Virus record (IMG/VR): IMGVR_UViG_3300049259_000141
Location: 1-55,690 of that record
Reading direction: 5' to 3' (one strand)
Length of the DNA: 55,690 nucleotides
From: a virus
In this document: one piece after another, positions 1-55,690 of the stretch
Position numbering within the stretch: the first letter of the stretch is position 1
Layout of the letters: each line of letters starts with the position of its first letter
Notes under the pieces: generated by a model
What the model saw: the letters and a program-made list of their open reading frames with translations, nothing else
Database searches by the model: none
What the model was told of the DNA's origin: nothing
Translations under genes and position numbers: made by a program

Positions 1-9
1 GACGTTGAG
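1..9. repeat. Terminal 9-bp redundancy (with 55682-55690)
   Basis: GACGTTGAG occurs at both ends of the window. Counting it once keeps the tail gene in frame, as does counting it twice (9 is a multiple of 3). It supports a circular or circularly permuted map. Confidence 0.85.
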
Positions 10-66
10 CGGCTGCGTGCCGCTCAACGCCGGATCCTGGAATGGCGGATACGTGGGGGCTGTCAC
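1..66 (-). CDS. 5' end of tail-tip/minor tail protein (continues at right end of window)
   Basis: These 22 codons are the N-terminus of the gene that occupies 54470-55690. A GTG at 64-66 lies one base after the stop of the preceding tail gene. The reading frame runs open to base 1 and resumes in frame at base 55690. The last three codons here (CTC AAC GTC) are the same nine bases as the first three at the right end, so they are probably one copy. If so the joined protein is about 425 residues. See the 54470-55690 entry for the function. Confidence 0.8.
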   Translation of the reverse strand, partial: MTAPTYPPFQDPALSGTQPLNV

Positions 67-67
67 A

Positions 68-1255
68 TCACACCGACGTGAATCGGCCGGACGGGGCGAC
101 CTTGGTGACCGTGAGGAACGTGGACGCCGTGTCCATGGTGTACGAACCAGTTCCGACCACGCGCTGAATCGAGGCGACAAACGTTTTCGTCACGGGCGCG
201 CCGGTCAGGTTCTGGAAAATGACCTCGGCCGTGTCGCCCACCGGATACGCGTCCAGGTTCCGGGGGATTATCTTTTCCAGCAGAATGGTGCCGGTCAGGT
301 TGGTGTCCCTGATCCGCATGTCGAAGTCGTTGCTCGGATTGGACACCTGCGCGTGCGCGGCGAACTTCAGAATGAAAGTCGAGTTCCGATCCAAGGTGAC
401 TGTGACGCTCAGCACCTGCGTTTCGGTGTTGGTGATCGCCGCCGACAGCGTGCTGCGGAACTGACCCGCGAGCACCTGGCCCGGCTCGACCACCCACGCG
501 GCACCGTCCCAGTAGTACGGGATATCGCCGACGTACACGCGCTGACCGGTCTGCGGGCTGGTGATGACGCTGGCCGCGTCCGCCGTCGAGCTGGCCAGAG
601 CGCCGCCAACCACGATCCACCCACCGGTGGCGGCCGAGAAGACTTCCAGCCACTTGCGGTCGATACGCCAGATGGCCATGCCGTCGTAGGGCGCGGTGGT
701 CAGCGCGCGGTCGGCCGCGTTGGCCACCGGCAGCACGATCCCCTGCGCCCCGGTGCGAGCGGCGATGGAGGACAGGGTCGGGTTGCTGCTGCCGGCCGGC
801 ACGCTGGCCTGAGAGAGCGGAATGAACGAGTTGGGGACCGCCGGCGGCGACGCGGTGCCCGAGACGCTGGTGCCCTGCACCACGGCCACGGTGGCCGAGT
901 TCAGGCCGGAGGAGTCGAGGAAGTTGTCCTTGATCTGCACGCCGATCAGGTCGATTCGGTTCAGCGTGCCCGAGCTGGCCGTCAACGTCACCGACGCGTT
1001 GGACGGGTTGCACCACTTGTAGTCGCCGACCGAGGCCGCCGAGTCGTTGGTGACCAGGCCGGCGCATGGGCCAACGGTGACGTTCCACGCCGACGGGTTC
1101 GACACGGCCGGCAGGCGGCCGACGAAGCAGCCTTCCCGGGCGGCGAAGGTCAGTGACTGGTGCGCCAGCGCGTCCGCCGTGAACTGGTGCAGCCGGTCGA
1201 GCGCCGCCGCGTAGGTGCCGCCCTGTGTGTATGCCGGTGGACTGGTCGCTACCAC
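68..1255 (-). CDS. Minor tail / baseplate-associated protein
   Basis: This 395-residue protein is probably a virion tail-tip component. The N-terminus (about residues 1-60) has an alanine-rich helical stretch. It is followed by Ser/Thr/Val-rich beta segments typical of tail-tip and receptor-facing proteins. The sequence WYWDG-like surroundings (PYYWDGAAW, about residue 250) and the final 120 residues suggest a beta-sandwich. It lies 19 bases downstream of the distal tail protein candidate and one base upstream of the next tail protein, in the usual order after the tape measure. No catalytic motif is visible. The role is inferred mainly from position. Confidence 0.7.
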   Translation of the reverse strand: MVATSPPAYTQGGTYAAALDRLHQFTADALAHQSLTFAAREGCFVGRLPAVSNPSAWNVTVGPCAGLVTNDSAASVGDYKWCNPSNASVTLTASSGTLNRIDLIGVQIKDNFLDSSGLNSATVAVVQGTSVSGTASPPAVPNSFIPLSQASVPAGSSNPTLSSIAARTGAQGIVLPVANAADRALTTAPYDGMAIWRIDRKWLEVFSAATGGWIVVGGALASSTADAASVITSPQTGQRVYVGDIPYYWDGAAWVVEPGQVLAGQFRSTLSAAITNTETQVLSVTVTLDRNSTFILKFAAHAQVSNPSNDFDMRIRDTNLTGTILLEKIIPRNLDAYPVGDTAEVIFQNLTGAPVTKTFVASIQRVVGTGSYTMDTASTFLTVTKVAPSGRFTSV

Positions 1256-1274
1256 AGCGGCCCCCTTTCATTGG

Positions 1275-2192
1275 TCACTTGAACGTGCTCCGCCAGTCGA
1301 GGCGCAGGCTCGCCGCCGGATCGTAGGCGGCGAGGCTGTCTGTCCATCGGATCGTGTTCACGCCCGGCGCGAGAGTGAATGGCCGACCGATCAGCCGAAT
1401 GTTACCGGGACTCACCGAGCCGGTGTTCGAGTCGATCACCACGGTCGATCCTGCGGCCACGGCCGCGTTCACCTGGAATGACTGGCCGGTGGTCACGTTG
1501 GTGACGGTCGGGAAGTTCACGGGGCCGGTGATGGTGAACACGGGATAGGCCGGTGAATCTCCCTGGTTGGTGGCCTGCATGACGCCACCGGGATTGGCCG
1601 ACGACCCGTAGGTGTAACTGTACGTCTTGTCATAGGTACGCCCGGTGATTAGGGCGGGGTTGACCAGGCCGACGCTGGCGTTCTCGCCGCCGCCCGACAG
1701 GTACTTCCACGGCGTAGCCGCTACCAGCGAGTAGGCGATTCCGATCGCCAGACCGCCAGGCACGCCGGACGGCACGGTCGTGGTGGCCAGCTTGCCGGTG
1801 GGCCGGGTGATCAGCGCGAGCGTCAGGCCGTAGCCGAAGTCGTACCACTCGAAGATCACCGGCTGCTTGGCCGCCAAAATCGTCCGCTGCGCCGCCACCT
1901 TCTGCCACAGCAGCTGCGGGGTGGGAGCGACGATTAGGGCTTTCACGTCCACCGTGCGGGGCCCGATCGACTGCGGCCCGATTAGTCCGCCGTCCCGGCC
2001 GCCTGCCTGGTCGATCGGCGTGACGAAGTCGAGGCCGTGCACACCCTCGGGGTCGGCGCAGATGGTGAACGTGCCGTCGGCGTGACGGGTGTTGTACACG
2101 AAGTCGACGGCGGACGCGGTGAAGAGCGGGCCGACGCGGTACTGCGCGGTCACCGCCGGCACCGGGAAGCTGGCCCAGGTGTTGGCTACCAC
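1275..2192 (-). CDS. Distal tail (Dit-like) protein
   Basis: This 305-residue protein follows the tape measure gene directly, which is the usual place of the siphovirus distal tail protein that joins tube to baseplate. The GTG at 2190-2192 is chosen because it sits one base after the tape measure stop and follows a G-rich ribosome site (GGGGGTG). The N-terminal third carries the pattern of Dit-type tail components: a short beta-rich start, then a VDVKALIVA strand and a LLWQKVAAQRTIL helix near residue 110. The C-terminal half is beta-rich and may be a galectin-like or carbohydrate-binding fold. That last point is inference. Confidence 0.7.
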   Translation of the reverse strand: MVANTWASFPVPAVTAQYRVGPLFTASAVDFVYNTRHADGTFTICADPEGVHGLDFVTPIDQAGGRDGGLIGPQSIGPRTVDVKALIVAPTPQLLWQKVAAQRTILAAKQPVIFEWYDFGYGLTLALITRPTGKLATTTVPSGVPGGLAIGIAYSLVAATPWKYLSGGGENASVGLVNPALITGRTYDKTYSYTYGSSANPGGVMQATNQGDSPAYPVFTITGPVNFPTVTNVTTGQSFQVNAAVAAGSTVVIDSNTGSVSPGNIRLIGRPFTLAPGVNTIRWTDSLAAYDPAASLRLDWRSTFK

Positions 2193-2193
2193 G

Positions 2194-5100
2194 TCACACC
2201 CCCGAGACCGCGAGCAGGTTGGGGTTGATGCCGGCCTGCACGCCCAGTTGGCTGACACCGAGCAGGCTCGCGCCGCTGGACAACGCTGCCGCGCCGTTCT
2301 TCAGCACCGCATCGGCGAACTGGTTCACGTCCGTCCCCTGCTGCATGAGGTTGGTCTGGTTGACAGTGTAGTTGACACCGCCCGCCGGATTGGTGGTCAG
2401 ACTGTTCGCCGCCGCGCTGATCCCGTTCGCCACGGCTGTCGTGTTGACGGTGGGGTTCAGGATCGGCGACAGGCCGTCGAGGCCCGCCTGCGCCAGGTCG
2501 CCGGCGGCCGCACCCACCAGGCCGCGCGCGTCGCGCAGAGCGTTGGCCAGGCCGGCGGCCACGTCCTGACCGATCGAGTACGTCTCGCGGGACGGGCTGT
2601 GGCTGTTGAACCCCGAGGTGAAGCCCCCGAGGATGTCACCGACAAGGCCCTTCACCCATCCCAGGATGTTGCCTACGATGGACTTGAGTCCATTGAGTAG
2701 TCCATTTAGGGCGTCAACGCCGACCTGATACAGCTTGTTGCCCAGATTTCCGATCGCGTTGATGACGTTGCCCGGCAGGCTGCGCACAAAGCTGAGAACA
2801 TTAGCCACACCATTGTTGAATGCCGAAAGCGCTTGCGACCACACGTTCGCTCCCCATGAGATAATGAGGCCAACAAGCTGCTGCACTGCGGAAATGACGC
2901 GATTGGGAAGCGTCGCGGCGAACTGAATAACAGCCCCAACCCCGTTAAGAAATGCGATGTTGGCCTGAACCCAGACGCCAATTCCCCAGTTGTAGATGTC
3001 GATCGCGAGTGAGATAAGCGCGTCGATAATCTGTCCAGGAACCGTCGTGACGAAGGTGATAACCGCGTCGAATGCGGTCGTGAATCCGCTGATCAGGGTC
3101 AGGCCGAAGTTCACGCTGAACAAACCGATGTCCGTGATCAGGACGCCGACGGCGTTGACCACGTTCTGTGGCAGATCGATGAAGAATCGAAGGATCGCAC
3201 CAACGGCGAACCCGAAGTCGAATGCCAACTGCGAGATGAACGCGCCGGCTTGCGCGGGGATCGCAGCGATGAACGCCAGCACCTGCCCGGGGAGGGCGAT
3301 AAAGAAACTGATGATCGACAAGACTGCGGTACCGACGAACGTGACGACTGCGTTGAACCCATCGGCGAAGAACTGTCCGACAGCGCCAATGGCAGACGAC
3401 ACGGCAGAGCCAATGGCAGTTCCGATGCCGACGAAGAATGACACAACACCATTCCAGATGCCCTCGACGAAGGCGACCGCCACCCCGAATGCGTTCGCGA
3501 TCGTCGTGCCGAGGAACACGAAGAACTGGCCGATGGCGTCGAGGGCCGCGCCGACGGCAGCCTTGATCTTGTCGAAATTCAGGATGATCAGGATCACGGC
3601 AGTCACCACGGCGGCGACGATGGCGGCGACCAAACCCACCGTGCCGGCGGCGATCAGTGTGGTCACCACGGTCACGATCGGCACCAGGATGTTGAGCGCG
3701 CCGGCGAGCGCGATAGCCCCGAGCGCGATGTTCGCGAACAGCTCCGGGTGCGCGCCGATCGCCGTCAGCAGCCCCGACAGCAGCGGTGCCAGCACGTTGA
3801 TCGCCGACACCAGGTCATCCCCCAGGGCTTTGGCGAAGGCGGCGATGTCCGGGGCGTGGTCGGCCAGGATCTGACCGAGCGACTGCAAGAGGGCCAGGAA
3901 CACCTGCCCGGCGCTGGCCGCGATCTGCTGCATGGCTTGCCCCAGCGCGGTGATTGCCGCCTGTCCCTGGGCGGTGGCCAGGAAGGCGCGCAGGGCGTTC
4001 GTCAGGTCGAACAGCAGGCCGAGGATGCCAGCGCCGCCGCCGAACGCTCCGAGCAGTGTGTTCAGGATGCTCAGCACGTTCGCGATGATGTGGCCGAGCT
4101 CTTCGAAGGCGGCCACGCCGAGGGTGATGAAGTTGCCCAGCGCGCCCGACTCGCGCGCGCGGGCGACGAAGTCGGCGACCTTCTGCGCGGCGGCTGCGGC
4201 CCCGCCGGTGACGTTGGCGAAGGCCTCGGCCCCGACGGTGCCGAGGTCGCGGAAGATCGACAGCACCGAGGGCAAGGCCTGCAAGAGGTTGGCGACGCCG
4301 GCCTGTGCCGCCCCGAAGGCGGTCGCCAGGTCGTTTTTGACGGTGGCGGCGGAGAAGAACGCCGTCACCTGCTGCGCACCCGAGTTCAGCACCGTGGCCA
4401 TGCCGGACAGGCCGGTGTTCAGGATGGGGAGCAGCTGGCTGCCGAGGGTGCGCACCGCGTTACCGAGGCCTTCGAACAGCTGCTGCTGCACGTCGAGCTT
4501 GAGTTGGTCGAGCTGCGGCTTGATACCGGCGATTGCCTGCGCCGTGTCGCGGGCGGACGGTGCCAGCTTGGCCAGGTCCTGGCCGAACTTGTCTGTACCA
4601 ATGTCCTTGATGGCCTGGCCGAAGCCGGACACGCCGATCTTGAGGGCGGCGATGGCGGTCACGCCGGCGAACACGACGCCAGGCAGCACGCCGAGCGCGC
4701 CGGACAAGTTGATCACTGACGTGGCCGCCTGCGCCGCGCCGACCACGATCGAGGACCACTTGGACACCGAGAACACCGAGGAGAAGAACCCCGAGGCGAA
4801 CCCGTTGAACGCGCCCTGAAGGCCTGAAAGCTTCGAACGCAGGCCGGTGGCGAAGGTCTCGAAGTCGGCTTCGGCAGTCTTCGGATCGACCTTCGGCTTG
4901 ATCGTTGACTCGCGACTGGCAATCTCTGCGGCGAGTTTGACCTTCGCGGCCAGTGCGCCGGCGTCGATGTCGAGCCCGATCTTGATCTTGCTTACTTCGG
5001 CCTTGGCCTTCTCGACCGCGATCTGCACCGACTCGACGAAGCCGTTGTCGTCGAGTTCGATCTTCACCTTGAGTGCCGGCACATCCGCCTGCGCCAGCGT

Positions 5101-5475
5101 CAGTGACTTGCGCACCTCTTCGGCCAGCTGCGCCTGATCGACGCCGGCGACGCCCAGTTCAACCCCGAACTTGACGTCGCCGGCAATCGCCTGCGCCTTC
5201 TTCACCTCGGCCTCAACGGCGGGAATGAACCCGTCGTCGTTCAGCTCGACGCTGATCTTCAGATTGCCGGCCGTGGCCTTGGCCGCCTTGATCGCGTCCT
5301 GCAACTTGCGGGCCAGCGACGCCGTGTCGACGCTCAGGGCAAGCTGTGAGGTGGCCGCCTCGCGCACGGCGGCTTCGACCTTGCTGCGGATCTCCTCGGC
5401 CAGCCCGGTGTCATCGGCCGTGATCTCGACGCCCAATTCGCCGATAATCTTGGCCAATTTAGCCACCTCCCCCAT
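2194..5475 (-). CDS. Tail tape measure protein
   Basis: At 1093 residues this is by far the longest tail gene, and it follows the frameshifted chaperone pair. Tape measure proteins set tail length and are ejected into the cell. The first 190 residues contain about six degenerate beta-alpha repeats of 27-35 residues (strands such as SVELNDDGF and KIELDDNGF, each followed by an Ala/Lys/Glu helix). The middle (about 540-720) is strongly hydrophobic with several possible membrane segments. The rest is helical, ending with an HSPSRE-type motif common in tape measures. ATG 5475 is the longest start. A TTG at 5457 is better spaced from the ribosome site GGGGGAGG and is a real alternative. Confidence 0.95.
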   Translation of the reverse strand: MGEVAKLAKIIGELGVEITADDTGLAEEIRSKVEAAVREAATSQLALSVDTASLARKLQDAIKAAKATAGNLKISVELNDDGFIPAVEAEVKKAQAIAGDVKFGVELGVAGVDQAQLAEEVRKSLTLAQADVPALKVKIELDDNGFVESVQIAVEKAKAEVSKIKIGLDIDAGALAAKVKLAAEIASRESTIKPKVDPKTAEADFETFATGLRSKLSGLQGAFNGFASGFFSSVFSVSKWSSIVVGAAQAATSVINLSGALGVLPGVVFAGVTAIAALKIGVSGFGQAIKDIGTDKFGQDLAKLAPSARDTAQAIAGIKPQLDQLKLDVQQQLFEGLGNAVRTLGSQLLPILNTGLSGMATVLNSGAQQVTAFFSAATVKNDLATAFGAAQAGVANLLQALPSVLSIFRDLGTVGAEAFANVTGGAAAAAQKVADFVARARESGALGNFITLGVAAFEELGHIIANVLSILNTLLGAFGGGAGILGLLFDLTNALRAFLATAQGQAAITALGQAMQQIAASAGQVFLALLQSLGQILADHAPDIAAFAKALGDDLVSAINVLAPLLSGLLTAIGAHPELFANIALGAIALAGALNILVPIVTVVTTLIAAGTVGLVAAIVAAVVTAVILIILNFDKIKAAVGAALDAIGQFFVFLGTTIANAFGVAVAFVEGIWNGVVSFFVGIGTAIGSAVSSAIGAVGQFFADGFNAVVTFVGTAVLSIISFFIALPGQVLAFIAAIPAQAGAFISQLAFDFGFAVGAILRFFIDLPQNVVNAVGVLITDIGLFSVNFGLTLISGFTTAFDAVITFVTTVPGQIIDALISLAIDIYNWGIGVWVQANIAFLNGVGAVIQFAATLPNRVISAVQQLVGLIISWGANVWSQALSAFNNGVANVLSFVRSLPGNVINAIGNLGNKLYQVGVDALNGLLNGLKSIVGNILGWVKGLVGDILGGFTSGFNSHSPSRETYSIGQDVAAGLANALRDARGLVGAAAGDLAQAGLDGLSPILNPTVNTTAVANGISAAANSLTTNPAGGVNYTVNQTNLMQQGTDVNQFADAVLKNGAAALSSGASLLGVSQLGVQAGINPNLLAVSGV

Positions 5476-5537
5476 GAGCTGCTAGGAGGAGCGACGGCAG
5501 CGTCTGGCCGGTCTGTCCGGACACCGCCGCCACCTCC

Positions 5538-5846
5538 TTACTGCTCCTCGGCCAGCTTGGCCCAATCGCCCATCTGCGCGATCTGCTCGGGTTCGAGTCC
5601 CCACGTTTCCCGGTCGGGCGCGATGGTGACGGCGTGCTGGTCGACCACCTGGCGTGCCTTCTTGAGAACTTCGTGTGGTGCTGCTGTCCACAGCGCGTAC
5701 ACCGCATCAAGCCACTGGGGCAGCGGGGTGTGCAAGTCGATACGATTGAGGAGCAGCTGGCCGCGAAGGTACGGCCCGAGCGTTCGGTCTTCGGTGAGCC
5801 CGAGTATCAGGATCACCTCACCGTAGGGCGGTCTGCCGCTTCCCCG
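5538..5846 (-). CDS. Frameshift extension of tail assembly chaperone (T domain)
   Basis: This reading frame overlaps the end of the 5813-6397 gene and has no convincing start or ribosome site of its own. It encodes about 101 residues rich in helix (TAAPHEVLKKARQVVDQ). As in lambda G/GT, it is probably made only as a fusion after ribosomes slip back one base. The frames overlap over 5813-5924. The likeliest slip is on CGGGGAA (5846-5840), just before the zero-frame end, giving a fusion of about 286 residues. That heptamer does not fit the classical X XXY YYZ rule well, so the exact site is uncertain. Confidence 0.75.
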   Translation of the reverse strand, partial: RGSGRPPYGEVILILGLTEDRTLGPYLRGQLLLNRIDLHTPLPQWLDAVYALWTAAPHEVLKKARQVVDQHAVTIAPDRETWGLEPEQIAQMGDWAKLAEEQ

Positions 5847-6397
5847 ATCAGCCACTGCCACAGCTTCATGATCGTCTTGGCTTCGACGACCAGATCGTTG
5901 TCGCCGTCCATCAGCTCGACCCAACGACGGCGGCTGCTGCCGGCGGCGAAGTCGGTGTACTTCTCGGCGTCGGTGAACGGGTGCACGGTGCCGTCGGGGG
6001 CGAGGAACTGCGGCGCTTCGTTCTCTTCGTCGAGGCCACCCACGATGGCGTGCACCGGCTCATCGTCGCTCGCGATCTCGTCCGCGAAAGACGGCCACAC
6101 GGCCAGCTCGTTGACGGTCACGTGCGCCTCGCGCGGCAGGGGCTGCGGCGACCACTCCAGTGGCGTGCCGTCGCTGTCGTCGAGCATGGTCCGGATGGTG
6201 TTTTTCACCAGGGTCAGCGATTCGACGGCCGTCCGGTCGTTCGAGGCGAGCTTGTTGATCCGCGCGATGGCGAACGTGTCGACCATCGGATACGCGAGGA
6301 AGCTGTGCGGAACTGGCGTGTTGCCGTCCCAGAAATCGATCTCGAAATCGACCTTCTTGGAGCCGGTCGGCCGGTCGGAGAACCTCTTACTTGCCAT
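5813..6397 (-). CDS. Tail assembly chaperone (G-like)
   Basis: This 194-residue protein lies immediately before the tape measure region. Its 3' end overlaps a second frame, the hallmark of the G/GT chaperone pair that coats and helps fold the tape measure. The ATG at 6397 follows a good ribosome site (AAGGGGA). The N-terminus is basic (KRFSDRPTGSKK) and the rest mixed alpha/beta, ending in a helical MKLWQWLIGEA segment where slippage is expected. The function is assigned from position and frame architecture rather than from a conserved motif. Confidence 0.8.
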   Translation of the reverse strand: MASKRFSDRPTGSKKVDFEIDFWDGNTPVPHSFLAYPMVDTFAIARINKLASNDRTAVESLTLVKNTIRTMLDDSDGTPLEWSPQPLPREAHVTVNELAVWPSFADEIASDDEPVHAIVGGLDEENEAPQFLAPDGTVHPFTDAEKYTDFAAGSSRRRWVELMDGDNDLVVEAKTIMKLWQWLIGEAADRPTVR

Positions 6398-6420
6398 TGT
6401 TTCGTCCCCTTTTCAGTGGT

Positions 6421-6819
6421 TCACCCGGCAGCATAGATCATGGCGCGGTCAATAAAGTAGGTTGGCTGCGTGCCGGGGTGTTGGACGCGCTTCGCGAACA
6501 CGATCTGTCCGCTGCTCGTCACGAAGCGCAGGTACTTTTTGTTGCGCGCGGCAATCTCGTGTGCCCGGGTGCCGTAGTTCACGTACTGCGTGTAGTCGAT
6601 CTTCTTGGATCCGACCAGCACCGTCACCGAGCCTCGAACGTACGAACGCTGCTTGCGGATCGTCGACAGCAGATAGCCCGTGCGGACCGGCACGTAGGCG
6701 CGCATCACCGTCTGCACGCGGGTGGCCCGTCGGTCGAGGTCCGCCATGATGGGGCCGTTCTTCGACCGCACGTAGGCGGAGACGGCCGGCCCGTCGATTG
6801 TCAGCCTGGTCAGTTTCAC
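6421..6819 (-). CDS. HK97 gp10-like head-tail connector / neck protein
   Basis: This 132-residue protein has the small, basic, two-part organisation of the HK97 gp10 family: an N-terminal helix with DLDRRATRVQTVM, then a TGYLLSTI segment and a beta-rich YVNYGTRAHEI motif. The (V)NYGTxxH pattern is a family hallmark. These proteins sit at the head-tail joint. It lies between the tail-terminator candidate and the chaperones. Confidence 0.8.
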   Translation of the reverse strand: MKLTRLTIDGPAVSAYVRSKNGPIMADLDRRATRVQTVMRAYVPVRTGYLLSTIRKQRSYVRGSVTVLVGSKKIDYTQYVNYGTRAHEIAARNKKYLRFVTSSGQIVFAKRVQHPGTQPTYFIDRAMIYAAG

Positions 6820-6820
6820 G

Positions 6821-7360
6821 TCACACCAGCGCGGCCGTGACGACCACCTGGCCCTCGACGCCGATCAGGCCACCCTGTGGGCCTACGGGGATGATCGCGC
6901 CGACGCCGGCGGTGAGGATGCCCATGGGGCCGTCCGGGGACACGGCGCGTGTCGCCCACTCGAACAGGGCCTGCGAGACCAGGCCGGCGTCCCGCATGGT
7001 CTGCAACCCGACCGCTGTGATCATCTCCTGCGTGGGGGGCTTCATGTTCGGGCCCGACCCGGTGGGCGTGGCCGCGCACCGGATCACCTGCACAGTGAGC
7101 GCGACGTGCCGTAGCGCGGTCGCCTTCAGCATGCCCGGCGTGGTCGGCGTCTGCGCCGGCACGTCGATGTCGATGCCGGTCAGCGACACGGTGAACTGGT
7201 CGCAGTCCCAGGCCACAAGCCGGATGTCGCCGCCGCTGATCACCTGCCGGGCCGGCAGCGGCTCAGTGTCGGTGGCCACGCTGTAGGCCTGCTGCACGTA
7301 GTCGAACAGGGACTGCGCGAGCTGCTTCGTGTTCAGCCCCTGGCCGGTCGGCGCGGTCAC
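6821..7360 (-). CDS. Tail terminator / tail completion candidate
   Basis: This 179-residue protein starts with GTG overlapping the stop of the preceding gene (GTGA). It has an N-terminal helix (residues 8-30) followed by mixed beta strands, a layout compatible with tail terminator or neck proteins, and sits where that gene is normally found (after the connector, before gp10-like). No diagnostic motif is visible, so the assignment rests on size and order. Confidence 0.6.
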   Translation of the reverse strand: MTAPTGQGLNTKQLAQSLFDYVQQAYSVATDTEPLPARQVISGGDIRLVAWDCDQFTVSLTGIDIDVPAQTPTTPGMLKATALRHVALTVQVIRCAATPTGSGPNMKPPTQEMITAVGLQTMRDAGLVSQALFEWATRAVSPDGPMGILTAGVGAIIPVGPQGGLIGVEGQVVVTAALV

Positions 7361-7608
7361 CGGTCACTCAACTTGGCCAGAGCCTCGGCGAGATCGCTCG
7401 CCTTCTTGCGCGTGGGCGGCTTCTTGGCCACGGTCTTCTTGGGCGCAGGCGGCACGCTCACCGCCTCGACCGGCACGTCGGGCGGCTGCTGTACCGGCGG
7501 CGTCGGCGCGTCCACCACGACGCCACCAGGGGCCAGGAACACAGGGGCCCGCCAGTTGTGCGGGTGCTGCGCGCTGTCGTACGGAGCCTTCGGATCGATG
7601 TGCGTCAC
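7357..7608 (-). CDS. Small Pro/Lys-rich structural-operon protein
   Basis: This 83-residue protein has a short aromatic start, a Pro/Val-rich middle (residues 30-55) and a strongly basic tail (KKTVAKKPPTRKK) ending in a short helix. It overlaps the next gene by four bases (GTGA). Similar small proteins between connector genes are common in actinophages and usually have no known role. Confidence 0.65.
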   Translation of the reverse strand: MTHIDPKAPYDSAQHPHNWRAPVFLAPGGVVVDAPTPPVQQPPDVPVEAVSVPPAPKKTVAKKPPTRKKASDLAEALAKLSDR

Positions 7609-7617
7609 GGTCGTCCC

Positions 7618-8406
7618 CTACCGTTGCGTCACCGGGAGATCCGGTGACCAGATCTGCGCCCGCTGCTTGCGGGACTCAGGATTGATCGCCGACAGCCAGA
7701 GATCGACCGAGATCAGGCCGGTACGGCCCTTGTCGAGGAACTGCTGCGGGTCGATCACCGTCATGGTGATGCCTTCGCGGCTCACCGAGGTGGTGCGGTT
7801 GGGCAGCTGGCAGTTGTCCAGACCGTACATGTCCTTGGCGAACTCGGTCCCCAGCGCCACGCACGCCTCGACACCGCCCATCGGCGGCGGCGTGCCGTAC
7901 TGGTAGACGATCACCGTCTCGTCACCGCACACCGGCCAGCCGTGGCCGTCGGTGCGCCGCAGCCAGTTGTCCCGGGTCAGCTCGAAGTCGGCGAAAGCGT
8001 TGCCGCCGATGGTGACCGAGACTATCGACGTCACCTCGGATCGGGGCAGCTTGATGGCGAACGGCCGGGCGATGTGCGAGCCGCCCCATCCGAGCGGCGG
8101 GTACAGCCAAGAGCCGGACCAGCTGCCGAACAGCCAGCACTCGCAGAAGCCCCAGGTCCGCGAGTACGGCCACGTGCCACGGCCGGCGGTCTGGCCGGTC
8201 GACCGCAAGGTGACGGTCTCCTCGCAGCCCACACCGAGCCAGCGTCGGCCGGTGAGCATCCACAGGATCTCTGACGCCAGCTGCAAGGGGCGCAGCCACT
8301 GATCATCATCGGTGATCCCGGTGTCCTCCTTGACCTTGTCCGGGACGTCACCAGGGGTAGCCCACGGCCCGCACAGGACCGCGCTGGTCGGTGCTGGCGT
8401 GGCCAT
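7618..8406 (-). CDS. Head-tail adaptor / connector protein
   Basis: This 262-residue protein follows the capsid region. The first 60 residues (PGDVPDKVKEDTGITD, then a helix with LQLASEILWMLTGR) match the usual start of actinophage head-tail adaptors that bind the portal. The middle is rich in Trp, Cys and Gly (residues 75-110). The C-terminal part contains EFAKDMYGLDNCQLP, a helix-Cys motif typical of this group. The ATG at 8406 has a ribosome site (CAGGGAG) nine bases upstream. Confidence 0.8.
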   Translation of the reverse strand: MATPAPTSAVLCGPWATPGDVPDKVKEDTGITDDDQWLRPLQLASEILWMLTGRRWLGVGCEETVTLRSTGQTAGRGTWPYSRTWGFCECWLFGSWSGSWLYPPLGWGGSHIARPFAIKLPRSEVTSIVSVTIGGNAFADFELTRDNWLRRTDGHGWPVCGDETVIVYQYGTPPPMGGVEACVALGTEFAKDMYGLDNCQLPNRTTSVSREGITMTVIDPQQFLDKGRTGLISVDLWLSAINPESRKQRAQIWSPDLPVTQR

Positions 8407-8463
8407 GGGCTACTCCCTGGTTCGGTCCGGCCGAGGGGACGTTTCGGCCAGTCTATGGCGAGA

Positions 8464-9120
8464 TCAGGCGACGACGACGAAGCCGGGCGTCAGCGTCGGC
8501 AGGGTCGCCTCGCGCTTGTACTGCCACACCCGCGAGCTGTCGCCCGACCACGCCGTGTTGGGGCCGGTGCCCCAGTTGGCGTTCTCGGACAGGGTGGCGT
8601 CGAACACCGGCAGAAGCGGGTTGCTCTCTTCGGCGGTGAACTCCGACGACAGGGTGACGGTGGCCCGGGGCAACACCCAGTGGAAATAAGGAAGGCTGGT
8701 CGCCGCCGCGCCATTGAGGATGGCCCGCGTCCAGAACTCGATGCTGACGCCGTTCGGCACCGGCGCGGCCCCAACAGCGGGGGCCTGGTAGCCGATGTCG
8801 GGCACCGGGGTTCCCGTTCCCTCGATGACGGTTCCGCCGAGGAGGAACTGCATCAGGTTGGGGTCCGGCGTGCACAGCGTCATATTCTTGAGTGTGCCGC
8901 CCTGGACCGTGGAAGGGGCCTGGAAGAACATGCAGACCGCGCCCGCGCCGTTGTTCTGGCTGACCGCGTTCGGCGTGTTCATCGAAAGGCCGACATCCAT
9001 CTTGACCAGGACATCGGATGTATAGCACACGTTCGCACCGGTCGGAACCGAGCCGTCCGCCGCGAGCTTACACACCCGCATCCCCAGTGCGAAAAGGGAA
9101 CCTGCACCGTCGTAAGCCAT
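8464..9120 (-). CDS. Structural protein, possible major tail (tube) protein
   Basis: This 218-residue protein is beta-rich and Gly/Ser/Thr-rich throughout, as tail tube subunits are. It contains a FWTRAILNGAAAT segment and ends VVVA. No other gene between the capsid and the chaperones is a better tube candidate. However, its place before the connectors rather than after them is unusual, so a capsid decoration or other abundant virion protein is the alternative. It follows the 282-residue structural gene by 27 bases. Confidence 0.5.
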   Translation of the reverse strand: MAYDGAGSLFALGMRVCKLAADGSVPTGANVCYTSDVLVKMDVGLSMNTPNAVSQNNGAGAVCMFFQAPSTVQGGTLKNMTLCTPDPNLMQFLLGGTVIEGTGTPVPDIGYQAPAVGAAPVPNGVSIEFWTRAILNGAAATSLPYFHWVLPRATVTLSSEFTAEESNPLLPVFDATLSENANWGTGPNTAWSGDSSRVWQYKREATLPTLTPGFVVVA

Positions 9121-9147
9121 TTCACCTACTCTTTTCGCCGGCGGACA

Positions 9148-9996
9148 TCACGTGATGCTGCCCGGAAGGGTTGTGTTGATTGCGAAATGCACGCAGGGGT
9201 CGAAGGTGGCCGCCCCTGCCCGTTCGGCCGCCACGGTTCGCGTGTTGTCGGCGACCGTGTGGAACTCGAACGTGTCGATGTCCGACAGCCGCACCTGGAC
9301 GGGCGCGGTCGCGTACATCCACACCGAGGTGAGCGACGGGGCCTGACCGGCGGGACCGCTGCCGTCGTAGCCGGCGTCGCTGATCACCAGCGCGCCGCCG
9401 GGTGTATACCACTGCTGACCCTGCTTGACCAGGATCTGGCCGTACTGCGGCAGCAGCGCACGCGGAACGTGCAAGTGCACGTCCTGACCGAGGGCTGCGC
9501 GCGTCGCAGCCTCTTCGAGCAGACCGAGGGCCTCGACCGGATCCGGGGTCCCGGCAATCACGTTGGCATCAGCGCTGGCCAGATACGCGTTGATGATATT
9601 GGTGCCGCCGGTCGGGGTGTCGTAAGGATCATCCTGCGTCGCGGTGCCGAGCCACAGCTCGTTCGCGAGCAGGTAGGACGAAGCCGCCATCAGCTGGCGT
9701 CGAGCGCGCGCTTCGTCGTCTGCGGTCGAGTTGAACCGGTTGCGGCAAGTCGTCTCGACGTGCAAGCCGATCGGGCGGTAGTACACCAGGCCGCCATCGG
9801 TGCCGCCCTGGTCGGCCTGGTGCGTGTTGCCGCACACTTCCATGGTGCGTGCGGGGAAACACGTCTCAGGCCGCCACACCATGCCGTTGGCCCACCGGCT
9901 GTCGCCGTCGTTGGTGACGCCGACCGAGGCGACAAGGCCGCCCTTCGGCGCGGTAGCCGTCACCGGCGAGACGGTGGTGAACAGTGAGGTAGTCAC
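9148..9996 (-). CDS. Structural protein downstream of major capsid
   Basis: This 282-residue protein lies just downstream of the capsid gene and a strong hairpin. It contains a helical block (DDEARARRQLMAASSYLLANELW, split here at LMAASS) and a LHVPRALLPQYGQILV segment, followed by a beta region. The helix-strand layout has some capsid-fold flavour (compare the FIAP-type strand of the capsid gene), so it may be a minor capsid or second shell protein. It cannot be named firmly. Confidence 0.55.
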   Translation of the reverse strand: MTTSLFTTVSPVTATAPKGGLVASVGVTNDGDSRWANGMVWRPETCFPARTMEVCGNTHQADQGGTDGGLVYYRPIGLHVETTCRNRFNSTADDEARARRQLMAASSYLLANELWLGTATQDDPYDTPTGGTNIINAYLASADANVIAGTPDPVEALGLLEEAATRAALGQDVHLHVPRALLPQYGQILVKQGQQWYTPGGALVISDAGYDGSGPAGQAPSLTSVWMYATAPVQVRLSDIDTFEFHTVADNTRTVAAERAGAATFDPCVHFAINTTLPGSIT

Positions 9997-10033
9997 GTCG
10001 TTTCCCTCCCTTCGGGATGTCGAACGGACCGGT

Positions 10034-10069
10034 GCCGGCCGCCCCGATCGTTACTCGGGGGCGGCCGGC
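10034..10069 (-). terminator. GC-rich hairpin after the capsid gene
   Basis: The arms GCCGGCCGCCCCGA and TCGGGGGCGGCCGGC pair with one bulged base around a 7-base loop, starting 6 bases past the capsid stop codon. There is no U-tract, so it may attenuate rather than end transcription, or stabilise the abundant capsid mRNA. Confidence 0.7.
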
Positions 10070-10075
10070 GGCCGA

Positions 10076-11863
10076 TCAGTCGTTCGCCTGCCCGGCGGAG
10101 GTGATCGTCGTGACGGTCTCGACGGCGACGGTGGCAGCGGCCGCGCCGGTCGGCTGAAGCGACATGGCGATGTGCAGGGACTCGATGCCCCGGAACGCCG
10201 TGTGTTCGAAGCCCTCGGAGAACGTCTGGTAGCGGTTCTCGCCCACCAGCGTGCTGTCACGGATGACACCGACGTCGAGGGTGCCGCCGTCCATCAGCAG
10301 CCAGTCGCCCTCGGCGAACAGCAGCGTCGACACGACGTCCGGGAAACCGGGGATGACCTGGCCGGCGACGACCGGCGAGTAGAACTGGTTGGGGATCGTC
10401 AGCGCCGGGGTGGTGATGTTCGCCGGCTTGATGCCGTCGAGGTGCCAGGTGACGGCGACGTTCCTCGCGCTGAACCAGTCGGAGATCATCGCATCGGTGG
10501 CGGCCAGCGTGACGAGACCGTCGCCGGGCATCTGCCGCAGCAGGTCGACGCGCAGCAGGTCCTTCATCCACAGGGGTGCGATGAACCGCAGGTTCCGGTT
10601 GCTGTTCAACCGGTGCACGTTGCGGTAGTAGGCCAGCACGTGATCGATGGTGGCGAGGGTGTCGCGCACCGCGCCGAGCAGCTGCTTGGACTGCACGGTG
10701 GTCGAGCCGGTGGTGAGCTGCGTGATCAGCTCGTTCTCGGCCTTCTGCGCGTACGCGATGTTCTGCGCCTTGACGATCGAGTCGGCCCACTCGGGGTCGA
10801 AGCGCGACGACATGTTCGAGATGGTCAGGCACTGATAGATGGCCTGCACCTCGGCCTCGACGACACCGGGGCACGCGATTTCGACGCAGGACTTCGGCAC
10901 GATCGGCGACGCCGTGTCGCTGTCGGTGGTCCAGATGCCGATGCCACCCGTCTGGGCCACACCCGAGATCGCCGGACGGTAGGTGATGCCGCCACGGTCG
11001 GCGGTGACGCGGTTGAGCGCGTCACGCACCGGGCGGTCGACGTCACCGATCACCGGGATGTCGTAGAGCACCTGAAGCGGCGCGCAGAACCCGCCGGCAG
11101 CGGTCAGCACGTCGCCGGTGGCGGCCTGCTCGGACAGCTGCTCCAGCTGGAGCTTGTTGTCGAAGGCATCGGCCCCGGCGCGGAAGACACGCGACTCGGG
11201 GAAGTCGGTGCGCTGCCGGATCACATCCGTGCGGCCGTTCAGGCCGGCACTGAGCTGGCCGACGCGCCGGAAGGCCTCCGCGAACGCGTGCGCGACGCCA
11301 CGGCGGTCGAGCTGGACACCGCTCTCCGAGCCGGGCCCGGACAGTGCCATGGTGCGGACGTTGGCAACCTCGCCGCCAACGCCGGGGCGCAGCCCGGACG
11401 CGCGGCCGCCGAGTCGCCGGCCGGCCGCCTGCACGCCGTCGCCCTTGTCCTCGGTTGACTCGCCGCCCTCGGGCTGTTCGGCCCCGGCACCGTCGCCGCT
11501 CTCCGTCTTGTCGTTCTCGGCCGCGCGCCGCTGGCCCGGGTTGGCCGGGTGCAGCTCATTGCCGGCGGGGTCGGTCGCCAGCTCGGCCAGCTCGGCCAGG
11601 GAGGCCTTGCCGTCGGCGGCGAGCTTGTCGAGGTTGGCCTGCGCGGCCTTGATCTCGGTCAGCGCGGCAACGTGCGCCTGCACGACCGGCACCTCTTCGG
11701 CCGCCAGGTCGCCGGCCTTCGCGCTGAACGGCGCGGCCGACTTCAGCACCTCAGCGCGGATGGCGGCCAGTTCGGCCGGGGTCTTCGTCGCGAGTGCGGC
11801 CTTCGCCTCTGCCAGCTGATCTCCGCCGGCAGCGAAGGCGGCGAGAATCTGTGAGACGTCCAT
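10076..11863 (-). CDS. Major capsid protein with N-terminal scaffold-like region (HK97 fold)
   Basis: This 595-residue protein is the likely major capsid protein. Residues 1-75 are a charged Ala-rich coiled coil, and residues 80-180 a Glu/Gly/Arg-rich linker. Together they resemble a fused scaffolding (delta) domain removed at maturation by the upstream protease. From about residue 190 the HK97-fold pattern follows: long helix, beta segments, LRFIAPLWMKDLLR (spine region) and the late FRGIESLHIA motif frequent in actinophage capsids. The ATG follows AAGGGAAA. A 144-base leader precedes it and a strong hairpin follows its stop. Confidence 0.85.
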   Translation of the reverse strand: MDVSQILAAFAAGGDQLAEAKAALATKTPAELAAIRAEVLKSAAPFSAKAGDLAAEEVPVVQAHVAALTEIKAAQANLDKLAADGKASLAELAELATDPAGNELHPANPGQRRAAENDKTESGDGAGAEQPEGGESTEDKGDGVQAAGRRLGGRASGLRPGVGGEVANVRTMALSGPGSESGVQLDRRGVAHAFAEAFRRVGQLSAGLNGRTDVIRQRTDFPESRVFRAGADAFDNKLQLEQLSEQAATGDVLTAAGGFCAPLQVLYDIPVIGDVDRPVRDALNRVTADRGGITYRPAISGVAQTGGIGIWTTDSDTASPIVPKSCVEIACPGVVEAEVQAIYQCLTISNMSSRFDPEWADSIVKAQNIAYAQKAENELITQLTTGSTTVQSKQLLGAVRDTLATIDHVLAYYRNVHRLNSNRNLRFIAPLWMKDLLRVDLLRQMPGDGLVTLAATDAMISDWFSARNVAVTWHLDGIKPANITTPALTIPNQFYSPVVAGQVIPGFPDVVSTLLFAEGDWLLMDGGTLDVGVIRDSTLVGENRYQTFSEGFEHTAFRGIESLHIAMSLQPTGAAAATVAVETVTTITSAGQAND

Positions 11864-12007
11864 GACGTCGTTTCCCTTCCGCTCAAACGTTCCGATACGC
11901 GGGGTAGCTGGCTATGCCTGCGTCCGGCGTTTCGGCTAGGCCGACCGGATCGATACCCGTTGTTGAGCGGAAGGGTAACCGTCTATGGAGTCAGGCGGTT
12001 CGGTGAA

Positions 12008-12424
12008 TCAATTGTGGCAGGTGGTCGCACCGGTTCCGTCGGGCAGGCACACGGGGACGGGGCTGGTGGTCGTGGGGGACGTCACGGGGGATGCGATCGG
12101 TGCGTGGGTGCCGTCGCCGCCGGTCACGGTCGTCGCCGGGGGCGCGTCGGTGGTGGTGACCACGGGCGGCGCGGTGTCGGTGCTGGTCGCCGGCGGCGCG
12201 GCCGGGATGGTGCCCGGGTCGGTGGTGGTCGGGTCGGGGGTCGTCGGGTCCGTGCTGGTGTCCGTTCCGACGGGGTCGAGCTGCTGGACGAAACCCGCCG
12301 GCGTCTGTGACGGCAGTGGGGCGTTGGTCGGTCCGTGGACCAGCATGATGCCGGCGGCGACGCCGAGCACCGCAGCGGTGGCGACGCCGAGCACGGACGC
12401 GCCGATGGCCTTGGCCTTATTCAT
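12008..12424 (-). CDS. Membrane-anchored or secreted Pro/Thr-rich protein
   Basis: This 138-residue protein starts with a basic patch and a hydrophobic helix (residues 3-29, ASVLGVATAAVLGVAAG), which is a signal anchor or signal peptide. The rest is a low-complexity Thr/Pro/Asp/Ala segment ending in VCLPDGTGATTCHN, with two Cys that could form a disulfide. That topology points to the cell envelope or outer face. It lies in the structural operon just upstream of the capsid gene. No function is recognised. Confidence 0.7.
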   Translation of the reverse strand: MNKAKAIGASVLGVATAAVLGVAAGIMLVHGPTNAPLPSQTPAGFVQQLDPVGTDTSTDPTTPDPTTTDPGTIPAAPPATSTDTAPPVVTTTDAPPATTVTGGDGTHAPIASPVTSPTTTSPVPVCLPDGTGATTCHN

Positions 12425-12437
12425 GATCGTTTCCCTT

Positions 12438-12731
12438 TCAGGTGATGCGGTGCGAGCCGCCGCGCTTCACGCAGACGTCGCTGTGCACGGTGTAGAGCTT
12501 GACGCCGGCCGCGCGCATGGCGGCCAGCTTGGACTTTTCGGTGACGACATTCCCCCTGTACCCGTTGGACGTCGAGGTGACCGCAACGGTTCCCTCAGCG
12601 CCGGGAATCGGGTCGACGTATTCGATCTTCGGCTGTCCTTTGCTCACGCGCGTGGTGGTGACGTCGCACAGATCGGCGTGGCAGTGCTGGCAGCGGCGGC
12701 CCGGCGTGGTGTTCAGCGGCCCCGACTCCAT
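12438..12731 (-). CDS. Small protein with CxxC knuckle
   Basis: This 97-residue protein has a CQHCHADLC cluster at residues 14-22 that could bind zinc with a later Cys (SDVCVKRGG). The middle is beta-rich. It lies two bases from the preceding gene and 13 bases from the next, so it is translated from the same message. The function is unknown. Confidence 0.65.
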   Translation of the reverse strand: MESGPLNTTPGRRCQHCHADLCDVTTTRVSKGQPKIEYVDPIPGAEGTVAVTSTSNGYRGNVVTEKSKLAAMRAAGVKLYTVHSDVCVKRGGSHRIT

Positions 12732-12733
12732 GA

Positions 12734-13030
12734 CTATCGTCCCCTCGGTTCGATCTCGATGCGGCCAACCTCGGGGATCAGGGTTACACGGCAGGCCCAG
12801 GGCAGGGCGTCGCGCAGCTTGTCGAACCAGGTCTGTGCCTCGGCGAGGTGGCCGATGGGCAGGGGGATGACGACCCGTTCGAGGTGTCTTCCGGTGGCCA
12901 CGGTGTGCACCTGGAAGGTGTGTCCGGGCGGCCGGACGCCGATGTCGGTCAGGACCAGGCGTACGCGGTCGCGGGCGGCGGCCGGCGTCTTGGGCATGGC
13001 CCGGGGGGTTGTGGTGGTGTAGGTCTGCAT
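12734..13030 (-). CDS. Hypothetical protein from a leaderless-type promoter
   Basis: This 98-residue protein begins at ATG 13030. That start is chosen because a TTGACA/TACCTT promoter ends exactly six bases upstream, so transcription should begin at the start codon. The N-terminus is Thr-rich. Residues 20-98 look like an alpha/beta fold with LVLTDIGVRPPG and WFDKLRDALPWACRV. No family is recognised. Confidence 0.7.
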   Translation of the reverse strand: MQTYTTTTPRAMPKTPAAARDRVRLVLTDIGVRPPGHTFQVHTVATGRHLERVVIPLPIGHLAEAQTWFDKLRDALPWACRVTLIPEVGRIEIEPRGR

Positions 13031-13036
13031 GACCTC

Positions 13037-13065
13037 AAGGTACGCCCGGCCAACATGGGTGTCAA
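13037..13065 (-). promoter_or_regulatory. Promoter, TTGACA-N17-TACCTT (leaderless type)
   Basis: The -35 is at 13060-13065 and the -10 at 13037-13042 with a 17-bp spacer, within a GGTGTTGACACC palindrome-like element. The predicted start site coincides with ATG 13030. Confidence 0.75.
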
Positions 13066-13114
13066 CACCTTGCGGTAGGGTCGCCATGCTCTCGGCGGAG
13101 CGACGGGGGAAGTG

Positions 13115-13154
13115 CGAGAGCCCCCACACCCTCGGGGCGGTGTGGGGGCTCTCG
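13115..13154 (-). terminator. Strong rho-independent-like terminator
   Basis: Perfect 16-bp arms (CGAGAGCCCCCACACC and its complement) flank an 8-base loop. It lies 19 bases past the 13173-13373 gene, closing the protease operon before the next promoter. There is no clear U-tract. Confidence 0.85.
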
Positions 13155-13172
13155 TCACGGAACGATAACAGA

Positions 13173-13373
13173 TCACTCGCTGGATGCCTCACGCTCAGCC
13201 CGGGTGCCCTGCCACGCCCCGATGTGCAGCCACGCGTTCGCATATAGCGAGCACCCGGCTACCCACAGAACCGAATCCTTCCACCACAGCACCGTTGGCA
13301 CCGCGAGCACCGCCCACACGGCGGCGAGCCCGAGGTGCAGCACGCCGAGACGGCGCGCTGCACGCTTCGGCAT
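13173..13373 (-). CDS. Small membrane protein (two helices)
   Basis: This 66-residue protein has a basic N-terminus, two hydrophobic segments (about residues 10-29 and 34-50) and a charged tail. It is an inner-membrane protein by appearance. It is the last gene before a strong terminator in the portal-protease message. Confidence 0.65.
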   Translation of the reverse strand: MPKRAARRLGVLHLGLAAVWAVLAVPTVLWWKDSVLWVAGCSLYANAWLHIGAWQGTRAEREASSE

Positions 13374-13376
13374 CCG

Positions 13377-13613
13377 TCAGTCCTGCTCGCCCTGCGCCTC
13401 GCTGCCCGACTTCTCGAACGTCAGCGTCACGGCGTCGCCAACCTCGAACTGCTCGGCCACGTCACCGAGCCACGTTGTCACCAGGTGCAGATTCGGGGTC
13501 GCCTCGGCCCACGCCCGATTCCGGCCGTCCTGGTAGTCGGGCTCGAACGTGAGCGTCGACCCATTGCCGTACGGCTGCTTGTTGGTGAGCTTGACCTTCG
13601 CTGTCACTGCCAT
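13377..13613 (-). CDS. Small beta-rich protein after capsid protease
   Basis: This 78-residue acidic protein starts AVTAKVKLTNKQPYG and alternates strands, with FEPDYQDGRNRAWAEATP in the middle. Similar short proteins sit between protease and capsid genes in other actinophages, but no role is established. It starts 14 bases after the protease stop. Confidence 0.65.
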   Translation of the reverse strand: MAVTAKVKLTNKQPYGNGSTLTFEPDYQDGRNRAWAEATPNLHLVTTWLGDVAEQFEVGDAVTLTFEKSGSEAQGEQD

Positions 13614-13627
13614 CGTTATCGCTCCTT

Positions 13628-16405
13628 TTAGTCGGCGTGGCTCTTAGCCTTCTTGGCTTCCCAATCCGCTGCGGCGGCACACCATTCGGCCCTGGTGCCG
13701 GCGTTCACTTCCTGCTGACCCGGCCAGTTCAAATCGCCCGTGGCACAGCCCTTCTTGACCACGTTGACGGCCGTCGCGATCGCCCGCGACTTGTCCATTC
13801 CCTTGGCCTCAAGGTGCTTCTCGATCTTCTTGACCGGCAGAGGCAGGCCGCCGGCGTCCTCGACCCAGTTGAACTGCCCGTCACCTTCGGCGAGCAGTTC
13901 GATCTCGACGGCCAGCTGCATCAGCGGGTCCTCTTCGAGCTCGACCGAGTGGCCGCTGAGCTCGGCCAGCTGCGAGAGCGCGGCCACCCCCTGGGCGCGC
14001 AGCGCGTCCCGGGCGTCCATGCGGCGCACCACGGCCTCGGCCAGCGCCTCCATGTCGACCGTGACCGGCTGCATGACCGGCACCTGCTCCAACCGGCCAG
14101 CGGCCACCAGGGCGAGCTGCACTCCGGACGCCACACGGGCGCGCGGCACCGGGAACCCGGGCGTGTTCACCCCGAGCACGGCGACCAGTTCGAGCGTGCC
14201 GCCGATGTTGCGCCAGTCGCCCGACGGCGGCGCGGCCCGGAACGCGCGCCAGTCCTTTGCCGACAGGCCGTCGCGCACCGCGCCCGAAACCCAGATGCCG
14301 TGTGCGTCCTCCCCGCACACCACGTCCGCCCCCACGGTGCCGGTGTCGTCGTAGTGGCGCACCGTGCTGGCCGCCGACAGCTTGCCGCCGGCGTGCCCGG
14401 TGCCGAACGTGAGGTGCCCGACCGCGACCGGGCCGGCGTCAGTCAGCACCTCGCCGGTGTGGAAGTAGGCGTACTTCGTGGCCGACTTGGGCGGCGTGAC
14501 GCACTGGCCGCCGAAGCCGATGTGACAGGTGCCCCACGTGGCGATATGCCCGAACACGCGGCCGTCCTCGGCGAAGGTCAGCGGCGTTGGCCCGGCCAGC
14601 TTCGGGTCCTCGAAGTGGCTGGCCGGCAGGACGCGCGCCGAGCTGGCCACCATGGACGGCTTGCCGCCGTTCAGCGGGTAGTCGACGGTGTGCTGCGGGG
14701 TGGCGACGCGCACCTTGCTGAACTTGACCGGGCCCGGGTGGTTCAGCTTGGGCAGGACCTTCGCGGCGTCCGGGGACTGCTTGGCGGTGACGTGCGGCAC
14801 GAACGGGGTGTGCTGTTCGGGCAGCTTGCGCCGGCCGCCGAGCATGGCCGTCACGTGCTGGTGCACCTTGTCGCGGAAGTCTCCGACGTCGGCCGAGTCG
14901 CCGAGCAGGTGCACGGCGGCCGGCGTCTGCTTGCCGGTCTTGCCGCCGTTGGGGTTGAACAGCGATGGGCCGAGCACGTGGGCTTTGATCGGGCCGCCGC
15001 GCTTCTGCGGGGGCTTCGGCCGTGGCTGCGGGATCTGAGGAGTCGTCGTCTTGTCTCCCGCATCTCCTTCTACGCCAGGTCCGGACGCGTCGGCGAAGTC
15101 GCCCGGCTGCTCGCCGGCAGCGGCCGGGAACACGTCGTGGTCGGTGTCGCCCTCGGGCGTGGTGTCGTCGTCGCCATCCCCGTCGGGGTCCATGGCCGAC
15201 GAATTGTGGTGCGCGATCGCCTGATTCACACCACTGTGCACGTCGGCGATGTCCTGCGGCGACCACTCAGGCAGGTCGTCGCCGAGGTACAGCATGGTGC
15301 AGTGCATCTCATCGGCGGGGTCGCCGCCGGGCACAGTGAAGGCTTCCGGGTTGTCCGGCATCAGGGCCACCATGCCGGACGTCGGGTACTGGTCGCCGGC
15401 CGCGCGGAGATCCTGCTCCCACGGAGCGGTCTTGCCCATGCGCCGGTAGGTGAGCGCGAGCACCGTCTTGGCCCGCTCCTTGTCGGCGGTCGGCATGTTC
15501 GAGCCGTCCAGCCGACCAGCGGCGGCCGACACGGCGGCCGGCACGATCTTGGGCTTGCCGTCGATGATGTCGACCAGAGGGAACCCCCACGCACCGATGG
15601 TCTTCGCGTCGGCGGCGTCGTCACGATACAGAAACGCGGTGCTCAGCTTGCCCGTGTCGTTGCCGGCCCAAGCCTCGATTCGCTTGGTGGCTGCGCCCGC
15701 GTCCCATGCCGTGCTGTCGGACGCGAAGGGCAGGCTGGCGAAACCCGCCGAGTTGACGGCGGCCACCAACTGCCCCGCCAGGCACGGTGAGCAGGCGTCG
15801 CCGAGGTCGGCCGAGCGCCACATGGGTGTTGCCGAGGCGGCCAGGGCCTGCGCGTTGGGCTCGATGGTCTGGCCGTCCAGCACCACGTAGGCGTCCGGGA
15901 ACGCCGGCAGGCCGACCAGGGTCGTTGCGCCGATGACACCCTCGACCATGTTGAGCTGCTCGTTGCCGTCGTCAGCCATGGACACGTCTGCGACCACGGC
16001 GGACAGGTCCACCGAGTTGCCGGAGAGCGCGCCGTCCTTGACCATGCGGAACGCCGGCACGTCGTTGTACATCCACCCCTTGCCGGACCACACGAAGGTG
16101 CCGTCGGGGAACGGCTGGCCGGTGGACTTGCTGACCACGTCCGGGCCCGGAGTGCGGGTCAGCTCGGTCAGCGCGCCGACCACGTCCGCGTTGTCGTGGC
16201 CCTGACCGCCGTCGGGCGTGCGCGTCTGGGCGTAGAGGGTGAGTGGCACGGCGCGGTGGGTCAGCGCGCCGGGCTCGATGTACCGGCCGTCAGCGGTCGC
16301 CATGCCTTCGATAGCGAGGCAGGGGAAGCTGATCGGCGCGGCGTTCTCGGGGGTTGCCGGCGCGCTTTGCGTGGGCTGCGTCGACTCAATCACGGGGGCA
16401 GTCAC
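13628..16405 (-). CDS. Capsid maturation protease with inserted 2H phosphoesterase-like domain
   Basis: This 925-residue multidomain head protein starts at a GTG overlapping the portal stop (GTGA). Residues 25-180 resemble the N-terminal half of actinophage head maturation proteases (AIEGMATADGRYIEPGAL, GHDNADVVG, SGNSVDL). Residues 230-335 form the WDAGAATKRIEAWAG...MGKTAPW module often found in phage head proteins. Residues 345-600 carry two HxT motifs, H368-C-T370 (EMHCTMLYLGD) and H538-V-T540 (FVPHVTAK), separated by an acidic/Pro-rich linker (404-470); this is the signature of 2H phosphoesterases. Residues 605-790 contain FGHIATWGTCHIGFGGQC and GDWRNIGGTLELVAVLGVN, the other conserved part of these proteases. 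The protease role is well supported by context. The 2H activity is inference. Confidence 0.85.
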   Translation of the reverse strand: MTAPVIESTQPTQSAPATPENAAPISFPCLAIEGMATADGRYIEPGALTHRAVPLTLYAQTRTPDGGQGHDNADVVGALTELTRTPGPDVVSKSTGQPFPDGTFVWSGKGWMYNDVPAFRMVKDGALSGNSVDLSAVVADVSMADDGNEQLNMVEGVIGATTLVGLPAFPDAYVVLDGQTIEPNAQALAASATPMWRSADLGDACSPCLAGQLVAAVNSAGFASLPFASDSTAWDAGAATKRIEAWAGNDTGKLSTAFLYRDDAADAKTIGAWGFPLVDIIDGKPKIVPAAVSAAAGRLDGSNMPTADKERAKTVLALTYRRMGKTAPWEQDLRAAGDQYPTSGMVALMPDNPEAFTVPGGDPADEMHCTMLYLGDDLPEWSPQDIADVHSGVNQAIAHHNSSAMDPDGDGDDDTTPEGDTDHDVFPAAAGEQPGDFADASGPGVEGDAGDKTTTPQIPQPRPKPPQKRGGPIKAHVLGPSLFNPNGGKTGKQTPAAVHLLGDSADVGDFRDKVHQHVTAMLGGRRKLPEQHTPFVPHVTAKQSPDAAKVLPKLNHPGPVKFSKVRVATPQHTVDYPLNGGKPSMVASSARVLPASHFEDPKLAGPTPLTFAEDGRVFGHIATWGTCHIGFGGQCVTPPKSATKYAYFHTGEVLTDAGPVAVGHLTFGTGHAGGKLSAASTVRHYDDTGTVGADVVCGEDAHGIWVSGAVRDGLSAKDWRAFRAAPPSGDWRNIGGTLELVAVLGVNTPGFPVPRARVASGVQLALVAAGRLEQVPVMQPVTVDMEALAEAVVRRMDARDALRAQGVAALSQLAELSGHSVELEEDPLMQLAVEIELLAEGDGQFNWVEDAGGLPLPVKKIEKHLEAKGMDKSRAIATAVNVVKKGCATGDLNWPGQQEVNAGTRAEWCAAAADWEAKKAKSHAD

Positions 16406-19152
16406 GACGCCACCTTTCCACCATTGATAAAGCGTGCCTGCAATTTCTGAATGCGTTCCCACTGATCCCGCATGGCTTGCGCATTCGTATTCTTTCGACC
16501 GGCCTGGTCATCCATCTGCGCGAGAGAGATGATATTCGCCATGTCGACCGACGGCTTCGTGAGCCGCTGCGCCACCTGCTGGCCGTATTTCGGCACGGCG
16601 TAGGCCGGCACATAGTCGCACATGCAGCCCTGGTGGTCGCCGGGGTGCATATGATCTCCGAGCCATTCGTATCCGCTCGGCGGGTCGAGTTGCGGGTCCG
16701 ACCAGTCGGCGAAGCGAATGCCCTCGATGTTCAGGTGCGGAATGAAATTGTCGGGGGCCAGGGTGACGCCGTAAACCCACAGGTAGCCGAGGTTCACCGC
16801 GCCGCGTTCCGCCAGGGTGGCCTGCACCGTCGAGCCGGACGCCAGGCCGGCCGCCGGCGCGCTGCTGCGCCCTGTCGAGTTGACGTGTGCCGCGCCCTCT
16901 CCGATGCCGCCGATGTCGGCCAGCACCGCCCGCACCATGCCCGGCGGTACCCGGGTGTCGGCCAGCTCGCTGTTGGTGGGCGGCGTGTACTCGCCGTGCA
17001 GCACCTTGTCGGCGAGCTCTTCGAGGTCACCGTTGAGCCGGTGCCAGCCGTTGTTCACGCGCCCAGCCATGTCGGCGTGCACACGGTCGTGCAGCTGGTG
17101 GGCCTGGTCGCTGCCGGCGGGGATGCGCAGCATGCGCACCAGCTTGGTGGCGATCCGGTCGATGGCGGCCAGCGTCCACTGCGTGAACTTGCCGCCGAGC
17201 GTGGCGAACGCGCCGGCGATCAGGAAGTCGGCTGTCGCCCCCGCCGTCAGGGCCCGGTCGCGGCCGATGAACGCACCCCACTCTTCGTACGGCCGGGCGC
17301 GCAGCTCGGCCGAGATTGCCGTGTCGCCGCTGAACTTCGAACGCAGCTTGCTCGCGCCCCGGCGCACCGCGTCGGCCAGCATGGTGTCCGCAGCTGTGAT
17401 GATGCGCTCGCGCAACGCCTGCTCGATGGCCACAATGTCCCGGTAGTCGTCGAACACCAGGTCGTAATCGGGGTCGTCGTAGACGGCGGCGGCGACCATG
17501 GACAGCTTGGCCGAGAGCCGTTCGAGCACGGCGTGCCCGTCGGCGGCCAGGCCGGGCGGTGTCGCCGGCGGTGCACCGACACCGCCGCTGGGGCCAGCCG
17601 GCAGGCCGGCGGGCTCGGTGACCTCCTTGGTGATGCCGTCGGCCGGCGCGCCGCCCTTGTCGCCGATGCTGACCGTTTCGCGCGTGGGCAGCACGATCGG
17701 TTCCTTCGGCGTCAGCACGCGCTGAATCAGCTGGGACGCGGTGAGGGGGTCGAAGGCCGTCTTGAACAGCAGCATCCGCAGGGTCTCGTCATCGGACGGC
17801 TTGTCGCCGTCGTTGAACCCGAGGGCCTGCAACAGGGCGTCGTACCCGATTCCGCCGACCGCGAAGGCGTCGAGGGCATCCTGCCGGCGGTTGGTGTTCT
17901 CGGTGATGTTGCCGGCGTCGTACCAGATGCGGATCCGCTTGACGTCCTTCGGGTCCCACCCGTCCTCAATCAGGTTGTACCGCAGGTAGGCGACGGTCAG
18001 CGAGTCGACCATGCGCCGCGCGCCCGGCTCCAAGTGGTAGCGGAACGTGCTGGCGTCGATCTGCCACGCCGACCAGTGGTTCGAGTCGCCCAGGCCGGCG
18101 ATGATCTCGGGCGGCAGGTCCATGCCTCGGCCCATGCGCCGCAGGGCCTCTTCGAGTTTCGCGGCCAGCTCGGGTGACGTCTCGCGCGCGAGCTGAAGGT
18201 GCGTGACAGCCTTGATGTCCTCGGCGTCGCCGGTCAGCACCAGGGGCACGACCGCGCCGGCGTCACCTTCGTTGGTGATCGGCGCGAGCAGGGCGGACGT
18301 CAGCTCGCCCATGAATTCATCGGAGTCCACCGACACGCCGTCGACTTCGCCGTTGGTGTTGCGGGCGAGCGTCATCGTGTTCGGGAACATCAGCAGCCCG
18401 TTCGCGGCGATACGCGAGCGGGCGGCGGCCCGGATCTCTCGGCCGATCAGCACGATGTCTTCGAACACGTCGAGGGCGGCCTGACACGGCGAATCGGCGA
18501 GGATGCCCCGGCGGGGATGCGGGACCCACAACCTGTACAACTCCTCTTCGTCCCACTGGACGTAGCGGCGCTGCCCCGGGTTGTCGTCGTCGTCGATCTG
18601 GCACGTGCGGCCGTCCTGCCCGGGCCACACTTCGTCGATCGACCGGATGCGCCACTGCTCGTCACCGGTGTCGGGGTCGATGGTGCCGTGCAGCCAGCAC
18701 TCGCCGGCGGCGTCGAAGTTCTCCGACCACGCGCCGAGGAAGGTGAAGCCGTCGTCGAGCGGCAGCCGGTCGAGCATGGCCTGTGCGGCGTCGACCAGGT
18801 CTGGCGGCAGGTCGATCTGGGCCGCCTTTTTCGGGTCCTTGTCGTGGATCAGCGACAGCGGGATCGGTTCGTCGTCGTCGCTGATGACCAGCGCAGGGAA
18901 GAGCCGGATACGGCTGAGGGCCGAGGAGCGGTAGCCCATGGCGAACCGCAGCTCGGGGATACTGTCCCGGTAGCGCCAGGCGAGCGGCTGCCACTGCTGC
19001 CGTGCCTGCGCGACGGCGCGCAGCTGGTTGCCGCCGCCCTCGGTCGACGGCTTGATGCGCATGCCGGCGGCCCGCATGGCGCGCACGTGCCGTGACTGGC
19101 CGGGCTCGGTGACGTCGCCGCTTCGCCATCCGAAGCGCTGGAAGATACCCAC
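16402..19152 (-). CDS. Portal protein fused to MuF-like head morphogenesis domain
   Basis: This 916-residue protein follows a GTG with ribosome site GGGGAGTGA. Residues 1-460 are a portal: FAMGYRSSALSRIRLFPALV, the clip/stem region with DLPPEIIAGLGDSNHWSAW, and RRQDALDAFAVGGIGYDALL. After a Gly/Pro linker (about 500-540), residues 555-900 are a MuF-like head morphogenesis domain, ending with the HPGDHQGCMCDYVP cluster where MuF proteins usually have H-P-x-C-x-C. Portals form the dodecameric packaging vertex, and MuF domains are internal head proteins. The two are more often separate genes. Confidence 0.9.
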   Translation of the reverse strand: MGIFQRFGWRSGDVTEPGQSRHVRAMRAAGMRIKPSTEGGGNQLRAVAQARQQWQPLAWRYRDSIPELRFAMGYRSSALSRIRLFPALVISDDDEPIPLSLIHDKDPKKAAQIDLPPDLVDAAQAMLDRLPLDDGFTFLGAWSENFDAAGECWLHGTIDPDTGDEQWRIRSIDEVWPGQDGRTCQIDDDDNPGQRRYVQWDEEELYRLWVPHPRRGILADSPCQAALDVFEDIVLIGREIRAAARSRIAANGLLMFPNTMTLARNTNGEVDGVSVDSDEFMGELTSALLAPITNEGDAGAVVPLVLTGDAEDIKAVTHLQLARETSPELAAKLEEALRRMGRGMDLPPEIIAGLGDSNHWSAWQIDASTFRYHLEPGARRMVDSLTVAYLRYNLIEDGWDPKDVKRIRIWYDAGNITENTNRRQDALDAFAVGGIGYDALLQALGFNDGDKPSDDETLRMLLFKTAFDPLTASQLIQRVLTPKEPIVLPTRETVSIGDKGGAPADGITKEVTEPAGLPAGPSGGVGAPPATPPGLAADGHAVLERLSAKLSMVAAAVYDDPDYDLVFDDYRDIVAIEQALRERIITAADTMLADAVRRGASKLRSKFSGDTAISAELRARPYEEWGAFIGRDRALTAGATADFLIAGAFATLGGKFTQWTLAAIDRIATKLVRMLRIPAGSDQAHQLHDRVHADMAGRVNNGWHRLNGDLEELADKVLHGEYTPPTNSELADTRVPPGMVRAVLADIGGIGEGAAHVNSTGRSSAPAAGLASGSTVQATLAERGAVNLGYLWVYGVTLAPDNFIPHLNIEGIRFADWSDPQLDPPSGYEWLGDHMHPGDHQGCMCDYVPAYAVPKYGQQVAQRLTKPSVDMANIISLAQMDDQAGRKNTNAQAMRDQWERIQKLQARFINGGKVAS

Positions 19153-19155
19153 TGC

Positions 19156-19455
19156 TCACTCCCCTGTCGGCAGTAGGGCGGTCACCGAGGATGCGGCCAG
19201 GGCGACCGCGATCGGGTGCCACAGGGCGCGCGGCAGCACGCTGGCGGCCAGCACGACGGCGAGCGACACCCACCAGCCCAGGCACCACGGACAGGTGAGC
19301 AGTTCGGCGATGTAACCGTCAGGCTTGCGGTTGATCAACTTCTCGCGCAGCGCACCGAACGGCACCCGGTCGAACAAGGCCAGACGGGTCAAGCGGTGGA
19401 CGGCCAGCGTGACGATCAACACGGCGAGCGGCTCGCGAGTCCACGCCGTGTTCAC
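19156..19455 (-). CDS. DUF1360-type membrane protein
   Basis: This 99-residue protein has a TREPLAVLIVTLAVHRLTRL start, a central LLTCPWCLGWWVSL motif and a final hydrophobic helix. This is the pattern of DUF1360 proteins found just upstream of phage portal genes. The Cys-x-x-Cys sits at the membrane edge. Its function is unknown. GTG start overlaps the preceding stop (GTGA). Confidence 0.75.
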   Translation of the reverse strand: MNTAWTREPLAVLIVTLAVHRLTRLALFDRVPFGALREKLINRKPDGYIAELLTCPWCLGWWVSLAVVLAASVLPRALWHPIAVALAASSVTALLPTGE

Positions 19456-19622
19456 GTCACCACCAGGTAGACGACCAGCGCGACCACGACAGCCAGCGCA
19501 TCGAGAACGGCGATCACGCGCAGGGTTCGCGAGTTGGCCGGCGCGGCCAGGGCCAGCAGCAGGGCCAGCAGCGCCAGCACCGGCAGCAGGTAGATGAGCA
19601 CGGCAGCTTGGTCAGGACGCAT
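19452..19622 (-). CDS. Small two-helix membrane protein
   Basis: This 56-residue protein starts MRPDQAAVL and has two hydrophobic helices (about residues 6-27 and 33-54) split by a short ANSRTLR loop. It overlaps both neighbours by a few bases, so it is translationally coupled in the portal operon. The function is unknown. A holin-like role is possible but unsupported. Confidence 0.6.
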   Translation of the reverse strand: MRPDQAAVLIYLLPVLALLALLLALAAPANSRTLRVIAVLDALAVVVALVVYLVVT

Positions 19623-20019
19623 TGCCCTCACCCCACGGGATCGTCCGGGCCGCCCACATCGGAACCCAGTTCTTCAGCGGCCTCTGTCCGCACCCGCAGC
19701 CCATCATCTGCGACACAGCGACGGTGCCGGCCTCGGTCTCCAGCGTGAAGCCGACCCTCGGCTGCGGCAGGCGCGGCTGGAACTGGAGAGTCGACGTCCA
19801 GTTCATCGGCGAGAAGAACAGGGCCTGCGACAGGTCGTCATCACTGGCAGGCCGGGCGGCGAACACGTAGAGACCGACGTCGGTGACAAACACGCGGACG
19901 GTGTGGCGGTTGGTGCCGTCTGGCAGAACCACGTGCGCCGGGTACCACTGCGCGACGATCGCGCGAGGTGTGGGTGCGCTCGGCTGTGCCGAGTCGATGC
20001 CGTCGAGCTGGGCCGTCAT
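19612..20019 (-). CDS. Hypothetical protein (PH-like/beta-rich)
   Basis: This 135-residue protein has a Pro-rich N-terminus, then strands (HTVRVFVTDVGLYVFAARP, LQFQPRL, VGFTLETEAG) resembling a small barrel. A Cys/Gly turn (MMGCGCGQ) follows near residue 107. It is the first gene after the hairpin at 20055-20087. No family is recognised with confidence. Confidence 0.65.
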   Translation of the reverse strand: MTAQLDGIDSAQPSAPTPRAIVAQWYPAHVVLPDGTNRHTVRVFVTDVGLYVFAARPASDDDLSQALFFSPMNWTSTLQFQPRLPQPRVGFTLETEAGTVAVSQMMGCGCGQRPLKNWVPMWAARTIPWGEGNAS

Positions 20020-20054
20020 GGCATCCCCCTTTCGGTTGGATGCCAGGATAGCCA

Positions 20055-20087
20055 GCGGCCCCGGCGCGCAGTGCGTACCGGGGCCGC
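20055..20087 (-). terminator. Hairpin terminator
   Basis: Arms GCGGCCCCGG and CCGGGGCCGC (10 bp) flank a 13-base loop, 11 bases past the 20098-20190 gene. Confidence 0.7.
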
Positions 20088-20097
20088 AATCAATCGG

Positions 20098-20190
20098 TCA
20101 GGTGCTGATTCCAATGAGCAGGGCGACTATTGCGGCCGCCACGGCTCCGAGCGCAATGCTGCACCCGTGTTTCTGGCGTCGATGGCTCAT
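20098..20190 (-). CDS. Tiny single-span membrane protein
   Basis: This 30-residue protein begins MSHRRQKHG and is otherwise one hydrophobic helix (IALGAVAAAIVALLIGI). It is preceded by a weak GA-rich site and followed by a terminator-like hairpin. It is too short for family recognition. Confidence 0.5.
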   Translation of the reverse strand: MSHRRQKHGCSIALGAVAAAIVALLIGIST

Positions 20191-20204
20191 GAGAGCAGGA
20201 CGTT

Positions 20205-20543
20205 TCACCGTGCGGGCCGGTTGGCATCCATGGCCGTCAACACCTCGGCGGCCAGCTGCTGCCGCTCGGCGTCACCGGTGTGCACCGCGTCGCCGTACTC
20301 GCGCTGCCACCACGCGATGTTCTCGTCCCGCAACTGCTGCTCGGCGGTGTGCCGGCGCGCGGTGACTTCGGTCTTCACGGCCTTGCGGGCGCGGTAGCCA
20401 CGCGCGATCAGCCACGGCCAACTGAACGGCGCGAGGAACGCGGCGAAGAACACCGTCCAGAACCTCGCCGTCCACGTGGTCGCGGCCGGCATGGCGTACC
20501 AGGCGGTGCCGCCCATGGCCAGCAACAACAGGAAGCCGCTCAT
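20205..20543 (-). CDS. Membrane protein with cytoplasmic helical tail
   Basis: This 112-residue protein starts MSGFLLLLAMGGTAW and has two hydrophobic segments (residues 3-20 and 27-48). A long charged helix follows (ARKAVKTEVTARRHTAEQQLRDE, interrupted here at HTAEQQ). The ATG overlaps the upstream stop (ATGA). The function is unknown. Confidence 0.65.
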   Translation of the reverse strand: MSGFLLLLAMGGTAWYAMPAATTWTARFWTVFFAAFLAPFSWPWLIARGYRARKAVKTEVTARRHTAEQQLRDENIAWWQREYGDAVHTGDAERQQLAAEVLTAMDANRPAR

Positions 20544-20947
20544 GTCGTCAACCCACTCTCGAACGCGTCGGCGAGCCCGTCGATCAGTCGTGGGGACGCG
20601 GTGTCGAACCGCGTCCACCTGGTGCCGTCCCCGGCGAGGTACGGCTGCGAATCCTTGCCGTGGCGGGGCCGCAGCAGGACACGCAGGGTCTTGCCAGCAC
20701 GCCGTACCGTCGTCTGCCCGGGGCTGCCGGCGCGGGCCTCCACGCCCTGGTGCGTCAGGGGCAGCCAGACGATCACCGGTGCGGCCGGGCTGGCGTAGCC
20801 GTCGTTGCGGACGTGCTTCGCCCGAATGCCGTAGGCGTGCGGGGTGAGGCCGTTGTGGAGTACCTGGACGATCTGCCACCAGCCGCCGTTGTACTTGACT
20901 TGCATCCCCGGCTTGACGCTGGTGACGGCAATCTTCCTGCTGTGCAT
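20540..20947 (-). CDS. Hypothetical basic protein with SH3-like start
   Basis: This 135-residue protein contains VKPGMQVKYNGGWWQIVQVLHNG near the N-terminus, broken here for length at GGWW; the pattern suggests a small KOW/SH3-like barrel. The rest is basic with a WLPLTHQG strand. It follows the 20967-20995 hairpin and is coupled to the next membrane gene. A nucleic-acid-binding role is possible only by analogy. Confidence 0.6.
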   Translation of the reverse strand: MHSRKIAVTSVKPGMQVKYNGGWWQIVQVLHNGLTPHAYGIRAKHVRNDGYASPAAPVIVWLPLTHQGVEARAGSPGQTTVRRAGKTLRVLLRPRHGKDSQPYLAGDGTRWTRFDTASPRLIDGLADAFESGLTT

Positions 20948-20966
20948 GGCTCCTCAATTCGAGAGG

Positions 20967-20995
20967 GGCCGGCCCGGGGATTGTCCGGGCCGGCC
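20967..20995 (-). terminator. Hairpin terminator
   Basis: Perfect 11-bp arms (GGCCGGCCCGG and its complement) flank a 7-base loop, 9 bases past the 21005-21409 gene. Confidence 0.8.
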
Positions 20996-21004
20996 GGGTG
21001 GTGA

Positions 21005-21409
21005 CTAGCGGGCGCGCTGCGGGTTGCGGGCGTTCCAGGCGTCGAAGTAGGGCTGCGCCTCGGCGACGGTGAGGTTCCACTCGCAGGGGTTGTCACCGTG
21101 GCCGCCGGCGCAGAACCAGCCGATGTGCTCGCCGGAGACGAAGGCGGGCCGCAGGTCGACGGTGGTGGCCCAGGCGTAGCGCTGGCCATCCTCGCGGACG
21201 TAACCGGCGTTGTCGCCGAACATGTGGCTGTGGCCGATGACTTTGCCGTCGTGGAAGAGGCCGAAGCAGCGCGAGCAGGTCGAGGCGTAGCCGCCGCTGT
21301 GCCGGCCCGGCTCGTTGTCGTACTCGGTGGGCTGGCCGCAGGTGAAGCACTTGCCGTCGGGGGTGTTGAGCATCCGGCGGTTGAATGCGGCGTTGGTGTG
21401 GTTCAGCAT
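21005..21409 (-). CDS. Cys-rich zinc-ribbon protein
   Basis: This 134-residue protein has CFTCGQP (residue 21) and CSRCFGLFHDGKVIGHSH, giving a likely C-x2-C...C-x2-C zinc site. A VSGEHIGWFCAGGHGDNPCEW segment follows later (Trp-Phe-Cys and Pro-Cys). The ATG follows GGAGAACCAAG, a leader shared with other early genes. It has its own TTGACA promoter at 21449-21478. The function is unknown. Confidence 0.7.
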   Translation of the reverse strand: MLNHTNAAFNRRMLNTPDGKCFTCGQPTEYDNEPGRHSGGYASTCSRCFGLFHDGKVIGHSHMFGDNAGYVREDGQRYAWATTVDLRPAFVSGEHIGWFCAGGHGDNPCEWNLTVAEAQPYFDAWNARNPQRAR

Positions 21410-21448
21410 CTTGGTTCTCCGTTCGGGCTGTTCTGATCTGGTGTAACC

Positions 21449-21478
21449 AGATTAGCCCGATCAACCAGTGGGTGTCAA
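21449..21478 (-). promoter_or_regulatory. Promoter, TTGACA-N18-TAATCT
   Basis: The -35 is at 21473-21478 within GGGTGTCAACACC, and the -10 at 21449-21454. It drives 21005-21409. Confidence 0.75.
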
Positions 21479-21486
21479 CACCTATC

Positions 21487-21669
21487 TCAGCCGAGTTTCT
21501 CGATCAACTTCCGAGCCGCCGCATGCGCCCGCGCCGACCGCATCGACCGACCAGCCGCCACGACGTCACCGCGCTGGCGGTCGTTCCTGGCCACCGCAAG
21601 ATGCAGCTCCCACAGCATCCCGTTGTCGACGGGGCCGTGCTCGGATCGGGGTATCGGTGGAGTGATCAC
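21487..21669 (-). CDS. Small helical protein
   Basis: This 60-residue protein starts with GTG overlapping the upstream stop (GTGA). It ends in a basic amphipathic helix (RSARAHAAARKLIEKLG) and may bind nucleic acid or a partner protein. It is the last gene of a three-gene operon run from the leaderless promoter at 22025-22053. Confidence 0.6.
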   Translation of the reverse strand: MITPPIPRSEHGPVDNGMLWELHLAVARNDRQRGDVVAAGRSMRSARAHAAARKLIEKLG

Positions 21670-21923
21670 TTCACCTCCTTGGCCAGCTGGGCCATCAGGA
21701 CGTGCAGGCGCAGGAACAGGTCACCCACCACGGCCAAGTCCTCGGCCGGGACCCACATCGGCGAGTCGCCGTCGGGGTTGTGCAGCACGATGCCGGCGGG
21801 GGGGCGGCCGCCGGCTGGGCAGTCGCCGCCATGCTCGTCGAGGATGTCGACCATGTAGCCGCGTTCCTCGGCGGGTCGGCGAAATACGGGGTGCGTCTGC
21901 GTGGTCTTGTTCACGGCGGTCAC
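21666..21923 (-). CDS. Hypothetical protein
   Basis: This 85-residue protein contains GYMVDILDEHGGDCPAGG and a C-terminal helix LFLRLHVLMAQLAKEVK. The GTG start overlaps the upstream stop by four bases. It is the middle gene of the 21487-22018 operon. No family is recognised. Confidence 0.65.
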   Translation of the reverse strand: MTAVNKTTQTHPVFRRPAEERGYMVDILDEHGGDCPAGGRPPAGIVLHNPDGDSPMWVPAEDLAVVGDLFLRLHVLMAQLAKEVK

Positions 21924-22018
21924 TCGCCGTCCGGGTGCGGCCGGTCGTCATCCGGGTTGACCATGCGGTCGCCCAGTTTGAGGAACTCGGCGAGTTCGAT
22001 CATGTCGATGTCGGTCAT
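21920..22018 (-). CDS. Micro-protein read from a leaderless transcript
   Basis: This 32-residue acidic protein (starts MTDIDMIELAEFL) is supported by context. Its ATG lies six bases after a well-formed TTGACA/TTCAAT promoter, so the message should start at the AUG. Its stop overlaps the next GTG (GTGA). It may act mainly as a lead cistron that couples translation. Confidence 0.6.
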   Translation of the reverse strand: MTDIDMIELAEFLKLGDRMVNPDDDRPHPDGE

Positions 22019-22024
22019 AGGTCC

Positions 22025-22053
22025 ATTGAACCCCACTCGCCGATGGGTGTCAA
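22025..22053 (-). promoter_or_regulatory. Promoter, TTGACA-N17-TTCAAT (leaderless type)
   Basis: The -35 is at 22048-22053 and the -10 at 22025-22030, exactly six bases before ATG 22018. Confidence 0.75.
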
Positions 22054-22197
22054 CACCAGGGGACAACGAAGGCCCGGGGATACCGTTAAGCAGCCCCGGG
22101 TCTTCGCGTGCAGGTCCGCCACGCGTAACGGATCCCTGCGGACTAACAGCTTGACGGGGGCCACGGCGTTCCCGTTCATCACTGCGCGTGCGTCCTG

Positions 22198-22275
22198 CGG
22201 GTGGCCGGGACTCGAACCCGGATCTCGGTTGTCTTTGTCAGCGCGCGCCCGCTCTGGCCATTGAGCTACCACCCA
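22198..22275 (-). tRNA. tRNA-like gene, anticodon arm not foldable
   Basis: On the minus strand the acceptor halves TGGGTGG/CCACCCG pair, the D-arm GCTC...GAGC is normal, and the T-arm CCGGG-TTCGAGT-CCCGG is perfect. However, the 29 bases between D- and T-arms form no 5-bp stem with a 7-base loop in any register, so no anticodon can be assigned. CCA is not encoded. It is either a decayed tRNA or a tRNA-like RNA with another use. Confidence 0.6.
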
Positions 22276-22405
22276 ACGGTGTGCACCAGCCCCCGTACTG
22301 GTCCCCTGACCGGGTGCGAGCCGGAAACGGGGAGTGTTCGGGGGGCCGGTGACCACCCGGCGGTTGGCTATCGCGACCCGCCGGTCGCGACTCCTGCCGC
22401 CTTGC

Positions 22406-22479
22406 GTGCTGCCACGGACGCGAACCGTGGATCCCTGACTGACTCCTGCTCAGCCTGCTCTGCCGTTGAGCTACAGCAC
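22406..22479 (-). tRNA. tRNA-like gene, possible anticodon AGG (Pro), irregular
   Basis: Acceptor GTGCTGT/GCAGCAC pairs with one wobble, D-arm GCTC-AACGGCA-GAGC is normal, and the T-arm CACGG-TTCGCGT-CCGTG is intact. The best anticodon arm is GCTGA-GCAGGAG-TCAGT, which would give AGG. But base 33 is C rather than U, and the spacer lengths on either side of the D-arm are one off. Identity and activity are doubtful. Confidence 0.6.
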
Positions 22480-22959
22480 TCCATCCGGCTGCGTCACCCC
22501 GGTGTTGGCGAGCGGCCCCGCCTCACGCAGTCATCCTGTGCGTTCTGTCCTGACCGCCTGCCGGGTGTCCGCAGATGGTTCAAGTCGGGCGGCGGCGGGG
22601 CCTTGGGAGGACCTTCCCCGGTGGCGACCCGGTTCCGTTCCCCTTGCCGCCCCGCCTCCGAATGTGGTAGCCGAGGCCCCCGCCGACCCTAGCTGTGTCC
22701 TCGGCCCGACGTGCCACGCGCCCGGGGACTCCCTACCTCACCTCACCGCTGCCGTTCCGGTCTATCGTTAGGCTTGCCTAACTGTTCGGATCTCGGGGGC
22801 GGGTCTCGGTGTCTATGGAGTTGTTGTCCCGGCCAGCAGCCTAGCGAGCTTCGGCGTTCAAGGCGACCGCTGGCCGAGGATTATGGATCGGGCACTGCTC
22901 GGGGCTCTCACCCGCAGTGGCGGCAATGCTCGCTGGCTCTGTGCCCGATGACTGCGACG
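22480..22959. other. Non-coding stretch with structured, GC-rich sequence
   Basis: No credible gene is seen between the second tRNA and the 22960 gene. The interval holds a complementary pair GGCCCCGCC (22514-22522) and GGCGGGGCC (22594-22602). The second arm can instead pair with GCCCCGCC at 22649-22656. A palindrome GTTAGGC-TT-GCCTAAC lies at 22767-22782, and a CTCCATAGAC element (minus strand) near 22810. Transcription from the right probably crosses it into the tRNA genes. Confidence 0.5.
22767..22782. promoter_or_regulatory. Palindrome resembling a DtxR/IdeR iron box
   Basis: GTTAGGCTTGCCTAAC is a 7-bp perfect inverted repeat with a 2-base centre. Actinobacterial iron-repressor boxes follow TTAGG...CCTAA patterns. 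It could equally be a small hairpin. It lies upstream (minus strand) of the tRNA-like genes. Confidence 0.3.
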
Positions 22960-23220
22960 CTACACCCCGACATCGGCGGGGTCAACGCCGGTCGGAAGGA
23001 TCAGCAGCGACGGCACGGGCACGTCGCAGCGGCGCACCTGGAAGCCGGCCCATGTCAGCACCGCCGGCCCCCAGAACTTCGGCACCACCACGACCACGCG
23101 TCCGGGGACCAGCACGGCCATGCCGAGCATGGTCAATAGGCAGTCAAGCTGCGCCTGCCACACGTCCGGCAGCGGGCCATCACAGACCGTGAAGGTCGGT
23201 GCGGCATCGGGCGTCAGCAC
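22960..23220 (-). CDS. Hypothetical protein (nuclease-like alpha/beta pattern, unproven)
   Basis: This 86-residue protein has a hydrophobic pattern DCLLTMLGMAVLVPGRVVVVVP, split here between LVP and GRV, then strands to PSLLILPTG. This looks like a small alpha/beta fold. Its GTG overlaps the preceding gene by seven bases. It ends the operon that begins at the 23918-23946 promoter. Confidence 0.55.
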   Translation of the reverse strand: MLTPDAAPTFTVCDGPLPDVWQAQLDCLLTMLGMAVLVPGRVVVVVPKFWGPAVLTWAGFQVRRCDVPVPSLLILPTGVDPADVGV

Positions 23221-23642
23221 AGCTCACCGGGGTACGGCCGGTATGCGTCGATGATCTCGGCGACGTACGGGAAGTCGACGGCCTTCACCTTCCGGTAGTC
23301 GGTGTCCTTCGCGAGATGCCGGTTCGTCCACTCGTGCGGAAGGTCCTCGAACTCGACCAGCAGGTCGGACCGCTCCGAGACGTTGCCCGACTTGAGGCGT
23401 CGCCAGGCGAGCATCTCGACGTTCGTCAGCCGCCAGTCAGTCCGTTCGGTGACGTGGCTGCCTGCATAGAGGGTTCGCCGCTTGAATTTGATCACCAGTT
23501 CCTGTGGGGCCCACCTGACGTCATCACCACCATGGGGGTGCCAGAAGTCGGGACGGCCGGCCAGGTTGTACCGCACGACGCGCTCGACGTTGTCGTCAAT
23601 GCTCGGGAGCTGCGTGTCCGTCGTCGGCTCGATGTCGGTCAC
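23214..23642 (-). CDS. Hypothetical protein
   Basis: This 142-residue protein starts at GTG 23642, overlapping the upstream stop (GTGA). It has an acidic N-terminus, DFWHPHGGDDVRWAPQELVI, then mixed helix/strand rich in charged residues, with PHEWTNRHLAKDTDYRKVK. No catalytic motif is clear. Its operon neighbours are also unknown. Confidence 0.65.
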   Translation of the reverse strand: MTDIEPTTDTQLPSIDDNVERVVRYNLAGRPDFWHPHGGDDVRWAPQELVIKFKRRTLYAGSHVTERTDWRLTNVEMLAWRRLKSGNVSERSDLLVEFEDLPHEWTNRHLAKDTDYRKVKAVDFPYVAEIIDAYRPYPGELC

Positions 23643-23905
23643 GACTCGACCCCGGCCAGCTTGCGTCGGGCGTGCGCCCGAACGCCGGGACGGCTGCTGC
23701 GGGTGGCGTCGATCCACTGATCCCACAGGCCGCTGAGCGGGTGGCCGCCCATCACCTGTGTGTCGCGGCTGCGGGTAGTGCCTCGATAGCGGCTGCGCCG
23801 CGCCTTGGTGCGCACGGCGGCGCTGGCCATGTTGCGCCGGGCAGCCTTCTGCGTGTGCCGCTGGCCGCGCCGTGTTCCGGTCTCGCTCACTGGGGTGTCC
23901 TCCAT
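23639..23905 (-). CDS. Highly basic small protein
   Basis: This 88-residue protein is Arg/Lys/Thr-rich (TRRGQRHTQKAARRNMAS, RTKARRSRYRGTTRSR). This suggests nucleic-acid binding or HNH-like accessory composition without the catalytic residues. The ATG lies only 12 bases after the -10 of its promoter, so the 5' leader is about six bases or less. Confidence 0.6.
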   Translation of the reverse strand: MEDTPVSETGTRRGQRHTQKAARRNMASAAVRTKARRSRYRGTTRSRDTQVMGGHPLSGLWDQWIDATRSSRPGVRAHARRKLAGVES

Positions 23906-23917
23906 TCGATAGCTTTC

Positions 23918-23946
23918 ACGATACGCACTCTACAGCGGGGTGTCAA
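23918..23946 (-). promoter_or_regulatory. Promoter, TTGACA-N17-TATCGT (near-leaderless)
   Basis: The -35 is at 23941-23946 in GGGGTGTCAACC, and the -10 at 23918-23923. The predicted leader before ATG 23905 is a few bases. Confidence 0.75.
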
Positions 23947-24070
23947 CCGCGAAGTCCGCAGCAGCACGTCGTGCGCACGCAGCGGCATCCGCAGTTGAAA
24001 CACACGTTGCGCGACTGGCTACCCCGATCGTGGTCGCAGTTGCACACCTTGCACTTGCGACGCCGGCCCG

Positions 24071-24400
24071 TCACTTCGCCTTCCACCACACCTTGATGGT
24101 GCGGCCGAGCAGGCTCGCTTCGATCTTCGCGTCAGCGGCCGGCACGCGGTCGCTCTTCGCCAGCGCGTTGAACAGGTCGGCGGGGTCGACTCCGCGAACC
24201 GGGCGCACCGTGGTCAAGGCCCAGTACCCGGGCTTCCGATTGGTGACGGCGCTGGATGCGGCGGCGAGCACGTCGGCGTCGCTACAGGCGGCCATGACGA
24301 CGCGCGTGCACAGGGCGGCGGCCATGCGGTCTCGCTTCTGCGCGTCTCGCTTCTCCGCGTTCAAGATCATTCCTCCATACTGGTTGCATGCAGCAACCAT
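24071..24400 (-). CDS. Hypothetical protein
   Basis: This 109-residue protein has an Ala-rich helical first half with an internal RDAQKRDRMAAALCTRVV helix. A beta segment follows (KPGYWALTTVRP), and the basic end is GRTIKVWWKAK. ATG 24400 fits the TTGATT/TACTTG promoter six bases or so before it. An internal ATG (24370) or TTG after GGAGGA are alternatives. Its promoter overlaps one copy of the 22-bp repeat. Confidence 0.6.
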   Translation of the reverse strand: MVAACNQYGGMILNAEKRDAQKRDRMAAALCTRVVMAACSDADVLAAASSAVTNRKPGYWALTTVRPVRGVDPADLFNALAKSDRVPAADAKIEASLLGRTIKVWWKAK

Positions 24401-24412
24401 TGATTGGCGCCC

Positions 24413-24441
24413 AAGTAAAATCGTTAGTTGCGGTAATCAAC
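24413..24441 (-). promoter_or_regulatory. Promoter, TTGATT-N17-TACTTG, overlapping 22-bp repeat
   Basis: The -35 is at 24436-24441 and the -10 at 24413-24418. Unlike the other promoters it lacks the GGTGTCAACACC context, and its spacer is the 22-bp repeat. It may therefore answer to a different regulator. Confidence 0.5.
24416..24437 (+). repeat. 22-bp inverted repeat, left copy
   Basis: The 22 bases beginning GTAAAATCG and ending TTGCGGTAA recur perfectly in opposite orientation at 26120-26141. The two copies flank four leftward genes. Confidence 0.85.
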
Positions 24442-24450
24442 CACTCTGGC

Positions 24451-24783
24451 TCACGCGGCCAGCGACGACACCGCCAGCCGGTGGTAGCACTCCCGGCCCC
24501 GCACGCCCGCCGGGCACGTGCAGGCGGCCGGCGCGGTGCGGTACACCTCTCCACCCTTGCTGCTGACGACCAGCCACACACGGCCCGGACGGAGCACCTC
24601 CACCGCGCCATCGGCCAGCAGCTGCTGCGCCTTGTCCAGCTGGGCCGGCTGGGCGGTGCTCGCGGCGAGCTCGGCCTTGGCCTTGCGGTCGCATACCGGG
24701 CCGCGACCGAGGGCGACCGACTTCGCGTCGCGCAGTGTGCGGCCACAGCGGGTGCACTTGCGGGTGGTGGACTGGTCGCTCAT
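24451..24783 (-). CDS. SWIM zinc-finger protein with DUF6011-like start
   Basis: This 110-residue protein starts with CTRCGRTLRDAKSVALGRG and PVC, matching DUF6011-type zinc knuckles of actinobacteria and phages. The C-terminus CTCPAGVRGRECYHRLAV is a SWIM motif (C-x-C-x(n)-C-x-H), a zinc-binding element for DNA or protein contacts. It is a single-gene unit from its own promoter (24820-24848), with the leader ending AAGGAGAACCAAG. Confidence 0.85.
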   Translation of the reverse strand: MSDQSTTRKCTRCGRTLRDAKSVALGRGPVCDRKAKAELAASTAQPAQLDKAQQLLADGAVEVLRPGRVWLVVSSKGGEVYRTAPAACTCPAGVRGRECYHRLAVSSLAA

Positions 24784-24819
24784 CTTGGTTCTCCTTGTGG
24801 CTGCTGGGCTGATACGGCA

Positions 24820-24848
24820 ATACTACACCCCGGGTCGGGGGGTGTCAA
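24820..24848 (-). promoter_or_regulatory. Promoter, TTGACA-N17-TAGTAT
   Basis: The -35 is at 24843-24848 and the -10 at 24820-24825. The -35 lies in the loop of the hairpin at 24828-24862. Confidence 0.8.
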
Positions 24849-24862
24849 CACCCGACCCGGGG
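24828..24862 (-). terminator. Terminator-like hairpin with promoter -35 in its loop
   Basis: Perfect 12-bp arms CCCCGGGTCGGG and its complement flank an 11-base loop carrying TGTCAA. It starts 5 bases past the 24868-25245 gene and overlaps the next promoter. Confidence 0.75.
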
Positions 24863-24867
24863 GAGTC

Positions 24868-25245
24868 TCAGCCGTTCAGCTTCCGCAGGCCGGCTCGCTT
24901 GGTGGCGAAGGTGCCCTTCTCGCCCTCCATCGTGTAGGTGACCATCGAGGCCGTCAGCGCGACGATCGTGCCCTGGCCGATCCGGGTAGTGACCGTCTGG
25001 CCAACCTCGAAGGTGTCTAGGGCCGGCTTGACCCGCTTTGCGCCCGGCAGGGTCTTCGGGGCCTCGATACCCAGGATCCGGCAGCAGTCCAGGCAGGTGA
25101 CGGGGGCGTTCACGACGGAGAACCCGGCCTCAATGGTCTCGTAACCCGACGCGCGCCGCATGTTGGAGCAGAGGACCGGGTTGCGGTCGGTGGTGGCGGG
25201 GGCGTGGATGGCGGTTCCATTCTTGGCGACCAGGTTCTTCGACAT
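24868..25245 (-). CDS. Hypothetical protein with Cys pair
   Basis: This 125-residue protein has an N-terminal domain with PVLCSNMRR and VTCLDCCRILGI (possible zinc site). A C-terminal SH3-like barrel follows (FEVGQTVTTRIGQGTIVAL, EKGTFATKRAGLRKLNG). It is a single-gene cassette with its own promoter and terminator hairpin. Confidence 0.7.
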   Translation of the reverse strand: MSKNLVAKNGTAIHAPATTDRNPVLCSNMRRASGYETIEAGFSVVNAPVTCLDCCRILGIEAPKTLPGAKRVKPALDTFEVGQTVTTRIGQGTIVALTASMVTYTMEGEKGTFATKRAGLRKLNG

Positions 25246-25284
25246 TTCCGGCTCCTTGTGGGCTGTTGTTCTCTTGTAAGGACA

Positions 25285-25313
25285 ACACTACGCTCTCTTC
25301 CGGTGGGTGTCAA
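25285..25313 (-). promoter_or_regulatory. Promoter, TTGACA-N17-TAGTGT
   Basis: The -35 is at 25308-25313 and the -10 at 25285-25290. It drives 24868-25245 and overlaps the hairpin 25295-25330. Confidence 0.8.
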
Positions 25314-25330
25314 CACACCCACCGGAAGAG
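25295..25330 (-). terminator. 16-bp hairpin with promoter -35 at its tip
   Basis: Perfect arms CTCTTCCGGTGGGTGT and its complement flank a CAAC loop. It terminates 25353-25658 and contains the GGTGGGTGTCAACAC element. Confidence 0.85.
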
Positions 25331-25352
25331 ATTCCCAAGTCACCCGATCGGA

Positions 25353-25658
25353 CTAGCCGAGAACAATCACGTCCCGGCCGTACTGGTCAAAGCTGTAGGA
25401 CCGCTCGCCCGCGCCCTGCATGTAGGGGACGGCGCAGTTGAACCGGTGGCCCCAGCGTCCGTCTGCCGTCTCGGCGCACCCCTCGCACTGGCCGATCACT
25501 CGGGCGTGCAGGGTGTCGATCTTGGCCTGCCGGCTGATGGCGGCGTCCGGGATCTTGTCCGTCTCGCCGGCCTGCGTCCAGGCGGTGATGTGATCGGTGA
25601 GTCGCACGACCTGGTCGGTCAGCTCTTCGTCGGTGAGGACGGTGCGGAGGTTCTGCAT
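25353..25658 (-). CDS. Hypothetical protein with HxxC-type cluster
   Basis: This 101-residue protein has a helical N-terminal half (LTDEELTDQVVRLTDHI) and a C-terminal half with VIGQCEGCAETADGRWGHRFNC, broken here at GHRFNC; three Cys and a His could hold zinc. It is a single-gene cassette. The ATG follows AAGGAGACC. Confidence 0.7.
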   Translation of the reverse strand: MQNLRTVLTDEELTDQVVRLTDHITAWTQAGETDKIPDAAISRQAKIDTLHARVIGQCEGCAETADGRWGHRFNCAVPYMQGAGERSYSFDQYGRDVIVLG

Positions 25659-25696
25659 TTTGGTCTCCTTGTTCTATTCTCTGCCTGACAAGAAGG

Positions 25697-25725
25697 ACAT
25701 TACACGCCCTACCGGTGGGTGTCAA
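25697..25725 (-). promoter_or_regulatory. Promoter, TTGACA-N17-TAATGT
   Basis: The -35 is at 25720-25725 and the -10 at 25697-25702, the best match to consensus in the window. Confidence 0.85.
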
Positions 25726-25739
25726 CACCACCGGTAGGG
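25707..25739 (-). terminator. 12-bp hairpin with promoter -35 in its loop
   Basis: Perfect arms CCCTACCGGTGG and its complement flank a 9-base loop GTGTCAACA. It ends the 25754-25999 unit and overlaps the next promoter. Confidence 0.85.
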
Positions 25740-25753
25740 TTCACTCGATCGGA

Positions 25754-25999
25754 CTAGTTCGCCACCAACGACTGCCAGTCCAGGCCAAGGGACTTCGCCA
25801 GCTCCACCCCCGTGACCGTGAAGTACGCGAACGCAATACCCCGATCTGAGTGCGTCGTGAGCAGGCCGGCCCGCTTCAGATCGGTCAGGTTGCCCTTCTG
25901 CGCCCGGGTGACCTCCACAATGGGGGTGCCGGACCAGTTGCCGGCGTCGTCGACCAGGGCACGGAACAGCTGGTCGGATGCGGGAGTTAGGTTGGACAT
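25754..25999 (-). CDS. Small winged-helix-like protein
   Basis: This 81-residue protein starts MSNLTPASDQLFRALVDDAG after a GGAGGACACA ribosome site. The helix-loop-helix-wing pattern (VTRAQKGNLTDLKRAGLLTT, then SDRGIAFAYFTVT) resembles a compact winged-helix DNA-binding fold. It could be one of the regulators acting on the repeated promoters, but nothing in the sequence proves that. Confidence 0.65.
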   Translation of the reverse strand: MSNLTPASDQLFRALVDDAGNWSGTPIVEVTRAQKGNLTDLKRAGLLTTHSDRGIAFAYFTVTGVELAKSLGLDWQSLVAN

Positions 26000-26042
26000 T
26001 GTGTCCTCCGTTGGGGCTGTTCGTTTCTCTCTGACATGGACT

Positions 26043-26072
26043 ACATTACGCACCCTGTTGCGTGGGTGTCAA
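26043..26072 (-). promoter_or_regulatory. Promoter, TTGACA-N18-TAATGT
   Basis: The -35 is at 26067-26072 and the -10 at 26043-26048, with the -35 in the loop of a 7-bp hairpin TTGCGTG/CACGCAA (26058-26079). Confidence 0.75.
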
Positions 26073-26080
26073 CACGCAAT

Positions 26081-26113
26081 CGGCGGGACCGCTCGAATGG
26101 AGCAGTCCCGCCG
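26081..26113 (-). terminator. Hairpin terminator
   Basis: Perfect 9-bp arms CGGCGGGAC and GTCCCGCCG flank a 15-base loop, downstream of the lipoprotein gene and before the next promoter. Confidence 0.7.
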
Positions 26114-26119
26114 AAGTGC

Positions 26120-26141
26120 TTACCGCAACTAACGATTTTAC
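26120..26141 (-). repeat. 22-bp inverted repeat, right copy
   Basis: This is the perfect reverse complement of 24416-24437. It lies between the lipoprotein gene stop (26142) and the hairpin at 26081-26113. A shorter 12-base match (CGCAACTAACGA) recurs near 26330, inside the lipoprotein gene. Confidence 0.85.
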
Positions 26142-26390
26142 CTACCCCACCACACCGCCGTGATGTGAGCACGCACCCTGACGGTGCGCCGCCATACTGG
26201 TCGTGCCGTCGGCGCAATGCCAGCCGGACGGCGCTGACGGGGTCGAGCTGACCGGCGGCGCTGACGCGGCTGTGGCCGGCGCGGGCACGCTGGTTGTGCG
26301 CTCTGCGGGCACCGGATCTGGTTGCTGTTCGCAACTAACGACCGTCATCCCCAGACACAACGCGACCGCGAGCAGGCCGGCCCTATGCAT
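26142..26390 (-). CDS. Lipoprotein with DUF3761-like C-terminus
   Basis: This 82-residue protein has a hydrophobic signal (HRAGLLAVALCLGMT) ending in a lipobox VVSC at residues 17-20. A Pro/Ala/Thr linker follows, and the C-terminal GWHCADGTTSMAAHRQGACS with HHGGVV matches the DUF3761 pattern. It should be lipidated and exposed on the outer face of the host membrane. Phage lipoproteins often block superinfection. That role is inference here. It overlaps the upstream gene by 8 bases. Confidence 0.8.
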   Translation of the reverse strand: MHRAGLLAVALCLGMTVVSCEQQPDPVPAERTTSVPAPATAASAPPVSSTPSAPSGWHCADGTTSMAAHRQGACSHHGGVVG

Positions 26391-26559
26391 CGCGCAACGG
26401 CTTCCGCACCCTGCGCCGCTCGCCGAACACCGCATCGGCCCGCCGCAGAGCCTCACGCTCCACAGCCTCGCGACGGGTGACGGCACCCCGCCCGGCGGCT
26501 GCGGCACGCACAGCGGCCGCCACAGCGCGAGCACGGCGGGTCGACGGCTCCTCGCCCAT
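26383..26559 (-). CDS. Small Arg/Ala-rich protein
   Basis: This 58-residue, very basic helical protein (TRRARAVAAAVRAAAAGRG, EREALRRADAVFGERRR) may bind DNA or RNA. The ATG overlaps the upstream stop (TGATG). It lies in the six-gene operon from the 27643-27671 promoter. Confidence 0.6.
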   Translation of the reverse strand: MGEEPSTRRARAVAAAVRAAAAGRGAVTRREAVEREALRRADAVFGERRRVRKPLRDA

Positions 26560-26732
26560 CACTTCGCCCCGATGGCGCGGCCGTGCTTCGGGCACTCGGG
26601 CCGGCGCAGCGTCACCAGCTTGCCGTTGGCGTCCCGATCCCGGTACTTGGTCTTCCGCAGCCGTCTCATGCAGGTCACCCCGTTGACCAGGGCCAGGCAC
26701 GTGCCCAGCTGTTCGGCCTTCGCAATGCTCAC
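26559..26732 (-). CDS. Small zinc-finger-like protein
   Basis: This 57-residue protein starts at GTG 26732. Cys at residues 12 and 21 and the late RRPECPKHGRAIG suggest one zinc site. It is basic throughout. Its stop overlaps the next ATG. The function is unknown. Confidence 0.55.
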   Translation of the reverse strand: MSIAKAEQLGTCLALVNGVTCMRRLRKTKYRDRDANGKLVTLRRPECPKHGRAIGAK

Positions 26733-26745
26733 CGATGTCCCCTTC

Positions 26746-26925
26746 CTAGATCGCCCGGGCGGCAGTCGCCCCCGGGCTGTGCTTGCCGGCCGCGTTCCTG
26801 ACCCAATCGCGTCGGGCCGCCGCCGTCATGGTGCCCCAACCGGCCGGTGCGGTCACCCAGCAACGCGACCGCCTGCCGCCCTGCTTGACGAACTCGATGT
26901 GCACCCGCACGCCCTGCTTGGCCAT
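26746..26925 (-). CDS. Small basic protein
   Basis: This 59-residue protein starts MAKQGVRVHIEFVKQGG and has a WVTAPAGWGTMTAAARRD segment. Spacing and frame fit the operon (3 bases to the upstream gene). No family is recognised. Confidence 0.5.
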   Translation of the reverse strand: MAKQGVRVHIEFVKQGGRRSRCWVTAPAGWGTMTAAARRDWVRNAAGKHSPGATAARAI

Positions 26926-26928
26926 GCT

Positions 26929-27138
26929 TCACCTCTTCACTCGTGCGACGAACCCGTTGCGGGCCGGCGCTAGCTTCAGACTCCCCACGATCCGCCACCC
27001 GTCCGAGCGGATCGCCTTCGCCACGCCCCGTGTGGTCACCCCCGACCAGGTGCCGGCGTGGCGGCCGTCATCGGTGGTGATGGTGGCCGACCCGTTGCCC
27101 AGGTCGACCACCAGTCCACCGCGCTGCCTGCGGCTCAC
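26929..27138 (-). CDS. Hypothetical basic protein
   Basis: This 69-residue protein has strands GGLVVDLGNGSATITTDDG and a basic end (FVARVKR). The GTG overlaps the upstream stop (GTGA). It may be a small single-domain beta protein. The function is unknown. Confidence 0.6.
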   Translation of the reverse strand: MSRRQRGGLVVDLGNGSATITTDDGRHAGTWSGVTTRGVAKAIRSDGWRIVGSLKLAPARNGFVARVKR

Positions 27139-27599
27139 CCGGACAGCTCGGCGAGGTGTGCCGCCACGTGCGCGGCCACGTGCTCCCCCGGCGCGTCGCT
27201 GAACCAGTCGGAGTGGTCATCCCCGCGGCACAACTCGGCCTCGCGTGAAGCCAGCTCGGCCCGCATGAGCCGGGCCCGCCGCGCCTTCGTCCACGGGTCG
27301 ACCGATGACGCGTTCTCATAAGCCGGTGACAGCCAGCGGCGCAAGTCCACCGTTCGGGCTGCGCGATAGGAGCGCTGGGCGTTGCGGTCGGCGGCGTCCG
27401 TCTCGTTCGCCCGCTGGTGCAGTTCGGTCAGCAGCGCGGCGAGGAGAACGACGTTCTCGGCCCGGTATTCCTCGACGCTCACGTTGCTCTCGCGCGACTC
27501 GGCCCGGAGCCAGTGGGTCCATTCGCGGTCGACCAGCTCGTTCAGGCGGTCGATGTCCACGTTGCGGTAGGGGCGGTCCGTGGTGATTTCGTTCAGCAT
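27135..27599 (-). CDS. Helical protein, first gene of operon
   Basis: This 154-residue protein is almost all helix (RLNELVDREWTHWLRAESRE, LLAALLTELHQRANET, RRARLMRAELASREAEL) with a His-rich APGEHVAAHVAAHLAEL end. The ATG follows CAAGGAGCG. The operon promoter lies at 27643-27671. No family is recognised. Confidence 0.7.
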   Translation of the reverse strand: MLNEITTDRPYRNVDIDRLNELVDREWTHWLRAESRESNVSVEEYRAENVVLLAALLTELHQRANETDAADRNAQRSYRAARTVDLRRWLSPAYENASSVDPWTKARRARLMRAELASREAELCRGDDHSDWFSDAPGEHVAAHVAAHLAELSG

Positions 27600-27642
27600 G
27601 GCTATTCGCTCCTTGGGGGCTGTCCTTTTGCTGACAAGTAGA

Positions 27643-27671
27643 ACACTACATTCCCAGTCAGTGGGTGTCAA
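27643..27671 (-). promoter_or_regulatory. Promoter, TTGACA-N17-TAGTGT
   Basis: The -35 is at 27666-27671 in GTGGGTGTCAACA, and the -10 at 27643-27648. It drives the six-gene operon 27599-26142. Confidence 0.8.
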
Positions 27672-27690
27672 CATCGTGTGGGGCGACGCC

Positions 27691-27966
27691 TCACACAGCC
27701 ACCCACACCAACGCATTGGCGCGGACCGAAACGGTATCAAGGGTGCGACGGTCGTAGTCGAACGCCAGGAAACTGACCTCACCGGAACCGCGCGCCGTGC
27801 GGGTCTTGTGATCCAACGATGCGGCGGGGGTCTTCAGCTCAGGGTCAAGCAGCACCATGCCGGCACACAGCTTGGAGCCGAGAACCTGCACACCCGGCAG
27901 CTCGGCCAGCGTATCCAGGCTAGGGTGTTCGCCAGGCCAGATCCGGGGCGTTGCGGTGCTGGTCAT
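27691..27966 (-). CDS. Hypothetical beta-rich protein
   Basis: This 91-residue protein is mostly strands (VQVLGSKLCAGMVLLDPEL, GEVSFLAFDYDRRTLDTVSV) around Pro/Gly turns. It may be a small barrel. The ATG follows GAAGGTGG. Single-gene cassette from the 28007-28035 promoter. Confidence 0.65.
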   Translation of the reverse strand: MTSTATPRIWPGEHPSLDTLAELPGVQVLGSKLCAGMVLLDPELKTPAASLDHKTRTARGSGEVSFLAFDYDRRTLDTVSVRANALVWVAV

Positions 27967-28006
27967 TTCGTCCACCTTCGGGTCTGTTCGGTTGCTGACA
28001 ACAGGA

Positions 28007-28035
28007 ACATTACACGCCCTACCGGTGGGTGTCAA
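28007..28035 (-). promoter_or_regulatory. Promoter, TTGACA-N17-TAATGT
   Basis: The -35 is at 28030-28035 and the -10 at 28007-28012. The spacer is identical to that of the 25697-25725 promoter. Confidence 0.85.
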
Positions 28036-28040
28036 CACGG

Positions 28041-28280
28041 TCAGTGCCAGACCCTCGGACTGGTCATGTGCACCGCGCCATTGTCCCGCTGCACCACCTG
28101 AAACCACGGCCACTCATCGTTCAACCAGCCCGCCACCCGCAGCCGCTCGTGCCGATCCTTCCCCACAATCACCGTCGTCACGTACCGGCCGAGCGCGTTC
28201 TTCGTATCCACCGACAGATGCCCGTGGCCGTGCCGGGACAGCAGAGCCTTCACCGCGTAGGTGACGCCCTTCTTGGTCAT
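28041..28280 (-). CDS. Hypothetical protein with nuclease-like turn
   Basis: This 79-residue protein starts MTKKGVTYAVKALLSRHGHG and ends VHMTSPRVWH. It is a mixed fold with WLNDEWPWFQVVQRDNG. The start codon has only a weak ribosome site; a GTG 18 bases upstream is an alternative. It lies downstream of the 28310-28355 terminator and has no obvious promoter of its own. Confidence 0.55.
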   Translation of the reverse strand: MTKKGVTYAVKALLSRHGHGHLSVDTKNALGRYVTTVIVGKDRHERLRVAGWLNDEWPWFQVVQRDNGAVHMTSPRVWH

Positions 28281-28309
28281 GCGTCGTTCGGTAATCACTC
28301 TCCTGTCGC

Positions 28310-28355
28310 CGAGACCGGCCGCACCCCCGAGCGAATACAGGTGCGGCCGGTCTCG
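28310..28355 (-). terminator. Strong hairpin terminator
   Basis: Perfect 15-bp arms (CGAGACCGGCCGCAC and its complement) flank a 16-base loop, 9 bases past the 28364-28561 gene. Confidence 0.85.
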
Positions 28356-28363
28356 TGATTCGG

Positions 28364-28561
28364 TCAGTAGTCCCGTGACCGCAGGGCCCGCTTCCGGCCG
28401 CCGGCGGCCTTCGCGCAGGCCGTACACAGCTTCCACCGCGCACTACCCACCCCGACCACACTGCCGCCCGTCATGGACACCAGCCAGGCGGCCGAGCGCG
28501 CCGCGCAACGCTGGCACGCCGGCAGCGGCCGCAGACCTTGGTCATCCATCTGCCCGGACAT
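28364..28561 (-). CDS. Zinc-ribbon-like small protein
   Basis: This 65-residue protein has CQRCAARSAAW near residue 18 and KLCTACAKAAGG near residue 49, giving a C-x2-C...C-x2-C pair around a short hydrophobic core. It probably binds zinc. The ATG overlaps the upstream stop (TGATG). It is last in the operon from the 29456-29484 promoter. Confidence 0.65.
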   Translation of the reverse strand: MSGQMDDQGLRPLPACQRCAARSAAWLVSMTGGSVVGVGSARWKLCTACAKAAGGRKRALRSRDY

Positions 28562-28782
28562 CAGGTCCACCGGTCCATGGGCGGAATGTTCCGGTTTGGG
28601 ATCGGCTTCTTGCTGCCCGTGCAGTCCAAGGCCTTGCCGGACTTCGGATCGACATACATGCCCTTGTGTGTCCCCCACTTCGCGGTCACGCCACCTTCAC
28701 GGCGAACCTCGATCGACATGGACACGTTCTCCTTGTTGCAGTACGGACACTTGCCCCTGGCTTTCGCCGTGCGTCGCGCCAC
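28561..28782 (-). CDS. Zinc-ribbon-like small protein
   Basis: This 73-residue protein starts at GTG 28782 with TAKARGKCPYCNKENVSM; a second Cys (KALDCTGSKK) follows. The N-terminal CPYC knuckle and basic character suggest nucleic-acid binding. Translationally coupled to the next gene. Confidence 0.6.
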   Translation of the reverse strand: MARRTAKARGKCPYCNKENVSMSIEVRREGGVTAKWGTHKGMYVDPKSGKALDCTGSKKPIPNRNIPPMDRWT

Positions 28783-28784
28783 AG

Positions 28785-29135
28785 CTACCACCACCCCTTT
28801 TTCTTCGGGGGCTGCTCCTGCTTGCCGCGCACGTTGCCCAGCTGCCGGACCATCTTGAGATCCTTGACGCGGTCCCGCTTCAGATCCGCCTTGCGCTGGT
28901 CGCGTTCCTTCGCGGCCTGCGCCCGGGCGGCGATCTGCTTCTGTCGCTCCCGGGCCTTCGCGCTGGCCTTCGCCTCGGCCGCCGCCCGCAGGGACTTCGC
29001 GGCATCGTCCTTGCGTTTCTGCTCGGCCAGCTCGGCCGCCATGTTCGAGCGGTAGCCGCCGCCGGCCCGGGCGCACGTACCGCAGTGCGTCGCCCCCCGA
29101 CTGATGCGCTTGCCGCATTCGCACTTGTTCGCCAT
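28785..29135 (-). CDS. Zinc knuckle plus charged coiled coil
   Basis: This 116-residue protein has CECGKRISRGATHCGTC at residues 5-21, a four-Cys zinc knuckle. A long Ala/Lys/Arg/Glu helix (about residues 30-95) follows, with a basic WW end. The form suggests a nucleic-acid-binding scaffold. No family is recognised. Confidence 0.7.
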   Translation of the reverse strand: MANKCECGKRISRGATHCGTCARAGGGYRSNMAAELAEQKRKDDAAKSLRAAAEAKASAKARERQKQIAARAQAAKERDQRKADLKRDRVKDLKMVRQLGNVRGKQEQPPKKKGWW

Positions 29136-29148
29136 TGTCTGCGCTCTC

Positions 29149-29328
29149 CTATCGGCGCTTGAGGTCTCCGGGTCCGAGGCCGTGCTGCCTGTACCAGCTC
29201 TGCAAACAGCCTGCGCAGAGCTGGTCTCGGGTCAGCTGGCCCCGTCGCCGCTTCTTTTCGACGTAGATCGCTGCGCGTGTTTCGCACACGTCGCATCGGT
29301 CACCTTTGGCGACCTTCTTGGCGCACAT
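29149..29328 (-). CDS. Zinc-ribbon-like small protein
   Basis: This 59-residue protein has RCDVCETRAAIYVEKKRRRG and LCAGCLQSWYRQH, a C-x2-C pair repeated after about 24 residues. This fold is typical of small actinophage zinc ribbons. It follows a strong GGAGGAAA site, with a leader of about 120 bases after its promoter. Confidence 0.7.
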   Translation of the reverse strand: MCAKKVAKGDRCDVCETRAAIYVEKKRRRGQLTRDQLCAGCLQSWYRQHGLGPGDLKRR

Positions 29329-29418
29329 CCGATGTTTCCTCCGCCGGGTGTCGGCAATCCCCGGGCTCGGATCGCGCCGGGCCGTGCTGGCCTCCGGATT
29401 GATCGGAGGTCTGTTCGA

Positions 29419-29823
29419 TCAGGTTGGCCCGGTACTCTCTCTGCCGTCACCGCTCACCCTACGCCCCTTGTCGGTGGGTGTCAACTTGCTGGCCGTGTAC
29501 AGGTGCCAGTGCTCGCCCTCGATCGCCGTCGGCCCCGTCCGCCTGCACAGATACGGATCCAGCCCCGTAGCCTGCCCGAACTGCCCCAACACCTCCGCCA
29601 CCCGCTCCGCCACCTCGCGCGACGGATACCCCGGCTTGCTCCGGCCGTTCAGCTGCCGGCACCACCAGATCCTGCGCACCGTGTGCGAACCGGGATACAG
29701 GATCGCGTACCGGCTGATCACGTCGCTACGGACCCGCTCCGGAGCGCCAGCTTCCTGCTCGGCCCGCGTCACCTCGCGTTGCTTCACGCCAAAGCGGGCC
29801 ACGCGCCGCCAGCCGCGCGTCAT
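29419..29823 (-). CDS. Hypothetical protein overlapping a promoter
   Basis: This 134-residue protein has a basic N-terminus (MTRGWRRVARFGVKQREV), then IWWCRQLNGRSKPGYPSREV and a helical AERVAEVLGQFGQATG. The last 22 codons contain the promoter 29456-29484, so the promoter bases are also coding. The ATG overlaps the upstream stop (ATGA). Confidence 0.65.
   Translation of the reverse strand: MTRGWRRVARFGVKQREVTRAEQEAGAPERVRSDVISRYAILYPGSHTVRRIWWCRQLNGRSKPGYPSREVAERVAEVLGQFGQATGLDPYLCRRTGPTAIEGEHWHLYTASKLTPTDKGRRVSGDGRESTGPT
29456..29484 (-). promoter_or_regulatory. Promoter, TTGACA-N17-TAGGGT (inside a gene)
   Basis: The -35 is at 29479-29484 and the -10 at 29456-29461, within the 3' end of 29419-29823. 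It drives the zinc-ribbon cluster 29328-28364. Confidence 0.7.
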
Positions 29824-30293
29824 CCGACGGTGTCCGCAGTGTCCGCGACGGCCTGCGCCACCCGGGCCAACGTGATCTTGTTGTTCAGGTGCTGGGCCAT
29901 GGCGCGCGCCGAGTCCTCGGCGTCGATCCCGTTCGGGCCGCTGTCGATCGACGCCACCACGGCCAGCTCGCCGATCCGCGCGTCGGTGTCGACCACCTGC
30001 CACTGCGGGACGTCGAGGTCACGGTCCCGCCCGGGCTGCGCCTGGTAGCGCTCGCTTACCAGCCACTGCCACAGCTCGCGCTGGTGGCTGAACGTGGCGG
30101 CGAACACGCGGCTCAGGGCTTCAGGCTCGGTGCGGGTGGCGGCGGCCAGGGCGACACCCTGCGGCCCGTAGGTTTCGCCGAGCTTGTCCAGAGCGGCGAT
30201 CAGGTTGGGGTCGAAGGTGCGTTCGGTGTACCCGCAGCCTTCTTCGACCACTCCGAAGAAGCCGCTCGGGTGCGGGATGGACGGGTGTTCCAT
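29820..30293 (-). CDS. Hypothetical protein
   Basis: This 157-residue protein starts MEHPSIPHPSGFFGVVEEG, has helices LIAALDKLGETYG and HQRELWQWLVSERYQ, and ends in an alanine-rich helix. No known motif is visible. It is the first gene after the 30333-30361 promoter. Confidence 0.65.
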   Translation of the reverse strand: MEHPSIPHPSGFFGVVEEGCGYTERTFDPNLIAALDKLGETYGPQGVALAAATRTEPEALSRVFAATFSHQRELWQWLVSERYQAQPGRDRDLDVPQWQVVDTDARIGELAVVASIDSGPNGIDAEDSARAMAQHLNNKITLARVAQAVADTADTVG

Positions 30294-30332
30294 GGGGTGC
30301 CTTTCTGTTGTGCGGCAACACTTCCGATGTTG

Positions 30333-30361
30333 ACGTTACGCCCCGTAGGCAGGGGTGTCAA
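30333..30361 (-). promoter_or_regulatory. Promoter, TTGACA-N17-TAACGT
   Basis: The -35 is at 30356-30361 and the -10 at 30333-30338. The TAA stop of the upstream gene forms the first three bases of the -10. Confidence 0.75.
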
Positions 30362-30752
30362 CTTCGATCCACTGCCGGTCCTCATACCGGAACCGCTGGC
30401 CCAGCACCTCGACCTCGGTCGCCGCCGGCCGCAGCAGGACCTCCATGAACTGCTGGCGGTCCCGATCGCGCCGCTCCGCCTCGGCCAGCTGCGCGGCCAT
30501 CTCCGCCCCGACCCGGCCCGCCGGCGTGCCGAAGGCCTGCTCCAGCAGGTGGGACGCCATCTGCCGGCGCTGCGCGTGCGGCACCCGCCAGGTACGGAGG
30601 ACGGCGTCGGCTTCGGCGGCGAGCTCGGTGGTCATGTGCCAGGCGATGGCAACCTGTGCGTCGGTGCGCCGGTACTCGGCCACGTCGGGGTTGCGTTGGA
30701 GGTAGTCGGCGGCCACGAGGTCGATCATGTCGAGTGGTTCGCTCGGGATCAT
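30336..30752 (-). CDS. Hypothetical helical protein
   Basis: This 138-residue protein starts MIPSEPLDMIDLVAADYLQ after GGGGAGGACAA. It is mainly amphipathic helix (HLLEQAFGTPAGRVGAEMAA, QLAEAERRDRDRQQFMEVLL) with a beta tail. The final codons overlap a promoter. No family is recognised. Confidence 0.65.
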   Translation of the reverse strand: MIPSEPLDMIDLVAADYLQRNPDVAEYRRTDAQVAIAWHMTTELAAEADAVLRTWRVPHAQRRQMASHLLEQAFGTPAGRVGAEMAAQLAEAERRDRDRQQFMEVLLRPAATEVEVLGQRFRYEDRQWIEVDTPAYGA

Positions 30753-30910
30753 TTGTCCTCCCCGAGGAGTCGCTTGCGTTTGGCGGCGCGCCGGCCGCAG
30801 ATCTCGTGTGCGATCTTGGTTCGGTCGTCGGGGTTGCTGCGGACGCGGGTGCCGGCGCTGTACGGTTTGCCGCAGACCGAGCACACGCCGTCCGTTTGTG
30901 CCTTGGCCAT
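30749..30910 (-). CDS. Zinc-knuckle small protein
   Basis: This 53-residue protein has CSVCGKPYSAGTRVRSNPDD followed by IAHEICGRRAAKRKR. The C-x2-C plus H-x3-C arrangement is a plausible zinc site. The stop overlaps the next ATG (ATGA). Confidence 0.65.
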   Translation of the reverse strand: MAKAQTDGVCSVCGKPYSAGTRVRSNPDDRTKIAHEICGRRAAKRKRLLGEDK

Positions 30911-30970
30911 TGTGTATGCCTCTCTGGGAATGTATGAATGGCGGGCCCGGGGTCGATGTTGGCGTCCCGG

Positions 30971-31132
30971 TCACCGGCTTAGTGATGCGGCGATGGCGAG
31001 TGTCCACAGCGCGGCGGCCACGGCGAGTAGGCCGGCGACGATGCGCCAGCGTCCGGCCACGGTGCACACGTAGGCGAGCGCGAGCGCCGCGATGGCCAGC
31101 GCCGCCCAGTACGCGGCCCATCCGGGTGTCAT
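30971..31132 (-). CDS. Small two-helix membrane protein
   Basis: This 53-residue protein starts MTPGWAAYWAALAIAALALA and has two hydrophobic helices separated by a CTVAGRWR loop. The ATG overlaps the upstream stop (ATGA). It pairs with the neighbouring 59-residue membrane protein. The two together recall holin/antiholin pairs, but evidence is thin. Confidence 0.6.
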   Translation of the reverse strand: MTPGWAAYWAALAIAALALAYVCTVAGRWRIVAGLLAVAAALWTLAIAASLSR

Positions 31133-31308
31133 GGGTGTTGGGCGGCCAGCGCGCCCATGATCGTTATCGTGCAGTAGCAGACGATCGTGATCAGCGCGCC
31201 GGCCAGTTGGGTGCGCCGGTCGTTGTGCTCGATGCCGGCCATCAGCATGCCGAAGCCGCAGCCGCCGACCGCACTGACCGCCAGCAGCAGCACTGTGAAG
31301 GTGTTCAC
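31129..31308 (-). CDS. Small two-helix membrane protein
   Basis: This 59-residue protein has helices NTFTVLLLAVSAVGGCGFG and LAGALITIVCYCTITIMGAL separated by a charged HNDRRTQ loop. The GTG start overlaps the upstream stop. Coupled to the 30971 gene. Confidence 0.6.
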   Translation of the reverse strand: MNTFTVLLLAVSAVGGCGFGMLMAGIEHNDRRTQLAGALITIVCYCTITIMGALAAQHP

Positions 31309-31943
31309 GGCTTCGGGCCCGGCCATGCCACCATCAGGCCCCCGCAGCCCGGAAGGCCGCACCGGCTGCCCAGCGTGCGCCGCAGGTTCCAGCACGGCAC
31401 GGCGCACTTGCCGCACACCGTGGACGGGTCCGCGCCGTGGTAACAGTGGCGGCACCGGCTGGGGCTCGCCCCGTGCCAGCACGGTTCGGTGTCGCCGATC
31501 TGAAGCCGCCGGGCGTACCGGGCATGGTAGGTTGCTCTACCGGTTTGGCCGCAGCCGTCCGGATCGTCCATGGCGCAGAGGGCCACGCCGTCGATGGTCT
31601 CCCACGAGCTGACTGGGGTGGGGCGCTCAATGCTGCCCTCGGCGTTTGTCCGGAACAAGACTCGGCTGCACATGCCGCACGCGTACTCAGTCGTCACCCG
31701 AACGTGCCGTTCGGTGTCGACTTCCCGCTTCCATCGGTCGAACTGGACTTGCGGCACGGTGGCGAGCAGGGCGTGCACGTGGGCGGCCTGGACCAGTTCG
31801 GCGCGGGCGCGCTGAATCTCGGTGACGAAATGCTGGCCCTGTTCGATCTTGTCGAACTTCGACAAGCCCTCAGTGATCATCCGTGTGGCCGCCCCGTAAT
31901 GCTGGCGGGGAGTCATCATGTCGATCGGCTCGCGCTCGGCCAT
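31305..31943 (-). CDS. Cys-rich zinc-binding protein
   Basis: This 212-residue protein has a helical N-terminal half (residues 1-80) and a C-terminal half with many Cys: YACGMCSRVLF, ALCAMDDPDGCG, SRCRHCYHG, VCGKCAVPCW and RCGLPGCGG. At least three zinc knuckles are likely. The role could be nucleic-acid or host-protein binding. GTG 31946 immediately upstream is an alternative start. Confidence 0.7.
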   Translation of the reverse strand: MAEREPIDMMTPRQHYGAATRMITEGLSKFDKIEQGQHFVTEIQRARAELVQAAHVHALLATVPQVQFDRWKREVDTERHVRVTTEYACGMCSRVLFRTNAEGSIERPTPVSSWETIDGVALCAMDDPDGCGQTGRATYHARYARRLQIGDTEPCWHGASPSRCRHCYHGADPSTVCGKCAVPCWNLRRTLGSRCGLPGCGGLMVAWPGPKP

Positions 31944-32098
31944 CACCGGTCACCCTTCCTTCGCTGGCTGTCGGCGATACGCCGGCGTTCATTGGCCTTG
32001 AACAGGCACGCGCGGTCACCGCACGTGCCACGCTGGCGGCTGCACTTCTTGGCCGAGATCATGGTTCCGCACACCGAGCACCGCAGTTCTCCGGTCAC
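31943..32098 (-). CDS. Zinc-finger small protein
   Basis: This 51-residue protein has RCSVCGTMISAKKCSRQRG and CGDRACLFKANERRR, two Cys pairs separated by about 17 residues and a basic tail. The pattern resembles zinc-beta-ribbon fragments of HNH or FPG-type proteins. The GTG overlaps the upstream stop (GTGA). Confidence 0.65.
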   Translation of the reverse strand: MTGELRCSVCGTMISAKKCSRQRGTCGDRACLFKANERRRIADSQRRKGDR

Positions 32099-33036
32099 GG
32101 CTGCTCGTCCTCCACCGTCTGACGTTGCTCGCCCGTCACTGGATCGGTGGCCGCCTGCGCGGCTTCGACCGCGCGCCGGATCTCCTTCACGCACTTCGCC
32201 ATGGCCTGGCCGACGGCATACGCCAGGGCCGGCCAGCCCAGCAGTGCGTTCCGGTCCAGCACCGCCTCCACGGAGATCGGCACCGGGGCGTTGCGCAGCA
32301 GCACGCGCAGGCGCGGAGCCGCGCCGGACGGGCTGTCCATCTCGAACAGCAGATCGACGCCGTCGCCCTTCGCGCCCATCGCCCGAAGTGACTCCTCACT
32401 AGCGCGCGCCTCGGCGAGGTGGTGGGCCAGGAAATACTCGTCCAACTCGTCATCGAAGAACGTCGACTGCCGCAGCAGCTCGCCGGCGCTATTCCGGATG
32501 CCACCCCACGGGGTTTCACCCAGCGGGTGTTCCGGGGCCGTGATGCCGAGACGGCCCGGCGCAGGGGGCACGGTGAACGAGCTTTCGTGACGGAACTGCC
32601 ACGGCGGCGGCTCGGCGCTGGCGCTCTTCCCCGGCCACGGGCCATTCAGCCGCTCGCGGGTCTCCGCGTCCATTTCGGCCCGCGTCGGATACTGGGGCTG
32701 ACCGGTCACCCGCTGCATGATCTCGTGCGCCTCGGCCGGGGAGACGCCGGCGTCGGTCGGTGTCAGATCGACCGTCACGGTCACGTCCTTGCCGAACAGC
32801 ATGGACTCACCGGTCGGCTGGCCGTCGGCGTCGAGCTTTGTCAGTCTGGCCGGCCCGGCTATGCCGGCCGTCGGCCGGGCCGACTCGGCGGCCCTGCGCT
32901 CGGCCACCTCGGCTTCAGTCAGCAGCTCCTGCCCGCAGGTGCCGCAGCTCGGCCACACCCCGTCCACGTCGACATCGTTGACGTCTCGCACGTAACCGTG
33001 CGTTGGGCACACGTTCGACGCGTCGTGCTCGCTCAT
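32095..33036 (-). CDS. Hypothetical protein with N-terminal zinc knuckle
   Basis: This 313-residue protein starts with a probable zinc site (NVCPTHGYVRD and WPSCGTCGQELL, residues 9-38). A Pro-rich middle (about 140-190) follows. The C-terminal helical domain has SEESLRAMGAKGDGV and GQAMAKCVKEIRRAVEAAQA. It is the largest gene of the accessory operon 34523-30336. No known family is seen. Confidence 0.65.
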   Translation of the reverse strand: MSEHDASNVCPTHGYVRDVNDVDVDGVWPSCGTCGQELLTEAEVAERRAAESARPTAGIAGPARLTKLDADGQPTGESMLFGKDVTVTVDLTPTDAGVSPAEAHEIMQRVTGQPQYPTRAEMDAETRERLNGPWPGKSASAEPPPWQFRHESSFTVPPAPGRLGITAPEHPLGETPWGGIRNSAGELLRQSTFFDDELDEYFLAHHLAEARASEESLRAMGAKGDGVDLLFEMDSPSGAAPRLRVLLRNAPVPISVEAVLDRNALLGWPALAYAVGQAMAKCVKEIRRAVEAAQAATDPVTGEQRQTVEDEQP

Positions 33037-33500
33037 GAGCCGGTCACCCGCTGCCAGGCCTGCCGCAGGGCGGACAGCTGCTGTTCGGCGGTCAGGGCTC
33101 GGCGCTTCCACTCGGCCAGGTCGGCCGCAAGCTTCTCGATCTTCGTCGACTGGTCCGGGGCGGCGGCGCTCAGCGCGGTGCGGAGCGTGGCCCGCACCAG
33201 CTCGGTCACCTCAGGGTCCTGCTTACGGTGCTTGTTGCGGTGCGGCCGGATGCTGTTCGCGCTCTTGTTGACGTACGAGCAGTCCGCGCAGGCGTACACG
33301 ACCAGGTTGTCATCCTGGTCGAGCCGCAGGCGGCGCACCGACGGCCACACAACCGGATTGCCTCTGCGGTCGTTGAGCGCGGACGGTGTCGGGTCGTTGG
33401 CCAGCACCGGGAACACGCCGAGCCCGTCGACTTCGACGAACTCCTTGCCGTCCTTGTCGGTGAACCAGGCCATTCCGGTCGGTTTCGTTGGCCAGGCCAT
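33033..33500 (-). CDS. Hypothetical protein with zinc finger and coiled coil
   Basis: This 155-residue protein starts MAWPTKPTGMAWFTDKDGKE after AAAGGGGA. Near residue 70 is YACADCSYVNKSANSIRPHR with NKH following, a C2H2-like zinc finger. A coiled coil follows (STKIEKLAADLAEWKRRAL). The zinc finger may place it on DNA. Confidence 0.7.
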   Translation of the reverse strand: MAWPTKPTGMAWFTDKDGKEFVEVDGLGVFPVLANDPTPSALNDRRGNPVVWPSVRRLRLDQDDNLVVYACADCSYVNKSANSIRPHRNKHRKQDPEVTELVRATLRTALSAAAPDQSTKIEKLAADLAEWKRRALTAEQQLSALRQAWQRVTGS

Positions 33501-33514
33501 GATGGTGTCCCCTT

Positions 33515-34123
33515 TCAGACTGTGGTGAGGCGTCGGGCCCGGGCCTGCTTGACGCCGTACTTGCCGCCCTGGTGGCTCTGGCAGTGAGAGCATGCGGGCT
33601 GGATGTTGTCTCGCCGGTAGGTGCCGCCGAGGTGGCCGGGCACGATGCGGTCGACCGACACGGTGTCGACGGTGAGATACCCCGTGCAGCCGGGCAGGGC
33701 CAGGGCGCAATCCGCCACGATGCCATCACCGAACATGTCGATCAGCCACTGCCGCCGCCGTCGCCGGCTCTCGGCGTTCCCCCGAGCATTGGTGTTCGAG
33801 CAGCCGCGCCGTGCCCGATAGCCCTTCGTCCACCAGTCCCGGCCGTCGTCTGTGGTGAACACGCGCCGGACGCCCTTGGAGCGGCCGGAGCGCGGTGCTG
33901 CCGCGCTGATCCGGATCAGCTTCGCGTCGAGCATCTCGCCGAGCGCCTTGGACTCGGCCGAGGTGAGCGCATCCGTGGTGATCACACCGTCCCAGCTGGC
34001 GAACAGGTCCTTGACCTCGGCGCGCCACTGCCAGCCGTCGCGCTGCGGAACGGTGACGATCTTCGCGTCGAGGACCATGGACATGACCGCGTGCCGGTGC
34101 TTCGTGCATGAGAGCGCTCTCAT
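33515..34123 (-). CDS. HNH endonuclease
   Basis: This 202-residue protein carries the HNH fold at the C-terminus: SVDRIVPGHLGGTYRRDNIQ with PACSHCQSHQGG. The D-R-I-V-P-G-H strand is the first motif and N-I-Q-P-A-C the second. CALALPGCTGYL just before may hold structural zinc. HNH proteins nick or cleave DNA and can be homing or packaging-related. The distance to the terminase and the winged N-terminal half suggest a free-standing enzyme. Confidence 0.85.
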   Translation of the reverse strand: MRALSCTKHRHAVMSMVLDAKIVTVPQRDGWQWRAEVKDLFASWDGVITTDALTSAESKALGEMLDAKLIRISAAAPRSGRSKGVRRVFTTDDGRDWWTKGYRARRGCSNTNARGNAESRRRRRQWLIDMFGDGIVADCALALPGCTGYLTVDTVSVDRIVPGHLGGTYRRDNIQPACSHCQSHQGGKYGVKQARARRLTTV

Positions 34124-34353
34124 GAGCTTCCCTTGCGAATCCGGTAGGCCGACATCACGGCGGACATGTGCGGCGAGTTGCCGCGCACCATCAGGTCGGC
34201 GTGAGCGGCGCACATCAGCTCACGTTCCGGCCAGCCCGGGTAGCTCTTCCATCGGGCCACCACGCGGTGGGTGACCGGAGCACCGCACATGGTCGGCCTC
34301 GGCCACGGTCCGCCGATCCACCAGTCGCGGCACCGGCGCTGCTGCGGCTTCAC
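34120..34353 (-). CDS. Small zinc-binding-like protein
   Basis: This 77-residue protein starts at GTG 34353, overlapping the upstream stop. It has RCRDWWIGGPWPRPTMCGAP and ELMCAAHADLMVRG, with Cys/His spacing for one metal site. The C-terminus is basic. It is coupled to the HNH gene (ATGA overlap). Confidence 0.6.
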   Translation of the reverse strand: MKPQQRRCRDWWIGGPWPRPTMCGAPVTHRVVARWKSYPGWPERELMCAAHADLMVRGNSPHMSAVMSAYRIRKGSS

Positions 34354-34523
34354 TGGCTGGTCCGCAGGGCGGCGACGGTGAGCAGCACACCCAGGATGGC
34401 GATCACGATGCAGACGGGGGCGGGGATCGAGGCGATGAGCTGCGGTGTGCGGATCATGAGCTCGACCAGGTGCCCCAACACCAGGGAAAGCCACTGGGCG
34501 ATGGTGGTGAGGATGAGAGCCAT
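34350..34523 (-). CDS. Small membrane protein
   Basis: This 57-residue protein has two hydrophobic stretches (ALILTTIAQWLSLVLGHLV and APVCIVIAILGVLLTVAAL). It is the first gene downstream of the 34559-34587 promoter, after AAAGGAC. The role is unknown. Confidence 0.65.
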   Translation of the reverse strand: MALILTTIAQWLSLVLGHLVELMIRTPQLIASIPAPVCIVIAILGVLLTVAALRTSQ

Positions 34524-34558
34524 GATGGGGGTCCTTTCCCTGCTGGTCTGGTAGGGCA

Positions 34559-34587
34559 AAGCTACACCCGACCTAGTGTGGTGTCAA
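34559..34587 (-). promoter_or_regulatory. Promoter, TTGACA-N17-TAGCTT
   Basis: The -35 is at 34582-34587 and the -10 at 34559-34564. The TGA stop of the upstream gene lies inside the -35 hexamer. It drives an eleven-gene operon down to 30336. Confidence 0.75.
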
Positions 34588-34751
34588 CTCTTGCGGCCGC
34601 AGATCTTGCACAGCTTCATGGGGAACACTCCGCCGATCTTCCTGAACGGCCCCCAGCACCGGCCGCCATTCTTGCACTGCCCCTGCACGGCCTTCCCGGG
34701 CCGGTCGACCGGAGCGGCCGGCCCGGGAATCACCTTCGGCTGCCGGGCCAT
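34584..34751 (-). CDS. Zinc-ribbon-like small protein
   Basis: This 55-residue protein has QCKNGGRCWGPFRKIGG and MKLCKICGRKS, four Cys in two pairs. Its stop codon lies inside a promoter -35 box, and a 12-bp hairpin sits within the gene. The ATG overlaps the upstream stop. Confidence 0.65.
   Translation of the reverse strand: MARQPKVIPGPAAPVDRPGKAVQGQCKNGGRCWGPFRKIGGVFPMKLCKICGRKS
34693..34729 (-). terminator. Hairpin inside a coding region
   Basis: Perfect 12-bp arms TTCCCGGGCCGG and CCGGCCCGGGAA flank a 13-base loop in the 34584-34751 gene, about 105 bases before the next promoter. It may terminate read-through from the 35.6 kb operon. Confidence 0.5.
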
Positions 34752-35047
34752 CACACCGCGTCCGGCAGCAGCAAGCCGGGAGGCGTCACCATGCCGGCGT
34801 TGCCGAGCAGCGTGCGCGCCACTTCCTGACACTGCTCCCGATCCGACGGGTAGAACTGCTGCTCGTACACCTCGCCCAGCGCATACAGCACCAGGGCGGC
34901 CGCGCCGGCCACCTCGCGCACCGTCAGCCGGGCCAGGGGACCGCGCTCGCCGCCGGCCTCGATAGCCACGTGCAGCGCGTTGTTGATGATGCTCGCCGTC
35001 TTGGCCGTGTCGGTGTACTCCGTCACTAGCCGCTGTCGCTTCGCCAT
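34751..35047 (-). CDS. Hypothetical helical protein
   Basis: This 98-residue protein is mainly helix (TAKTASIINNALHVAIEAGG, REVAGAAALVLYALGEVYEQ) with a single Cys. No family is recognised. It lies in a compact operon of small genes. Confidence 0.65.
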   Translation of the reverse strand: MAKRQRLVTEYTDTAKTASIINNALHVAIEAGGERGPLARLTVREVAGAAALVLYALGEVYEQQFYPSDREQCQEVARTLLGNAGMVTPPGLLLPDAV

Positions 35048-35051
35048 CGAG

Positions 35052-35171
35052 TCACTTCCCCTGACTGGACTTGCGGGGCCGCTTCGGACAGACCGCCTCG
35101 TGGGCGGTGCGGGTCGCCTTCAGCACGAACCGACGCTGGCAGTGGAAGCAGATGTATCGGGCGATCGGCAT
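35052..35171 (-). CDS. Tiny C2HC zinc-finger protein
   Basis: This 39-residue protein contains ICFHCQRRFVLKATRTAHEA then VC, a C-x2-C-x12-H-x3-C finger, and a basic tail. It probably contacts nucleic acid. It is supported by tight spacing to both neighbours (4 and 3 bases). Confidence 0.6.
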   Translation of the reverse strand: MPIARYICFHCQRRFVLKATRTAHEAVCPKRPRKSSQGK

Positions 35172-35174
35172 GGG

Positions 35175-35357
35175 TCAGCCCTGCCAGGTCGCGGAGTCGA
35201 TCGACGCGTCATAGTCGTCGCCGTCGTAGTGGTCGGCGAGCTGGTCGCCGTTCAGCTCGGCGACGGCGGACGCGATCATCTCTTCGACGGTCGGCACGTC
35301 GTTCTGCTCGGTGTAGCCGTCCGGCACGGTGACGCGCACGGTGAATGTCTCACTCAT
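35175..35357 (-). CDS. Small acidic protein
   Basis: This 60-residue protein starts MSETFTVRVTVPDGYTEQND and is rich in Asp/Glu (DHYDGDDYDASID). It could be a DNA mimic or an acidic partner, which is speculation. The ATG overlaps the upstream stop (ATGA). Confidence 0.6.
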   Translation of the reverse strand: MSETFTVRVTVPDGYTEQNDVPTVEEMIASAVAELNGDQLADHYDGDDYDASIDSATWQG

Positions 35358-35632
35358 GACTCGTTACCCTGCGAAATGAACGCGGACAACTGCTCGTACG
35401 GCGTCTCTGCGTTCAGCAGCTCGTGAACCGGAATGGGGTTCGGGCCGGCAGTCATAGGGACTTCGGGCTTCGGCACGAATAGGCGGTCATACTCGCTCCG
35501 GAGCAGTCCCTGTGTCGCGTATACCTCGGACTTCCAGCCACGGAAGTCGTGGTAACTGACGAATCGGCGCAACAGCTCCTGCAATTGGAGAAACTCGTCC
35601 CGGTCCAGTGGGCCGACCTTGTGGATACTCAT
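35354..35632 (-). CDS. Hypothetical protein, first gene of operon
   Basis: This 92-residue protein starts MSIHKVGPLDRDEFLQLQEL and contains a helical LRRFVSYHDFRGWKSEVYAT segment and Pro-rich VPKPEVP. It lies 42 bases after the -10 of its promoter. No family is recognised. Confidence 0.65.
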   Translation of the reverse strand: MSIHKVGPLDRDEFLQLQELLRRFVSYHDFRGWKSEVYATQGLLRSEYDRLFVPKPEVPMTAGPNPIPVHELLNAETPYEQLSAFISQGNES

Positions 35633-35673
35633 GGTGATCTCGATTCACGTATCGGGTGGCTGGTTCACGAGTG

Positions 35674-35702
35674 ACGGTACGCCTCATGCGCGTGGGTGTC
35701 AA
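35674..35702 (-). promoter_or_regulatory. Promoter, TTGACA-N17-TACCGT
   Basis: The -35 is at 35697-35702, immediately next to the TAG stop of the upstream gene, and the -10 at 35674-35679. Confidence 0.75.
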
Positions 35703-36146
35703 CTACGTGGACAGGCCGCGCTCCCGGCGTAGCCGCAACACGTTCTGCACCACCTGCGTGTCCGCCCTGAACCGCCGCCCCCCCGGGGCCTGCCAGGAAC
35801 CGTCATCCAGCTTCGCCCAATCCGCCGGATCATGCCGAGGCTTCGGCGGCTTCCCCGTCCGCACCGGACGATGCGTCGGCGCGGCCCTCACCGAGGCCGT
35901 CAACGCCGTGCGCGGATCACCGTCCACCTGCGCCGTCAGCTTCGACAGGTCATATTGCTCGTTGCGCACCCTGGCGTAGCCGGCGATCGTCACCTCGACG
36001 AACGCGGCCTGGATCGACCGCACCAGCTCGTGCGGGGTTCGCGCCACCGACGACCAGCCGCGCGTCAACGGCGTCTCAATGCGCAGGGTGCCATCCGGCA
36101 GCTCCTGCACCGTCAGGGGGATCATGGTGGGCCGGTGCCGAGCCAT
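35703..36146 (-). CDS. Hypothetical protein after terminase
   Basis: This 147-residue protein starts at ATG 36146, two bases after the large terminase stop. Strands (MIPLTVQELPDGTLRIET) are followed by a helix and a basic Pro-rich stretch (HRPVRTGKPPKPRHDPADW). The end is WQAPGGRRFRADTQVVQNVL. The family is not recognised. Its coupling to terminase suggests co-expression rather than function. Confidence 0.65.
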   Translation of the reverse strand: MARHRPTMIPLTVQELPDGTLRIETPLTRGWSSVARTPHELVRSIQAAFVEVTIAGYARVRNEQYDLSKLTAQVDGDPRTALTASVRAAPTHRPVRTGKPPKPRHDPADWAKLDDGSWQAPGGRRFRADTQVVQNVLRLRRERGLST

Positions 36147-36148
36147 CG

Positions 36149-37672
36149 CTACCGCCTTCCCGACATCGCGTGTCGGATACCGCTGGTCATCTGGTGTCGT
36201 TGGATCTGCCCCTGCGCGCGGCGCGGCGGCTTCGGAATGCCGGCCTTGACCAGCCACAGCACGGCGTACACGAAGGCATCGAGCCGGTCCGGGGACTCGG
36301 TCTCATCGGTGGTCCACGTGGTCAGCTGGTCTTCGAGGTACTTGAAGACACCCACGTGGTGGGTGCGGTGCTGCTCGGACACCACGGAGACCGGCTCGGC
36401 CCGGACGCGCTTGCCCTGCTTGGCCCGGATCTTGTGGATGGCGGCGGGCAGGGTGCGGCCGTGCAGCTTCTCGGTGGTGCGGATCAGGTCGACCAGGGCC
36501 TGCCCGCCGTTGTTGACCTCGATGATGATCTCATTGCAGTTCCACAGGTCGTAGACCCGCAGGATCTCGGCCGCCCATTTGGCCGGCGAGTCGCGCATCG
36601 AGTAGTCGCCGAGGATGTACACGTGGCCGTCGCTGCCGAGGCCGGCGACGATCAGACCCGTTTCGTCGGGGTCCTGCCGGCCGCGCCGGCCCTTGTGCTC
36701 ATCGTCCGACTTGCGGTCCTCGACGGCCGGGTCAACGGCGAGCACGATGCGCACCAGGGCAAACTCATGCACGTGACCGTCGGCGTCGACCCACGTGCGC
36801 GGCAGTTCCTCGCGCCGGTCGTCGTCGATCTGCTTCTGCTTCCACAGCGCGCCCTCGACCTCTTCGAGCAGGTCGGCGTCAAGCTCTTGGCGGCCCTTGG
36901 CGGTGCCGTCGAACTTGGCGTGCAGCGCGCGCAGGGTGGACGCAGGCAGGTTGGCCCGGTTCGAGTCGGTGGTGCCGCGCCGGGTCTCGCAGTACGGATC
37001 CTTCAGCAGGTCCTTAATCACCGACAATGGAAGCGGTGTGGTGGTTGCGACAATTTGCGGATGCCGTCCGAGTCGCATTCCAAACAAAAGCATTTCCCAA
37101 GCGTCGACCGCCCGCTTGGCCACTTGTGCCAATTCATCTACCCAAGCCCTATGGTGCTGCGGGCCGCGTAGGCGGGCCGGTTTCTCCGCGCTGAAGAGCT
37201 TGTACCGGCTGCCCGTCATCGGAATGATCAGCTCGCCGATCGACCGGTTCCACGTGTACTGGACCCCCATGCGCAGCAGCACCGACTCAAGCCCGGACTC
37301 ACCCTCGACGCAGGTGTCCCGGGCGTCCGCGAAGGTCGGGGCGACGATGGCCATCCGCCAGTTACTGTTCAGCACGCCGGCCGCAGCCATGTCCTCGGCG
37401 GCCGAGCGCGTCTTGCCGGCACCACGGCCAGCCAGATACAGGGTGACGTCCCAAGCCTGGCCGAGCGGTGTGCGCTGCTCGGGGCGGCACGTCGAGCAGG
37501 AGTGGCACAGCGTGCCCGGCACGCGCTCCCAGTGCACCGCCAGCTCGGGAGATGGCCAGTTGGCCGGGTCCGGATCCTGGCAGCTGCTGTCACGCCAGTC
37601 GCGCAGCACGCGCAGCCAGTCGGCTTCCGCCTCGGCGTCGAGCATGTTCGCTGCGACGCCGAGGAAACTCAC
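36149..37672 (-). CDS. Terminase large subunit
   Basis: This 507-residue protein is the packaging motor. GTG 37672 is chosen because it overlaps the small terminase candidate stop (GTGA). The ATPase Walker A is LAGRGAGKTRS at residues 80-90 and a Walker B-like WVDELAQ near 170, with motif ATTTPLPLSVI after it. The nuclease domain has the three acidic positions in VLAVDPAV, IIIEVNNGG and PDRLDAFVYAV. A Cys cluster (LCHSCSTC, residues 55-62) just before Walker A is unusual and may bind zinc. Confidence 0.95.
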   Translation of the reverse strand: MSFLGVAANMLDAEAEADWLRVLRDWRDSSCQDPDPANWPSPELAVHWERVPGTLCHSCSTCRPEQRTPLGQAWDVTLYLAGRGAGKTRSAAEDMAAAGVLNSNWRMAIVAPTFADARDTCVEGESGLESVLLRMGVQYTWNRSIGELIIPMTGSRYKLFSAEKPARLRGPQHHRAWVDELAQVAKRAVDAWEMLLFGMRLGRHPQIVATTTPLPLSVIKDLLKDPYCETRRGTTDSNRANLPASTLRALHAKFDGTAKGRQELDADLLEEVEGALWKQKQIDDDRREELPRTWVDADGHVHEFALVRIVLAVDPAVEDRKSDDEHKGRRGRQDPDETGLIVAGLGSDGHVYILGDYSMRDSPAKWAAEILRVYDLWNCNEIIIEVNNGGQALVDLIRTTEKLHGRTLPAAIHKIRAKQGKRVRAEPVSVVSEQHRTHHVGVFKYLEDQLTTWTTDETESPDRLDAFVYAVLWLVKAGIPKPPRRAQGQIQRHQMTSGIRHAMSGRR

Positions 37673-38247
37673 GCGGCCTCGACGATCCGCAGGTGGCGCG
37701 CGAACACCTTCGCCGCCTCTGCCCGCTGCTCGGGGCCGATGCCGAGCTCTTCGAGGCCGGCGGTGAACGCCTGCCGCACCATGGCCGCCTGCTGCTCCTC
37801 GATACGGGCAAGTCGTTCGTCGATGTTGAGCCGGGCCAGCGTGGCCAGCGCGGTGATCGCACGGTCGAGGGCGCGTTCCCACACCAGGATCTCGGCGCGC
37901 ACCGTCTCGACGCCCAGCTCCGAGAAGGTGGACACGCTGGTGATGTTGTCCAGCTCTTCGCGGCACAAGTTCTTCCACTGCACCACTTCGCCGGCGAGCT
38001 GTTGCAGGGCGTGCAGCGGGTTCTCAATCGAGGGGGCGAGTCCGAGGCGTGCGGCCGCGTTGCCGATCCTCTCCTCGATGCGCGCCTTTTCGGCGGCTAT
38101 GCGCGGACCGGGCAGGTTGCCGCCATGCGTGGGGCAGCGTGTCTGATGGTCCCGGGGGAAGCGACGGCACAGGCCGGTCGGATTCTTTTCGGTGACCTTC
38201 TGCTTGGCACCGCACCGTGGCTTGTCTGATGTCTGATTGTTCGGCAT
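37669..38247 (-). CDS. Terminase small subunit candidate
   Basis: This 192-residue protein directly precedes the large terminase and overlaps it by four bases. The N-terminus has a Cys/His motif (LCRRFPRDHQTRCPTHGGNL) seen at the start of many small terminases of actinophages. Long helices follow, suited to a ring oligomer that binds pac/cos DNA. The ATG follows GGAGGGGACGCA. Confidence 0.75.
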   Translation of the reverse strand: MPNNQTSDKPRCGAKQKVTEKNPTGLCRRFPRDHQTRCPTHGGNLPGPRIAAEKARIEERIGNAAARLGLAPSIENPLHALQQLAGEVVQWKNLCREELDNITSVSTFSELGVETVRAEILVWERALDRAITALATLARLNIDERLARIEEQQAAMVRQAFTAGLEELGIGPEQRAEAAKVFARHLRIVEAA

Positions 38248-38325
38248 TGCGTCCCCTCCGTCCCCAGGGCACTGTCAAGCCCTAACGAAACGGTACACGA
38301 CGTTTGATCGTTCACGCACTGTCGG

Positions 38326-38733
38326 CTACAGCGCGTAGTGCGGCATATCGTCGTAGGCGCAGGTGTTGACCACGAGGAACATAGCTGGCACGCGGCGGTC
38401 GTGGGGGTCGAGCTTGCGGGGTATGACGCGCTGTGAGGTGCGCACCACGTACTCGGGGGAGTCGTTGGGTAGAACACCAGTTCGAACCAAGGCGTCGATG
38501 CAGTGTTTCAAAGTGGCAGCGATATTGTCGGAATCAGCCACCCTGTTGTCACCCTTGTACCACACCAATTCGACCGTGATCGGATGGATATCACGCGGCA
38601 CTTTTCCCTTAGCGACCAGTGCGGTGCCCTTGAGAATTGCCTTGGCGAGGCGTCGCTGCTCGGGCCATGAGTCGCGCGAGTTCATTGTTAGCGGCGGCTT
38701 CAGCCACGGCAGGGGCACGACATACTCGGTCAC
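38326..38733 (-). CDS. rusA: RusA-like Holliday junction resolvase
   Basis: This 135-residue protein shows the RusA pattern: VPLPWLKPPLTMNSR near the start, and the acidic motif RVADSDNIAATLKHCIDAL with conserved Asp, Asp-Asn, Lys and Asp residues (about 70-88). RusA nucleases cut four-way junctions and clear branched DNA before packaging, and often sit near terminase. It starts at GTG 38733 after a G-rich site (GGTGGGG). Confidence 0.85.
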   Translation of the reverse strand: MTEYVVPLPWLKPPLTMNSRDSWPEQRRLAKAILKGTALVAKGKVPRDIHPITVELVWYKGDNRVADSDNIAATLKHCIDALVRTGVLPNDSPEYVVRTSQRVIPRKLDPHDRRVPAMFLVVNTCAYDDMPHYAL

Positions 38734-38750
38734 CCCACCATGGTAGCCGG

Positions 38751-38756
38751 TGTCAA
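38751..38756 (-). promoter_or_regulatory. Orphan TTGACA element (no -10)
   Basis: TTGACA lies in a GGTGTCAAC context with the TGA stop of the tail protein gene inside it. There is no acceptable -10 at 16-19 bp. It could be an operator copy only. Confidence 0.35.
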
Positions 38757-40108
38757 CGACGAAGGAACACCGGCAGCACAAAGCCCACCCCCGAGACCAG
38801 GTCGGCCGCCACGTCGATCGTCGCTGGCCACGTCGCGAAACCGCCCGACTTGTACTTGCCGAACAGCACGCCGATCGAACTGGCACCGGCGTCAGCGAAG
38901 TCGGCGAAACCGAACGTCGGCGCATCCGAGTAGCCGCGCACCGACACCACCACCAGCCGCAGCCCGTCCACCGCCGGCGTCGGAACCCCGCTGATCGGCT
39001 TGTCCACCTTGCCGGCGGTCTCCCACATCACGTCATCCGAGACCGAGGTGCCCAGCAGCGCGCCGGGCCCCCCGCCGGCGGGAACGTCGTAGACGGCGAA
39101 GCCGTTGTTCCCGGTGATGCTGTGCGTCGCCGGATCGTTGGTGCTGAACGTGAACGCCCCGCCGATCGGGACACCGGCCTTGACCGGGACCAGCGCCGCC
39201 CACGCCTCGTTGTTGATCGTCGACACTTTGGTGACCGCGTGCAGCGGCAGGTTGCAGCTGTGGCCACCGAAGCGTTCGGCGTCAGGGTTGGGCTGCGGCG
39301 GCACCGACTGCAAGGCTGTGTCGGCGAGACCGAGGCTGGCCGAGACGGCGGCCGTCAGGTCGGCCTCGGGGATGCCGGGGCCGGGCTTGACGTATGCGGC
39401 GTTGGCGGCTGTCTGCGCCGTGCCGGCCGCAGACAGGGCTGACGCCGCCGCCGTGGCCGCCCCGGCCGCCGCGTTGGCCGCCGCCACCACGTCGTCATCG
39501 TTCTGCGCGAGGCGCGACGTCAGCCCCGAGACGGAGCCCTGCGGGATGCCGGTGCCAACACCGACGGCAGGGTTCAGCGGGTCGGTGTCGTCGACCGTGA
39601 TCGTGCCGTTCAACGCCGCCACCGACTCGATGCCCGACCCACCACCGCCGGGCGGTAGGAACTGCGAGGGGACGTGGCCGCCCACCAGCGGGGCCACCAT
39701 CACACCCACCGCAGAGAGCGGGAGGTACGCGTACGCCGGGCTGGGGGTCGGCGCGGCGGCGGCGAGCAGCTGTTCGAAGCTGGCGTCCGCGTTGATCTGC
39801 ACGAAGAACTTGCGGTAGAACACCGAGGCATCGGCCAGCACGGCCCGAACGGTGACCTCATAGGCCCATCCGGATGGGGACACACCGCTGATGACGGCGG
39901 CCGGCATCGGGTCCGACGCGGTGTTGATCGTGCCGTCGGACCCGATGTCGAACGACCAAATGCCGGGGGCGAGCACGATATGGTCGATGCCGTCGCTCAA
40001 TGCGTACGGCATTCGGAAGGTGACCGTGCCGCCGGTGGCGGTCACACCCTTGTGGTTGGCCACCGTTCCGGTGACTGTGATCGGCGTGACGCCACCCGGC
40101 AGGGCCAT
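38753..40108 (-). CDS. Minor tail protein / tail fibre candidate
   Basis: This 451-residue protein starts MALPGGVTPITVTGTVANHKG with beta strands typical of N-terminal fibre or baseplate adaptors. The middle has an Ala-rich coiled-coil-like stretch (AANAAAGAATAAASALSAAG, about residues 205-235). The C-terminal 170 residues are beta-rich (AFTFSTNDPATHSITG, DGLRLVVVSVRGYSDA). This head-stalk-tip order suits a fibre. It lies between endolysin and RusA, far from the main tail cluster. Confidence 0.7.
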   Translation of the reverse strand: MALPGGVTPITVTGTVANHKGVTATGGTVTFRMPYALSDGIDHIVLAPGIWSFDIGSDGTINTASDPMPAAVISGVSPSGWAYEVTVRAVLADASVFYRKFFVQINADASFEQLLAAAAPTPSPAYAYLPLSAVGVMVAPLVGGHVPSQFLPPGGGGSGIESVAALNGTITVDDTDPLNPAVGVGTGIPQGSVSGLTSRLAQNDDDVVAAANAAAGAATAAASALSAAGTAQTAANAAYVKPGPGIPEADLTAAVSASLGLADTALQSVPPQPNPDAERFGGHSCNLPLHAVTKVSTINNEAWAALVPVKAGVPIGGAFTFSTNDPATHSITGNNGFAVYDVPAGGGPGALLGTSVSDDVMWETAGKVDKPISGVPTPAVDGLRLVVVSVRGYSDAPTFGFADFADAGASSIGVLFGKYKSGGFATWPATIDVAADLVSGVGFVLPVFLRR

Positions 40109-40111
40109 CGG

Positions 40112-41074
40112 TCAGTTGCTCGCCGAGACGGCCGCCGAGGGCGGCGGCGTGTCGACGCCGACCCGCGAGATCCGCACCCACTCGGCCAGCGTCGCCTGCG
40201 ACACCCACGCCGTTTTCGCTTCGGGGAACGCCCCCAGCAGACTTTCCTGCTCGGAATTGGGGCCGCTGCTGACCAGGCCCACGTACACGCCCTGGTCGTT
40301 GCGCCACACACCATGGGGGTACAGCGGCTCGCCCTTGTTCACGTTCGGGTCGGCCTCGGCCAGAAACAGCACCTGCTGAAACGGCATGTCGTCATCCCCT
40401 TCGTCATCCGGCCCGGGGGCCGGGGGCTTGCTTCCCGGCGTCAGATCTGCCTGCGTGAAGGCTACCTGCCGGGACCGGTCGCCCAGGCCTTGCATGCCGG
40501 CGACCGGTGCGGCGTCGGTGTACTGCCAGACGGCGAGTCGCGGGTGCGAGTACCCGGACTGGTTCAGACCATTCGCCCAGTCCACCGAACCGGGGTAGGC
40601 CGCGACCATCAGGTACACGTCGGCGTCGGCCCAATCATCGGGCCGCATGATCGTCTGCCAGAACGAGCGCGACGCATAGATGATGATCTTTCGCTGGCCG
40701 GTGCGCTGCCGGTACGCCGTGATGAACCCCGCCACCCACGTGTTGACGTTGCCGGCCGTCCACGTCACGCCGGTCGTGTCCTCGACATCGAGCATCGGCA
40801 GCAGCGCGCCGTCGTCGAACGCGCCTACCGGCCCGGCCACGTCGAAGAAGTGGCCGAAGTCGGCGGCCGGGCTGAACCGGGAGTCGGCGAAATGGTAGGC
40901 CCCGACCAGACCCCCGGCGGCCCGTGCGCCAGCGAACTGGCCGACGAACAGCGGGCTGGTGTAGGCGGCCGAGCCGGACGCCTGCGTGGCCTTGGCCCAC
41001 ACCGCCGGCGTGTCGCGGATGTAGGCGGCCCAGTCCGTCACGTTGTTGTGGCTGCTCACGTCACCAATGAACAT
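40112..41074 (-). CDS. Endolysin, GH25 muramidase
   Basis: This 320-residue lysozyme starts at ATG 41074 after AAGGGGA. The GH25 fold (residues 1-200) shows FIGDVSSHN at the N-terminus, a WAKATQASGSAAY strand, GAYHFADS, and the acidic MLDVEDTTG strand typical of the active site. A Pro/Asp linker (about 205-220) and a C-terminal domain (VLFLAEADPNVNKGEPLYPH) of unknown type follow, perhaps for wall binding. It cleaves peptidoglycan glycan chains. The holin candidate is on the other side of the map. Confidence 0.9.
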   Translation of the reverse strand: MFIGDVSSHNNVTDWAAYIRDTPAVWAKATQASGSAAYTSPLFVGQFAGARAAGGLVGAYHFADSRFSPAADFGHFFDVAGPVGAFDDGALLPMLDVEDTTGVTWTAGNVNTWVAGFITAYRQRTGQRKIIIYASRSFWQTIMRPDDWADADVYLMVAAYPGSVDWANGLNQSGYSHPRLAVWQYTDAAPVAGMQGLGDRSRQVAFTQADLTPGSKPPAPGPDDEGDDDMPFQQVLFLAEADPNVNKGEPLYPHGVWRNDQGVYVGLVSSGPNSEQESLLGAFPEAKTAWVSQATLAEWVRISRVGVDTPPPSAAVSASN

Positions 41075-41107
41075 GGTCGTCCCCTTCCCTGCTGTGGCCA
41101 CGGTACG

Positions 41108-42439
41108 TCAGTCCACGTCGGTGATGTCGCCCCAATGCGCCCGCCAGCGCAACGTCACCGTGCCGGTCGTGCCGTGCCGGTTCTTCGCCAAGATGAACTC
41201 GACGTCACCGGTGGGCACCTGCTCGCCGGTGGTCGTCTCCGCCGTCGGCCGGTGAAGCAGGATGATGCCGTCCGCGTCCTGCTCCAGTCGACCGGTCTCG
41301 CGCAGATGCTCTTTGCGCGGAACCCCGTCAGCACCGGACCGGTTGAGCTGGGCCAGGGCGACGACCGGGATCTCCAGTTCCTTGGCCAGCCGCTTCAAGC
41401 CAGACGACATCTCAGCGACTTCTTCTTGCCGGTTGCGACCGCCGCTAGACGTGAGCAGCTGCACATAGTCGACCACGATGAAGTCGAGTCCGATGGTGCG
41501 TTTGCGGGTGCGCGCCGTGGACGCGATCAGCGGCACAGAGATGTCTGAGGCGTCCACGATGCCCAGGCGCAAGCCGGCCGAGCGCATCCACTCCACGTGG
41601 TCGGCGGCCGACCGCAGAACCCGCTGTGACGGGGCAAACGAGGTGAACTCGGACAGCTCCTCGCGCAGGGCCCGGGCGATCCACCGGTCCATGATCTCGC
41701 GCCGGGTCATCTCGGCCGAGAAGAACAGGCCGCTGTACCCCGATTCGGCCGCCGTCATGGCCAGCGCCCCACCGGCCAGGGTTTTGCCGTCGCCGGGTCG
41801 GGCCCCGAACACGTAGAAGCCGCCGGGGCGTAGGCCGCCGCCGCTGAACTTCTCGTTGATTGACGCCCACGGGGTGGGGATCACCTCGGCCGGCGGCCCC
41901 TCGGTGAGCCCGGCGAGATATTCCGGCCCGTAGTCGGCGACTTCGACCACGAGATCCGGCGTGCCGCTGTCGTGCGTGGCTTCGATGTCGCGGAGCAGCT
42001 CGCGCAGCTTGGCCGCGTGCTGCGGGTCGTCGAGGCCGCCCTGCTCGGCCAGCTGCGCCAGTCGTTGCCCGTGCTGGGCCAGCTTGCGGGACCGGGCCGC
42101 GCCGGCGACCCGGGAGGCAGCCAGCAGGGCGTGTTCGGCGACGGGGGCCGTGGTGCACTCGCGGGTGATGATGTCGAGCGCCAGACGGGTGCTGATGCCG
42201 GTGCCGTCGGCGGCGAGCGCCGCGTGCACGGCGGCCACGTCGATCGGTGTGCCGTTGTGGCGGAAGGTGCTGGCGATGTGCCAGATCAGCCCGCGCGCGG
42301 GGCTGAGAAAGTCGCCCGGCTTCACCAGGCGCAGCACGTCGTCGAAGACCTCGACCAGATCGGGGAACATGATCAGACCGAGCAGGGTCGCTTCGTCTTG
42401 GTTGACGATTGCCTGCCGGTCGGCGGTGGACAGGGTCAC
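41108..42439 (-). CDS. dnaB: DnaB-like replicative helicase
   Basis: This 443-residue protein starts at GTG 42439, overlapping the upstream stop (GTGA). The N-terminal DnaB domain (about 1-110) has EATLLGLIMFPDLVEVFDDV. The RecA-like domain has Walker A GARPGDGKT (about residue 205), Walker B IVVDYVQLL and the LNRSGADG and GRLEQDADGIILL motifs. It unwinds DNA at the fork. No primase or polymerase is encoded nearby, so the phage probably uses host enzymes. Confidence 0.92.
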   Translation of the reverse strand: MTLSTADRQAIVNQDEATLLGLIMFPDLVEVFDDVLRLVKPGDFLSPARGLIWHIASTFRHNGTPIDVAAVHAALAADGTGISTRLALDIITRECTTAPVAEHALLAASRVAGAARSRKLAQHGQRLAQLAEQGGLDDPQHAAKLRELLRDIEATHDSGTPDLVVEVADYGPEYLAGLTEGPPAEVIPTPWASINEKFSGGGLRPGGFYVFGARPGDGKTLAGGALAMTAAESGYSGLFFSAEMTRREIMDRWIARALREELSEFTSFAPSQRVLRSAADHVEWMRSAGLRLGIVDASDISVPLIASTARTRKRTIGLDFIVVDYVQLLTSSGGRNRQEEVAEMSSGLKRLAKELEIPVVALAQLNRSGADGVPRKEHLRETGRLEQDADGIILLHRPTAETTTGEQVPTGDVEFILAKNRHGTTGTVTLRWRAHWGDITDVD

Positions 42440-42903
42440 GACTCGGCCCGGAAGTTCTTCCGGTTCTCCGCTGCCCACTTCTTCCACTCGGCCGGCGGCA
42501 GCTGCCGCAGCACCTTGTCGGCGATTCCGTTGAGCCATTCGTGACGGTAGTTCTGCCAGAACCGCTCGGCCGTGTCGAAGTCGACTTCGCGGCCGAGGTG
42601 TTCGTTGATCACCTGGCGGCCGATCTCGTGCTGCCAGCAGAAGAACCGGGCCAGCCGGTACAGGCCGCGCTGCTCTTCGATCTGGCTGTGCACGTGAGCG
42701 ATCTTCACGTAGCCGGTGTGATTGAGGTTCAACCAGCGAGCGGCGGTCATGGCCTCTTCGACCGTCCACTGCCCGTCCTCGATCGCGTAACGCCACCGAA
42801 CACTCTGCGTCTCATCGAAGGCCTGCCCCGTGTCGAGCATGGACAGGAACTCGCGAATAGCGGCGTTGGGGAACGTCTCACTGGGGGGTAGAATCGGCAG
42901 CAT
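42436..42903 (-). CDS. Hypothetical replication-region protein
   Basis: This 155-residue protein is helical and rich in Trp (VRWRYAIEDGQWTVEEAM, RFWQNYRHEWLNGIADKV, EWKKWAAENRK). It is coupled to the helicase gene (GTGA overlap). A helicase loader or DnaB partner is possible from position, but no family is recognised. The ATG follows GGAAGAGG. Confidence 0.6.
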   Translation of the reverse strand: MLPILPPSETFPNAAIREFLSMLDTGQAFDETQSVRWRYAIEDGQWTVEEAMTAARWLNLNHTGYVKIAHVHSQIEEQRGLYRLARFFCWQHEIGRQVINEHLGREVDFDTAERFWQNYRHEWLNGIADKVLRQLPPAEWKKWAAENRKNFRAES

Positions 42904-42984
42904 CAGCCGTACACCTCTTCCGGTTGATCACACCCCCGGACCCTGCCAGGTCGCGGGGGACTTTCTTGCACCGTAGCACGGTGA

Positions 42985-44082
42985 TCACGCATCCGGGAAC
43001 AACGCGGCCAGGGACACCGCACGAGCCTGGTAGGCCGTCGCACCCTGCGGCAGCGAGATCGTGCGATCGTTCAACACGACCTGACGGCCGGGACGCTGCG
43101 CCGACCAGTTGCCCGGCTGCACATCGGCCATGGCCCGCATGACCCACGCACCGCGCTTCTCGGCCGCGCGCCGGACAGCGGCCAGGATGTGCACCGGGTT
43201 GTTGCCGGCAGCCACCAGGCCCTTGACTTCCTTGCCGACCTGGCCGATCTGCCGGCCCGACGGCTCAAAGCCGAAACCACGAGCGGCCTCGACGAACAAC
43301 CCGACCAGCGTCTTTGTCCACTCGGACGGGGTGTGCTGCTCGCGGGGCATCTGCCACGCCTCAGCGTCGAAGCGCGGAGCGTCCACCGGGGCCGAACGCT
43401 TCCGCTTGCCCGTCTCCGCGACCTCAGGCAGCAGCCACGACTCGGAGAGGTTCGGCACGGCCGGCACAGCCGAGACGGGCACCAGATCGGTGGACGGCGG
43501 CTCGATGGCCAGGAGCGGTGGACCTTCGAGGCCGGGCAGTTCGTCGTCGATCAGCTCGGCGTCGAGGACATCCTCGGCCAGTGACGCGGCAGCGGCATCG
43601 GAAAGAGGGGAAGGGTGATCTTTTACGGGTAGGTCAGGGAGGGAAGGTAGGTACGCATCAACTGCGTTGGGGTCAGGGTCTACAACGCAGTTGGTGCGTA
43701 CCCCCTGCTGCCTCTGCTTGTAGTTGCGCCACCGCTCTGCGGCTAGTTCGGCGCGGTGTTGCTGCGCCTCGACGAACGGCTTGCGCAAGGCTTCGAAGTC
43801 GGCCAACAAATTCAGGTGGTAGCGCCCGCTACCACCTGGGCCCTTACCGTCCGGGATGAGCAGGTCAGCCTCCACGGCAGCCTTGACAATGCGGGGGATG
43901 GACCGGACCCGAAGACCTGTCGCCTCAGCGATCGTGGCGTACGACGGGTAGGCGTTGCGGCCGGTCGCGTAGTCGGCGTGGTGGATGTAGACCTTGATCA
44001 CTTCTTTCATCCGCCACAGTGCGCGGTTGTGTCCGTCGATCAAGGTTGGCAAGCGGAGTGAGTACTCCGCTACGGTCAGCAC
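42985..44082 (-). CDS. Replication initiator-like helix-turn-helix protein
   Basis: This 365-residue protein starts at GTG 44082, overlapping the previous gene by seven bases. Residues 20-70 form a winged helix-turn-helix (YPSYATIAEATGLRVRSIPR, IVKAAVEADLLIPDG). A long low-complexity linker rich in Asp/Glu/Pro (about 125-215) leads to a helical C-terminal domain (EWTKTLVGLFVEAARGFGF). It resembles plasmid/phage DnaD- or RepA-like initiators just upstream of helicase, which is inference from architecture. Confidence 0.7.
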   Translation of the reverse strand: MLTVAEYSLRLPTLIDGHNRALWRMKEVIKVYIHHADYATGRNAYPSYATIAEATGLRVRSIPRIVKAAVEADLLIPDGKGPGGSGRYHLNLLADFEALRKPFVEAQQHRAELAAERWRNYKQRQQGVRTNCVVDPDPNAVDAYLPSLPDLPVKDHPSPLSDAAAASLAEDVLDAELIDDELPGLEGPPLLAIEPPSTDLVPVSAVPAVPNLSESWLLPEVAETGKRKRSAPVDAPRFDAEAWQMPREQHTPSEWTKTLVGLFVEAARGFGFEPSGRQIGQVGKEVKGLVAAGNNPVHILAAVRRAAEKRGAWVMRAMADVQPGNWSAQRPGRQVVLNDRTISLPQGATAYQARAVSLAALFPDA

Positions 44083-44495
44083 TGGACGGCCCCCCGGCGA
44101 GCGGCACAACGGCGCTCCCGAGCCTCTCGCTCGGCGCGGCGCAAGCGCCGTTCAGTGAAGCTGTCTCGCACGGGATACAAGGCGTCACCGTCTCGGCGCA
44201 GCAACCCAGCAGTCACCGCTATACGCACCGTGGCCAGCAGTGAGCGACGCGAGTGGTGACCGTTCAGCCTGGCGTCGCGACCCTCCAGCACTCGCGTGGG
44301 GTCGTCATAGATGTCGATGGCAGCAACTGCCGCCATGACCAGCATATTGACCGCGTGGTTCGGTTTGCCGGCGGGCGTCCTGTATACCGGCAGCTCGGCG
44401 GCCCAGTAGATAAGCGGATGCTGAGCTACGTACTGCAACCGCTTGGATTCTTGGGCGTCAACCTGCTTCGTGGCATTGCCTTGCGGGTCCGTCAT
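44076..44495 (-). CDS. Winged-helix-like protein upstream of initiator
   Basis: This 139-residue protein contains a helix-turn-helix-like core (LNGHHSRRSLLATVRIAVTA, GLLRRDGDALYPVRDSF) and a strongly basic C-terminal helix (RRLRRAEREARERRCAARRG). It may bind DNA near the origin or regulate the initiator. The ATG follows AGGGAG. Confidence 0.6.
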   Translation of the reverse strand: MTDPQGNATKQVDAQESKRLQYVAQHPLIYWAAELPVYRTPAGKPNHAVNMLVMAAVAAIDIYDDPTRVLEGRDARLNGHHSRRSLLATVRIAVTAGLLRRDGDALYPVRDSFTERRLRRAEREARERRCAARRGAVQC

Positions 44496-44522
44496 CGATA
44501 GACTCCCTGCTGAGTTCTTTGG

Positions 44523-44561
44523 ACAGCCCCGGCATATGGGTCGCAAGCCCGCCGGGGCTGT
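44523..44561 (-). terminator. Hairpin terminator
   Basis: Arms ACAGCCCCGGC and GCCGGGGCTGT (11 bp) flank a 17-base loop upstream of the 44495 start, with T-rich sequence on the plus-strand side. Confidence 0.7.
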
Positions 44562-44592
44562 TTGGCGTTTGAGGTCCGATCCTAGCCGTCGG

Positions 44593-44625
44593 CGGGCCGC
44601 CGCGACAGTGCGTCACGGCGGCCCG
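44593..44625 (-). terminator. Hairpin terminator after HNH gene
   Basis: Perfect 10-bp arms CGGGCCGCCG and CGGCGGCCCG flank a 13-base loop, 33 bases past the HNH stop. Confidence 0.7.
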
Positions 44626-44657
44626 AACGATCAGAATGTCACGGACTGGCAACAGGT

Positions 44658-45092
44658 CTAGTCCGATAGCCGATGGCCGAGCGCGAGTTCCAGCGTGCGG
44701 AAGTCGGTGATGTAGCAGCCCAGTGGCAGTCGGTCACCGTTCTCCCCGAGCAGGCACCAGCGCCAGCCGCCGAACGCGTAGACGCAGACCGGCACCATGT
44801 GCAGCGGGTCGGGGCTCAGCTTGGGGATCAGCCAGCCCAGAGCCTCCGATCGGGGTCGGTCGGCGTGCACACTGCCGGGGCCGCCGTTGTGCACGATCGG
44901 ATCGAGCGCAAGCAGGTTCGACAGGGCGTCAGTGTCGGGCCGCGAGGTGCCGCCCATGCCTTTGTTGCGCCTGTGGTGCAGGTCGAAGGTGTCGAAGTCG
45001 AGCGGTTTCCCGCTCACCTCACACCGACCACCGCACCGCTCCCACGCGGTTGCGCGCAGGGCTGGCCAGTTGGCGCGAGCTCGCTTCGTCAT
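44658..45092 (-). CDS. HNH endonuclease
   Basis: This 144-residue protein has a short basic N-terminus, CGGRCEVSGKPLDFDTF, then the HNH core DLHHRRNKGMGGTSRPDTDA and SNLLAL...GGPGSVHADRP. The HH (first motif), N (NLLAL) and H (VHADRP) match the family. It is transcribed divergently from the early operon and followed by two hairpins, so it is expressed alone. ATG 45092 follows AGGGGAG. Confidence 0.85.
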   Translation of the reverse strand: MTKRARANWPALRATAWERCGGRCEVSGKPLDFDTFDLHHRRNKGMGGTSRPDTDALSNLLALDPIVHNGGPGSVHADRPRSEALGWLIPKLSPDPLHMVPVCVYAFGGWRWCLLGENGDRLPLGCYITDFRTLELALGHRLSD

Positions 45093-45096
45093 CGTG

Positions 45097-45125
45097 TTGA
45101 CTCCCCTCAGTCCAGTGGGTACGAT
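45097..45125 (+). promoter_or_regulatory. Rightward promoter, TTGACT-N17-TACGAT
   Basis: The -35 is at 45097-45102 and the -10 at 45120-45125. It drives the rightward operon starting at 45165. Confidence 0.75.
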
Positions 45126-45129
45126 CCAC

Positions 45130-45158
45130 AGTATGCGAGCACGGCGAAGGGAGGTCAA
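45130..45158 (-). promoter_or_regulatory. Possible leftward promoter, TTGACC-N17-CATACT
   Basis: The -35 is at 45153-45158 and the -10 at 45130-45135, facing the rightward promoter across the same 60 bases. The -10 is weak. Confidence 0.4.
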
Positions 45159-45164
45159 CCACCG

Positions 45165-45767
45165 GTGAGCACCACCAAGCGACCGACCGTCCGGATCAAG
45201 TCCCCGGACGAACTGACGGGCCAAGACCGCGAGATCCTGCGACTCAAGGCCGCCGGCAAGAGCTTCCGCGAGATCGGCGCACAGTTCCACATGACCCGCC
45301 AGGCCGCCCAGCTGGCCTACCGGCGCGCCGGCGGCCAGACCGACCGGCAGTGGCCCGTGACGAAAGACCCGAACGACGATCACATGGTCGAGGTCCGGGT
45401 GCACGAGGATGTTCACGCGGCGGCCGTCGCCCGGCTGACGGTGATCTGCGACGAAGCCGGCCTGATCGCATCCTCGCGGCCCACCCTTTCGGCGGTGTGC
45501 CGCGAGCTGCTGCGGCAGCCGCTACTGCGGCGCGAGTTCCCGCAGCTGGCCGAGCCGTTCACCAGCTCGCCGCCCGGCAGTCACGGCGGCCCGACGCAGA
45601 TCGTGCGCTGGCGGGACATCTGGGGCCGGTTCAGCACCGCACAGAACAAGATCCACCACCGTGGCTACTCGGTGAGCCAGGTGATCGAGAAGCGGCTGCG
45701 TGAGTTCGCGCTGTCCGGCAAGCTGCCGGGCGCGCTTCGGGGACATCAGACAGGGGACGAGAAGTGA
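45165..45767 (+). CDS. Helix-turn-helix DNA-binding protein (sigma-region-4-like)
   Basis: This 200-residue protein is the first gene of the rightward operon, starting at GTG 45165 after GGGAGG. Residues 15-60 form a helix-turn-helix (GQDREILRLKAAGKSFREIG, FHMTRQAAQLAYRRAG) like sigma-70 region 4 or small repressors. The C-terminal part is helical (PTLSAVCRELLRQPLLRREF, SQVIEKRLREFALSGKLPG). It is the best candidate for the regulator of the repeated TTGACA elements, which is inference. Confidence 0.75.
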   Translation: MSTTKRPTVRIKSPDELTGQDREILRLKAAGKSFREIGAQFHMTRQAAQLAYRRAGGQTDRQWPVTKDPNDDHMVEVRVHEDVHAAAVARLTVICDEAGLIASSRPTLSAVCRELLRQPLLRREFPQLAEPFTSSPPGSHGGPTQIVRWRDIWGRFSTAQNKIHHRGYSVSQVIEKRLREFALSGKLPGALRGHQTGDEK

Positions 45768-47344
45768 CGGACGTGAAAGAAACGCCGAAGCGCACCGCGA
45801 TGCAGGTCGCGCTCGACGCCGAGAGGATGGCGCGACAGGCACTCGACGGCGGTGAGGGGCCCGATTTCACCGGACCGTTCGACCAGCTGCGCGAGCGCGT
45901 CAGTGAGTTGCTCGCCTGGCGGGACGGCTTCCTTGGTGCTGACGGCCCCAGGGGTGTACTGAAGGCGGCCGAGCGGGGCGAATCCAACGCCCTGACGCTG
46001 CGCGAGCTGGTCAAGGACGTCGGCGACATCCGGGTGACCGTTCAGAAGCTGGTCAACTTGGTGCCCGCCGACCTCTGGTCCGGCCGGGGTGGCGCGCTGG
46101 CGACACGACAGCAGGTCGACGCAACCATTGACGCGACCCTTGCCGTCGACGAACGGCTGCGCAACGTCGAGGAGTGGCAGGCGGCCGAGCTGGACGAAGA
46201 CAACGCGGACAACGTCGGCGCGCTGCGCGAGCGGGTCGCAGCCCTGCAACACGACCTGGCCTCCTACGCCAACGCCGGCGTCGTCGACCACATGATCCAA
46301 CAGCTGCGCGAGCGCGTCGACATGGTGGAGCGCAAAACCCACGGAATGAATGGCCCCCGATCGGCGCAGGGCGACGCGCCGCACGTGCTGGGGTTGATCG
46401 CGCGGCTTCAGAAGCTCGTACACGAGATCGCCAAGGGTCGCGAGTTCAAGGCCGAAAACCAGCGCGGTGAGACAACACAGCGCTACAGCTTCCGGGGCAT
46501 CGACGAAGCCCAGAACGCGATCGGCTCGGCGCAGCGCGAGATCGGTCTGATCGGCCCCAAGGTGACGATCGTCGAAAAGGCGGTTAGCACCACCGAGGTC
46601 AACAAGGGCAGCTACACGCAGGTGTGGACCACAGTTAGCGTGACCGCGCGCTACACCTTCCAGTCCCCGATCGACGGCTCGGAGTGGTCGACCGAGGGCT
46701 GCGGTATGGGGCGCGACCTGGGCGACAAGGCCGAGTCGAAGGCTCTGGCCGGTGCGTTCAAATACGCCCTGTTTCACGGCCTGAACATCCCCGTGAAGGG
46801 CGTTTTCATCGACGCCGAGACCGAGGACCCGCGAATCGAGCGCGAGCACGAGCAGCCGAGCGAGCAGGGGCGCACCTACGGCCACGGCCAGCCGCCGACG
46901 CAGACGGCCGAGGACCGCGAGCGCGCGGCGTGGCGTGATCAGGCAGGCTCGACCCCGGGGCCGGTGGACCAAGATGGCCGGGACGGCTTCGACGGCGGTG
47001 ATATTTCGCGACGCACCGGCCGGTCGCCGGCGGAGCGGCTCGACAACTGGACCGGCGAGGAGCCGCCGCAGGACGTGCAGGCCGCTGCCCGTGCGGAGCG
47101 GCAGACCGCGCAGCGCGAGCCGGACAAGCGGTCGCCCGAGGAGCTGGCCCGCGACGCGCTGAACGCGGTGCGTCGGGCGGCCAACGCCAACGAGGCGGCC
47201 AGCGTGTGGAACTGGATCTACCAGCGCCAGCTGCTCGCGGTGCCGGTCGACGGGGTACCGGTCGGACAGCACATGCTGGCCGCTATCCGCCTGCTACCCG
47301 GCGGCGGCCAGGTCGAGTTGCCCGGGTGGGGGCAGTTCCGGTGA
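45764..47344 (+). CDS. erf: ERF-family single-strand annealing recombinase
   Basis: This 526-residue protein starts at GTG 45764 overlapping the previous stop (GTGA). Residues 1-215 are long charged helices (coiled-coil), unusually large for the family. The ERF domain begins near residue 238: RYSFRGIDEAQNAIGSAQRE, IGLIGPKVTIVEK, then strands YTFQSPIDGSEW and GCGMGRDLGDKAESKALAGA, with FKYALFHGLNIP at the end. The C-terminal 150 residues are acidic/Gln/Arg-rich with a final helical ELARDALNAVRRAAN segment. ERF proteins anneal complementary strands during replication and genome circularisation. Confidence 0.88.
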   Translation: MTDVKETPKRTAMQVALDAERMARQALDGGEGPDFTGPFDQLRERVSELLAWRDGFLGADGPRGVLKAAERGESNALTLRELVKDVGDIRVTVQKLVNLVPADLWSGRGGALATRQQVDATIDATLAVDERLRNVEEWQAAELDEDNADNVGALRERVAALQHDLASYANAGVVDHMIQQLRERVDMVERKTHGMNGPRSAQGDAPHVLGLIARLQKLVHEIAKGREFKAENQRGETTQRYSFRGIDEAQNAIGSAQREIGLIGPKVTIVEKAVSTTEVNKGSYTQVWTTVSVTARYTFQSPIDGSEWSTEGCGMGRDLGDKAESKALAGAFKYALFHGLNIPVKGVFIDAETEDPRIEREHEQPSEQGRTYGHGQPPTQTAEDRERAAWRDQAGSTPGPVDQDGRDGFDGGDISRRTGRSPAERLDNWTGEEPPQDVQAAARAERQTAQREPDKRSPEELARDALNAVRRAANANEAASVWNWIYQRQLLAVPVDGVPVGQHMLAAIRLLPGGGQVELPGWGQFR

Positions 47345-48006
47345 CCGACGCCATGGGCCACGCCGAGGCCGTGCAGCGCGCGCTGATTGCCGTGCTGCGC
47401 GACTCGGGGCACGATGTCGACGACTGCCTGAACTTTCACGGCACGTCAAGGCCGCCCCAGGTGCGGGCCGACAGTGACGGTACCCAACTGGCCGTGTGCG
47501 GCTGTGGCGTGGTCGCGGAGATTCCGGGCGGCCTCGAAGTGCAGCTGCGCGGCCGGGGCCTCACCCCGGATGCGCAGCCGCCGACCGCCGCCGACCCGGT
47601 GCAGCCCGGACTCCCGCTGATCGACCCGTCCGAGATCGCCACGCCCGAGCAGCTCGAAGCGCACCTGCTGGACGTGATCCAGCGACTGGAGACGGGCCAG
47701 CTGTTCGAACGGGAGTGCATCGAGGCCGAATACTCGGCCCGGCTGGCGTGGGAGTTGGCGAAGGCGAGGCAGATCGCGAAGGGCGGCGCGGCGGCGGACG
47801 TCCGCATGGCTGCCGCGCTGGCCGAGCACGGCGACCTGTATGAGGCGTATCTGCGGGCCGAGATGATGCGCAAGGCGACGCAGGCCGCTATGCACAATTG
47901 TCGCTCGATGCTGTCGGGCTATCAGACGGTGGCCCGCTCGGTGCTGACGACCTATCAGGCCGGCGGCTCACCGGGTCCGAACAGCCAGCCGCAGAGGGGA
48001 CGCTAA
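47341..48006 (+). CDS. Hypothetical protein with helical C-terminal domain
   Basis: This 221-residue protein has a compact N-terminal domain (AQRALIAVLRDSGHDVDDC-like, with CGCGVVAEIPGG). The C-terminal helical half contains LLDVIQRLETGQLFERE and DLYEAYLRAEMMRKATQAAM. It lies between ERF and SSB region genes, so a recombination accessory role is plausible but unproven. GTGA overlap with ERF. Confidence 0.65.
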   Translation: MTDAMGHAEAVQRALIAVLRDSGHDVDDCLNFHGTSRPPQVRADSDGTQLAVCGCGVVAEIPGGLEVQLRGRGLTPDAQPPTAADPVQPGLPLIDPSEIATPEQLEAHLLDVIQRLETGQLFERECIEAEYSARLAWELAKARQIAKGGAAADVRMAAALAEHGDLYEAYLRAEMMRKATQAAMHNCRSMLSGYQTVARSVLTTYQAGGSPGPNSQPQRGR

Positions 48007-48230
48007 TGGAAATGACCCCCGACTACGGGCTGCCGTACGGCTGCAACTGCGACGGCATCACCGGGCGACCGGGGCGCGGTTGCCCTTCGCACGTCGGGCC
48101 GAAGCGCACTTCCCGGACTTACCGCCGCTGCGACACGTGCTCGGCCGCTGGTCACCGCCATCCGGCCAGCGGCTGCGCCCTGTCCAACTGCCCGTGCTGC
48201 GCGCGAGGCGCTCGAACGAAAGGAATCTGA
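48006..48230 (+). CDS. Cys-rich small protein
   Basis: This 74-residue protein has CNCDGITGRPGRGCP near residue 13, CDTCSAAGHRHPASGCALS and NCPCCARG, at least two zinc sites. It starts ATG overlapping the previous TAA. The function is unknown. Confidence 0.7.
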   Translation: MEMTPDYGLPYGCNCDGITGRPGRGCPSHVGPKRTSRTYRRCDTCSAAGHRHPASGCALSNCPCCARGARTKGI

Positions 48231-48232
48231 CC

Positions 48233-48619
48233 ATGGGCTGGTGCAGTGCGACGGAGATCATGGACCGGGCCTTGAAGACAGCCGAGGAGGCCGTGCTCGC
48301 CGGAGTGGCAGTGGTTGTCGGCGGCGGCTCACCCGGAGCGCACGAATGGTTGCTCGCAAACGAACCCGAAGCCCTCGACAAGGCCTTGTCGCCGTTCGTC
48401 GTCGAATTGGCTGCCGTGCTGCGCGACGGTGACTGGGACTGCATCGAGGAATCGGAATACTTCGACCGATTCACGCAAGAAATGTTCGGCCACACCGACG
48501 ACGAACATCGGGCGTGGCTGGTCGAGCAAATCAAAGACTTCGCCGACGACGACCAGACCGATCAGGTAATCGCGTGGTCGAAGCGGCTGGCCGAGTTCCA
48601 ACGGAAGACAGGAAACTGA
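48233..48619 (+). CDS. Hypothetical protein
   Basis: This 128-residue acidic protein starts MGWCSATEIMDRALKTAEEA after AAAGGAATCTGACC. It is predominantly alpha-helical (ALDKALSPFVVELAAVLRDG, FDRFTQEMFGHTDDEHRAW), ending EFQRKTGN. The local base composition is less GC-rich than its neighbours. No family recognised. Confidence 0.7.
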   Translation: MGWCSATEIMDRALKTAEEAVLAGVAVVVGGGSPGAHEWLLANEPEALDKALSPFVVELAAVLRDGDWDCIEESEYFDRFTQEMFGHTDDEHRAWLVEQIKDFADDDQTDQVIAWSKRLAEFQRKTGN

Positions 48620-48622
48620 TCA

Positions 48623-49207
48623 ATGGGTGCGTTGAAAGTGAGCGGTGTGTGCCGCCTCGGGGCCGACCCCGACCTGAAGTTCACACCGTCGGGGGCGGCC
48701 GTCTGCTCGGCGCGCGCGATCTTCCAGGACCGTTACCTCGACCGGCAGACCAACGAATGGAAGGACGGCACCGCGCAGTGGGTCACGCTGACCGCGTGGC
48801 GGCAGCTGGCCGAGAACATGGCCGAGTCGTTCAAGAAGGGCGACGACGTTGTCGTTCTCGACGGAACGCTGGCCGTCCGCGAGTTCGAGCTGCGCGACGG
48901 CGGCAAGGGCTACTCGGTCGACATCACGGTGCGCGACCTGGGCCCGTCGATCCGGTTCCATGCGGCCAAGTCGGCACGCGTGGACCGACAGTACGACGGG
49001 CCGGCGGCCGGTCAGGGCGACCCGTGGAATGAGCCGCCGCAGGACAACCGCCAGCGGCCGCAGCCGGCGCAGCGCGGCACGTGGCAGGGATCGGGCCAGC
49101 CGGTGAACCAGCGGCAGGCTCGCGCCGATCAGCGCGCGGCGCAGTCGGTCGGCACGTTCCCGGATGAGCCGCCGTTCTTCCACCGCACCCCCGGTTTCCA
49201 GCCGTGA
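48623..49207 (+). CDS. ssb: Single-stranded DNA-binding protein
   Basis: This 194-residue SSB has an OB-fold (residues 1-115) with LKVSGVCRLGADPDLKFTPS, WVTLTAWRQLAENMAESFKKG, DDVVVLDGTLAVREFEL and SVDITVRDLGPSIRF. The C-terminal tail is Gln/Pro/Arg-rich and ends with DEPPFFHRTPGFQP, where DEPPFF resembles the acidic tip that recruits partner proteins but is not terminal. It coats single strands in replication and recombination with ERF. Confidence 0.93.
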   Translation: MGALKVSGVCRLGADPDLKFTPSGAAVCSARAIFQDRYLDRQTNEWKDGTAQWVTLTAWRQLAENMAESFKKGDDVVVLDGTLAVREFELRDGGKGYSVDITVRDLGPSIRFHAAKSARVDRQYDGPAAGQGDPWNEPPQDNRQRPQPAQRGTWQGSGQPVNQRQARADQRAAQSVGTFPDEPPFFHRTPGFQP

Positions 49208-49476
49208 GCGGCGAGCGGCTGGTGGTGACCGGAAACGAGGTGGGGATCACCTCGGCCGAGCAGGCTGAGCTTGACAACCTGTTCAGCTATCACGCGCCGG
49301 TCGGCGACCAGGTCGATCGTTACGGGGTCATTCGCGCGCAGGCGCGACAGCTGGCCCGGGTGATCATGGCCTATTCGCACGACAGCGAGGAACGGCGTCA
49401 GGCCTTGTTCGCCGTGCGCGCTGCGGTGATGTGGGCAAACGCGGGGATCGCGTGCAACGAAGTGACCGATGAGTAG
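49204..49476 (+). CDS. Acb2/Tad1-hairpin-family protein (cyclic-nucleotide sponge candidate)
   Basis: This 90-residue protein matches the short Acb2/Tad1 hairpin pattern common in actinophages: SAEQAELDNLFSYHAPVGDQ, VDRYGVIRAQARQLARVIM, ERRQALFAVRAAVMWANAGI and ACNE. Acb2 proteins bind and sequester cyclic di- and trinucleotides and so block CBASS (and some bind Thoeris signals). It starts at GTG overlapping the SSB stop (GTGA). The family assignment is from recalled pattern; ligand binding is not shown. Confidence 0.75.
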   Translation: MSGERLVVTGNEVGITSAEQAELDNLFSYHAPVGDQVDRYGVIRAQARQLARVIMAYSHDSEERRQALFAVRAAVMWANAGIACNEVTDE

Positions 49477-49636
49477 GCACCGCTCGGGGGCCGGTCGCCA
49501 TGGCGGCGGCCGGCCCTGGCGCGTGCCGCGCATTCTGCGACACGTGGGCGGTGGGCATCGGCGAGGTGTCGGCTGCCTGGGTTGGCTGATGGTCGGCCTT
49601 ACGGTGGCCGTCGTACTGCTTGTTGACACCCACTAG
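49469..49636 (+). CDS. Small membrane protein, stop inside a promoter
   Basis: This 55-residue protein has a basic N-terminus (MSRHRSGAGRHGGGRPWR) and one hydrophobic C-terminal helix (GCLGWLMVGLTVAVVLLVDTH). Its last codons contain the -35 of the next promoter and the TAG lies in the spacer. It overlaps the Acb2-like gene by 8 bases. Confidence 0.55.
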   Translation: MSRHRSGAGRHGGGRPWRVPRILRHVGGGHRRGVGCLGWLMVGLTVAVVLLVDTH

Positions 49637-49651
49637 TTGGAGGCGTAGCGT
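49623..49651 (+). promoter_or_regulatory. Rightward promoter, TTGACA-N17-TAGCGT (leaderless type)
   Basis: The -35 is at 49623-49628 and the -10 at 49646-49651, seven bases before ATG 49659. It drives the distal half of the rightward operon. Confidence 0.75.
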
Positions 49652-49658
49652 CATCGCC

Positions 49659-49925
49659 ATGACAAAGACGGTACTCGACCCCACGCTCTACCTGGTGCAG
49701 CAGATCGCCGAGCTGGACATCACGCTGCGCGCCGTCAACAGCACCGACAACCAGGGCGAACCCTGCCAGCACTGCCAGGTCCTCGACCACCACAACGCCG
49801 TCACGCTGCACGGCTTCGGCCCCGACGGCGAGGCGGGCACGGCTGACTGCTGCGTGCACTGCATCCCGGCCGCCAGCGAGTGGTTCAACCCGCTGTACTC
49901 GATGGTCGCCGAGGTGGCCCGGTGA
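49659..49925 (+). CDS. Hypothetical protein with Cys/His cluster
   Basis: This 88-residue protein has CQHCQVLDHHNAVTLHGF in the middle and TADCCVHCIPAASEWF later; four or more Cys/His can hold zinc. ATG is fixed by the promoter ending 7 bases upstream. Confidence 0.65.
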   Translation: MTKTVLDPTLYLVQQIAELDITLRAVNSTDNQGEPCQHCQVLDHHNAVTLHGFGPDGEAGTADCCVHCIPAASEWFNPLYSMVAEVAR

Positions 49926-50200
49926 CCGATCCGGCCACCGTTCCTGGCTACGGGGACGCCCTGGCCGCCCTCGAAGAATGGCAGCACCAGGCCGGCATGG
50001 ACGGCTCGTGCTGGTGCTGGTCCAACGACCACGTGGAGTCGGCCGTCGCTTTGATCATGCTCGTGGCTCGGCCGCACATGCAGGCCGAACTGTTCGCCGA
50101 CCTGTCGGACAAGCTGGCCGACGACGGCTTCGAGCAGGTGTCGCTGATCCTGGACCACACCAGCCACGAACTTCGAAGGAGGCTCGATGGACACCGTTGA
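49922..50200 (+). CDS. Hypothetical helical protein
   Basis: This 92-residue protein starts MTDPATVPGYGDALAALEEW, has CWCWSNDHVESAVALIML and a helix LSDKLADDGFEQVSLILDH. The GTG overlaps the previous stop; its end overlaps the 310-residue gene by 14 bases. No family recognised. Confidence 0.65.
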   Translation: MTDPATVPGYGDALAALEEWQHQAGMDGSCWCWSNDHVESAVALIMLVARPHMQAELFADLSDKLADDGFEQVSLILDHTSHELRRRLDGHR

Positions 50201-51119
50201 GCTGAAGCCCACCCGGCTGTGGTCGCGCGGCACGGTCGAGGTCGCCCTGTTCGAGGATGTGCGGCAAGGGCCCGCGTTCGCCGAGCTGGTGAACGGCCGA
50301 TGGGCCCCCGATGACAAGGTGCCGGCCGTGTGGCTCCCCTCGGCCGGGAACCTCAAGCCTCGACTGACCGTCGGTGACTGGCTGGTGCGACAGGGCACAC
50401 GCTTCGAGGTGCTCTCGCCGGCGATCTACGCGGAGCGGTACGAGCCGGCGGGCGGTGAGGTTGCGTCGCTGGAAAGCATTGCCGGCACGCTGCCAGACCC
50501 CGTCGACTTCCGCCGTCGTGTGCTCGAAGCGGCCCGGCGCAGCTACGCCGATGCGGTCGACGGCCAGGAAGTGCACACCGTCGAAGACACCTTCGAGGTG
50601 CAGCGCATGCTGGCCAAGACTCGTGAGCTGGCCCGGCAGTACGCCAGCACCTTCACTGCGGTGGACAAGGCCCTGGCCGAGTTTCAGCGTGACCAGCTCG
50701 AACTGCTGCCGGCGGGACCCGGCGCGGTGAAGATTCCCGACGCCGAGGGTGATGTCACGGTCCAGCTGGACCAAACCAACAGCTACAGCTTCGATGAGGA
50801 GCAGCTGTCTTCGGTGATTGCGGCCGAGATGATGCCGCCCGACATGCTGCTGCACTTGATCAACTTGATCGAGGATGCCCAGGACGAACACCAGCAGCTC
50901 AATGACGTGGCCGCATGGCTGGCCGAGATGATCACCTCGGTTATTGGCCGAGTGCGCAGCCTGGGCAATGTGACGGTGCAGGTCACCAAGGTCCGTGCGT
51001 TCGCCGACCAGCTCGCGCGAGACGGACAACTGGGACTGTCCGGTGTGGTCCGGGATGCCATCATCAAGACGACCACGACGAAGCCGGGTGCGAAGTTCAC
51101 CCGCAAGGAGGCGAAGTGA
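50187..51119 (+). CDS. Hypothetical protein of the recombination operon
   Basis: This 310-residue protein starts MDTVELKPTRLWSRGTVEVA. A beta-rich N-terminal third (residues 1-110) is followed by long helices (FEVQRMLAKTRELARQYAST, FTAVDKALAEFQRDQLELL). The C-terminal domain has QLSSVIAAEMMPPDMLLHLI and a basic end (KPGAKFTRKEAK). Not recognised. A recombination or exonuclease partner cannot be excluded or supported. Confidence 0.7.
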   Translation: MDTVELKPTRLWSRGTVEVALFEDVRQGPAFAELVNGRWAPDDKVPAVWLPSAGNLKPRLTVGDWLVRQGTRFEVLSPAIYAERYEPAGGEVASLESIAGTLPDPVDFRRRVLEAARRSYADAVDGQEVHTVEDTFEVQRMLAKTRELARQYASTFTAVDKALAEFQRDQLELLPAGPGAVKIPDAEGDVTVQLDQTNSYSFDEEQLSSVIAAEMMPPDMLLHLINLIEDAQDEHQQLNDVAAWLAEMITSVIGRVRSLGNVTVQVTKVRAFADQLARDGQLGLSGVVRDAIIKTTTTKPGAKFTRKEAK

Positions 51120-51625
51120 CCGAGAACGAGAACGCCGGTTGGGCCGGCGACCGCTACGGCCTGGCCAAGCCGGACGTGCCCGCCGGGCACCAGGCGACGC
51201 TGCGGCCCGTCGAGGGCAGCGACGTGCCGCAGGTGTCCATCGAGCCGGTGCCGGACAACCCCGAGCCGGACATGAGCGAACCGACCACCAAGGCCTCGGT
51301 CGACGCGCACACGGCCACTCAGGCCGAGGTGGCGCAGGCCTTTGCCGCCGAGCACGACAGCCAGTTGCAGGCCCGGCAGGACGCCGAGGTTGCGGCCGCC
51401 GGGGAGCCGGCGAACATCGGCACCGACGGGAAGCCGCACTTCCCGCTGATCACCGAGCGCGAGAAGAACGACCCGAGCGAGCCCGACCACAACCCGGCCG
51501 AATGCGGGACCTGCGGCACTGAGTGGCCGTGCGAGCAGGCGAAGGAGATCGAGCGCCAGCAGGCCGAGGCGCGCGGCGAGCAGCCGGTGCAGGTACAGCA
51601 GCCGGACACCCCGGAAACGCCGTGA
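51116..51625 (+). CDS. Low-complexity acidic protein with zinc knuckle
   Basis: This 169-residue protein is Glu/Asp/Ala/Pro-rich and probably mostly disordered. Near the end, AECGTCGTEWPCEQAKEIER gives three Cys of a possible zinc site. The GTG overlaps the previous stop (GTGA). The function is unknown. Confidence 0.6.
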   Translation: MTENENAGWAGDRYGLAKPDVPAGHQATLRPVEGSDVPQVSIEPVPDNPEPDMSEPTTKASVDAHTATQAEVAQAFAAEHDSQLQARQDAEVAAAGEPANIGTDGKPHFPLITEREKNDPSEPDHNPAECGTCGTEWPCEQAKEIERQQAEARGEQPVQVQQPDTPETP

Positions 51626-51777
51626 ACGCGCACGAGCTGATGCAGCTGCTTGCCGACACCGAACTGCCGGAGGCCGAAGTGTTCATGCGCTCGACGTCAT
51701 CCGGCGACGATCCGGTCAGCGCTGTCGAAGCGAACGTCGACCGTGGATTCATCATGCTGATCGGCTCGGACAGCTGA
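51622..51777 (+). CDS. Small acidic protein
   Basis: This 51-residue protein starts MNAHELMQLLADTELPEAEV and is acidic. GTGA overlap upstream, TGATG overlap downstream, so it is coupled on both sides. Confidence 0.6.
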   Translation: MNAHELMQLLADTELPEAEVFMRSTSSGDDPVSAVEANVDRGFIMLIGSDS

Positions 51778-52022
51778 TGTCGGCCGAGCAGGTGGACAGA
51801 GTTGCCCGGTCGCTGCTGCGCACCGAACTGCTGCTGCGCCTGCTCGACAGCGACCGCAGGCCGGACACCGTCGAGCAGACGGTGTCCGGCCTGCGGATCG
51901 AACTGGCCTTGCAGCGCGACAACGTGTGGCTACAGCTGGACGAGTTGGGCCTGCCGGAGCCGGAGCCGCCGGCGCTGACCGCGCGTCCGCCGATGCGGCC
52001 GAATCCGGATGCGCTTTTCTAG
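51777..52022 (+). CDS. Small protein carrying an 18-bp hairpin; last rightward gene
   Basis: This 81-residue protein is helical at the N-terminus (EQVDRVARSLLRTELLLRLL) and Pro-rich at the C-terminus. Codons 27-40 form a perfect 18-bp inverted repeat that probably serves as terminator. Its TAG stop shares CTAG with the stop of the convergent holin candidate. Confidence 0.65.
   Translation: MSAEQVDRVARSLLRTELLLRLLDSDRRPDTVEQTVSGLRIELALQRDNVWLQLDELGLPEPEPPALTARPPMRPNPDALF
51855..51895. terminator. 18-bp perfect hairpin inside coding sequence (bidirectional terminator)
   Basis: Arms CGCAGGCCGGACACCGTC and its exact complement flank a GAGCA loop. The hairpin is 124 bases from the convergent stop codons and can end transcription from both sides where no intergenic space exists. 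Confidence 0.8.
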
Positions 52023-52369
52023 TCGGCGCGTCCGTCGCTCACCGGCCCCGGCGGCACGGCCGAGGCGACGCGTCCGGTGAGCGGGTACACCGGCGGCGTG
52101 TTCGATCCGAGCACGATGACGGTGAGCCAGGCGGGCAGCATCGGTTCGATCTTGCGCATCAGGGCGTACCAGGCGCTGGCGAGCACGGCGGCGACGGCCG
52201 GCCCGAAGCCGATCACATTTGCGGGATCGATGAGCTGGGCCACGCCCGGGATCAGCGACACCAGGTAGGTGATCAGGGCCCCCCACAGCACCGGAACCAC
52301 GGTGCGAATGAGGCTCAGCACGTAGTCGGACACGGCCTGTCCGGGCTGGTAGGGCGGGATCGGTGTCAT
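52019..52369 (-). CDS. Holin candidate
   Basis: This 116-residue protein starts MTPIPPYQPGQAVSDYVLSL after AAGGGGA. It has two hydrophobic helices (about residues 18-45 and 55-95, TVVPVLWGALITYLVSLIPG and VAAVLASAWYALMRKI) and a Pro-rich tail. Membrane topology and late-operon end position suit a holin that releases the endolysin. It is the last late gene. The endolysin is 11 kb away. Confidence 0.65.
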   Translation of the reverse strand: MTPIPPYQPGQAVSDYVLSLIRTVVPVLWGALITYLVSLIPGVAQLIDPANVIGFGPAVAAVLASAWYALMRKIEPMLPAWLTVIVLGSNTPPVYPLTGRVASAVPPGPVSDGRAD

Positions 52370-52385
52370 GGTTTTGTCCCCTTCG

Positions 52386-53195
52386 CTAGCTTGGGATGCA
52401 GGTCCAGATAGTGACCGACTTGTGCCCGAGGGGATTGGACGGATCATCCACCCGCACCCCGTCGAGCTGTGTGAACTTGCCTTTGCCGGCGCACAGGATG
52501 TCCGGGCTCTGTGCGGCCGCTGTGTTGAACGCGTCCATGATGTCCTGCGCCGTCGGTGCCGGCCCCGGCGGACCCGTATCGCCCTTCGGCCCGGCGGGCC
52601 CGGTAGCGCCAGGCTGGCCGGGCGTGCCGGCCGCCCCCGGCTGGCCGTCGGTGCCGTTCTTCGGCGGGTTGACGGCCAGGTAGGCGGCGACGGCGTTTGC
52701 GATCTGCGTTGGGGTCACCTGCGGCGGCGGATTGGACGCGTAGTAGCCGGCGACGGCAGCCGCAATGCTGGCGGCGGTCGGCGGGGTGCTGACCGTCGGC
52801 GGCAGGCTGGCCAGCACCTTCGCCGTGGCGGCCGCCACGATGGTGTCAGTCGACTGTGTGTCGGTCGGCTTCGGCACCGGCACCGTCGGCTGCCCGCGCT
52901 GCTTCAGCTGCTCGTTGGCCGCCTGCGCCGCTGTATACGCGTCGTCGGCGCGCTTCTTGATCTCGGCCTGCGTCTGCACCTGCGCCGCCGTGGCCGCCCG
53001 CTGATCGGCGATCTGGGACAGCGCTATCGAGCTGATACCGACCGACACGGCGACTGCGAAGACCGAGGCGATGAAGGCGGCTTTCCAGACGAACGAGGTG
53101 TTCGCCTTCCGGCCGAGAGCGTTCCCGAGGGTGGTCGCGGCGGCGCTGGCGACGACCGCGTTCTCCTCCATGGAGTTCCGATGCTGCTCGCTCAC
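52386..53195 (-). CDS. Membrane-anchored collagen-like repeat protein
   Basis: This 269-residue protein has a transmembrane helix near residues 36-60 (WKAAFIASVFAVAVSVGISS) and a coiled-coil stalk (residues 62-110). Near residues 165-205 is a Gly-X-Y tract (GQPGAAGTPGQPGATGPAG and following) like collagen, and a C-terminal cap with a Cys pair. It could be a virion fibre, or an envelope protein made late. The start (GTG 53195) overlaps the upstream stop. Confidence 0.65.
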   Translation of the reverse strand: MSEQHRNSMEENAVVASAAATTLGNALGRKANTSFVWKAAFIASVFAVAVSVGISSIALSQIADQRAATAAQVQTQAEIKKRADDAYTAAQAANEQLKQRGQPTVPVPKPTDTQSTDTIVAAATAKVLASLPPTVSTPPTAASIAAAVAGYYASNPPPQVTPTQIANAVAAYLAVNPPKNGTDGQPGAAGTPGQPGATGPAGPKGDTGPPGPAPTAQDIMDAFNTAAAQSPDILCAGKGKFTQLDGVRVDDPSNPLGHKSVTIWTCIPS

Positions 53196-53635
53196 GGCCT
53201 GTCACCCCCGTTGAGCTTGGTGCGCAACTCCTCGACATGCGCACGGCACCGGCCGAGGTCGGCGTTCGCCCGGTTGGCCACTCGACGCGCCTCTTCCAGC
53301 TCCACCATTGCCTGCTCGTACCTCGCCCGTAGTGCCCGCGTTTCCGCTCGTGCCTCGACGGCCTCGGCGCTCTCTCGCCGGGCCTGCTCGATGATCGCAG
53401 TCACCGAGGCGTGCAGCACATCGGTAGGCCCAACTGAGGAAGACGGTACCCCCTGCGGGAGGGCGGCAGTGGCTTTGGCGTCGTTGTCAATCTCCCGTTT
53501 ACGCTTCTTGCGGGCGCGCCTCTCTCCGCCCTGCAAGATGGCACCGGCGATTGAGCCCGCGACCGTGAGCCCGGCGACGACCACGATTACCCACGGGGGC
53601 TGGCCACTCAAGTCGGGCAGGGAATCCGCTGCCAT
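53192..53635 (-). CDS. Membrane protein with long coiled coil (spanin-like architecture)
   Basis: This 147-residue protein has one hydrophobic helix near residues 16-35 (WVIVVVAGLTVAGSIAGAIL). A basic patch follows, and a heptad-rich helix (residues 85-145, EQARRESAEAVEARAETRAL, ARYEQAMVELEEARRVANRA). It sits among lysis-type genes at the late end. ATG 53635 is used; GTG 53653 is alternative. Lysis role is inference. Confidence 0.6.
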   Translation of the reverse strand: MAADSLPDLSGQPPWVIVVVAGLTVAGSIAGAILQGGERRARKKRKREIDNDAKATAALPQGVPSSSVGPTDVLHASVTAIIEQARRESAEAVEARAETRALRARYEQAMVELEEARRVANRANADLGRCRAHVEELRTKLNGGDRP

Positions 53636-53694
53636 CACCGTCCATCGATCCACAGGGGCAGTGTCACATATCTTGACGGTGCGTCACCGCGCGC

Positions 53695-54459
53695 TCAATC
53701 GGAGTAGACGGTCAGCGCGGAGCAAGCGCAGTAGATGAAGCCGGTGCCGGTCAGCACCTGGGCCTCGACATACACCTGTGCGTCGAGGTGGCCACGGAAC
53801 GCGCTCACATCCATCGTGGTGTCGAAAATGACATTGCCGGACGCCGGCACCGGATGCCACGGGCCGACAACGTCGACAGCGCCGTCAATGCTGTGCATTC
53901 GCACCTGCGCGGTAACGCCGGCGTCGGTGAGAGCCCACAGCTTATAGTGCATGACAACACCAGTGCCCGAGTAGCGGCCCTCGAATAGGGTCCACACCGT
54001 GGTGGTGTTCGTCTTGGCGAAGTTGGCCGTAATACCATCGACCTTATTCATGGGGATCTGTTGGCGGGGGAAACTGATGCCGCCCTTATTCCTAGACTCC
54101 CCGAGCAGGGCCTGACCGTCCCAACTGGTCACTGCGATGGTCTGCCGCAGCGGTGATGCCGGATTGCGGTCGTACATCGAAATGGCGGTCATGTGCGTGG
54201 GGTCGTCGCGGACCAGAGAGAAACCCCTCTGCGCCACACCGCCCATGTTCGGGTCGGCCGGCAGGAATTCACCGATCCATAGGAAGTTTACCTTCGACCC
54301 GTCCACGTTGGTGTAGTTTCCGTACCACTTCATCAGACCCTTGGGGATGACCGCATTCACCAAGGGGTTGTTCCGCATGATCTGGTCAGCCAGCTGCTGA
54401 GCATAGGCGATGTTGTCGACCATGCTCGGCGGATACGGGGTGAACTGCGGGTATGTCAT
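53695..54459 (-). CDS. Minor tail protein
   Basis: This 254-residue protein begins MTYPQFTPYPPSMVDNIAYA and is a beta-rich fold throughout (TMDVSAFRGHLDAQVYVEAQ, GTGFIYCACSALTVYSD). It lies directly after the tail-tip gene crossing the window ends. Similar proteins in actinophages are annotated as minor tail proteins. No enzyme motif is seen. Confidence 0.7.
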   Translation of the reverse strand: MTYPQFTPYPPSMVDNIAYAQQLADQIMRNNPLVNAVIPKGLMKWYGNYTNVDGSKVNFLWIGEFLPADPNMGGVAQRGFSLVRDDPTHMTAISMYDRNPASPLRQTIAVTSWDGQALLGESRNKGGISFPRQQIPMNKVDGITANFAKTNTTTVWTLFEGRYSGTGVVMHYKLWALTDAGVTAQVRMHSIDGAVDVVGPWHPVPASGNVIFDTTMDVSAFRGHLDAQVYVEAQVLTGTGFIYCACSALTVYSD

Positions 54460-54469
54460 CGGCGTCCCC

Positions 54470-55690
54470 TCACGACGACGCTAGCAGAAGGTCCACCGTC
54501 TCGGACGCGCTGCCTTCTGGTGGCGTGATCGTCCAACCATACACGCGCACCAGCGACTCGAAGTAGCCCGACGAAGTGTAGTAGTCGGGTGGCCACGTGG
54601 CGTCGTTGGTGGCGAAGATCATCTGATCACCGATGACATACGAGCTATAATAGGGAAACAGGTCCCCCCGAATCTTCAGGTTCGCAATGAAAGCCTGATT
54701 GCTCAGTGACTGATACATCTGCTGGTAGCACTGATCGTTCAGGGTGCCAACGTCAGACACGTCGGGGTTCGAGAATCGTCCCTCGGTCTGCATGAAACCG
54801 AGATTCCATTCGTTGATACCGTTCGGGGTGTACTGAACCTGCGTTTTCACCTGCAAGTCCGAATAACCACTGCCGCGACCCCACACGATATTCGTCACAT
54901 TTGACGCGTCGTTCTGCGGCGTGAACGACAGCACGTTCCCCGTTCCGTTCGTGTCGAACAGCAGGCGCGGCACCGGCTGAAGCTGGCCGATCTGACGGCC
55001 GAGCTTCGGGAACCCCAGCACGAACTGACACCGGAACGACTGTGCTGACTCGCCGTCCGTACCGGACAGCACCCGCGTGGTGGTGGTCCACTCATACGGG
55101 TTGGTGGCCAGCTGCGAACGGTCCTGGTGCGCGGACAGGAGATTAGTCTCCTGACCGTCCACGTAGGAGAAGGTGCGCGCCACACCGGTGGGGACCGTCG
55201 GCGGGTCAACGTTGATCCAGCCCGTGTTCGGGTTGGCCCCGAGGGGAATCTTCGACCACACGGCCGGGTTGAGCAGGTCGGCGGCGATCTGCTGTTGGTC
55301 GATGCCGTTCCACGTGATGGCCTGCGTGATCAGCCTGCGGGCCCACAGGCCGGGCACCGTGACGGCGGTGATCTTCATGCGGCCAGTGGCCGGCTCGGTT
55401 GGCGCGGCCACCACCCAGTAGTGCTCGACCCATGAGGTGCCCCACGTGGCCGTGGCCGGGTCCTGCGTGCTGCGCACGGCCACGATGCCCGTCATCCGGG
55501 GAACGATCTTGTCCCACGGATACAGGGCCCGCACGGACGGGTCGCTCAGCTGAAGCGAGCCCTTCAGCTGGCCGACGGCGCGCATGCCGACGGAGCACTG
55601 CACCCCGCCGAGCGGCAGTGGCGCGTTGCCGAGCACCGTCGGGTCGCCGTTGACGTAGTTGACCGGCCAGTAGGTCCACCGGACGTTGAG
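54470..55690 (-). CDS. Tail-tip protein (ReqiPepy6 Gp37-like), 5' end on other side of the junction
   Basis: This frame is open from the right end of the window (55690) to its stop at 54470 and continues from GTG at 64-66. It encodes a tail-tip protein of the Gp37-like type seen in Rhodococcus phage ReqiPepy6 (PVNYVNGDPTVLGNAPLPLG, LQLSDPSVRALYPWDKIVPR, PNPYEWTTTTRVLSGTDG-like). The order after tape measure, Dit and the 395-residue gene fits an adhesion/hub role. The joined length is about 425 residues if the nine terminal bases are counted once. Confidence 0.75.
   Translation of the reverse strand, partial: LNVRWTYWPVNYVNGDPTVLGNAPLPLGGVQCSVGMRAVGQLKGSLQLSDPSVRALYPWDKIVPRMTGIVAVRSTQDPATATWGTSWVEHYWVVAAPTEPATGRMKITAVTVPGLWARRLITQAITWNGIDQQQIAADLLNPAVWSKIPLGANPNTGWINVDPPTVPTGVARTFSYVDGQETNLLSAHQDRSQLATNPYEWTTTTRVLSGTDGESAQSFRCQFVLGFPKLGRQIGQLQPVPRLLFDTNGTGNVLSFTPQNDASNVTNIVWGRGSGYSDLQVKTQVQYTPNGINEWNLGFMQTEGRFSNPDVSDVGTLNDQCYQQMYQSLSNQAFIANLKIRGDLFPYYSSYVIGDQMIFATNDATWPPDYYTSSGYFESLVRVYGWTITPPEGSASETVDLLLASS

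Follow-up and report, generated by a model that had tools for sequence, protein, structure and literature searches.

A predicted 2H phosphoesterase domain within the head maturation protease of an actinobacteriophage-type virus, and its varied placement among related phages

The window, by which we mean the whole 55,690-base IMG/VR record IMGVR_UViG_3300049259_000141, derives from an actinobacteriophage-type virus, and all of the features located below lie on its minus strand. The head maturation protease gene, which contains an internal 2H domain, occupies positions 13628..16405 (925 amino acids, with a GTG start and the stop included) and sits in the head module between the portal protein gene upstream (16402..19152; phrog_776, E 5e-90) and the major capsid protein gene downstream (10076..11863; NF033847, E 2e-82), its GTG start overlapping the stop of the portal ORF by 4 nt (GTGA). 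The protein matches PHROG groups 859, 18402, 21470 and 29860, which are portal/head maturation protease groups, and its middle matches PHROG group 2659, labelled 'RNA ligase'; the PHROG labels mix the head-protease and 2H domains. Full-length homologues of the head protease are found at 53-74% (best segment). Taken alone, the protein gives nothing above cut-off in either Pfam or NCBIfam, and for this reason its relatives were needed for the family assignment. The single tRNA gene of the window, for tRNA-Pro (anticodon AGG), lies at 22404-22479.

Apart from the 2H domain, four regions can be recognized in the head protease. The N domain (residues 20-194; 15824..16348) has a predicted assemblin-like, herpesvirus-type serine protease fold, with residues 19-194 of the full-length model matching the herpesvirus proteases 1nju, 1at3, 1nkk and 1o6e (HCMV, HSV-2, EBV) at Z 6.7-7.1 and the EBV protease reaching a Foldseek probability of 0.95 against the same model. 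Its Ser131, in the motif GNSVDLS, is present in 19 of 19 aligned rows, and His70 in 11 of 21. The C domain (residues 598-800; 14006..14614) is a conserved head-protease domain in which H620, H628, H649, H671, H684 and the run S728-G-D-W-R are invariant across 21 aligned full-length relatives; the same alignment also shows a CH...C pair. This domain differs from the assemblin-like N domain and does not appear among the fold matches listed for the full-length model. The initial annotation had taken the sequences flanking the 2H domain for two conserved halves of one protease, a division that we do not uphold, as only the N part (19-194) resembles assemblin and residues 598-800 constitute a second conserved domain. 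The two remaining regions are accessory: the B domain (residues 206-338; 15392..15790), which has varied positions in other head proteases, and the helical E domain (residues 845-925; 13631..13873), likewise mobile among relatives. Both B and E move about from one head protease to another, and some separate ORFs carry E-like sequence (window, L018, L036, L107, L110); we therefore regard the head protease as a general platform for shuffled domains.

The initial annotation proposed a 2H-phosphoesterase-like domain inside the capsid maturation protease on the basis of two HxT motifs, and the motifs lie exactly where it placed them, H368-C-T370 at 15296..15304 and H538-V-T540 at 14786..14794. The presence of the two motifs alone is no evidence, because 53% of shuffled head protease sequences contain at least two HxT; the protein has four (at residues 368, 517, 538 and 664) where its composition predicts 1.7. 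Read by themselves, such numbers would favor chance motifs in a region that is merely a linker, a reading to which we assign negligible probability and which is contradicted by the predicted fold, the profile match and the conservation of all four catalytic positions. AlphaFold2 with 87 sequences gave residues 336-600 a mean pLDDT of 82.7, with the core above 90. The 2H superfamily is defined by two HxT/S motifs carried on paired strands, and in this model motif 1 adjoins strand E34-40 and motif 2 begins strand E203-208. Compared with known structures by VIA-align, the model is closest to 1iuh, the Thermus thermophilus 2'-5' RNA ligase homologue (Z 13.8), and to 5h7e, the Deinococcus radiodurans CPDase (Z 13.4), followed, among others, by human Usb1 (12.6), Escherichia coli LigT (12.0) and Acb1 (9.0); all 43 PDB entries at Z >= 8.7 are 2H proteins, the next entries fall below Z 5, and the full-length head protease model gives the same 2H result. 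A sequence profile matches 1iuh at E 1.9e-6 with both HxT motifs paired with those of 1iuh. This pairing, taken with an alignment to 1iuh and LigT that spans the whole domain, suggests that in the modelled fold both motifs face one catalytic cleft.

Conservation points the same way. In a set of 100 distinct relatives, which form 67 clusters at 60% identity and have a median pairwise identity of 34%, H368 is retained in 99, T370 in all 100, H538 in 99 and T540 in 86, with the substitutions at T540 mostly Cys (10 of the 100); the median conservation of a column is 0.42. By conservation, T370, H368 and H538 all rank in the top four columns of the domain, and in an alignment of 25 relatives H368, T370 and H538 are invariant. 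The second catalytic threonine has become Cys or Ala (HxC, HxA) in Streptomyces phage copies and some metagenomic ones (L047, L053, L056 and relatives), and one copy (L039) has lost both catalytic histidines. In Pfam, the window protein scores 13.2 bits against 2_5_RNA_ligase2 (PF13563), under the cut-off of 27; of 25 relatives, 21 are hit by PF13563 at E <= 0.01, several of them above the cut-off (e.g. 43.3, 36.4 and 30.5 bits). From the modelled fold, the profile match and the conserved catalytic residues, we conclude that residues 341-582 (14660..15385) form a 2H phosphoesterase domain. Enzymes of this superfamily cut cyclic or 2'-5' phosphodiesters without a metal. The domain is very probably an active phosphoesterase, because the catalytic positions are under strong constraint.

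Between the motifs lies an acidic, Pro/Gly-rich stretch (residues 405-468; 15002..15193), described in the initial annotation as an acidic linker separating them. The acidic character is real, with 16 Asp or Glu against 4 Lys or Arg in 64 residues of Asp/Pro/Gly-rich composition, but the stretch is a disordered insert of ~64 amino acids inside the 2H domain rather than a linker between domains: its pLDDT is 29-38 over most of its length and it is missing from most relatives, so that the H-to-H spacing is 170 in the window protein against a median of 98. Segments of low confidence do flank the 2H domain in the full-length model, at residues 333-340 and 584-590, and flexible linkers on either side of the domain, as the model suggests, would allow its release.

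Within the 2H superfamily the domain is best compared with the 2_5_RNA_ligase2/LigT branch (PF13563, PF02834; 1iuh, 5h7e, LigT), with which it shares the whole-domain fold and both HxT motifs, and from which it differs in being built into a phage head protease and in carrying the 64-residue acidic insert between the motifs. LigT/CPDase-type proteins are closer to it than Acb1 in both sequence and fold. Acb1, the anti-CBASS nuclease of phages T4 and FBB1, is a free-standing 2H enzyme with an HxT/HxT tetrad (H44, T46, H113, T115), stacking residues Y12, W74, F107 and W147 together with E141, and a C-terminal lid (PMC9117128). The 2H fold, the HxT/HxT tetrad and a phage origin are common to both; Acb1, however, is the weaker structural match (Z 9.0), is smaller and free-standing, and has the C-terminal lid over its pocket. 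Membership of the Acb1 family (PF23474) was rejected, since the window protein has no match to it and the best relative with a score shown reaches 20.3 bits against a cut-off of 27. The original suggestion that the head protease carries or releases an enzyme destroying defence nucleotides is partly supported: the embedding of a 2H domain in the head protease stands on fold and conserved catalytic residues.

The nearness of LigT and CPDase, the nearest solved relatives, together with the naming of related genes as 'RNA ligase', could be read to mean that the domain is a 2',3'-cyclic phosphodiesterase for RNA-end healing or tRNA repair. We consider this unlikely. RtcB, PF09414 and KptA were each found in 0 of 32 carrier genomes and PF09511 in 1 of 32, the last a weaker negative as the PF09511 search matched no control genome, so that all four families are missing from 31 of the 32; the sole carrier with a T4-type ligase is a 171-kb genome, the record of L041. 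The lack of RNA ligase partners in 31 carriers makes RNA repair less likely, an RNA repair operon is rejected on the same count, and the window has a single tRNA gene. A further view, suggested by Iyer et al. in 2017 for polyvalent 2H domains, makes the domain a Usb1-like RNase that is injected and attacks host RNA: Usb1 structures match at Z 12.6, and section 20 of that paper regards such an activity as consistent with MuF and portal fusions (PMC5512222). Usb1 is nonetheless no nearer in fold than LigT or CPDase and is absent from the PDB sequence matches, and we hold this role to be quite improbable.

The family is large, with relatives encoded on at least 411 viral contigs, and the placement of the 2H domain in them varies widely. 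The domain is central in the head protease of the window and of L002-L005, L007, L061-L067 and L069-L071; N-terminal in L009, L013, L040-L042, L078-L081, L083 and others; and C-terminal either after the C domain, in the Gordonia phages Paries, Sampson, Ali17 and GTE6, or after N-B-C (L122, L129, L131). It is found in a gene adjacent to the protease in L111, L117, L120 and L136, and as a short free-standing gene of the head region in Rhodococcus phage E3, Mycobacterium phages Phrappuccino and I3, and Gordonia phages RedWattleHog and CherryTomatoes. Paries gp17, Ali17 gp16 and GTE6 gp18, examples of actinophage genes that carry the name 'RNA ligase' or 'capsid maturation protease', belong to the same family and hold the C domain and the 2H domain in one gene; in contrast to the window, such genes carry 2H C-terminally, and the protease-like stretch is in an upstream MuF gene. 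The E3 record flags gp70 and gp78 as structural proteins, but not the free-standing 2H protein gp74, and in Rhodococcus phage Finch the 2H gene is outside the portal-capsid region, yet near tail genes; both observations speak against a cargo carried in the head. Fusion to protease domains was seen in 70 of 100 distinct 2H copies, a sample biased by having been fetched with the 2H family as query.

By parsimony, placement changed at least 16 times on the 2H tree and at least 23 times on the C-domain tree, the latter figure being inflated by contigs cut at an end (L006, L008) that were scored as without a 2H domain. Well-supported branches force few of these changes; repeated rearrangement is therefore likely from these sequence trees, and its number is not fixed. 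The family is also fused to MuF, to a Mu-type head protease, to an ADP-ribosyltransferase domain and to a GNAT domain. One ORF of L136 (5471-7507), directly upstream of the head protease gene, joins 2H to an ADP-ribosyltransferase exoenzyme domain (PF03496), and in one ORF of L127 (5422-7173) the 2H domain has a peptidoglycan-binding domain on one side and a GNAT acetyltransferase domain on the other. In L108 (4198-7302) parts of another head protease (phrog_3894; Mu-like_Pro, PF10123) flank the 2H domain, and its location within a different head protease suggests an independent fusion.

The constancy of the association with the head might indicate that the domain serves head assembly and not infection, for example by adjusting the protease or by acting in the procapsid on RNA or nucleotides, which it would trim or bind; in nearly all loci with known context 2H is tied to head genes, and it is conserved for catalysis. 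Against such a role, which we judge rather unlikely, many close head proteases have no 2H domain, its position in the polypeptide varies, and its fusion partners include MuF, toxin-type and Mu-type protease domains. Small, compact head proteases without any 2H domain (L012, L016, L030, L043) indicate that the domain is unnecessary for proteolysis. The domain is dispensable in some phages, mobile, and attached again and again to head proteins, as would suit a cargo carried in the head, and its attachment to the same protein at different places in related phages suggests a cargo packed there. Polyvalent or virion-delivered effectors typically join an enzyme domain to a head protein whose gene lies in the packaging module, and the window and its relatives show this arrangement.

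Joining of 2H domains to head proteins has precedents. Iyer et al. (2017) describe, in their treatment of phage polyvalent proteins, 2H domains fused to MuF or portal, state there that these versions are never seen with RNA ligases, and propose RNase action or degradation of nucleotide signals as their roles (PMC5512222); a 2022 survey of viral NAD+-ADPr systems repeats the 2H proposal (PMC9503650). Those fusions, like that of the window, join 2H to a head protein, and in the relevant passages of the two papers it is proposed that they are packaged and then injected to act on nucleotide signals or RNA (PMC5512222, PMC9503650). They differ from the window in that its partner is an assemblin-type head protease, with 2H at three positions in the family or in an adjacent gene. 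In its passages on such fusions, the 2022 survey names Nudix domains, not 2H, as fused to a capsid-processing serine peptidase (PMC9503650). A literature search covering the main text of freely accessible papers found no paper describing a 2H-head protease fusion and no virion mass spectrometry of a carrier phage naming the 2H domain; nor was a paper found on the phage BCSR5 phosphodiesterase (9q2g). Database records already contain many genes for such fusions, named either 'RNA ligase' or 'capsid maturation protease'. The idea of delivery and anti-defence action is thus largely anticipated for the sister fusions (MuF, portal), and the fusion to a head protease, as recognized here from sequence, is a variant that we did not find described in the literature.

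We propose, at about even probability, that an active 2H phosphoesterase travels in the head protease as enzymatic cargo that is packaged, injected and protective of early infection. Under this proposal the fusion would bring the enzyme into the procapsid, where it may be released by the assemblin-like domain as the head matures; the enzyme would then stay in the filled head and enter the cell with the DNA. Once in the cell it would hydrolyze a 2',3'-cyclic, 3'-5' cyclic or 2'-5' phosphodiester, the most likely target being a nucleotide that signals in defence or a product of RNA cleavage, and the effect would be protection of early infection. Release, packaging, injection and an aim at defence nucleotides are each plausible, and the 2H enzyme could instead have its role in the cell late in infection, while heads are assembled.

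Infection must already have begun before counter-defence enzymes expressed from phage genes can act; if the proposal is true, a 2H enzyme pre-loaded by way of the head protease would act at once. It is possible, though we put it forward tentatively, that a large lineage of actinophages uses the capsid protease as carrier for a self-released 2H nuclease, which maturation would lock into the head and which would enter with the genome to disable nucleotide-signal defences before phage gene expression. Members of this one gene family are annotated variously as 'RNA ligase', 'capsid maturation protease', 'portal protein' or 'hypothetical' (L046, L051, L054 and related Gordonia phage records), and with the 2H domain shown to be separate from the protease the annotation of many genomes can be corrected. 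The family occurs in phages of laboratory hosts, among them Gordonia terrae 3612 and Mycobacterium smegmatis mc2 155; because it is large, present in phages of such hosts and inconsistently labelled, the old proposal of an injected, head-fused 2H enzyme becomes directly testable.
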